Shown here: piece after piece, positions 1 through 25,533 of the stretch
How the letters are laid out: the number at the start of each line of letters is the position of its first letter
Position numbering within the stretch: the stretch's first letter is position 1
Origin: a virus
Strand: one strand, 5' to 3'
Length of the DNA: 25,533 nt
IMG/VR virus record: IMGVR_UViG_3300025913_000102
Location: 1 to 25,533 of that record
Translations under genes and position numbers: made by a program
The notes under the pieces: model-generated
The model's database searches: none
Seen by the model: only the letters and a program-made list of their open reading frames with translations
Told to the model about the DNA's origin: nothing

Positions 1-141
1 CAGTTCGTCAACCTCGACAACATGAAGTCGGCCGACCTCGACATCACGATCGACGACAGGACCACGCAGGCGACCGGGCAGGCGGCCCAGCCCAACGTCC
101 GGTCTGGCGCGCAGCGGAAGCCGCTGCCCAGGACCGGCTGA
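1..141 (+). CDS. Unknown protein, C-terminal end only
   Basis: An open frame runs in from the left edge and stops at TGA 139-141, giving the last 46 residues of a larger protein. The tail is Gln-, Ala- and Arg-rich and ends in a basic stretch (RKPLPRTG). Codon choice matches the genes downstream. The fragment is too short and too low in complexity to assign a function. The next gene begins 22 bases later on the same strand, so it is probably part of the same operon. Confidence 0.7.
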   Translation, partial: QFVNLDNMKSADLDITIDDRTTQATGQAAQPNVRSGAQRKPLPRTG

Positions 142-163
142 CGCCGCGGTGTAGGATGGCGAC

Positions 164-460
164 ATGACCAGACCGCTGAACGATGATGGGACGGTGCCCA
201 AGAGGCGGTACCTCAGGCTGTCAATGCAGGTGATGGACGGCAATGACGTGGTGCTCGAGGTCGGCCGCGAGCTGAGGCCCAAGTGGACAGAGGACGTCGA
301 GGACCACTGGACAGAGGACAGCATGTCGACCCCTCCCATGACGCCAGAGCAGCATGTCGAGCCTGTGGCCCGTGGCCTGGCACACGGCTCTGAGGTCACC
401 GTCCTCGAGATGGCCCGTGAGCTATTGCTGCAGGCCGTGATGGGAAAGAAGGCGCAGTGA
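164..460 (+). CDS. Hypothetical protein, 98 aa
   Basis: The frame starts at ATG 164 and its stop overlaps the next start by four bases, which suggests translational coupling. The protein is acidic and contains a short internal duplication, WTEDVEDH followed by WTEDSMST, encoded by a 12-base direct repeat (284-295 and 308-319). The N-terminus is basic (KRRYLRLS). I see no membrane segment or known motif. The upstream ribosome-binding sequence is weak. I do not recognise the family; it is called a gene because of its codon use, its position and the coupling. Confidence 0.65.
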   Translation: MTRPLNDDGTVPKRRYLRLSMQVMDGNDVVLEVGRELRPKWTEDVEDHWTEDSMSTPPMTPEQHVEPVARGLAHGSEVTVLEMARELLLQAVMGKKAQ

Positions 461-711
461 AAAAACTGCCCGCAGCCCAGTTCCTCCGCGAGAGCGGCCT
501 GCTCTTCAAGATCAACCGAGACATCTTGCACCCACGGGGGCTGGCCCTCGAGGTGGTGCAGGAGGACGACGGCACCCTGCGGATGTCGCAGGAGCTGCAG
601 GATCACCGCGAGGACGGCATCGAGTTCTCCCGTGAATCGATCACCCGAGGGGAAGAGCTGCTGCGTCGCTTCCACGAGTCAGGGCGTCCTCCGGCCGACG
701 GCAATACGTAA
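457..711 (+). CDS. Small phage hypothetical protein, 84 aa
   Basis: The start is GTG 457, overlapping the previous stop as GTGA. The central stretch LLFKINRDILHPRGLALEV resembles a small uncharacterised protein type I recall from many phages and plasmids, in which a hydrophobic (F/I)NR..LHP.GLALEV core is followed by an acidic DDG turn. No enzymatic motif is visible. The C-terminal third is charged and helical. The function is unknown; the resemblance comes from memory and was not searched. Confidence 0.7.
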   Translation: MKKLPAAQFLRESGLLFKINRDILHPRGLALEVVQEDDGTLRMSQELQDHREDGIEFSRESITRGEELLRRFHESGRPPADGNT

Positions 712-719
712 GGGACAAC

Positions 720-1436
720 ATGGGCTTCCTCGACAACAGCACCAACAACCTGATCCTGGACGCGGTCCTGACCGACGTGGGTCGCCAGTTCCTGGCCCGC
801 AACGACGGTAGCTTCAGCGTCCACAAGTTCGCCTTGGGTGACGATGAGGTCAACTACGGCATCGTCAGCAAGTACGGGCGGACGGTGGGGGCCGAGAAGA
901 TCGAGAAGAACACGCCGGTCCTGGAGGCCTTGACCAACCAGGCCGTGGCCCAGAAGTACAAGCTGGTCAGCGTGTCCAACCCGAACCTGCTGCGGCTGCC
1001 GTCGATGGCCCTGTCGGGCGATGCCAACGTCAACGCCCTCAACAACCTGGTCACCCTGGGCCGCAACACCCAGAAGACGTCGAACGTCACCGTCCAGCAG
1101 ACCATCCAGAACGAGACCACCATCGACGTGGAGCTGCGCGACCAGACCTTCCTGGTCGAGGTGCCCAACCTCTTCGTCCAGGTCCTCAGCAACACGCCTG
1201 AGAACATCGACGGCAACCAGCGGGCCACCTACATCCTGACCCGCTCCCCGGCGGAGAACGCCTTCGGCGGGTCCAGCGTCCAGTTCACGCTGAGCGTCAA
1301 GTCGCTGACCGACTCCCTGTTCACGGTCTACGGCACCACCGCTGACAAGACCAAGATCAAGGCCTTCATGAAGGTCACCGGCGTGCAGTCCGGCGCGGTG
1401 CAGGACATCGGCATCATCATCGACAAGAACCTGTGA
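720..1436 (+). CDS. Virion structural protein, T4-like phage family (238 aa)
   Basis: The start ATG 720 has a ribosome-binding site AGGGA at 711-715. The N-terminus (MGFLDNSTNNLILDAVLTD, then a GRQFLARNDGSF segment) resembles a structural protein I recall from marine T4-like phages. The phrase KFALGDDEVNYGIV is also typical of that type. The protein has many Asn, Val and Thr residues, consistent with a beta-rich tail or baseplate component. Two larger structural genes follow at once. Whether it sits in the baseplate, tail or neck cannot be told from sequence alone. Membership of the virion is inferred from family resemblance and neighbours. Confidence 0.75.
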   Translation: MGFLDNSTNNLILDAVLTDVGRQFLARNDGSFSVHKFALGDDEVNYGIVSKYGRTVGAEKIEKNTPVLEALTNQAVAQKYKLVSVSNPNLLRLPSMALSGDANVNALNNLVTLGRNTQKTSNVTVQQTIQNETTIDVELRDQTFLVEVPNLFVQVLSNTPENIDGNQRATYILTRSPAENAFGGSSVQFTLSVKSLTDSLFTVYGTTADKTKIKAFMKVTGVQSGAVQDIGIIIDKNL

Positions 1437-1447
1437 TCGGAGAGATC

Positions 1448-1648
1448 GTGAACGACGATGAGACCAAGTTGAACGAGCTGCGAGATCCAGCGCTCGTCGA
1501 CAAGCTGAAGGGATTGCTGGACGAGACCCTCGCGGAGGTGCAGGCGATGGTCGAGCGTGATCCTTCGCCCGAAGGTCGTCGTAAGGCACGGCAGTACGCT
1601 TTCACAGAACCTGCACGCAAGGTAGCGGCGCTCGAGGAGACGAACTGA
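1448..1648 (+). CDS. Small hypothetical protein between structural genes
   Basis: A short acidic, helical protein of about 66 residues ending LEETN. Two starts compete. GTG 1433 overlaps the previous stop as GTGA but lacks a ribosome-binding site and would add five residues. GTG 1448 has GGAG at 1439-1442, five bases upstream, and is preferred here. The sequence has a heptad-like pattern (LRDPALVDKLKGLLDETL), so it may form a helix bundle or a small chaperone, but no family is recognised. It is tightly packed between two virion genes. Confidence 0.6.
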   Translation: MNDDETKLNELRDPALVDKLKGLLDETLAEVQAMVERDPSPEGRRKARQYAFTEPARKVAALEETN

Positions 1649-1649
1649 C

Positions 1650-2876
1650 ATGGCCACGTACAAGGAGATCCTGCCGAGCGACATCAAGACGTCGCGTTCG
1701 TTCCTCAATCAGCTGATCGACGTGCTCCAGGAGGACGTCAGCGGCTCGGTGTCGAGGAAGAAGTACCAGACGTTCGTCACCGGCGGCGTGGGCCCGGGCA
1801 TCACCTCGTCGCTGTTCCAGACGGTGTATGACCAGGACTTCACGCTGCAGACTGCCAACCCCATCTTCGACATGACGGTGGGCCTGCTGCCGGGCGGGAC
1901 GACGGTACTGACTAGCCAGACAGGCGTCGATGCGGCCGGCAAGGAGCTGTTCCCCAGCTCGTCGCTGATGATGCGCGAGAAGATGGACATCTACCGGCAG
2001 TTCTCGCAGACCCTGCTTGGCAACTCCACTTCGGCCTTCACCTCGCCCCTGGACTCCAGCAACGCGAGCGACCAGATCGATGTGGCCCTCTTCGTCGCCT
2101 TCAAGCGCCTCTTCGCCCGCGACAGCATCAAGCGCGAGACGTTCGCCATGCGGTTCAGCCAGACCGCCAGCATCAACGGGCCCAACGACTCCACGCCGGC
2201 CGAGACCTTCCCGTCGCCTCCTAACCTCTTCGTCACCTCCCTGTCGGGCAGTGCCATCTACACCGACATCGGAGCGGCCACCAACAAGCTGTCGACCTTC
2301 GGCGGCCAGGTGGGCAACGTGGTCGACAGTGCCAACACGGCCCGCAACGTGGGCCTGATGTTCTACGACAGGGGCGTCCTGGTCCTCGACCTGAAGAAGG
2401 TGACCAGCGCCAGCCAGTACGTGTCGGGCACCATCGATGCGATGGCCCCGCTGGGCCAGCAGGTGCTGGGCGCCTCGGGCAGCCAGACGCAGTTCCTGTC
2501 GGCCTTCATCCCGGACTTCGTGGTCAGTGCCTCGATCGACAACATCGTCGACCACATCGCCTCGTGCCGGCTGGGGTCAGGCAGCCAGGACGCCATGACG
2601 TTCCAGAACGTCACCAACATCAACAGCACGCTGGTCTTCTGCCGGGCGTCTGCCGACGAGTTCAACTACTCGTCCAACCCGACCTTCACAGACACCACCA
2701 ACCGCATCGTCGTCATCGACGTGGGCCAGGAGGACACCCAGCAGTCCTTCACCTATGCCACCAGCGTGGGCCTGTACGATGCCAACGACAACCTGCTGGC
2801 GGTGGCCAAGCTGTCGCGGCCTGTCCAGAAGAACCCCGAGAAGGACATCACCCTCCGGGTCCGCCTGGACTTCTGA
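1650..2876 (+). CDS. Virion structural protein (408 aa)
   Basis: The start ATG 1650 is preceded by AGGAG at 1635-1639. The opening (MATYKEILPSDIKTSRSFLN) and the segment TSSLFQTVYDQDFTLQTANP resemble structural proteins I recall from marine T4-like phages. The protein is Ser/Thr/Asn-rich and probably mostly beta. Its last 40 or so residues (ATSVGLYDANDNLLAVAKLS through RVRLDF) match in pattern the end of the 832-aa protein encoded next, suggesting a shared C-terminal docking module. Likely a tail or baseplate component; the exact position is unknown. Confidence 0.75.
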   Translation: MATYKEILPSDIKTSRSFLNQLIDVLQEDVSGSVSRKKYQTFVTGGVGPGITSSLFQTVYDQDFTLQTANPIFDMTVGLLPGGTTVLTSQTGVDAAGKELFPSSSLMMREKMDIYRQFSQTLLGNSTSAFTSPLDSSNASDQIDVALFVAFKRLFARDSIKRETFAMRFSQTASINGPNDSTPAETFPSPPNLFVTSLSGSAIYTDIGAATNKLSTFGGQVGNVVDSANTARNVGLMFYDRGVLVLDLKKVTSASQYVSGTIDAMAPLGQQVLGASGSQTQFLSAFIPDFVVSASIDNIVDHIASCRLGSGSQDAMTFQNVTNINSTLVFCRASADEFNYSSNPTFTDTTNRIVVIDVGQEDTQQSFTYATSVGLYDANDNLLAVAKLSRPVQKNPEKDITLRVRLDF

Positions 2877-2882
2877 GGTGCC

Positions 2883-5381
2883 ATGCCGTCGATCTACCCG
2901 GTCGATCCGACAGACGTCGAGACGTTCACCATCGTCGCCAACCCGCGCCGGACGTTCGTGTCCAGCTCGACGCAAGGGGTGACGGGCTCCGTCTACCTCT
3001 TCGCCCGGCGGTCTCCCATTGTCAAGGACGCTGCGCCCGACTCGTCGTTCGTCGAGTCCGCGCACGATGACGGCGACTACGCCTCGACCCTGAGGTCGGC
3101 CCAACAGGCAGGCAGGATGGTCCGAGCGGGGGCCTTCAGCGGCTCGTTCTTCGGCATGATGGACCAGTACATGCGGGCCGTCAACGCCGAGGGCCAGCAG
3201 CTGCGCCTCCAGCAGAAGTTCGACGTGGTCCGGTTCTCGCCGCCCCCTGTCTTCAACAGCAACACCCTGCGCAAGCTGTTCGTCAAGGACGTCCTCAACG
3301 CCTACTACCGGACCTCGTACCCGACAGCGCACTGGGCCTACACCAACTACAACTCCCTCAACTTCTTCACGGCCTCAGGCTTTCCCACCTCGTCTGCCTT
3401 GCTGTACCCCAACGTCGACGGCGGCACCGGAGGCATGGTCTTCCACGAGGGCTACTGCAGCGGCACCTACACGCCCAGCGGGTCGTTCAGCTTTGACTTC
3501 TACATCAACCCGCGGTACACGACCGACCAACGCGACGGGTCGTTCAGGGCCGGCACCATCCTCCACCTGTCGTCGACGTACGCCCTGTCGCTGGTCAGCG
3601 GTTCCAGCAAGGACGTCAACGGCCGGCCCGTCGGCTTCAGGCTGCAGCTGCAGCTGAGCCACTCGGCCGACACTGCGCCGTCGCTGGCCCTGCCCGGGAG
3701 CTTCCCGCACGACCTGACGTTCCTGTCTGACGACAACTCCTTGTGGCACAACAACTGGCACCACGTGGTCGTCAGGTGGGGCACTCAGGACATCAACGGG
3801 GGCACCGGCACCTTCAACATCGACGGCGTCGACCGGGGCACCTTCCTGGTGCCGTCGTCCACCATCACGCCGAGGTTGTACGCGGGGATCCAGGCGCCTC
3901 CCACCGTCCTGTGCCTGGGCAACTTCTTCGAGGGATCCAACCACGGCAACTATGAACAGGCCAACTTCTTTGCCGCTGACCCGGCAACGCGAGACGGCCT
4001 GCAGCAGCTGATCGCCCAGACTGGCATCGATGAGCCGCAGGGCTACTCGTTCAACCACCCGCTCAACGCAGAGCTGCACGACGTGGCCATCCGACGTTGC
4101 TACCTGTCGGACTTCGACGTCCGGGCCTCGTCCAGCGTCGGGCCCAGCTTCCTCGACAACACCTTCGCCTTCTACGTGCCGCCCTTCTTCGTCGAGCAGT
4201 CGCCCTACCGGCAGTTCGTCGGCACGCACGGTGGGATCCTGGTGACGCCCTTCGAGGAGGTCGACGGGGCCACCACCCGGCCTTTCAGCACCGCCCTGTC
4301 TTTCGGCGTCGCGGGTCACTACATCAACCTCGAGAACTTCGCCAAGGACCTGGCCTCCGAGGTCTTCCCGCGGCTCCACCACTTGACGGGGGCGGCTATC
4401 ACGGTCACCACCGACGCGGAGACCTGCAACCAGTTCCTGTACTCGCAGCCCTTCGTTGCCAAGCGCAACCTGACGGTGATGCCGTGCGATGACGGCCTCT
4501 TCGTGCCCAACTTCCAGCTGTTGGCCTCCGAGTCCCTCCAACGTGCCGTCGACGACCTGGGCATCGATGAGCTCAGCTTCGTCCAGCTGGACGACATGGT
4601 CCTGACGTCGACGCTGATGTTCGGGGGACCCGACACGGACAGCCTGGCCGACCAACAGCTAGGCAGCGCCCCAGAGTCGCCTTTCGCCCAGGTAGGCCCA
4701 GCCACTACTAATTACATCCAGACGGTGTCGTCTGGCAGCGACGTGGAGGCCGGCGCGCCCCTGACGGTGTTCCAGCGGACCCGCGATCCGTCCTCCAACG
4801 AGGTCGTCGTCTTTGACGTCAGCAACCTGTTCTACGGCCTCAGCATTAGCCCGCAGTCCCTACGGCTGTGCGATCCTGACATGGTGCGCTCTAGCTACCT
4901 GGGAGCCAACTTGGCCCTGACCACCTCATCGGGCGCTCAGGTCTGTGGGCCCGTCAAGGTGACGCTGGCCGACGACGGGCGCGGCAACCTGTACCGGGCC
5001 GACTGCCTGACGACGCAGTCCTCATGGAACAGCGTGGGCAACGTCTACTACGACGAGGGCCTCGTCGTCGTCAAGAGCCCGCACCTCTACTTCTTCGGCC
5101 AGGACGCCTACCGCCTCGACCTCAGGGGCGTGCAGCACGTCCACTCCATGAAGGTCGACGTGCTGGCCCCCAACAACCAGCTCAACTCGTCGAGCAACCC
5201 GAGCTACCGGGCCGTCCCGCCCACCGGCTACCCCAACGACACTGACGACAGCTTCGTCTACGTGTCGGGCATCAACTTCCACGACACCGACCTCAACGTG
5301 GTGATGAAGGCTCAGCTGGCTCAGCCCATCCTGAAGCGCTACGGCGATCGAATCATGTTCAAGGTCAGGTACGACTTCTGA
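2883..5381 (+). CDS. Large virion protein with laminin-G-like domain (832 aa)
   Basis: ATG 2883 follows GAGGTG at 2875-2880. Residues about 200-405 read as a concanavalin/laminin-G-like beta sandwich: FDFYINPRYTT, then a strand-rich core, then WHHVVVRWGTQD with an INGGTGTFNIDGVDRG turn, and finally LHDVAIRRCYLSDFDV. That WHHV plus G.D..G layout is typical of LamG type-3 domains, which often bind glycans or mediate protein contacts. The N-terminal 200 residues and the C-terminal half look structural. The extreme C-terminus (LAQPILKRYGDRIMFKVRYDF region) parallels the end of the preceding protein. It could be a baseplate or tail-surface protein that contacts the host; that role is inferred. Confidence 0.75.
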   Translation: MPSIYPVDPTDVETFTIVANPRRTFVSSSTQGVTGSVYLFARRSPIVKDAAPDSSFVESAHDDGDYASTLRSAQQAGRMVRAGAFSGSFFGMMDQYMRAVNAEGQQLRLQQKFDVVRFSPPPVFNSNTLRKLFVKDVLNAYYRTSYPTAHWAYTNYNSLNFFTASGFPTSSALLYPNVDGGTGGMVFHEGYCSGTYTPSGSFSFDFYINPRYTTDQRDGSFRAGTILHLSSTYALSLVSGSSKDVNGRPVGFRLQLQLSHSADTAPSLALPGSFPHDLTFLSDDNSLWHNNWHHVVVRWGTQDINGGTGTFNIDGVDRGTFLVPSSTITPRLYAGIQAPPTVLCLGNFFEGSNHGNYEQANFFAADPATRDGLQQLIAQTGIDEPQGYSFNHPLNAELHDVAIRRCYLSDFDVRASSSVGPSFLDNTFAFYVPPFFVEQSPYRQFVGTHGGILVTPFEEVDGATTRPFSTALSFGVAGHYINLENFAKDLASEVFPRLHHLTGAAITVTTDAETCNQFLYSQPFVAKRNLTVMPCDDGLFVPNFQLLASESLQRAVDDLGIDELSFVQLDDMVLTSTLMFGGPDTDSLADQQLGSAPESPFAQVGPATTNYIQTVSSGSDVEAGAPLTVFQRTRDPSSNEVVVFDVSNLFYGLSISPQSLRLCDPDMVRSSYLGANLALTTSSGAQVCGPVKVTLADDGRGNLYRADCLTTQSSWNSVGNVYYDEGLVVVKSPHLYFFGQDAYRLDLRGVQHVHSMKVDVLAPNNQLNSSSNPSYRAVPPTGYPNDTDDSFVYVSGINFHDTDLNVVMKAQLAQPILKRYGDRIMFKVRYDF

Positions 5382-5980
5382 TGAGGGTCGACTTGCGCAC
5401 CCTGAGGAGGCTGGTCCGCGAGGCGGCCATGACGGCCACGACGTTGCCCGCCGACGTGGGTCTCATCGTCAGGGAATTTCGCGGCGGCGTGACCCTGGCG
5501 CTGGTCAGGCTGCCAACAGTCGAGAGCGTCCTGTCGGGCCAGGAGAGCAGGCCTCGAGCCGCGCTGAATCGGGCCATTGTCGGCAGCATCAGTGCCCACA
5601 AGTTCGACGTCTGGCGGGTGACCAACGTCAGGGCCCAGCGCGGCCACGGCCCACTGCTGTACCGCCTCGCCATGCAGTACGCCACCCAACGGGGCTCGTC
5701 CCTGTCGTCTGACCCTGACGGACAGACGTCGCCGGACGCCCAGGTGGTCTGGGACAAGTTCGCCACGCAGCCCGACGTGGAGGTGGAGTTCCTGAGCGGT
5801 GAACACGACGACCAACGGGACGTAGGCTACTGCCTGGAAGGAGACGACATCTCAGGCCTGGCCCAGAGGTACGCTTCCTTGCTGGCCCGCTACGATCGTC
5901 GGGACCGCGACAGGCTCGATGACCTCCTCGACGGCCTCGACGGGGCCTTGGTCGTGTCAATGAGGAACAGTGGCAGCTAA
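5381..5980 (+). CDS. Acetyltransferase-like (GNAT-type) phage protein (199 aa)
   Basis: ATG 5381 overlaps the previous stop as TGATG. Residues about 77-135 contain VWRVTNVRAQRGHGPLLYRL followed by a TSPDAQVVWDKF segment and PDVEVEF. This matches a phage protein type I recall with a (G/H)GPLLYD.A...A motif, usually described as GNAT-like; the RGHGP loop at 87-91 would sit where acetyl-CoA pyrophosphate binds. The consensus loop is imperfect, so activity is uncertain. The N-terminus (MRVDLRTLRRLVREA) resembles the Lys/Leu/Glu peptides at the start of several head-region proteins here, but lacks a full L/I-x-E site. Confidence 0.55.
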   Translation: MRVDLRTLRRLVREAAMTATTLPADVGLIVREFRGGVTLALVRLPTVESVLSGQESRPRAALNRAIVGSISAHKFDVWRVTNVRAQRGHGPLLYRLAMQYATQRGSSLSSDPDGQTSPDAQVVWDKFATQPDVEVEFLSGEHDDQRDVGYCLEGDDISGLAQRYASLLARYDRRDRDRLDDLLDGLDGALVVSMRNSGS

Positions 5981-6365
5981 GCGTCGTCGCAGGCGCGGCG
6001 GATACCACACGGGCGTTCACCAGTCGCCCAAGTCAGGTGGGCCGTGCGAGTACCGCTCTGGCTGGGAGCTGCTGCTGATGCAGTGGTTCGATGCTGAGCC
6101 CACGGTAACCAGCTATGGCTACGAGACGGTCGTCATCCCGTACGTCAGCAACGCGCGGTCCGGAAAGCAGCGCAAGTACTACCCAGACTTCCTGGTCGAG
6201 TTCACGGACGGCAAGCGCGTGCTGGTCGAGGTGAAGCCCAGCAAGCGGCTGCCCCAGGCCCGGGTCCAGAAGAAGCTGGCGGCCGCACGGCAGTGGTGCT
6301 CGGCCCACGGTGTCACCCTCCAGGTCATCACGGAGCTGGAATTGAGGGGCATGGGGCTGCTGTAG
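5970..6365 (+). CDS. TnsA-like nuclease, T4 gp4-type head completion protein (131 aa)
   Basis: GTG 5970 overlaps the previous gene by 11 bases. After a very basic N-terminus (AAKRRRRRGG) comes a PD-(D/E)xK nuclease core: YRSGWE with E33, then IPYVSNARSGKQRKYYPDF with D73, then VLVEVKPSK with E87 and K89. This order and the YRS.WE / YYPDF wording match proteins labelled head completion nuclease (gp4) in T4-like marine phages. In that role it acts at the filled head before tail joining. A separate DNA-repair role is possible because recombination genes follow directly. Confidence 0.7.
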   Translation: MAAKRRRRRGGYHTGVHQSPKSGGPCEYRSGWELLLMQWFDAEPTVTSYGYETVVIPYVSNARSGKQRKYYPDFLVEFTDGKRVLVEVKPSKRLPQARVQKKLAAARQWCSAHGVTLQVITELELRGMGLL

Positions 6366-6397
6366 GCAGATTTTACGTGTGTCACGTGGGGGCAAAG

Positions 6398-7027
6398 ATG
6401 ACGTCCATGGGCAGGATCTTGGCTCTCGACGTGTCGACTTCGTGCACCGGCGTCTGCATCTACGACGAGGAGGCTCACGCTCCCGATCCGGGCACCCGGA
6501 TGGACGAGCTGGATCACCACGTCAGGTGGCTCGACCGCATCGAGTTCAAGGGCTGCAAGACCTTCTGGGACAAGGTCGACCGGGTGGAGACCTATCTTCG
6601 CGACCTCGAGGCCTCCCACCACATCAATCGTGTCGCCCTGGAGGAGCCGCTGATGGGCTTCCGCCCGGGCATGTCGTCGGCCCAGACCATCTCGCAGCTG
6701 CTGCGCTTCAACGGCATCGTCAGCAACCTGGCCCGCAAGCAGTTCGGAGCGGTGCCCGAGTACATCAGCGCCAACCACGCCCGCAAGGTGGCCGGCGTCA
6801 AGTTGCAGCGGACTGCGGCCGCCGGCATGTCGCAGAAGGAACAGGTCTTCAAGCACATGAGCGAGGGGCCGCTGAAGGGCTTTGCTTGGCCCACCAAGAA
6901 GGATGGCAGCCCAGTCGACTGGTCGAGGGACGCGACTGATGCTTACGTCATTGCATACGCGGCTTCCCACGATGGGGCGCCCGCCGAAGAGGCGCCCAAG
7001 AAGTCCAAGAAGGCCGCTGCGGTGTAG
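6398..7027 (+). CDS. RuvC-like Holliday junction resolvase (209 aa)
   Basis: An RNase H-fold nuclease. Residues RILALDVSTSCTG give catalytic D11, VALEEPL gives E82/E83, and SRDATDAYVIAYA gives D178/D181, the usual DDE/D pattern of RuvC-type resolvases. It ends in a Lys/Ala-rich tail. The frame is open upstream to 6293, but ATG 6398 is chosen because GGGGG lies 7 bases before it and the fold begins at residue 6. It would cut branched DNA made by recombination-dependent replication, the job T4 gives to endonuclease VII, before packaging. It sits with primase and gp46/47 genes, which supports this. Confidence 0.75.
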   Translation: MTSMGRILALDVSTSCTGVCIYDEEAHAPDPGTRMDELDHHVRWLDRIEFKGCKTFWDKVDRVETYLRDLEASHHINRVALEEPLMGFRPGMSSAQTISQLLRFNGIVSNLARKQFGAVPEYISANHARKVAGVKLQRTAAAGMSQKEQVFKHMSEGPLKGFAWPTKKDGSPVDWSRDATDAYVIAYAASHDGAPAEEAPKKSKKAAAV

Positions 7028-7039
7028 CCTCAGGCCATA

Positions 7040-8032
7040 GTGGCCGTCACGCTCACTGATAAGGTACGGTTCTACGAGTCGGTCTTCGGCTCGGGCCGAA
7101 TGTCGCGCAACTGTCGCAACTTCGACGTCCGGTGCCCAGTGTGCCTCGAGAAGGGACCGGTCCCGCCTGACAAGAAAAAGCTGGCGATCCTGACGGAGGA
7201 CGACCGGTGCCACTGCTGGGTCTGCGGCTACAAGAGCCGCACGTTGGCGCCCCTGATCAGGAAGTACGGCAACCTAGCACAGCTGCAGGACTACGTCCAG
7301 CGCTTCATGCCGGCAGGCACCTCGACCTGGTACCCCCGGTGCATCATCGTCACGGGCGACCTGCCTCCTCCTCCGCCCCTGCAGCTACCGAAGGACTTCA
7401 GGCTGCTGGCCAACACCCGCAGCCGGGACCCTGACGTGGCCGCCTGCAGGCGGTACCTGTACGGCCGGGGCCTGACGGACGATGACCTGTGGTTCTACAA
7501 GCTGGGGTACAGCAACGAGGCCACGTGGCACCGGCGGGTCATCATGCCTTCCTTTGACCGCGATGGGGCCCTCAATCACTACGTCGGCAGGTCGATCGAC
7601 AGGGGCAAGCGCCCCAAGTACGAGTCGCCCGAGGGGGACCGCAAGCAGGTCATCTTCAACGAGATCAACATTGACTGGTCGCGGCAGCTGGTCGTCTGCG
7701 AAGGCGCCTTCGACCTGGTCAAGTGCGGCGACAACGCGGTCCCACTGCTGGGCAGCGACCTCAACGAGGAATCAGCGCTGTTCAACGCTATCGTCGCCCA
7801 CGGCACGCCGGTCGCCCTGGCGCTCGATGCTGACATGCGGCTGACCAAGGCCCCGCGCGTGGCCCAGAAGCTGGCAGACTACAACATCGACGTGTCGATG
7901 GTGTCAGTGGCCACCGACCCAGGGGACGCCACCAAGGCAGAGTTCAAGGCGGCCTTGAGGGATGCCCGCGCCTTCGACTGGAACCTGACGTTCTTCGACA
8001 GGCTGGATCACGCGGCCCTCATCCGCCTGTGA
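7040..8032 (+). CDS. DNA primase-like protein, CHC2 zinc finger plus TOPRIM (330 aa)
   Basis: Residues 32-62 hold a zinc ribbon (CPVC at 32-35 and CHCWVC at 57-62), as in DnaG-type primases. A TOPRIM-type catalytic region follows: VVCEGAFDLV with E221 and ALALDADM with D263 and D265. Together these define a bacterial-style primase that lays RNA primers on the lagging strand. It is shorter than DnaG, with no clear helicase-interaction domain. GTG 7040 is the chosen start, since the stretch before the finger (VRFYESVFGSGRMSRN) looks like family sequence, but its ribosome-binding site is weak. Its stop is followed at once by the gp47-like gene. Confidence 0.75.
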   Translation: MAVTLTDKVRFYESVFGSGRMSRNCRNFDVRCPVCLEKGPVPPDKKKLAILTEDDRCHCWVCGYKSRTLAPLIRKYGNLAQLQDYVQRFMPAGTSTWYPRCIIVTGDLPPPPPLQLPKDFRLLANTRSRDPDVAACRRYLYGRGLTDDDLWFYKLGYSNEATWHRRVIMPSFDRDGALNHYVGRSIDRGKRPKYESPEGDRKQVIFNEINIDWSRQLVVCEGAFDLVKCGDNAVPLLGSDLNEESALFNAIVAHGTPVALALDADMRLTKAPRVAQKLADYNIDVSMVSVATDPGDATKAEFKAALRDARAFDWNLTFFDRLDHAALIRL

Positions 8033-8076
8033 AGGCGGTCCTGTACAGCGGAGGATCAGCGTTTTACAGTCAGACC

Positions 8077-8730
8077 GTGCTGCATGTCAGGATCGCCCAC
8101 ATCGCAGACGTGCACTGGAGGGGCCTTTCGCGGCACGATGAGTACCGCGAGGTCTTTTCAGCGTTCGTTGACCAGGTCAAGCAGGCAGGTGCAGACCACA
8201 TCTTCGTGGGAGGCGACATCTTCCACACCAAGACCTCAGGCCTGTCTCCTGAGTACATCGAGCAGCTCAGCTGGTGGGTGACAGCGATGGCCGACGTGGC
8301 CGAGGTCCACCTGACCCTGGGCAACCACGACGGCAACCTCGTCAACCTCTCCCGGCAGGACGCCGTCACGCCCATCGTGGAGGCCCTGCGTAACCCGCGC
8401 GTGCACCTCTACAAGAAGAGTGGGACGTACGAGTTCACGCCGGGCTACTGCTGGTGCATCTTCAGCCTGTTCGACGAGGAAGGCTGGCGTAGCGTGGAGC
8501 CGGTGCCCGGCAAGGTCAACATTGCCTGTTACCACGGCCCGGTCCGCGGGGCCACGACGGAGAGCGACTGGCTGATCGAGGAAGGCCTGACGGTCGACTT
8601 CTTTGAGCGGTTCGATTTCTGCCTGCTGGGAGACATCCACAAGATGCAGTACTTGGGCACTCGCCTCGTGGAGATGGAAGTCGAGGAGTCTGAGCTTCAC
8701 CGCTACCCGGGGGCCGAGGTCGTCAAGTGA
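8077..8730 (+). CDS. 47: Mre11/SbcD/gp47-like nuclease, catalytic part only (217 aa)
   Basis: A calcineurin-like metallophosphoesterase with the Mre11 motifs in order: IADVH (D11, H13), VGGDIFH (D47), LGNHDG (N83, H84), CYHG (H153) and LLGDIHK (H188). Family members continue past this point with a YPGS..QQN.GE strand and a capping domain; here the frame ends 29 residues after H188 and that missing portion is found at the N-terminus of the next gene. The start is uncertain: GTG 8077 (MLHVRIAHIADVHW) is preferred because the fold begins there, but GTG 8029, overlapping the primase stop as GTGA, would add 16 residues. T4 gp47 works with gp46 to resect DNA ends for recombination. Confidence 0.8.
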   Translation: MLHVRIAHIADVHWRGLSRHDEYREVFSAFVDQVKQAGADHIFVGGDIFHTKTSGLSPEYIEQLSWWVTAMADVAEVHLTLGNHDGNLVNLSRQDAVTPIVEALRNPRVHLYKKSGTYEFTPGYCWCIFSLFDEEGWRSVEPVPGKVNIACYHGPVRGATTESDWLIEEGLTVDFFERFDFCLLGDIHKMQYLGTRLVEMEVEESELHRYPGAEVVK

Positions 8731-11342
8731 GCAAGGTCAGGATTCGAACCCACCGGCCGTGGATCGCCTACCCCGGCAGCCCCGTCCAGCAGAACTACGC
8801 CGAAGAGCTTCGTCATGGCTTCCTGCTGTGGGACATCAAGAGCAAGGAGCAGTTCGACGTCAGGTTCTGCGAGCTGCCCAACCCGCGCCCGTTCGTCACC
8901 GTCGATTGGGCCGGCACGGTCGAGGCCACGCTGGAAGCCTCACGCGTTCACCCGATGGGCGCACGCTTCCGGATCCGCAACCGCGACGTCCTCCCCCAGA
9001 AGGAGGTCGCCCAGCTGACGCTCGAGCTGCGCAACGAGATGAAGGCATCCGAGGTCACCTTCAAGAGCGAGAGGAGGGTCAACCGCGACGTCATCTCGGC
9101 AGGTTCGACCACGCTGGTCAAGGCCGACCTGCGCAACCCCGACGTGCTGATGCGACTGCTCCGCGAGTATCACAAGGAAGCGGGCCTGTCGGACGACGAG
9201 TGGTCCACCGTCAAGGATCAGGTGACTGCCTACCTGCAACAGGCCCTCGATGGCGACGATGTGGTCCGAAACACCAAGTGGTCGCTCCGGCACGTGGCCT
9301 GGGACAACACGTTCGCCTACGGCAAGGGCAACGCGATCAACTTTGACCAGGCCGCGGGTGTGGTCGGCATCTTCGGCCCGAACGCCCGCGGCAAGTCGTC
9401 AGTGGTGGGCACCATCCTGTACGGCCTCTTCAACACGACAGACCGTGGCAACGTCAAGAACCTGCACGTCATCAATGTCAGGCACCCGTACTGCTACACC
9501 CGGTCCGTCGTCAACGTCAACGGCACCAACCACTCCATCGAGCGGCAGACCGTCAGGTACGAGACAAAGAAAGGTCAGAACTACGCAGGCACCCAGCTCA
9601 ACGTCTTTCGAATCGCAGAGGACGGCTCTGCCCACGACCTGGCCGGCGAACAGCGCAACGACACCGAGAAGGTGATCCGGCGCCTCATCGGCACGCCCGA
9701 GGACTGCCTGCTGACTTCCGTCGCCGCGCAGGACGACGTGAAGCTGTTCATTAACCAGGGCACTACCAAGCGCAGGAAGGACTTGTCGAGGTTCTTGGAC
9801 CTCGACATCTTCGACAAGATGCACGAGCTGGCCAAGCTCGACGTCAATGCGAACAAGGCCGCCCTGAAGCAGCTGCCCGACCGCGACTGGCAGCGCCTGG
9901 AGGCCTCGCTCCTGGAGGCGCTGGCGGACCACGAGGCTAAGATCCGAGAGTGCGACCGCCAGCTGCACCAGGCAGGCCAGGATCTGGCTGACGTCCAGGC
10001 ACAGCTGGCGGCCTTCAAGGACTTCAAGCCGGTCACTCAGAACCAGGTCGACCAGCAGCGACACTGGGTGGCCGACGAGGAGGTACGCGCCCAAAAGCTG
10101 CGCACTGAGCTCGAGCAGGCCCGCGACCAGATCGCCGACAGGCAGAAGAAGGCGCAGAAGGTCGACTCCGTCCTGGCAGACAACGACCTGGACGCCCTGA
10201 AGAAGAGGTTGGAGTCGCTGCGGACGCTGGAGTCGTCTCTGGAGGCCCTGAAGGCCACCCATGAGAGGGACGCTGCCCTGTTGAAGCAGCAGGAGAAGTC
10301 CCTCAAGATCCTGGACGACGTGCCTTGCGGCGACTCGTACCCGGGCTGCAAGTTCATCAAGGACGCCTTCAAGCAGAAGGACCGCGTCGACCCGCAGCGC
10401 GACAGGGTGCAGCGGGCCCTGGAGAGGGTGCAGAAGGCAGAAGAGTCGCTGGCCGTGCTCAAGGCCGACGACTTGCCGGCTCGTGTCTCCAAGTTGGAAC
10501 AGCTGCGAACGATGAAGGCCACGCTGGCCACTGAGGTCGCACGCCTCGAGGTGACCCGTGATCGCAAGGAGCACGACCTGGTCCTGGCCGACGCACGCCT
10601 GGAAGACGGTCGCCGGCGCCTGTCGGAGCTGGAGGAGGCCCTGCGCAACGAGGAGAACGCAGAGGTCGTCGCCCTCCGCAACAGGCTCGACGGCATGCAG
10701 CGGTCTGCCAAGGCACATGACTCCGAAAGGCTGCGCCTGGCCGCCGAGGTGGGTCGGACGCGGTCCGACCTCGCCAAGATGGAGGTCGACCGGCGCCGCC
10801 GCCTCGACGTCCTCCAGGCGATGAGGGTCCACGAGCTGGTCGTCCAGGCGTACTCTCGCCGCGGCATCCCCAGCCTGATCGTGGCCTCGCAGCTGCCCGC
10901 TATCAACGCGGAGATCGCCCAGATCCTGGCCGGCATCGTCAACTTCACTGTGGAGCTGGAGCAGGACGACGACAGCGACTCGATGGAGGTCTTCATCGAC
11001 TACGGCGACAGTCGCCGCATCATCGAGCTGGCCTCAGGCATGGAGAAGACGATCGCGTCCATCGCCATCCGGGTCGCCCTGATCAACGTCACCTCGCTGC
11101 CCAAGACTGACATGTTCATCATCGATGAGGCCTTTGGCCCCCTCGATCCGACGGGCGTGGAGGCGTGCAACCGGCTGCTGGTCTCCTTGAAGCGGTACTT
11201 CCGCGTCATCGTCGTCATCACCCACGTGGAGGGCATCAAGGACGTCGCGGACCACGTCATCGAGGTCGGCCGCGTCGAGAGCGATGCCCGGGTGTTGTAC
11301 GATGATACGTGGCCCAAAGACCGTACCTCCGCGACAGGCTGA
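8727..11342 (+). CDS. 46: Rad50/SbcC/gp46-like ATPase fused to the C-terminal part of Mre11 (871 aa)
   Basis: The N-terminal 190 residues are not Rad50: WIAYPGSPVQQNYAEELRHG then FLLWDI are the last strands of an Mre11 nuclease domain, followed by its capping region. The ATPase begins near residue 185: Walker A GPNARGKSS (K223), long coiled coils about 370-530 and 545-700, a central hook with Cys534 and Cys541 (CX6C), signature LASGMEK at 768-774, and Walker B MFIIDEAFGPLD (D800, E801). GTG 8727 overlaps the previous stop as GTGA. The product would act as the ATP-driven clamp of a Mre11-Rad50 end-processing complex. A frame joined to the upstream gene would give about 1,088 residues. Confidence 0.85.
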   Translation: MSKVRIRTHRPWIAYPGSPVQQNYAEELRHGFLLWDIKSKEQFDVRFCELPNPRPFVTVDWAGTVEATLEASRVHPMGARFRIRNRDVLPQKEVAQLTLELRNEMKASEVTFKSERRVNRDVISAGSTTLVKADLRNPDVLMRLLREYHKEAGLSDDEWSTVKDQVTAYLQQALDGDDVVRNTKWSLRHVAWDNTFAYGKGNAINFDQAAGVVGIFGPNARGKSSVVGTILYGLFNTTDRGNVKNLHVINVRHPYCYTRSVVNVNGTNHSIERQTVRYETKKGQNYAGTQLNVFRIAEDGSAHDLAGEQRNDTEKVIRRLIGTPEDCLLTSVAAQDDVKLFINQGTTKRRKDLSRFLDLDIFDKMHELAKLDVNANKAALKQLPDRDWQRLEASLLEALADHEAKIRECDRQLHQAGQDLADVQAQLAAFKDFKPVTQNQVDQQRHWVADEEVRAQKLRTELEQARDQIADRQKKAQKVDSVLADNDLDALKKRLESLRTLESSLEALKATHERDAALLKQQEKSLKILDDVPCGDSYPGCKFIKDAFKQKDRVDPQRDRVQRALERVQKAEESLAVLKADDLPARVSKLEQLRTMKATLATEVARLEVTRDRKEHDLVLADARLEDGRRRLSELEEALRNEENAEVVALRNRLDGMQRSAKAHDSERLRLAAEVGRTRSDLAKMEVDRRRRLDVLQAMRVHELVVQAYSRRGIPSLIVASQLPAINAEIAQILAGIVNFTVELEQDDDSDSMEVFIDYGDSRRIIELASGMEKTIASIAIRVALINVTSLPKTDMFIIDEAFGPLDPTGVEACNRLLVSLKRYFRVIVVITHVEGIKDVADHVIEVGRVESDARVLYDDTWPKDRTSATG

Positions 11343-11611
11343 TCGAAGACAGGCCTGAGGGCTTCGTCGTCATCGTGCCGGTGGGGGCTGAACCTCCTGT
11401 CCCGCTGGCGTGCCCGGTCTGCTCCCACGTGATCCGCTCACGGGACGATGAGACCGCGTACCGCGACTTGGGCTGCTGCGACAGGTGCCTGAGGCTGTGG
11501 GCCGCGGCCCGGCGCAAGCTGTGGCTTGCCGGTTGGCGTCCCACGGCTGAACAGGTGGCGGCAGCTGAGGCCGACCGCGTGCCCTTGGCGCTCGTCTTTC
11601 AGCCCGACTAG
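11309..11611 (+). CDS. Zinc-ribbon phage protein (100 aa)
   Basis: GTG 11309 lies inside the end of the gp46-like gene (34-base overlap, different frame). Two cysteine pairs, CPVC at 35-38 and CCDRC at 56-60, make a four-Cys zinc ribbon. The phrases RPEGFVVIVPVGAE, DDETAYRD and WLAGWRP resemble a small zinc-binding protein I recall from T4-like marine phages. Its role is unknown; nucleic-acid binding or late transcription is possible from the fold alone. It stands between recombination genes and the packaging module. Confidence 0.7.
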   Translation: MAQRPYLRDRLIEDRPEGFVVIVPVGAEPPVPLACPVCSHVIRSRDDETAYRDLGCCDRCLRLWAAARRKLWLAGWRPTAEQVAAAEADRVPLALVFQPD

Positions 11612-11650
11612 CCGGCGACGCGGCCATAGTTACGGCGGGGAGCCGTGACA

Positions 11651-12031
11651 ATGGCAGACATTGACTTCAACGCACTGGGCCAGGCGATCGACACGACCTG
11701 GGGCCGGTCCTCGACGCCGCAGACGGCGTCGTACTCCGTCAAGCTGAGGATGCTGGGGCCTGACCGTCTTGAGGCCTCGTACGCGGCCGTCGTCAACTTC
11801 GGCACCGAGAGGCAGATGATCGACATGAAGCGTCGCTACGTCGACGAGTCGAAGTCCGTCACCTCGGCCGTCATCAAGGGCGTCAAGGCCAACTACAAGG
11901 AGCTGGCCGGCGAGTCGCTGAAGGCCAAGGAGCTGAGCGCCGTCGACAGCCTGGAGATCATCAACCTCAACGTCCACAACGCCCGGCGCACCGCCTACTA
12001 CCGGCGGAAGACCGTCTTCGAGATCGGCTGA
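11651..12031 (+). CDS. Conserved small protein upstream of terminase (126 aa)
   Basis: ATG 11651 is preferred over GTG 11645 because GGAG at 11639-11642 is eight bases away. The protein has a WGRSSTPQTASYSVKLRM strand, an INFGTE-like turn (VVNFGTERQMIDMKRRY), and ends NARRTAYYRRKTVFEIG. I recall this type from T4-like marine phages as an uncharacterised protein. It occupies the slot where T4 has the small terminase gp16, but it is beta-rich with no visible DNA-binding helix-turn-helix, so that assignment is not supported by sequence. The stop overlaps the terminase start as TGATG, so the two are probably coupled. Confidence 0.7.
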   Translation: MADIDFNALGQAIDTTWGRSSTPQTASYSVKLRMLGPDRLEASYAAVVNFGTERQMIDMKRRYVDESKSVTSAVIKGVKANYKELAGESLKAKELSAVDSLEIINLNVHNARRTAYYRRKTVFEIG

Positions 12032-13680
12032 TGGCGTCTCCGGCCCCCATCAAGCCCAACTCGAGGGCAGAGCTGGTCAAGGAGATCCAGCGCTGCGGCA
12101 CGGACCCGGCGTACTTCATCAAGAACTACTGCAAGATCCAACACCCAAAGCGCGGGACGATCCCCTTCGAGACCTACCCGTTCCAGGACGACTGCCTCCG
12201 CGCCTTCATGCAGCACCGCCTCAACATCGTCCTGAAGTCGCGGCAGCTGGGCCTGTCGACGGTGTGCGCGGCCTACGCGGTGTGGCTGGCCATCTTCTAC
12301 AAGGACAAGAACATCCTGGTCATCGCCACCAAGCTGTCGACGGCCATGAACTTCATCAAGAAGTGCAAGGTGATGCTGCAGAGCCTGCCCCCGTGGCTGC
12401 TGCTGACCAAGTACGAGCCCACCAAGCAGGCCATCAACTTCACTAACGGCTCCCAGATCGTCGCCATCCCGACCTCCGATGATGCCGGCCGGTCGGAGGC
12501 CCTGTCGTTGCTGATCATCGATGAGGCTGCGTTCATCCGCGACTTCGAGGAGATCTGGACGGGCCTGGCCCCCACCTTCTCGACAGGCGGCAATGCCATC
12601 ATCCTGTCGACCCCCAACGGCGTCGGCGGCCAGTACTACCGCCTGTGGGCGCAGGCAGAGGCCGGCCAGAACGACTTCAACACCATTCGCCTTCCCTGGG
12701 ACGTCCACCCGGAACACGACCAAGCCTGGTTCGACAAGGAGACGCGGTCGCTGTCGAAGAGGAAGGTGGCGCAGGAGTACCTGTGCGACTTCATCTCGTC
12801 AGGCGACACCTTCCTGCAGCCCGGCGACCTGGAAGACATGCGGTCGCTGATCACTGACCCGATCGAGAAGGCAGGCCAGGGCGGCCACGTCTGGGTCTGG
12901 GCCCACCCGCAGGTGGCCCACACCTACGTCATCTCGGCTGACGTCTCGCGCGGTGACGCAGCAGACTACTCTGCCTTTCACGTCATCGACGTGGAGGACT
13001 GCGAGGTGGTGGCCGAGTACATGGGCAAGACGCCCCCAGAGAAGCTGGCCGACATGCTGGACGAGTGGGGCAGGAAGTACAACGGCGCCCTGCTGGTGCC
13101 TGAGAACAACACCTTCGGCTACTTCGTCAACACCAAGCTCCGCGATGTGTTGAGCTACAAGCGGCTGTACTACGACAAGAACAAGGGCGATCCGTTCAAC
13201 TACATCCCGACGGACCCCAGCGAGCTGCCCGGCTTCCCGACCAACCAGAAGACGCGCGTCCAGATCCTGACCAAGCTGGAGGAGCTGATCCGCAACAAGT
13301 CGCTGAAGTCGCACTCTCGCCGGCTGTACGACCAGCTGCAGGCCTTCGTCTGGAACGGCAACAAGCCGATGGCTGGCAAGGACAGCCACGACGACCTCAT
13401 CATGAGCCTGGCTATCGGCTGCTGGCTGGTGGAGGGCGGCGAGGGCATCAGTGAGCAGGCCAAGCAGATGGCCTACGCCATGCTGGCAGCGACCGCCGTC
13501 TCCCGGAAGGACATCAATGCCATGCCGGGCAACGTCAACGAGGCCCAGCCCCTGGTCAACCCGAACATCAGGGGGATCAATGCCATGCAAAGCGTCTACC
13601 GCCCCCGCGACCCATCGCAGACAGCACCCCGGAACCCGCTGCAGCGCGATGTCAGCGACTTCAGCTGGCTACTGCGCTGA
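12031..13680 (+). CDS. terL: Terminase large subunit, T4 gp17-like (549 aa)
   Basis: The packaging motor ATPase and nuclease. The ATPase P-loop reads LKSRQLGLST at residues 68-77, with the lysine (K69) at the front of the loop instead of before the final Ser/Thr. Walker B is LLIIDEAAF (D164, E165), and ILSTPNGVGG (191-200) is the coupling motif. The nuclease half contains ISADVSRGDAADYSAFHVID with its metal-binding Asp and DSHDDLIMSLAI near the C-terminus. Length is a little under T4 gp17. It would dock on the portal encoded two genes downstream. ATG 12031 overlaps the preceding stop. Confidence 0.92.
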   Translation: MASPAPIKPNSRAELVKEIQRCGTDPAYFIKNYCKIQHPKRGTIPFETYPFQDDCLRAFMQHRLNIVLKSRQLGLSTVCAAYAVWLAIFYKDKNILVIATKLSTAMNFIKKCKVMLQSLPPWLLLTKYEPTKQAINFTNGSQIVAIPTSDDAGRSEALSLLIIDEAAFIRDFEEIWTGLAPTFSTGGNAIILSTPNGVGGQYYRLWAQAEAGQNDFNTIRLPWDVHPEHDQAWFDKETRSLSKRKVAQEYLCDFISSGDTFLQPGDLEDMRSLITDPIEKAGQGGHVWVWAHPQVAHTYVISADVSRGDAADYSAFHVIDVEDCEVVAEYMGKTPPEKLADMLDEWGRKYNGALLVPENNTFGYFVNTKLRDVLSYKRLYYDKNKGDPFNYIPTDPSELPGFPTNQKTRVQILTKLEELIRNKSLKSHSRRLYDQLQAFVWNGNKPMAGKDSHDDLIMSLAIGCWLVEGGEGISEQAKQMAYAMLAATAVSRKDINAMPGNVNEAQPLVNPNIRGINAMQSVYRPRDPSQTAPRNPLQRDVSDFSWLLR

Positions 13681-13718
13681 CCCGCCTCGCCGAATATCTA
13701 CTCCCATAGAAGGGCTCC

Positions 13719-14033
13719 ATGAAGACACTCAGGATTTCACAGCAGCGGCTGCGCGAGCTCATCAGCGAGGAGATCGAGCGGGCCGTCGTCAACGAGTTCG
13801 TCGACCATTCCAGCATCAGCACGGTGACGACGGCCACCAGCAGGCTGCTGGCGGCGATCGAGCAGTTCAAGGAGAAGGCCCCGCCCGCTGCCATCAACGC
13901 GGTGACCCCGCACCTCAGTGAGCTGGAGAGGGTGCTGGAGAACATGATGACGTCTCCCGGCTCCTACGTGCCGGTGCCCAAGAGGGAGCCCAGGACGGTC
14001 ACCTTGAGCAACCAGAGCTCTGACAAGAAGTGA
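13719..14033 (+). CDS. Small prohead-type protein with targeting-like N-terminus (104 aa)
   Basis: ATG 13719 has AAGGG at 13710-13714. The N-terminus MKTLRISQQRLRELISEE is Lys/Leu/Glu-rich and contains L-R-E and I-S-E, both fitting the L/I-x-E cleavage pattern of T4 prohead protease. The middle is helical (TSRLLAAIEQFKEKAP) and the tail is basic and probably flexible. It lies between terminase and portal. I infer a head-interior or prohead core protein, but no family is recognised. Two later genes share the same kind of opening peptide. Confidence 0.65.
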   Translation: MKTLRISQQRLRELISEEIERAVVNEFVDHSSISTVTTATSRLLAAIEQFKEKAPPAAINAVTPHLSELERVLENMMTSPGSYVPVPKREPRTVTLSNQSSDKK

Positions 14034-14096
14034 TCCCCTGCTGATCGCAGGGTTGTACAGTGAGCGAGGCCCCGACTGACTGGAGGGGCGCACAAG

Positions 14097-16205
14097 ATGG
14101 CAAAGAAGCAGGAACCCAAGAGCCTTTTTCGCAGACTGACGCGGCTGTTCCGCAGTGGCCCAGTCGTCAAGCGCAAGATCCGAGCGCTCGACACCACGAT
14201 CGCGGTGGCCGACAAGACGAAGTCGTCGGGCACCCTGCTCTTCCAGAAGTCGCTGTCGCCCACCTACGCGACCATCACCTCCAACGCCTACAACCTGAGC
14301 GAGCGCTTGATGCGCTACCAGGACTTCCAGGAGATGGAATACACTCCTGAGATCGCGGGAGCGCTCGACATCTACGCTGACGAGGTCTGCGCGCAGGACG
14401 AGAAGGGCCGGATCCTGCACGTCTACTCGGACAATGAGAAGATCCGGGAGCTGCTGGAGGACCTCTTCTACAACGTCCTCAACGTGGAGTTCAACCTCCG
14501 CGGCTGGGCCCGCAACCTCTGCAAGTACGGCGACTTCTTCCTCTACAATGACGTGTCGCCTGAGTACGGCGTGGTTAACGCCTTCCCGATCCCGGTCAAC
14601 GAGATCGAGCGTGAAGAGAACTATGACCGTGACGACCCGTTCGCCGTCCGCTACCGGTGGGTCACCCTGGGTAACAGGACGCTGGAGAACTGGGAGGTCA
14701 CGCACTTCCGCCTGCTGGGCAACGACATGTTCCTGCCCTACGGTTCCTCCATCATCGAGCCGGCCCGGCGCATCTGGCGCCAGCTGATCCTGATCGAGGA
14801 CGCGATGTTGGTCTACCGCGTGGTCAGGGCCCCCGAGCGCCGCGTCTTCTACATCGACGTGGCCAACCTGCCGCCCGCCGACGTGCCCACCTACATCGAG
14901 CAGCAGCGGCAGAACCTTCGCACCGCGCCCGTCGTCGACAGGCAGACGGGGCGGGTCGACCTGCGGTACAACCCGATGTCGGTCGAGGAGGACTACTTCA
15001 TCCCCGTCCGCGGCGGCGAGTCCGGCACCAAGATCGATACCCTGGCGGGCGGCCAGAACACGGCCGCCGTCGAGGACGTGGCCTACATCCAGAAGAAGCT
15101 GTTCGCAGCCCTCAAGATCCCGCGGGCCTACCTGGGCTACGACGAGATGCTGTCGTCGAAGGCCACCTTGGCACAGGAGGACATCCGGTTCTCCCGCACC
15201 ATCAACGTCATCCAGAAGACGATGATGGCAGAGCTCAACAAGTTGGCCATCATCCACCTGTACGCTCACGGCTTCGACAGTGATGACCTGCAGAACTTCA
15301 CCTTGAGGCTCAGCACCCCGTCGACGGTGGCCCAGCAGCAGAAGCTCGAGCTGTGGCGCGCCAAGCTGGAGATCGCGGGCAGCGCCCCCGAGGGCATGCT
15401 CGACAAGCGGTTCCTGCGCAAGGAGGTCCTCGGCCTCAACGAAGAGCAGATCGACGAGATCGACAGCAATCGCCTTAAGGAGCGCAAGATCGACGCCCTG
15501 ATCGAGGCCGCGGGCGCGCCTCCTGGTGAGATGGGCGGCGAGGGCGGCGCGGCCGGCGGCAATGACGACCTCTTCGGCGGCGGAGGCGAAGACTCCGGAG
15601 GCGGCGCGGGCGGGCCCCCCGAAGGCGGCGGGGAGACGCCGCCCCCCGAGAACGCGGGAGAGGAGCCCGAAGAGGACAAGGGCGAGGGCCGCGGCCTGAT
15701 CGTCGGCAGCGACGACCCGCTCGATGAGGAGGACTTCGCCCTCCGGCTGAAGGACATCCAGGACGGCGACGACAGGCCCGTCAAGGCAAAGTCGCAGCTG
15801 GACAGGGCCCTCTACAATCGCGGCCGCCGGAGAACGCACGGTGCCAGCAAGACTCACATGCCGGACTTTGCCAAGATGACGGGCAACGACAATCCTGCCA
15901 TGAAGGACCCGTACGATTCTCGGTGGCTCGATTCCGTGGTCAGTAACCCGTTCTCGGAGGGCAAGCGGGAGCAGCAAGGCTTCGTCCCGCCCGTCCTGTC
16001 GCTCGACCTGAGTCGGTCCCTGAGACAGATGTCGGCCCACTTCGGCACCCTGAAGCAAGGCAGCGTCATCTCTGAAGGCCGGGACGTGCAGGCCGAGATC
16101 GACTATGACCAACCGGGAATCGATTTGATCGAGGAGGGCCGGCCCACGTTGGGTCACACGGGGCCGTACGCTGACGACGGCGTGGACGAGGAAGGTGACG
16201 AGTGA
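14097..16205 (+). CDS. 20: Portal protein, T4 gp20-like, with long C-terminal extension (702 aa)
   Basis: The dodecameric ring through which DNA enters the head. Residues 1-475 match the gp20 type: ITSNAYNLSERLMRYQDFQE, MEYTPEIAGALDIYADEV, a Tyr/Phe-rich NLCKYGDFFLYNDV strand, RAPERRVFYIDVANLPP, and KIPRAYLGYDEMLSSKATLA. A Gly/Glu/Pro linker follows (about 476-545), then a basic patch NRGRRRTHGASKTHMPDFAK and an acidic end. T4 gp20 is about 524 residues, so the extension is around 180. GGAGG at 14082-14086 lies ten bases before ATG. The next gene overlaps at TGATG. Confidence 0.9.
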   Translation: MAKKQEPKSLFRRLTRLFRSGPVVKRKIRALDTTIAVADKTKSSGTLLFQKSLSPTYATITSNAYNLSERLMRYQDFQEMEYTPEIAGALDIYADEVCAQDEKGRILHVYSDNEKIRELLEDLFYNVLNVEFNLRGWARNLCKYGDFFLYNDVSPEYGVVNAFPIPVNEIEREENYDRDDPFAVRYRWVTLGNRTLENWEVTHFRLLGNDMFLPYGSSIIEPARRIWRQLILIEDAMLVYRVVRAPERRVFYIDVANLPPADVPTYIEQQRQNLRTAPVVDRQTGRVDLRYNPMSVEEDYFIPVRGGESGTKIDTLAGGQNTAAVEDVAYIQKKLFAALKIPRAYLGYDEMLSSKATLAQEDIRFSRTINVIQKTMMAELNKLAIIHLYAHGFDSDDLQNFTLRLSTPSTVAQQQKLELWRAKLEIAGSAPEGMLDKRFLRKEVLGLNEEQIDEIDSNRLKERKIDALIEAAGAPPGEMGGEGGAAGGNDDLFGGGGEDSGGGAGGPPEGGGETPPPENAGEEPEEDKGEGRGLIVGSDDPLDEEDFALRLKDIQDGDDRPVKAKSQLDRALYNRGRRRTHGASKTHMPDFAKMTGNDNPAMKDPYDSRWLDSVVSNPFSEGKREQQGFVPPVLSLDLSRSLRQMSAHFGTLKQGSVISEGRDVQAEIDYDQPGIDLIEEGRPTLGHTGPYADDGVDEEGDE

Positions 16206-17065
16206 TGTCGAAGTCGCACAACAAGAAGCGCAACACCGGGCTCCTGTACGAGTTCCTCGTCCGGACCATCTCGCAGGCGCTGGTGGAGGGCGACAAGCGG
16301 CGCTCGGCGCAGGCCCTGCGGATCGTCAAGCGCCACTTCAAGCCCGGCACCTTGCTGCACAAGGAGTACCGCCTCATCAACTCCCTAGTGAAGACGACCG
16401 TCTCCAGCGAGGCGGTCGCGGCCTCCATCATGCAGGAGGCCAAGATCGCTGCTCGGGCCTACGATGCCAAGCAGCTAGACCGGGAAAAGTCACTGCTGAT
16501 CAGTGCCATCAACAAGGTGGTCGGCGACCAGGACTTCTACGACCAGCCGGTCAACGAGTACAGGACCTACGCGACGATCCAGACGCTGCTCAACGACTGG
16601 CGCTCGCCCGATCGAGACCTCGCTCGTCTGGCCCAGTACGAGGACCAGCTGGTCCGTCACCTGGTCTCCGAGAAGGCGGTGCCCGCTGACCAGTCGCTGC
16701 CCGACGACAGTCCAGGCGAGGGCCGCCTGTTGATGAAGGTGATGATGCGGAAGCTCAACGAGAAGTATGCGGGCGCCCTGACAGGGGAGCAGCGCCAGCT
16801 GCTGCGCGCTTATGCCTTCTCGACGGCCAACGACGACCCACAGTCGATCCGGTTGAAGCTGGCCGAGGTCAAGCAGCGCCTGCTGGCCGAGATCGAGGCC
16901 TTCGAGGCTCAGGAGGACGTCAGCGATCACCTCGGCACCAAGCTGTCAGAGGCCCGCAGGCTGCTGGAGTCCGAGCTGCTGGAGTCGGTGGACGACGACA
17001 CGGTGACGCGCTTCATGCTGTACACCAAGCTCAGCAGCGAGCTCACCTCGGAGGACGAATCATGA
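16205..17065 (+). CDS. Conserved protein between portal and protease (286 aa)
   Basis: ATG 16205 shares bases with the portal stop; an alternative GTG 16202 adds one residue. The start SKSHNKKRNTGLLYEFLVRT resembles an uncharacterised T4-like marine phage protein I recall. The protein is almost wholly helical, with charged repeats up to LLESELLESVDDD. In T4 the matching place holds core genes 67 and 68, so a prohead core role is plausible but inferred from order only. Its stop overlaps the protease start as ATGA. Confidence 0.7.
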   Translation: MSKSHNKKRNTGLLYEFLVRTISQALVEGDKRRSAQALRIVKRHFKPGTLLHKEYRLINSLVKTTVSSEAVAASIMQEAKIAARAYDAKQLDREKSLLISAINKVVGDQDFYDQPVNEYRTYATIQTLLNDWRSPDRDLARLAQYEDQLVRHLVSEKAVPADQSLPDDSPGEGRLLMKVMMRKLNEKYAGALTGEQRQLLRAYAFSTANDDPQSIRLKLAEVKQRLLAEIEAFEAQEDVSDHLGTKLSEARRLLESELLESVDDDTVTRFMLYTKLSSELTSEDES

Positions 17066-17718
17066 CTGAAGCATCCAAGCTGCGTCGCCTGGAGACGTAC
17101 GACGTCTTTGACTACAAGGTCGAGAAGGTCGAGCTGCCACCCGTCCTCAAGGAGGTCGACGGCAAGCAGGTCGAGGTCCCCGGCGGGCGCAAGATCCTGA
17201 TGAAGGGCATCCTGCAGAAGGCCGACACCTTGAACCAGAACGGGCGCATCTACCCGATGGCCGTCCTGGAGCGGGAGGTCCGCAACTACCAGAAGTTCAT
17301 CATCGAGAACCGCGCTGTCGGCGAGCTCGACCACCCCGACTCTTCCGTGGTCAACCTGAAGAACGTCTCGCACGTCATCAAGGAGGCCTACATCGAGAAC
17401 GGCACTGTGCTGGGGACCATCGAGGTCCTCGACAAGACGCCTTCCGGTGCCATCCTGGCGGGTCTCGTCGAGCACGGGGTCAAGCTGGGCATCAGCTCCC
17501 GCGGGGTGGGCTCGACCCGCAAGCAAGGCGAGTACTACGTCGTCCAGGACGACTTCCAGCTGATCTGCTGGGACATGGTCTCTGAGCCCAGCACGCCCGG
17601 AGCCTTCATGATCCCGGAAGGCAAGTTGATCGAGGAGGCGGAGGTCCGCCGCGTCTTTAACCGGACCGACAGGATCGACAGGGTCCTCAACGACATCCTG
17701 TCCTGCAAGGTGAGGTGA
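17062..17718 (+). CDS. 21: Prohead maturation protease, T4 gp21-like (218 aa)
   Basis: A serine protease of the herpesvirus-assemblin-like fold used by T4 gp21. The NQNGRIYP motif (58-65) begins the core, GELDHPDS supplies His91, and KLGISSRGVGS supplies the nucleophile Ser145 or Ser146. Length agrees with T4 gp21 (about 212). It cuts the scaffold and the N-termini of head proteins after L/I-x-E. The gene lies just before the scaffold and capsid genes, as in T4, although four small genes intervene here. Confidence 0.88.
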   Translation: MTEASKLRRLETYDVFDYKVEKVELPPVLKEVDGKQVEVPGGRKILMKGILQKADTLNQNGRIYPMAVLEREVRNYQKFIIENRAVGELDHPDSSVVNLKNVSHVIKEAYIENGTVLGTIEVLDKTPSGAILAGLVEHGVKLGISSRGVGSTRKQGEYYVVQDDFQLICWDMVSEPSTPGAFMIPEGKLIEEAEVRRVFNRTDRIDRVLNDILSCKVR

Positions 17719-17721
17719 GAG

Positions 17722-18126
17722 ATGCCCCTCGGTAATCCCACGGGCGGCGCCAGCTACGCTGCCGAGTTCCAGTCGTCTGGCCTGCCGTGGCTGACCTCGT
17801 CGGTCGCCCCGGCCTCGTCGTCGTTCCAGCGGGTCGATTTTCCGTACGTCACCCGGTTCCTGACGTTCATCAACAACGACTCGACCAACGGGTTGAAGGT
17901 CGCCGTGACCGCCAACGGCATGAACGCCAGCGGCAACAACGTGACCGTGCCCAAGGGCATGTCGTTGACTTTGGAATGGCGCCTGACCAGCGTCTTCTTC
18001 CAGGGCAGCGGCGGCACCTGCGCCTTCAGCCTCGCTGCGGGCCTGACGACGGTCCGAGCGATGGACTTCCCGCAGCTGTCCGGCACCCTGGACGACGGAT
18101 CGAAGGGCTGGCCCGGGGTGGGCTGA
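17722..18126 (+). CDS. Likely head decoration or surface protein (134 aa)
   Basis: ATG 17722 follows an AGGTGAGAG ribosome-binding stretch. The pattern FPYVTRFLTFINNDSTNGL, VAVTANGMNASGN, then LEWRLTSVFFQGSGGTCAFS and SLAAGLTTV, ending GVG, matches a beta-sandwich protein type I recall next to head genes of T4-like phages. It has no cleavage-type N-terminus. I infer a capsid decoration or fibre-like protein. Purely from sequence it could also be a tail component. A hairpin follows the gene at 18180-18200. Confidence 0.6.
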   Translation: MPLGNPTGGASYAAEFQSSGLPWLTSSVAPASSSFQRVDFPYVTRFLTFINNDSTNGLKVAVTANGMNASGNNVTVPKGMSLTLEWRLTSVFFQGSGGTCAFSLAAGLTTVRAMDFPQLSGTLDDGSKGWPGVG

Positions 18127-18179
18127 CAATTGCGGGCAGGTGATGGGGTAGCCAACCTAAACAGGCCCGCGATTATTCT

Positions 18180-18200
18180 GTGGGCCTCGTCGGGGCCCAC
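18180..18200 (+). terminator. Hairpin after the 134-aa gene
   Basis: GTGGGCC at 18180-18186 and GGCCCAC at 18194-18200 form a perfect 7-bp stem around a 7-base loop. There is no T-run, as is common in high-GC genomes. It lies in the 125-base gap between two head genes, so it may reduce transcription between them or only stabilise RNA ends. The element TATTCT just upstream (18174-18179) could be a promoter -10, but this is weak. Confidence 0.4.
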
Positions 18201-18251
18201 TGAGCATGCCCCACGCAGGACAGTACCTTGGCAGCAGGCGGACGGTGTGAG

Positions 18252-18740
18252 ATGAAGGCAACGCGTGATCAACTGAAGTCGCTGGTGAGGGAACTGCTGG
18301 TAGAGATCCTGCAGGAAGGCCTGGGTCCGTCGGTCGGTTCTCCCGCCCCTCGGGCTGTCGCTGAGGGCTCTCGTCGCTCGCGTTTGGCCCCGCAACAGGG
18401 AGGCCGGCAGAGGCCCACCTTCGATCCGCGGCTCGACACCCCCTTGGGCGGGGGCCGGCAACCCACTGACGCCCTGAAGGAGGCGGTGAGGATGGAGGCA
18501 GGCGGCAACCCGATCCTGGCTGACATCCTGGCCGACACCGCCGTGACGACCCTGCCCGAGCAGATGTCACACGGCGACTCCATGGGCCGTCCGACGCCGG
18601 GCGCCGCGGCGCCCAGGCTGGCCCAACAGGAGCAGTTCCGAGGCGATCCCACCGAGATCTTCGCCGGTGGCGAGGTCAGGGACGACGGCATGTCACACTG
18701 GGCTGACCTGGCCTTCATGCCGGCCAAGAAGCCCCTGTGA
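18252..18740 (+). CDS. Small prohead-type protein, targeting-like N-terminus (162 aa)
   Basis: The frame is open from TTG 18228, but ATG 18252 is preferred because it gives MKATRDQLKSLVRELLVEIL, the same kind of Lys/Leu/Glu opening as the 104- and 107-aa proteins. L-V-E (16-18) and L-Q-E (20-22) fit the prohead protease cleavage pattern. The rest is Pro/Gly/Arg-rich and likely unfolded. Two ...ADxLADTAVTTLPEQ-type segments suggest short helices. No enzyme motif is seen. I infer a core or packaged internal protein. Confidence 0.6.
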   Translation: MKATRDQLKSLVRELLVEILQEGLGPSVGSPAPRAVAEGSRRSRLAPQQGGRQRPTFDPRLDTPLGGGRQPTDALKEAVRMEAGGNPILADILADTAVTTLPEQMSHGDSMGRPTPGAAAPRLAQQEQFRGDPTEIFAGGEVRDDGMSHWADLAFMPAKKPL

Positions 18741-18768
18741 CGAAAGCCGCGTAATCTACGACGGACGC

Positions 18769-18784
18769 GCTACTTAGGAGTAGC
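18769..18784 (+). promoter_or_regulatory. Short perfect hairpin before the 107-aa gene
   Basis: GCTACT (18769-18774), loop TAGG, AGTAGC (18779-18784): a 6-bp perfect stem with a 4-base loop, 25 bases before ATG 18809. The 7-mer TACTTAG inside it occurs again at 19737-19743, before the scaffold-like gene. It could be a weak terminator, a leader hairpin, or part of a promoter; the sequence does not decide. Confidence 0.3.
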
Positions 18785-18808
18785 ACGCACCGGAGTGGGT
18801 ACGCAATA

Positions 18809-19132
18809 ATGAAGACCAAGAAGCCGATCAAGCTGACGCCGGGCCTCCTCAGGAACATCATCGAGGAGGAGGTCAAGGGTTTCGGCAAGATGAAGGACGC
18901 CGACAGCGAGAAGCCCACCGAGCTCGACGCAGACGAGCAGGCCGACGGTCTCGAGCGTCCGGTGGACCACGCCAAGGCCAACGGCATCAAGGAAGCCAAC
19001 ACCCTCGACGGCCACGTCGACTACATGAAGGCCCTCAAGATCGAGGAGGCCCGCCTGTCCAAGCGGCTGGCACGGGTCCGCGAGGCCCTGCAGAAGGGCG
19101 CTCGCAAGCTGGTCGACGCTCGGGTGGTCTGA
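18809..19132 (+). CDS. Small prohead-type protein, targeting-like N-terminus (107 aa)
   Basis: It begins MKTKKPIKLTPGLLRNIIEE, whose I-I-E and I-E-E fit the L/I-x-E cleavage pattern. The body is acidic then helical (ARLSKRLARVREALQKGARK), like a small core protein. The ribosome-binding site is poor (ACGCAATA before ATG). It sits between the decoration-type and scaffold genes. T4 core genes 67 and 68 are comparable in position and size, but I see no direct sequence match. Confidence 0.6.
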   Translation: MKTKKPIKLTPGLLRNIIEEEVKGFGKMKDADSEKPTELDADEQADGLERPVDHAKANGIKEANTLDGHVDYMKALKIEEARLSKRLARVREALQKGARKLVDARVV

Positions 19133-19152
19133 GGAAGGAACGGAAGTAGACG

Positions 19153-19707
19153 ATGGGAGTCCTCGGCAGGTACACGACATACGTCGGCGGCTCCGCCTCT
19201 GACGCTCACAAGCTGCTGTCTAAGCTGTTTCCGGCCTCTGCCGCCTACCCGACGATGCAGGCCTTGCAAGGAGACCTGCCTGCCGGCAACGAGGCCGCGG
19301 CCCAGAAGGTGATCCAGGCCAACGCCACGGCAAAGGTCGACTCGACCGGCGTGGGAGGCCTGCAGCCGTCAGACGGCGTCCAGCAGGGCGACCTCGGCAT
19401 GTTCCCGACTGGCGTCCCGCTGGGCTTCGGGGCCTCGCCCGACGTCACCACTGTCAAGTGGCAGAACCCGGGCGACCCGGCCAACCCGTACGCCCCTGAC
19501 ATCACGTCCCCTGGCCCGGGCCTGACCGACGGCAAGGACAAGAACGTCGACCCGAAGATCTCCGTCCAGGACCTGCAGGAGTTCTCGACCACCGAGGACA
19601 CCGCGGGTCAGGACCTGCGCGTGCCGGCCGCCGATGGGCCCGCCATCTACTCCAACAACACCATCGGCTCGGCCCAGAAGCTGGGCGACTCGGGCGGCAA
19701 CGTCTGA
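19153..19707 (+). CDS. Hypothetical head-region protein (184 aa)
   Basis: ATG 19153 follows AGGAAGGAACGGAAG. The start MGVLGRYTTYVGGSASDAHK is followed by a small helical part. The centre is Gly/Pro/Asp-rich (PGDPANPYAPDITSPGPGL), and the rest is acidic and Ser/Thr-rich, probably extended. No motif is recognised. Position between the protease and scaffold genes suggests a head-associated role, perhaps an internal or core protein. Confidence 0.6.
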   Translation: MGVLGRYTTYVGGSASDAHKLLSKLFPASAAYPTMQALQGDLPAGNEAAAQKVIQANATAKVDSTGVGGLQPSDGVQQGDLGMFPTGVPLGFGASPDVTTVKWQNPGDPANPYAPDITSPGPGLTDGKDKNVDPKISVQDLQEFSTTEDTAGQDLRVPAADGPAIYSNNTIGSAQKLGDSGGNV

Positions 19708-19764
19708 GCTGCCACGCATCTTGGTCAGGTGGTCGATACTTAGTCACAGGTTCGCGGAGAGAGC

Positions 19765-21789
19765 ATGACGAAGCAGCTGTACGAAGAGGCGCTGGCAGAC
19801 GTCAAGAAGGTCAAGCAGGTGGCCGAGGACAACGCCAAGCGTGCCGTACTGGAGGCGGTGACTCCGCGGATCCGCGAGTTCATCGACAGTGCGTTGCTGG
19901 GCGAGCCCATCGACGGCGAGGCGCCGGCTGAGCCTGGCGCGCCTCCGGTCGACGGCGAGCTGTTGACCGACCTGGTCTCTGCCGACCCGTCGGCCGCGGT
20001 GCCGGTCGGCAATGCGGGCCCCGCCGCGGCCATCACCCCGCCTGATGCGGCTGGGAAGGTGACCCTCGACCTCGACGGGCTGTGCGGGGCCGAGGCCGGC
20101 GCGCCGGTGCCTCCTCCGATGTTCGGAGCCCCCGTCCCCGACATGTCGGACGACGAGCTGGGACCCGGCTCCCCTCCGGGCCTGGGCCCCCAGAGCCAGG
20201 CCGGTGGCAACGTGGCCGCGCCTCCGGGCGACGAAGAGATGGAGATCAGCCTGGAGTCACTGCGGGCCCTGCGCCCGCTGGCTGCCCGGCGGCGGCCCAC
20301 CCTGGGAGAGACGATCGACCGCCTGGCCGAGAAGGTGTCAGCCTTCAAGCAGGCCGGCAGGCTCGTCCGGTCCTCCCCCGGGTTCCGTGAGCAAATCGCT
20401 CAGATGATTTCACGAGTGGAAGATATGTATGAGCACGTGCAGGAGAGGGTCACTGACCCGGCGCGGAAGAGCTCGTACGAGAACCTGCTCGAAGCGTCGT
20501 ACAAGGACCTCAACAAGCTCCAGGAGTCGATGACGATGTCACAGAAGACGAAGAAGGGTCGGGTCAACGAGGCGGATCTCACGCTGAAGCTGGCCGGTTT
20601 GCCGGATGATGTCGAGGAGGAACTCGACAACGTCTCTGTCGACCTCGTCACCGGAGAGGACGAAGAGGGCGCCGAGGACGGTCTTGGCGACGACATGGAG
20701 GGCGGAGATGACCTGGCCGGCCTCGACGACTTCGGCGGCGACCAGGGTCAGGGAGGGCAGGACCAGATGGAGAGCCGTGCACTGAGCGACGACACGATCG
20801 TCGAGATCGACGAGAAGATGCTGAAGCGCGAGATCGCTCGGATGCGGAACCTCCGCGAGAACCACACGGGCACCGGCGGGTCCGAGACCAAGGCCGACTC
20901 GTGGGGCAACGGGCCCGATCACTTCGACGCCTTCGGCGGCGGCAGGGACGAGGGCGAGTTCGACGAGCAGGAGATCGTCGACAAGTCGCCGTCTCCGGGT
21001 GCCCTGCCCCTGGGCGAGGCCGACGAGGACCTCGAGGAGTCGCAGGACGCCATGGACGAGGCTGACGGCCTCGAGGAGGGCGACGACCTGGAAGAGGCCG
21101 TCGACACCCCGGCCATGGGCGACAACGGGACCTTCCCGTCCAACAAGCAGAGCCGCGTGCCCGGCGAGTCGGGAGCCAACGCCACCCGGACCGAGGGCCT
21201 GAAACGTCTCAGCTTCGAGAAGAGGCTGCAGGAGCGCGCCCAGAAGCGCGCCGCCTTCCTGAAGAAGGAGGGGGCGAGGGCCCGGGGCGCCAAGCTCGAC
21301 AAGATCAAGAAGGAGTACGCGCTGGTCGCTCGCCGGTTCAACGAGTCGGTGACCCGCGCCAAGAAGTTCCAGCGGATCGTGGCCGAGGCTACGAGGAAGC
21401 TGCAGGAGGCGCGCTCGAATAGCGCTGCCGCACGGCCCGCGGAGGCCAAGGCCGACGACTCCCTCCGCAAGAAGTTGGCAGAGACGAATCTGTTCAACGC
21501 GAAGCTCCTCTACACGAACAAGCTTCTGCAGCTCGAGCAGCTGTCGGCCCGCCAGAAGGCGCAGGTCATCAAGCAGCTCGACAACGCGAAGACGATTCGG
21601 GAGGCCAAGCTGGTCTACGAGAGCCTCACCAGCACCCTGGCTGGCTCGCAGAAGACCATGACGGAGGGCGCGGACCGCAAGGTCCTCGGCTCCGGTTCTC
21701 GGGCGACCCGTCCGGCATCCACGCAGACCCTCAACGAGGGCTACGAGACCGAGCGGTGGGCGCAGCTCGCGGGCATCACCAAGCGGTGA
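19765..21789 (+). CDS. Prohead core scaffold-like protein, enlarged gp22 analogue (674 aa)
   Basis: GGAG (19756-19759) precedes ATG 19765 by five bases. The protein is highly acidic and Pro/Ala/Gly-rich over about 50-150, helical with acid blocks about 180-470, and ends in a basic helical region with NLFNAKLLYTNKLLQLEQLS and KQLDNAKTIREAKLVYESL (about 570-620), a pattern I recall from scaffold proteins of T4-like marine phages. The last residues ERWAQLAGITKR carry an (R)W..LAGI motif often found at virion protein ends. T4 gp22 is only about 270 residues. Directly upstream of the capsid gene, as gp22 is in T4. The scaffold role is inferred from order and composition. Confidence 0.7.
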   Translation: MTKQLYEEALADVKKVKQVAEDNAKRAVLEAVTPRIREFIDSALLGEPIDGEAPAEPGAPPVDGELLTDLVSADPSAAVPVGNAGPAAAITPPDAAGKVTLDLDGLCGAEAGAPVPPPMFGAPVPDMSDDELGPGSPPGLGPQSQAGGNVAAPPGDEEMEISLESLRALRPLAARRRPTLGETIDRLAEKVSAFKQAGRLVRSSPGFREQIAQMISRVEDMYEHVQERVTDPARKSSYENLLEASYKDLNKLQESMTMSQKTKKGRVNEADLTLKLAGLPDDVEEELDNVSVDLVTGEDEEGAEDGLGDDMEGGDDLAGLDDFGGDQGQGGQDQMESRALSDDTIVEIDEKMLKREIARMRNLRENHTGTGGSETKADSWGNGPDHFDAFGGGRDEGEFDEQEIVDKSPSPGALPLGEADEDLEESQDAMDEADGLEEGDDLEEAVDTPAMGDNGTFPSNKQSRVPGESGANATRTEGLKRLSFEKRLQERAQKRAAFLKKEGARARGAKLDKIKKEYALVARRFNESVTRAKKFQRIVAEATRKLQEARSNSAAARPAEAKADDSLRKKLAETNLFNAKLLYTNKLLQLEQLSARQKAQVIKQLDNAKTIREAKLVYESLTSTLAGSQKTMTEGADRKVLGSGSRATRPASTQTLNEGYETERWAQLAGITKR

Positions 21790-21834
21790 TGCAGGACCCA
21801 GTCCTCGCCACTAGATAGAGATCAGGAGAGACTC

Positions 21835-23781
21835 ATGAAGTCGTTCACGTTCGAACAGCTCGCCGCCGGCATCAAGGAGCGGCACGTCGGGGCAGAGCGC
21901 GCTCGCCTCGTCGAGAAGTGGAGCCGGACCGGCCTGCTGCGCGGCCTCGATGGCTTCAAGCGCGAGACCATGGCCCAGCTGCTGGAGAACCAGGCGGCCC
22001 AGGTCCTGAAGGAGGCCGGTAACTCGATCTCCACCGGCGGCGCCAACGTCGCCTCGAGCGGCCAGATCCAGGGCTTCTCGAACATCGCCTTTCCGATCGT
22101 CCGCCGCGTCTTCGGTGGCCTGGTCGCGAACGAGCTGGTGTCCATCCAGCCGATGAGCCTGCCTTCGGGCCTCATCTTCTACCTGGACTACACCTACGGC
22201 AGCAACGTCGGCGGCAACGCCGGTGTCGGCCTGTCTGACTCCGCGACGGCTGACACCTACACCAGGGGCCAGTCGATCTACAACAACCCGACGGGCCGCG
22301 GCATCCAGTCGGGCTCGCTGGCCACGGGCGGCATGTACGACCTGGTCAACACGGGCTACACCAAGGTCCACGTGCAGAGCACCACTGTCTCGGGCTCGAA
22401 CCTCGCCGTCGGCGTCTTCAGCGGCCCGTCGCAGAGCTTCGTCTCCGGCACGATGGCGAACTACACGGACTTCTCGGGCAGCAACGCCCGGTTCATGAAC
22501 TTCGACCCGCAGATCGACGTCGACTTCCAGAGCGGCCTGCTCAACCTGTGCTTCGTCCACCTCTCGGTGGCGGCGCTGCAGGCGGGCATCCCGAACGGCG
22601 ACTTCCTCGCCGTCGACCAGATCGGCATCTTCGGCTTCCAGGGCAACGGTGCCGCGGTGGAGTGGACCGACTCCTACCAGAGCGGCAAGGGCGTCCTCAA
22701 CCTGCGCCGGCTCAACAAGCGCGGCAACTTCGTCGCCCCGACCTACACGGCCGGCGGCAACCTGATCCAGGGCGGCACCTTCACGCCGGCCCCGCTGAAC
22801 GGGTCCCACATCCAGTTCGTCCTCCGGCTGACGCCTGCCGGCGCCGCCCCGACGATGAACTCGGCCACGCAGAACGTGTCGATGGCGATCGCTGACCAGG
22901 TGACGAGCCTGGGCGAGTCGACCAACTCCGGCGCGGGCACCACCCTGACGATCCCGAGCTTCGAGTCGGACTTCGGCACCACGCCGTCTCCGGCCATCCC
23001 CGAGATCGACATCAAGATCGAGTCGCTGAGCATCACCGCGACGACCCGCAAGCTGCGCGCTCGCTGGTCCCCGGAGCTCGCGCAGGACCTCAACGCGTAC
23101 CACTCGATGGACGCTGAGGTCGAGCTGACCAGCATCCTGTCGGAGCAGATCGCCCTCGAGATCGACCGCGAGATCCTCCAGGACCTCGTCACCGAGGCGA
23201 ACGGCGCGAACATGTACTGGAGCCGCGCTCCGGGCAAGTTCGTCAACAAGCTGACTGGCCAGCCCCAGACGCTGAACACCAGCCTGAGCATCGGCCCGCA
23301 GTTCACCGGCACCGTCCGCGAGTGGTACGAGACGCTGATCGAGACGATCATCGATTGCGCCAACACCATCCACCGGAAGACCCTGCGCGGGTCGGCCAAC
23401 TTCATGGTGACCAGCCCGGACGTCGCCACGATCCTCGAGTCCTCGGTGCTGTACAAGCCGAAGTTCTCGATCGACGGTGAGGGCCAGGTGGGCTCGCCCT
23501 TCACCATCGGCGCCGAGGCGATCGGCACCCTGAGCAACCGCTTCACCGTCTACAAGGACCCGTACTTCCCCCGGAACCGGATCCTGGTCGGCTACAAGGG
23601 CGGCAGCTACCTCGAGACGGGCTACGTCTACAGCCCCTACGTGCCGCTGATCGTCACCCCGACGATCTTCGCGCCCGAGGACTTCACGCCTCGCAAGGGC
23701 GTGATGACCCGGTACGGCAAGAAGATGGTCCGCTCGGACTTCTACGGCACCGTCACGATCCTCGACATGAACATCATCTGA
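21835..23781 (+). CDS. 23: Major capsid protein, T4 gp23-like (648 aa)
   Basis: AGGAG at 21824-21828 gives a strong start. The central signature ARWSPELAQDLNAYHSMDAE and the following ILSEQIALEIDREILQDL match T4 gp23 closely (residues from about 411). YLETGYVYSPYVPLIV and MTRYGKKMV near the end also fit. The N-terminus is a propeptide: L58-K-E60 followed by AGNSISTGG mirrors the T4 cut LTE/AEIGG after residue 65. The mature shell protein would be 588 residues. It is about 125 residues longer than T4 gp23, mainly from an extra region between about 110 and 395. Confidence 0.95.
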   Translation: MKSFTFEQLAAGIKERHVGAERARLVEKWSRTGLLRGLDGFKRETMAQLLENQAAQVLKEAGNSISTGGANVASSGQIQGFSNIAFPIVRRVFGGLVANELVSIQPMSLPSGLIFYLDYTYGSNVGGNAGVGLSDSATADTYTRGQSIYNNPTGRGIQSGSLATGGMYDLVNTGYTKVHVQSTTVSGSNLAVGVFSGPSQSFVSGTMANYTDFSGSNARFMNFDPQIDVDFQSGLLNLCFVHLSVAALQAGIPNGDFLAVDQIGIFGFQGNGAAVEWTDSYQSGKGVLNLRRLNKRGNFVAPTYTAGGNLIQGGTFTPAPLNGSHIQFVLRLTPAGAAPTMNSATQNVSMAIADQVTSLGESTNSGAGTTLTIPSFESDFGTTPSPAIPEIDIKIESLSITATTRKLRARWSPELAQDLNAYHSMDAEVELTSILSEQIALEIDREILQDLVTEANGANMYWSRAPGKFVNKLTGQPQTLNTSLSIGPQFTGTVREWYETLIETIIDCANTIHRKTLRGSANFMVTSPDVATILESSVLYKPKFSIDGEGQVGSPFTIGAEAIGTLSNRFTVYKDPYFPRNRILVGYKGGSYLETGYVYSPYVPLIVTPTIFAPEDFTPRKGVMTRYGKKMVRSDFYGTVTILDMNII

Positions 23782-23805
23782 GCGCAACGCTCGGATCAGA
23801 AGGCT

Positions 23806-23830
23806 CGAAGGCCCGCCCTGCGGGCCTTCG
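23806..23830 (+). terminator. Strong hairpin terminator after the capsid gene
   Basis: CGAAGGCCCG (23806-23815) and CGGGCCTTCG (23821-23830) form a perfect 10-bp stem around the loop CCCTG, 24 bases after the capsid stop, followed by CCCGTTTCTG with a short T-run. This is the best terminator candidate in the window and marks the end of the head module. Confidence 0.75.
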
Positions 23831-23860
23831 CCCGTTTCTGGCCCTCACTTCCCCCAATGC

Positions 23861-23971
23861 GGCCCACCGAAGGGCCTAGGAATAATCGCGAGCCTGTGAG
23901 CAGTGGCTACTGCATGGCACACGGGCAATAAACTGCCCACCGCAGGCAGAAGAAAGGTGTTGCCTCACCTT
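23861..23971 (+). ncRNA. Structured intergenic leader with several hairpins
   Basis: The 254-base gap between the capsid gene and the next gene holds four small perfect stems: GGCCC/GGGCC (23861-23876), GCAGT/ACTGC (23900-23913), CTGCC/GGCAG (23933-23949) and AAGGTG/CACCTT (23954-23971). The second is enclosed by CCTGTG and CACACGG flanks that also pair with one bulge. AGGCA (23944-23948) can instead pair with TGCCT (23961-23965), competing with the last two. It could be a leader, an attenuator or a small RNA. No known RNA class is recognised. Confidence 0.35.
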
Positions 23972-24035
23972 GTACACCGGCACCAATCTGCCGTACCTCT
24001 ATCCTTGTACCGCAGGACGACTGAGGAAGAGACAG

Positions 24036-24308
24036 ATGAACGACCAGACCAACAAGCACGCCACCGTCCGGACCCGCACCGACCGCCGGGGCCAGCTCCG
24101 CACCGAGACGGCGGGTCGCGACGCCGGCTTCGACGTGGCGATCTCCACCGACACCCGCAACAACAGCACCCGGCTCTTCATCGATGAGCTGGGTCGCAAG
24201 AGCCCGTACATGAACATGTTCGGCCTGGAGCTCAACGGCCGACAGGCCCGCACCCTGTACAGGACGCTCCACCAGCACTTCGCTGCGCAGGGCAAGCAGC
24301 TGGGCTGA
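24036..24308 (+). CDS. Hypothetical protein (90 aa)
   Basis: The frame is open upstream, but ATG 24036 has a strong GAGGAAG site at 24023-24029 and is preferred. The protein is basic and Arg/Thr/Asn-rich, with the segments ATVRTRTDRRGQLRTETAG and LFIDELGRKSPYMNMFGLEL and a helical C-terminus. It is soluble with no recognised motif. It follows the structured leader, which may control it. Confidence 0.6.
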   Translation: MNDQTNKHATVRTRTDRRGQLRTETAGRDAGFDVAISTDTRNNSTRLFIDELGRKSPYMNMFGLELNGRQARTLYRTLHQHFAAQGKQLG

Positions 24309-24333
24309 GCACCCGCTCCGGCGAGGGGTACGA

Positions 24334-24363
24334 TCGGGCAGGCGACACGGTCGGCCTGCCCGA
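24334..24363 (+). terminator. Long hairpin between two small genes
   Basis: TCGGGCAGGC (24334-24343) and GCCTGCCCGA (24354-24363) form a perfect 10-bp stem; within the 10-base loop GAC and GTC can extend it by three pairs. It lies 26 bases past one stop and just before the AGGAG (24373-24377) of the next gene. A candidate -10, TACGAT (24329-24334), abuts it. It fits a terminator, or a leader hairpin or operator. Confidence 0.5.
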
Positions 24364-24387
24364 CCCGCATCTAGGAGCCACAACAGC

Positions 24388-24936
24388 ATGAAGATCAGCA
24401 AGAAGGAGGCCTTGGCGCTCGCCAAGGTCCTGCACCAACACAACCCGTGCGCGCTCCTGATGAGCGCGCACACGCAGCACGATGAGGTGCTGGCGGCCGT
24501 GGCAGCTCGCATCGACAGGTTCATCCTGGTCGACGAGGCGGATCACGACTACGTGGACGAGGACTTCGTGTACAAGGACTCTCCTGTCAAGGAGCAGGCC
24601 TGCGATTTCTTCGGTGACGAGGACAGCACCCAGGTCCCCGAGGACGAGGCGCTCAGCTCCTTCGTCTCCGGCGAGAACCTCCACGACCTGCTGCCCGCCA
24701 AGTCGACGGCCGGACTCGTCGAGTTCGAGCACGTCACTGAGAGCCAGGCACCGTACGTGTCCCTGCTGCTGGACGGCGGCACCGTCATCGAGGGCGTCAC
24801 CGGCCTGGTTCGGTCGGGCAAGTCGCTCGAGGTGACCTCGCGCGGCGGGCTCAAGGCCAACTTCGAGTTCTCCAGGTTCCCGAAGGATTGGGTCGCCCTG
24901 CTGCCCGCCCGGCAGGCCTTCGCGGTGGAGGCCTGA
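24388..24936 (+). CDS. Hypothetical acidic protein (182 aa)
   Basis: AGGAG at 24373-24377 precedes ATG 24388. The N-terminus MKISKKEALALAKVLHQHNP is helical. The centre is acidic (DEADHDYVDEDF and FFGDEDSTQVPEDE). The C-terminal half has alternating hydrophobic and charged residues, possibly a small beta barrel (YVSLLLDGGTVIEGVTGL). No family is recognised. The opening resembles that of the following 140-aa protein. Confidence 0.6.
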   Translation: MKISKKEALALAKVLHQHNPCALLMSAHTQHDEVLAAVAARIDRFILVDEADHDYVDEDFVYKDSPVKEQACDFFGDEDSTQVPEDEALSSFVSGENLHDLLPAKSTAGLVEFEHVTESQAPYVSLLLDGGTVIEGVTGLVRSGKSLEVTSRGGLKANFEFSRFPKDWVALLPARQAFAVEA

Positions 24937-24940
24937 GACC

Positions 24941-25363
24941 ATGAAGCTCAACGTCTCCCCCAAGGAGCTGCTGGCCCTCCACAACCTGCTGCTGGCCGCG
25001 TGTCAGCCGCCTTACAAGAAGTACGAGCCCGGCGTAGACGCGGTCCCCGATGAGGTGTACCTGGGCCAGCTCTATGCCCGCGTCCGGTCCCTCATCGTGG
25101 CCAGCGTCGGCCGGCAGTCGGACGACCCGACCGACGTCAAGAAGGCCGGCATCGACGCCGCCTTGGCCCGGGAGCAGGGCAAGATCGACAAGCTGAAGGT
25201 CGAGCTGGTCGACGTCAAGAAGGAGCAGGCCCAGCTCCTCGTCGGGTCGAAGCCCAACAGCGACTTCCTGGTGTCCGAGGACGACGACGACCTGCAGGCC
25301 CCGGTGTACCCGACCCGGCCCCGCCGTTCGACCGGCGGCGGTCACCGGGGCGGTAAGAAGTGA
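24941..25363 (+). CDS. Hypothetical protein with coiled-coil centre (140 aa)
   Basis: ATG 24941 is four bases after the previous stop, so the two genes are probably cotranscribed. The N-terminus is helical (KELLALHNLLLAACQ) and recalls the previous protein. Residues about 75-102 are coiled-coil-like (AREQGKIDKLKVELVDVKKE). The tail is acidic then basic (RPRRSTGGGHRGGKK), likely flexible and nucleic-acid-friendly. The function is unknown. A hairpin and then a tmRNA gene follow. Confidence 0.6.
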   Translation: MKLNVSPKELLALHNLLLAACQPPYKKYEPGVDAVPDEVYLGQLYARVRSLIVASVGRQSDDPTDVKKAGIDAALAREQGKIDKLKVELVDVKKEQAQLLVGSKPNSDFLVSEDDDDLQAPVYPTRPRRSTGGGHRGGKK

Positions 25364-25395
25364 ACAACCCGACCCACGGGTGATACCTACAGCAT

Positions 25396-25415
25396 GGGCG
25401 GCCGCGGGGCCGCCC
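25396..25415 (+). terminator. GC-rich hairpin before the tmRNA
   Basis: GGGCGGCC (25396-25403), loop GCGG, GGCCGCCC (25408-25415): a perfect 8-bp stem with a 4-base loop, 33 bases after the last protein stop. No T-run follows (GCTCC). It is probably the terminator of the preceding pair, separating it from the tmRNA. Confidence 0.55.
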
Positions 25416-25420
25416 GCTCC

Positions 25421-25449
25421 TTGACATCCTGAGCTGCAAGACCCCACAT
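25421..25449 (+). promoter_or_regulatory. Possible tmRNA promoter
   Basis: TTGACA (25421-25426) is a perfect -35 consensus. At a 17-base spacing the sequence is CCACAT, a poor -10. If used, transcription would start inside the mature tmRNA, so this may be chance or serve a differently spaced -10. The -35 match is seen; the promoter is only a suggestion. Confidence 0.25.
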
Positions 25450-25450
25450 G

Positions 25451-25533
25451 GGGGCGACAGGTTTCGACGTGGCAAGGATTCCTGACGCTGCAGGCACCGG
25501 CGCACGAGGGCCCGGGTCAACAACCCTAGTGAC
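25451..25533 (+). ncRNA. ssrA: tmRNA, 5' part (cut by the window end)
   Basis: GGGGCGACAGGTTTCGACGT (25451-25470) is the diagnostic 5' end of bacterial tmRNA; the GGTTTCGAC core is shared with actinobacterial tmRNAs, where the first seven bases pair with the 3' end and the TTTCGAC forms the D-loop-like part. Further along, a GCTGCAGGCACCGG segment recalls the region before pseudoknot 1, GGGT/ACCC can form a short stem, and CCCTAGTGAC is like the TAGTC that precedes the resume codon in E. coli. The peptide tag and 3' half lie beyond the window. tmRNA rescues stalled ribosomes by trans-translation; a phage copy would work with host SmpB. Confidence 0.85.

Follow-up and report, generated by a model that had tools for sequence, protein, structure and literature searches.

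A phage Mre11-Rad50-like gene split inside its nuclease fold, with a probable homing endonuclease origin

Only a few phage genes are known to have been split by free-standing homing endonucleases, and, to our knowledge, the survival of the resulting halves has rarely been explained. Fractured genes with split inteins, described by Dassa in 2009, reportedly involve a Vsr-like homing endonuclease family. In SbcCD and Mre11-Rad50, the gene border usually lies after the capping domain. In the "genes-in-pieces" ribonucleotide reductase of Aeromonas phage Aeh1 (nrdA-a/mobE/nrdA-b; excerpts of PMC2988022 and PMC3653736), an enzyme gene is interrupted in a functionally critical region by a free-standing homing endonuclease gene, and the two resulting chains form the enzyme with no splicing. 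T4 topoisomerase 39/60 with mobA and the split DNA polymerase 43A/43B are further two-piece phage replication proteins tied to homing endonucleases (excerpt of PMC2988022). The split mitochondrial cox2 of Campsomeris is attributed to fission by insertion, involving a putative homing nuclease; in one species, the upstream chain ends in Glu and the downstream chain begins Lys rich, and salt bridges have been proposed (excerpt of PMC5374615).

In the DNA analyzed here (25,533 nt of the viral record IMGVR_UViG_3300025913_000102, hereafter the window), a Mre11-Rad50-like gene consists of two ORFs, M (ending at 8730) and A (8727 to 11342; Table 1). M has the Mre11/SbcD set of phosphoesterase motifs (DVH, GDIFH, GNHD, YHGP, and GDIH), the last of which is usually GHxH in these enzymes; relatives were parsed by GDIH or GDVH. 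The Pfam Metallophos match and a match to PHROG 100 (SbcD-like) over profile positions 30 to 224 agree with the initial annotation, in which this frame ends within the Mre11 fold after GDIHK. The same profile resumes at positions 226 to 375 in residues 13 to 152 of A (2.5e−5), and past this nuclease part A matches PHROG 77 (SbcC-like, 1.4e−48), which bears out the further claim that the second frame opens with the missing strands and capping domain, followed by a Rad50-like ATPase. The ATPase ORF is intact and has the makeup of Rad50/SbcC: GPNARGKSS, SGMEK, and IIDEAFGPLD, which we take to be the Walker A, signature, and Walker B motifs, with a long coiled coil between. Its Pfam matches, SMC_N (202 to 851) and AAA_23, are both under curated cutoffs. 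The two frames overlap by GTGA, with the A start (GTG) at 8727 to 8729 and the M stop (TGA) at 8728 to 8730, and AAGTGAGC occupies 8725 to 8732, both as initially annotated.

Table 1. Features of the split Mre11-Rad50-like gene in the window.
Feature	Position	Strand	Basis
M, catalytic half of Mre11/SbcD-type nuclease, up to GDIHK plus tail	8077..8730	+	ORF; Metallophos 5e−12; PHROG 100; start uncertain (GTG 8077 matches relatives by eye; ORF as listed begins GTG 8029)
M acidic C-terminal tail, LVEMEVEESELHRYPGAEVVK	8665..8727	+	Net charge −4; pN/pS 0.37, 40 loci
GAGGT, Shine-Dalgarno-like	8716..8720	+	Within M tail codons, 6 nt 5' of A start
GTGA, A start/M stop overlap	8727..8730	+	ORF coordinates
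A basic N-terminal head, VSKVRIRTHR	8727..8756	+	Net charge +4 (12 residues counted); pN/pS 0.33, 40 loci
Phosphoesterase-fold strands placed after GDIHK in single-chain relatives, PWIAYPGSPVQQNYAEELRHGFLLWDI	8757..8837	+	Fused relatives; PHROG 100 226-375
Nuclease capping domain and next helices, on A chain	8838..9314 (ends approximate)	+	Joined L011 model vs SbcD, model 1-333
Rad50/SbcC-like ATPase, coiled coil, C-X6-C (CGDSYPGC) at hook position	9315..11342	+	PHROG 77 156-856; AAA_23 197-469, under cutoff; hook pattern

In Mre11, a single chain carries both the nuclease and the capping domain; here M stops after GDIHK plus a tail, the remainder is on A, and the nuclease fold with capping domain is complete only with both chains (joined model of the relative L011). 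The locus shares nuclease, capping, and ATPase domains with SbcCD but differs in that its border falls inside the nuclease fold and its capping domain lies on the ATPase chain. It would thus be a Mre11-Rad50 whose nuclease fold needs its ATPase chain to be complete. A role in DNA-end processing may be presumed from family membership.

Relatives were collected by similarity to both split and fused query sequences, with at most the best 80 matches per list, giving 342 sources (the window and L002 to L342; L001 duplicates the window). Leaving out 77 endonuclease-only loci (L183 to L259) and 14 in which the partner or a motif was not found (L085, L094, L304, and L332 to L342), 251 loci were parsed. 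Of these, 176 encode a single-chain Mre11-Rad50, and the other 75 all break at one and the same hairpin; this ratio is not a frequency because the loci were collected by similarity to the queries from capped lists. Some loci duplicate the same contig, so distinct loci number 159, and 44 of them are split. M continues for 24 to 33 residues after GDIHxxxx in all 75 splits, and in none does the upstream gene have a capping domain of its own. The window's clade has 16 representatives, every one of them split, with varying gaps and frame relations; across the relatives, M and A are related by −1, by +1, by an in-frame stop, or by gaps of up to about 1 kb. The linker from GDIHxxxx to G[ST] measures 8 to 18 residues in 175 of the 176 single-chain relatives (32 in L142), while joining the two frames of the window gives 41 (25 from M and 16 from A), 23 to 33 residues longer than in those 175. 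The split of the window's nuclease gene is real.

The split/fused state changes repeatedly on the tree. With M and A combined (124 representatives), 14 changes were needed, at least 12 of them forced by starred branches; M alone gave 13 (at least 5 forced) and A alone 16 (at least 11 forced). These were quick LG+G4 trees with long branches flagged, and L020 was placed differently by M and A. A coarser tree of 109 representatives, with split and fused near-copies merged, gave 12 changes (at least 8 forced), and the 124-representative tree was preferred. L142, an apparent re-fusion, is fused yet has a tail and head and is the sister of L173, which is fused and tail-less. In a phage collection, 7 records were matched by the window's M and 6 by that of L109; the only split record among those examined is the uncultured LR756508 (Staphylococcus and Tenacibaculum records lie outside this set), and no close relative of its M protein was confirmed in viral contigs. 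Fourteen bacterial genome contigs were also matched, among which L328 to L331 are fused; they have little bearing on the window's host.

Genes in pieces made by homing endonucleases are continuous in relatives, as in the 176 fused loci, and have an endonuclease gene between their halves. No endonuclease gene lies between M and A in the window. Homing-type endonuclease genes sit exactly between M and A in L023/L024, in the divergent L182, and in phage LR756508 (L098). The gap genes of L023/L024 (4e−17) and L182 (7e−11) match the same homing endonuclease PHROG, and the L182 product is 39% identical to that of L024. That of LR756508 matches an HNH-endonuclease PHROG (3.5e−15) and has a TnsA-like nuclease domain just over its cutoff; its label is less sure because the ORF also matches a "head closure" PHROG (2e−10). 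Shrinking endonuclease remnants are found in the splits of L020, L027, L021, and L109. The start of A overlaps the 3' end of the endonuclease gene in L024 and L182, and that 3' end is kept in L020, L027, and L021. In the clean overlaps of the window's clade, inspected by eye, no endonuclease remnant was noticed. The 696-nt gap of L154 has no endonuclease ORF that we could see.

The new ends created by the split carry opposite charges. In 41 of 41 distinct split pairs, the tail of M is negative and the head of A positive, compared with 23% of random segments, although these counts come from related sequences and hence are not independent. The pN/pS values in Table 1 compare with 1.15 and 1.41 in the tail's other frames, and by this measure selection has preserved the protein sequence of both tail and head. 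Among L020, L021, L023, and L027, the DNA of tail plus head is 90 to 98% identical in six of six pairs, compared with 72 to 79% for M and 58 to 74% for A. The tails of the two deep clades (about 25 residues) are alike in pattern only. HMMs of the tails searched against 42,168 ORFs of the relatives' loci gave 71 and 22 matches to Mre11-type ORFs; the remaining 3 and 9 matches all had E values of 3.4 or worse. We also considered whether the tail is a piece of a known mobile motif of the GW type, which belongs to homing proteins, but a tblastn search in phages gave no match.

AlphaFold2 predicted strands of 14 + 14 residues in the joined split L011, compared with 7 + 7 in the fused control L058. 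The match of the joined model to SbcD spans both chains (Z = 22.7; 272 residues aligned), and alignments to 7dog, 4m0v, and others run over model residues 1 to 333, the nuclease and capping domain. This model is a covalently joined surrogate of the L011 chains, read through the stop, and joining favors a hairpin. Together with the charges and the conservation, it suggests that these oppositely charged strands probably keep M and A associated.

We consider it probable that a homing endonuclease gene made this two-chain nuclease, which would be rejoined by an inter-chain beta-zipper, with A translated by coupled re-initiation. The ancestor would have been a single-chain Mre11-Rad50, the commoner form among the fetched relatives. 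A free-standing homing endonuclease gene would have entered the hairpin codons after the last active-site motif, giving the upstream half a short tail and the downstream half a head, whether it brought or created them; its later loss would have left overlapping start and stop codons. The acidic tail strand may then pair with the basic head strand, rebuilding the nuclease sheet and tying it to the ATPase. Comparison among the loci establishes the fused relatives, the splits at the same site, the endonucleases or remnants in the gap of some relatives, and the conserved, translated tail and head. With neither an endonuclease gene nor a noticed remnant in the window, the cause of the split in its clade rests on these relatives, from which we infer both that the window's lineage shared this endonuclease history and in what order its steps occurred. 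The recurrence, the probable endonuclease cause, and the paired strands go beyond the initial annotation.

Aeh1 offers the nearest parallel, but the enzyme differs, and here splits recur at one site in many phages, mostly without an endonuclease in the loci seen. The Mre11-Rad50 splits have a conserved charged strand pair on the new ends. T4 39/60 and 43A/43B are not Mre11-Rad50; for gene 43, either the split or the endonuclease may have come first (excerpt of PMC2988022), as may partly hold in the window's family. The cox2 case concerns an animal mitochondrion and an unrelated protein. Fractured genes are similar in that the two parts of a phage gene flank a Vsr-like endonuclease gene, but no intein halves were found in the Mre11-Rad50 splits, and noncovalent joining is proposed. 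Among the matches listed in a literature search of titles and abstract beginnings, mostly excluding subscription journals and preprints, none described a phage Mre11-Rad50, whether split or single-chain, together with a homing endonuclease. One family thus displays, across lineages, the continuous gene, the gene with endonuclease, remnants, the clean two-chain gene, and an apparent re-fusion. The charge-paired strands would provide a ready hypothesis for the rescue of a split enzyme, one testable with short peptides, and suggest a natural split-protein tag pair. The mobile unit may even be a cassette of acidic strand, endonuclease, and basic strand, that is, a selfish element with its own protein adaptor, by which the cut enzyme snaps together without splicing; phages might later discard the endonuclease or re-fuse the enzyme, as in L142. 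On this last proposal, our opinion is evenly balanced.

Alternatively, an ordinary mutation (an indel, or a stop with re-initiation) split the gene first, and homing endonucleases or other genes entered the gap later; a split preceding endonuclease invasion has been raised as possible for gene 43 of Aeromonas phage 25 (excerpt of PMC2988022). This would fit the overlaps without noticed remnants in the window's clade, the two kinds of endonuclease-like genes at the site, and the L103 group, in which the gap is filled by another gene not recognized as an endonuclease (no PHROG match for L103 at an E value of 0.01; only weak DUF354 matches in L103 and L113). We nevertheless think it unlikely, given that near-identical tails and heads flank an endonuclease, or what remains of one, in lineages most closely related to fused forms and that the start of A overlaps the endonuclease 3' end in L024 and L182, an end retained in L020, L027, and L021.

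The initial annotation left open whether A is made by frameshifting or by coupled re-initiation. A programmed −1 frameshift at AAGTGAGC, yielding some joined M-A protein, would suit the 4-nt overlap of the frames and the existence of fused relatives, but it is very unlikely because the frame relation is not conserved and a whole gene or a long gap parts the cistrons in several relatives; no slippery heptamer is evident by eye, and A has a start codon and a Shine-Dalgarno-like stretch. The start/stop overlap and GAGGT instead support re-initiation from sequence alone: one message would serve both chains, and ribosomes finishing M would start A, helped by GAGGT in the M tail. The window's Shine-Dalgarno match (5 nt) is at the expectation of synonymous shuffles; over 26 distinct junctions the mean is 5.7 nt, compared with 4.5 in shuffles, and 9 of the 26 have matches of 8 to 9 nt. 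The idea that the tail end is conserved as a selected Shine-Dalgarno sequence was set aside as only a hint: 20 of 26 junctions exceed their own shuffle mean, none singly below 0.03.

Removal of the interruption as an intron or split intein, restoring one protein, has a parallel in the Vsr-like endonucleases of fractured genes but is very unlikely. No Rfam family reached its gathering score in L024, L182, L098, L027, or L011, and none was credible at the window junction; no intein family appeared in Pfam matches of M and A of the window (E up to 1) or of L182, L023, and L098 (E up to 0.1). A self-splicing intron would not fit in the extra DNA of the window, roughly 70 to 100 nt, and tail and head are conserved at the protein level. 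We also rejected the idea that the T-arm-like GGATTCGAACCC at the junction marks a tRNA or some other RNA element: ARAGORN found 0 genes, and two chance-level Rfam matches were far under gathering scores. That an ordinary fused gene was merely missequenced or misassembled, as suggested at first because one added base joins the frames, is excluded in practice by a clade that is split throughout, in several frame relations, and by the overlong joined linker.

The hook region of the window has no CXXC zinc hook past A-core residue 350 and has a CX6C there instead, a pattern shared by 54 of the 57 uncut clade representatives.

The 25,533-base virus contig encodes a RuvC-like resolvase, primase, terminase, portal, head protease and major head protein, and two open reading frames, M and A, lie between the primase and terminase genes. 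M, the upstream frame, matches the Metallophos phosphoesterase domain (5e-12) and covers positions 30-224 of the SbcD-like PHROG 100 profile, which resumes at positions 226-375 on residues 13-152 of A (2.5e-5); the remainder of A matches the SbcC-like PHROG 77 (1.4e-48). Because PHROG 100 continues from M into A and PHROG 77 follows, the initial annotation was right that an Mre11-type nuclease is broken inside its fold, with the rest fused to the Rad50-like ATPase. The A start and the M stop share GTGA. An identical GTGA at 8029-8032 joins the stop of the primase gene to a GTG from which M may start, which suggests that primase, M and A may form one coupled string.

Features of the M-A junction in the window
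Feature	Codon	Position	Strand
M stop	TGA	8728-8730	+
A start	GTG	from 8727	+

Relatives were taken by likeness from viral contigs, GenBank phages and bacterial genome contigs. Among the matches listed, 176 of 251 parsed loci with both parts have a continuous frame and 75 are split (115 fused and 44 split per distinct sequence); the single-chain form is present in an isolated phage, Microcystis phage Mel-JY01. The split site is the same hairpin, between GDIHKxQ and the strand with P(W)IxYPGS. M extends 24-33 residues past GDIHxxxx in all 75 split loci, and the fused linker at this hairpin is 8-18 residues long in 175 of 176 loci (32 in the exception, L142); a joined reading of the window would make it 41.

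All 16 representatives of the window's clade are split (SH-aLRT 99). Their junctions comprise overlaps of GTGA, TTGA or ATGA, an in-frame start right after the stop (L011, L014), +1 frames (L007, L045), overlap by a single base (L019) and a 307-base gap (L013). We infer that A is translated by coupled re-initiation. GAGGT lies 6 nt upstream of the window's A start, and a Shine-Dalgarno consensus match (8-9 nt) occurs in 9 of 26 distinct junctions, a set modestly above synonymous shuffles, with the window not above them. Since the junctions vary in frame, overlap and gap, a conserved frameshift, also offered at first, is unlikely, and sequencing error, another of the initial options, cannot produce them. 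In L013, a close relative of the window, a 104-residue ORF without known family (6648-6962) lies between M and A. In L154 (~5601-6400), M and A are 696 nt apart with a 120-residue frame open on the opposite strand, so that A may need its own promoter there.

The acidic C-terminal end of M (tail; LVEMEVEESELHRYPGAEVVK in the window) and the basic N-terminus of A (head; VSKVRIRTHR) flank the break. In every one of the 41 distinct pairs (L002-L154 and the window), the tail carries a net negative charge (mean -5.9) and the head a net positive one (mean +4.7); the sequences are related rather than independent, and random segments from those chains show this combination of signs in 23%. Across 40 loci, pN/pS was 0.37 for the tail and 0.33 for the head, and reading the tail in either wrong frame raised it to 1.15 or 1.41, which indicates that tail and head are read as protein. 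Between the two deep clades, the tails (~25 residues) resemble each other only in pattern. AlphaFold2 was applied to L011 with M and A joined by reading the in-frame TGA as W, a link that biases towards a hairpin. This model has 14-residue strands at 187-200 and 221-234 (block confidence 86-93 over 181-230, 71 over 231-240), versus 7-residue strands at 189-195 and 201-207 in the fused control L058, so tail and head are predicted, in a joined chain biased towards this outcome, to double the hairpin. Residues 1-333 of the model align to SbcD nuclease and capping domain (Z 22.7, rmsd 3.9, 272 aligned). Tail and head may be what holds the halves together.

In L023/L024, the M-A gap is occupied by a 300-residue ORF with matches to a PHROG homing endonuclease (4e-17) and, under the curated cut-off, to Pfam Vsr. 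Eighty relatives of this endonuclease were kept among the matches listed, the closest three being L180 and L181, which are the L023/L024 contigs again, and L182. The L182 gene (39% identical over 4-290 of 300; PHROG homing endonuclease, 7e-11) sits exactly between M and A of a divergent phage Mre11-Rad50 (M 38% and A 29% identical to the nearest query used). The other 77 listed are more remote (22-44% in partial or long alignments, 59% in one short stretch), and within flanks of up to 3 kb none had M or A beside it on the same strand. At the identical site in the 484-kb LR756508 (L098), a different ORF matches an HNH-endonuclease PHROG (3.5e-15), a TnsA-like nuclease domain, barely over its cut-off, and additionally a "head closure" PHROG (2e-10). 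L103 has a conserved gene of ~290-315 residues between its split halves (5668-6597), not recognised as an endonuclease; genes of this kind occupy the same place in L104, L110, L112, L113 and L130, and L105 and L106 have an equal gap.

By eye, a 44-residue ORF in L020 is both ends of the endonuclease joined, L027 and L021 retain its 3' end (109 and 75 nt between M and A, respectively), the end of such an enzyme can still be read in the 75 nt that separate M and A in L109, and the 57-nt gap of L025 holds hardly more than the A start. Because they come from different lineages, we read these loci as a graded series across lineages, not a single history. Tail and head DNA is 90-98% identical in all six pairs of L020, L021, L023 and L027, versus 72-79% for M and 58-74% for the first 600 nt of A, an excess that would be expected from homing with short co-conversion, with tail and head possibly moving as a cassette. 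For the 105 pairs among 15 loci of the window's clade, mean identity is 60% for tail and head, 69% for M and 62% for A; tail and head exceed M and A alike in just 11 of these pairs, which fits vertical descent after the endonuclease had been lost.

In quick LG+G4 trees with long branches flagged, the split/fused state requires 14 changes for M+A (124 representatives; starred branches force at least 12), 13 for M alone (at least 5 forced) and 16 for A alone (at least 11 forced). The partner of split L020 is fused L072 (93% identical; fused L271 is closest when M is taken alone), and fused L070 is nearest to split L027 (94%). With L099 as outgroup, a fused ancestor is the simpler one, and the relatives suggest that an endonuclease caused the break in the lineage of the window as well. 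L142 (~5001-5700), fused with the full tail-and-head linker retained, is apparently a once-split gene that re-fused; L151, L149 and L330 are weaker cases, with tail or head traces at most.

The endonuclease-associated split genes named in PMC2988022 are Aeh1 nrdA, known to be functional as two chains, T4 39/60 and phage 25 gene 43. Split phage ribonucleotide reductases are listed in PMC3653736, charged ends were proposed for split cox2 (PMC5374615), and SbcC and SbcD have been termed practically universal in jumbo phages (PMC7824862). The window's M/A arrangement would work like such a gene in pieces; unlike the full form, the window itself lacks the endonuclease, and it would thus be a late stage of this kind. 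What is new relative to known genes in pieces is the predicted paired strands. Among the matches listed in a literature search of titles and abstract openings, there was no earlier account of a split or single-chain phage Mre11-Rad50 with a homing endonuclease.

At the zinc-hook position, the window's A has C-X6-C (CGDSYPGC). By simple patterns, the window's deep clade has this spacing as C[GNE][DES]xx[PL]xC in 54 of its 57 uncut representatives, and all 58 uncut representatives of the other deep clade have CXXC without that form. The altered spacing may therefore mark the window's deep clade.

Follow-up and report, generated by a model that had tools for sequence, protein, structure and literature searches.

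A predicted one-piece tmRNA gene beside the virion genes of a T4-like large phage

Background

Huge phages that carry a tmRNA, some of them together with SmpB, have already been published (Al-Shayeb et al. 2020, PMC7162821), and a survey reported tmRNA in 402 of 18,146 phage genomes (PMC9004378). Given the published tmRNAs of huge phages, the gene described here is one more member of a class of phage genes already known. It was found in the IMG/VR virus record IMGVR_UViG_3300025913_000102, the whole of which (25,533 bases) was analysed and is called the window below. A first-pass annotation, made from the sequence alone, had placed a phage-encoded tmRNA at the window's last bases, and this was followed up by covariance-model, pattern and protein searches and by comparison with related contigs.

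The 5' end of the gene at the contig edge

The feature at the edge of the window is as follows.

25450..25533, + strand: 5' part of a predicted one-piece tmRNA gene

This stretch begins GGGGGCGACAGGTTTCGACGTGG and contains the signature of the 5' acceptor strand and D-loop, GGGGnnnGA..GGnTTCGAC. It comprises the 5' half of the acceptor strand, the D-loop (of the ordinary G18 type), the start of helix 2 and the first pseudoknot region. The contig end interrupts the gene, with the first 84 bases inside the window and the remainder beyond 25533. A local Rfam scan aligned it to RF00023 positions 1-83, reported as truncated at the 3' end, with 12.8 bits (E 0.0018) for the 84-nt fragment against a gathering threshold of 47 bits. 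Over the whole window, neither Rfam at the gathering threshold nor ARAGORN called a tmRNA, because just 84 nt of the gene are present. The pattern GGGGNNNGANNGGTTTCGAC, with up to two mismatches, occurred a single time in the window, compared with a mean of 0.08 in dinucleotide shuffles. The start motif reported at first pass is present and matched by RF00023, but its start at 25451 was one base late, the mature 5' end being at 25450.

The complete gene in a close relative

The decisive evidence for the window's tmRNA is comparative and comes from its relatives rather than from the 12.8-bit score of the fragment. The last 126 bases of the window are matched exactly by IMG/VR contig 3300025913_000081 (33,954 bases; loci L102 and L122/L123), and the first 84 nt of the tmRNA in that contig are identical to window positions 25450-25533. 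There the tmRNA is full-length (RF00023 positions 1-374, 73.7 bits), with a 7 bp acceptor stem (GGGGGCG/CGCCTCC) that includes G3:U70 and an intact T-arm with the T-loop TTCGATT. Its tag, ANGIASAPALAA, is read from GCC AAC GGC ATC GCT TCC GCT CCG GCC CTC GCG GCC TGA; ARAGORN calls this tmRNA yet assigns the wrong tag. Just upstream of the 126-base match, substitutions and one indel, located in a hairpin, separate the two contigs. The two were therefore not taken as one genome; 3300025913_000081 is a close relative, and that it is the same phage is unproven.

The acceptor 3' half and the tag frame, which the first-pass annotation had expected within about 350 bases, were both found in this relative. 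In the window's own gene, the 3' strand pairing with GGGGGCG would lie beyond 25533 and end in CGCCTCCA within ~370 bases of 25450. The window's 3' half and tag are thus taken from relatives, and its tag could differ, because Asp-Asn, which other tags have, is missing from the tag of the closest relative. With the 84 shared nucleotides, and with its alignment to the tmRNAs found at the same place in related phages, the proposed identity held, and on this comparison of sequences we regard 25450-25533 as the 5' end of a real one-piece tmRNA gene.

Neighbouring genes

The features between the capsid gene and the tmRNA are listed in order.

21835..23781, + strand: major capsid protein, T4 gp23-like, 648 aa, used as linkage marker (phrog_138, E 1.3e-74; relatives in IMG/VR and in the 'phages' collection)
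24036..24308, + strand: small ORF, 90 aa, between the capsid gene and the tmRNA (tblastn matches in 59 loci)
24388..24936, + strand: ORF, 182 aa, between the capsid gene and the tmRNA (weak matches in 8 loci, no PHROG match)
24941..25363, + strand: small ORF, 140 aa, directly upstream of the tmRNA (tblastn matches in 25 loci, e.g. L001 with 44%)
25394..25416, + strand: G+C-rich hairpin upstream of the tmRNA (visible in the sequence; one indel relative to the close relative)

In the window, 1.67 kb separate the capsid gene from the tmRNA. The 90-aa ORF is conserved in relatives, the 140-aa ORF is conserved there beside the tmRNA, and the hairpin is a candidate terminator-like or processing hairpin. 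Pairing of the 5' leader with the acceptor strand was also considered and was rejected, its signal being no higher than in shuffles. The structural and replication genes of the window are T4-like and encode terminase, portal, prohead protease, major capsid protein, primase, SbcC/SbcD and a RuvC-like resolvase. The tmRNA had been proposed to be phage-encoded, which agrees with the capsid, portal, terminase and protease genes in the same window and with the position of the gene being kept in related phage contigs. Downstream of the tmRNA in 3300025913_000081 (L123), methyltransferase-like and SGNH-type hydrolase-like ORFs are followed by virion-like ORFs, as read by eye from the translations only.

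By PHROG matches, SbcD (gp47-like) is split in the window, with the nuclease part at 8029-8730 and the C-terminal part fused to the N-terminus of SbcC at 8727-11342. The same split and fusion was seen in 5 of 5 relatives, and in L392 the two matched SbcD stretches lie ~320 bases apart, which rules out a sequencing frameshift in the window.

Lineage and linkage to the capsid gene

A capsid-protein scan gave 80 related contigs. In 12 of the loci examined, two of which (L014 and L021) share one tmRNA sequence, a complete tmRNA lies on the same strand as the capsid gene and 1.9-4.2 kb after it; L055, beyond these 12, ends inside a tmRNA. A search with a pattern for the tmRNA alone recovered 19 contigs, and 14 of the 15 tested, three of them already known from the capsid-protein scan, encode a capsid protein 73-86% identical to that of the window. 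Counted across the related contigs, distinct full-length tmRNAs number at least 32. The window falls in a supported clade of the capsid tree in which 18 of 19 rows have a tmRNA; 'none' in this tree denotes no tmRNA in the downstream stretch examined and is not proof of absence. A 278-kb relative has its tmRNA ~66 kb from the capsid gene. Related contigs reach 340 kb, which identifies this as a huge-phage lineage. This adds a further huge-phage lineage: its tmRNA is linked to the capsid gene and, within the clade of the window, almost always present, which marks it as a maintained function and not as a stray acquisition.

Among capsids that are named or published, the closest, with <60% identity in each case, are those of Microcystis phage Mel-JY01, Flavobacterium phage immuto and a 484-kb metagenomic phage. 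The capsid relatives were T4-like and huge phages, with no actinobacterial phage among the matches listed, and BLASTN of the tmRNA against named phages returned no tmRNA relative. The actinobacterial affinity hinted at in the first-pass annotation was not borne out, the lineage being that of a T4-like huge phage; 13 related contigs yielded no WhiB gene, an absence that taken alone is compatible with an actinobacterial host. Nor did the tag lead to a host, as had been hoped: the tag-region tmRNA pattern had no match in 380 genomes of the phylum of the Saccharibacteria sample or in 398 genomes of the phylum of the Pseudomonas sample.

Contigs break in or next to the tmRNA at window position 25533, at the end of L055 and at the starts of L102 and L137. 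Coexisting strains that share the conserved stretch are perhaps the cause.

Elbow variants in related tmRNAs

The unexpected part of the data is not the tmRNA of the window; it is an altered tRNA elbow in about a third of its relatives. Among 32 distinct tmRNAs, G18 occurs with U55 in 20 and A18 with G55 in 12, with zero exceptions (positions numbered by analogy with tRNA; L091, L059 and L027 were read by eye where the script failed, the wrong T-loop having been parsed for L027). The variants carry the T-loops GGCAGTA, GGCAGCG, TGCAATG and TGCGATT where the ordinary form has TTCRATT, and have A in place of the first G of the D-loop GG. The GGCAG T-loop is found in L104, L105, L106, L124, L126, L127, L128, L131, L135, L136 and L137, and the TGCRA T-loop in L027/L093 (same contig) and L091. 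The elbow state changes at least five times on the capsid tree; a paired-trait test on this tree carries no weight, the second trait having been entered from the same perfect table. Many related tmRNAs, those with the A18-G55 elbow, were matched by Rfam but missed by ARAGORN; they show that this program overlooks an entire group of phage tmRNAs.

That the GGCAGTA T-loop might be unique to phages was rejected. When bacterial genomes were scanned for the GGCAGTA T-arm, most matches came from Alphaproteobacteria, where the gene is two-piece, and Saccharibacteria, where it is one-piece. Of 73 parsed cellular cases, 67 were two-piece and had A-G at the corresponding D-loop positions. L278, L258, L276, L317 (Saccharibacteria or similar) and L277 hold bacterial one-piece tmRNAs that combine a GGCAGTA T-loop with an altered D-loop; none of these is called by ARAGORN. 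A G for U in the T-loop of the Reclinomonas mitochondrial and Caulobacter tmRNAs has been noted before (PMC1168896); no description of the linked D-loop change was found in a literature search of incomplete coverage.

Tentatively, there may be two interchangeable elbow forms, G18-U55 with TTCRA and A18-G55 with GGCAG or TGCRA, and the switch between them might reflect host adaptation or escape. Because the A18-G55 form loses one or both of the host-modified uridines (54, 55), it may adapt the RNA to the SmpB, ribosome or modification enzymes of a particular host, or may let it evade a host factor specific for the normal T-loop. Being related tmRNAs that differ at a single tertiary contact, the variants offer natural material for testing the role of the elbow in trans-translation.

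Proposed function and alternative explanations

It is very likely that a T4-like large phage carries its own one-piece tmRNA in the structural-gene region and that this RNA rescues stalled ribosomes through the machinery of the host. The RNA would be transcribed from between the capsid gene and the downstream virion genes, excised from the transcript and trimmed by host enzymes, which would also add the CCA tail, and charged with alanine through the G3:U70 pair. Host EF-Tu and host SmpB would bring it to ribosomes stalled on broken mRNA, where its short reading frame ending in Ala-Ala would free the ribosome and target the incomplete protein to host proteases. The phage would gain ribosomes that stay available during infection.

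Across relatives, acceptor and T-stem pairs vary on both sides, yet pairing persists. Of 30 rows parsed by script, 27 retain G3:U70, as does L020 (read by eye), which is what alanine charging would require. The complete tmRNAs of relatives carry tags such as ANDNGVAPLALAA, and the form ANDN...AA is found in most relatives other than 3300025913_000081. Tags are 12-15 residues long; of those read, a single one does not end in Ala-Ala, and most end in LAA. No SmpB was found in the 20 contigs searched (including those of 340, 309, 278, 211 and 200 kb), which are incomplete, so that the gene could lie outside them; 10 of 14 control genomes were positive. From this result, the phage RNA probably uses the SmpB of the host, and a phage-supplied tmRNA acting with host SmpB, EF-Tu and proteases is probably the simplest reading of the sequences. 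In L015, a divergent phage tmRNA at 11610-11965 has G-C instead of G-U as the third acceptor pair and G as discriminator, which makes its alanine identity doubtful.

A chance match in G+C-rich DNA would fit the 12.8 bits that the fragment scores alone, but with 0.08 matches expected per window even with two mismatches, exact identity to the start of a full tmRNA of 73.7 bits and a conserved position in relatives, it is refuted and has next to no probability. Hardly more probable is the capture of a host tmRNA end by a prophage, by which part of the gene would remain at the edge of the phage after integration into the host ssrA. Integration often takes place at tmRNA genes, and the contig does end inside this one; such remnants usually keep the 3' end of the gene, however, while the window has the 5' end, and a PHROG scan of window proteins revealed no integrase. 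Complete tmRNAs also lie well within long phage contigs, as a rule at a distance of 2-4 kb from the capsid gene and with virion genes on both sides, including downstream, which largely refutes capture. To judge from these contigs, the tmRNA gene is part of the phage genome and not an integration scar.

The phage tmRNA might also act mainly by redirecting tagging, its own tag altering the fate of proteins or competing with the host tmRNA, instead of by rescue. The tags do differ among relatives (ANDNGYAALAHAA, ANDNGIADYALVA and ANGIASAPALAA), and a tag-less phage tmRNA (DS6A) that inhibits the host tmRNA is cited in PMC11915505. Against this, the tags finish in Ala-Ala with few exceptions and mostly in LAA, the known degradation signal, and the tRNA-like parts are all intact; redirected tagging is accordingly unlikely, and ribosome rescue is preferred.

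Comparison with known systems

With the one-piece tmRNA of RF00023, the window shares the 5' signature, and the closest relative shares the acceptor stem with G3:U70, the T-arm, an Ala-Ala tag and a full-length match. Differences from the standard form are that the gene is phage-encoded, that the tag of the closest relative has no Asp-Asn and that about a third of the related phage tmRNAs have the A18-G55 elbow. The huge phages of PMC7162821 are similar in being large metagenomic phages that carry a tmRNA, whereas here the linkage of tmRNA and capsid gene is lineage-wide and no SmpB was found (20 contigs). The 484-kb record LR756508 ('phages' collection), whose capsid protein is 52% identical to that of the window, has no tmRNA within 8 kb of its capsid gene. 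The tmRNAs of Melnitz-like and SAR11 phages (PMC9004378) are likewise phage-encoded and thought to support translation during infection, but they are permuted, two-piece and of the alphaproteobacterial type, while those of the present lineage are one-piece. The A18-G55 elbow is common to the alphaproteobacterial two-piece tmRNA and to the variant subset of the present phages; the gene order is permuted in Alphaproteobacteria and standard in these phages.
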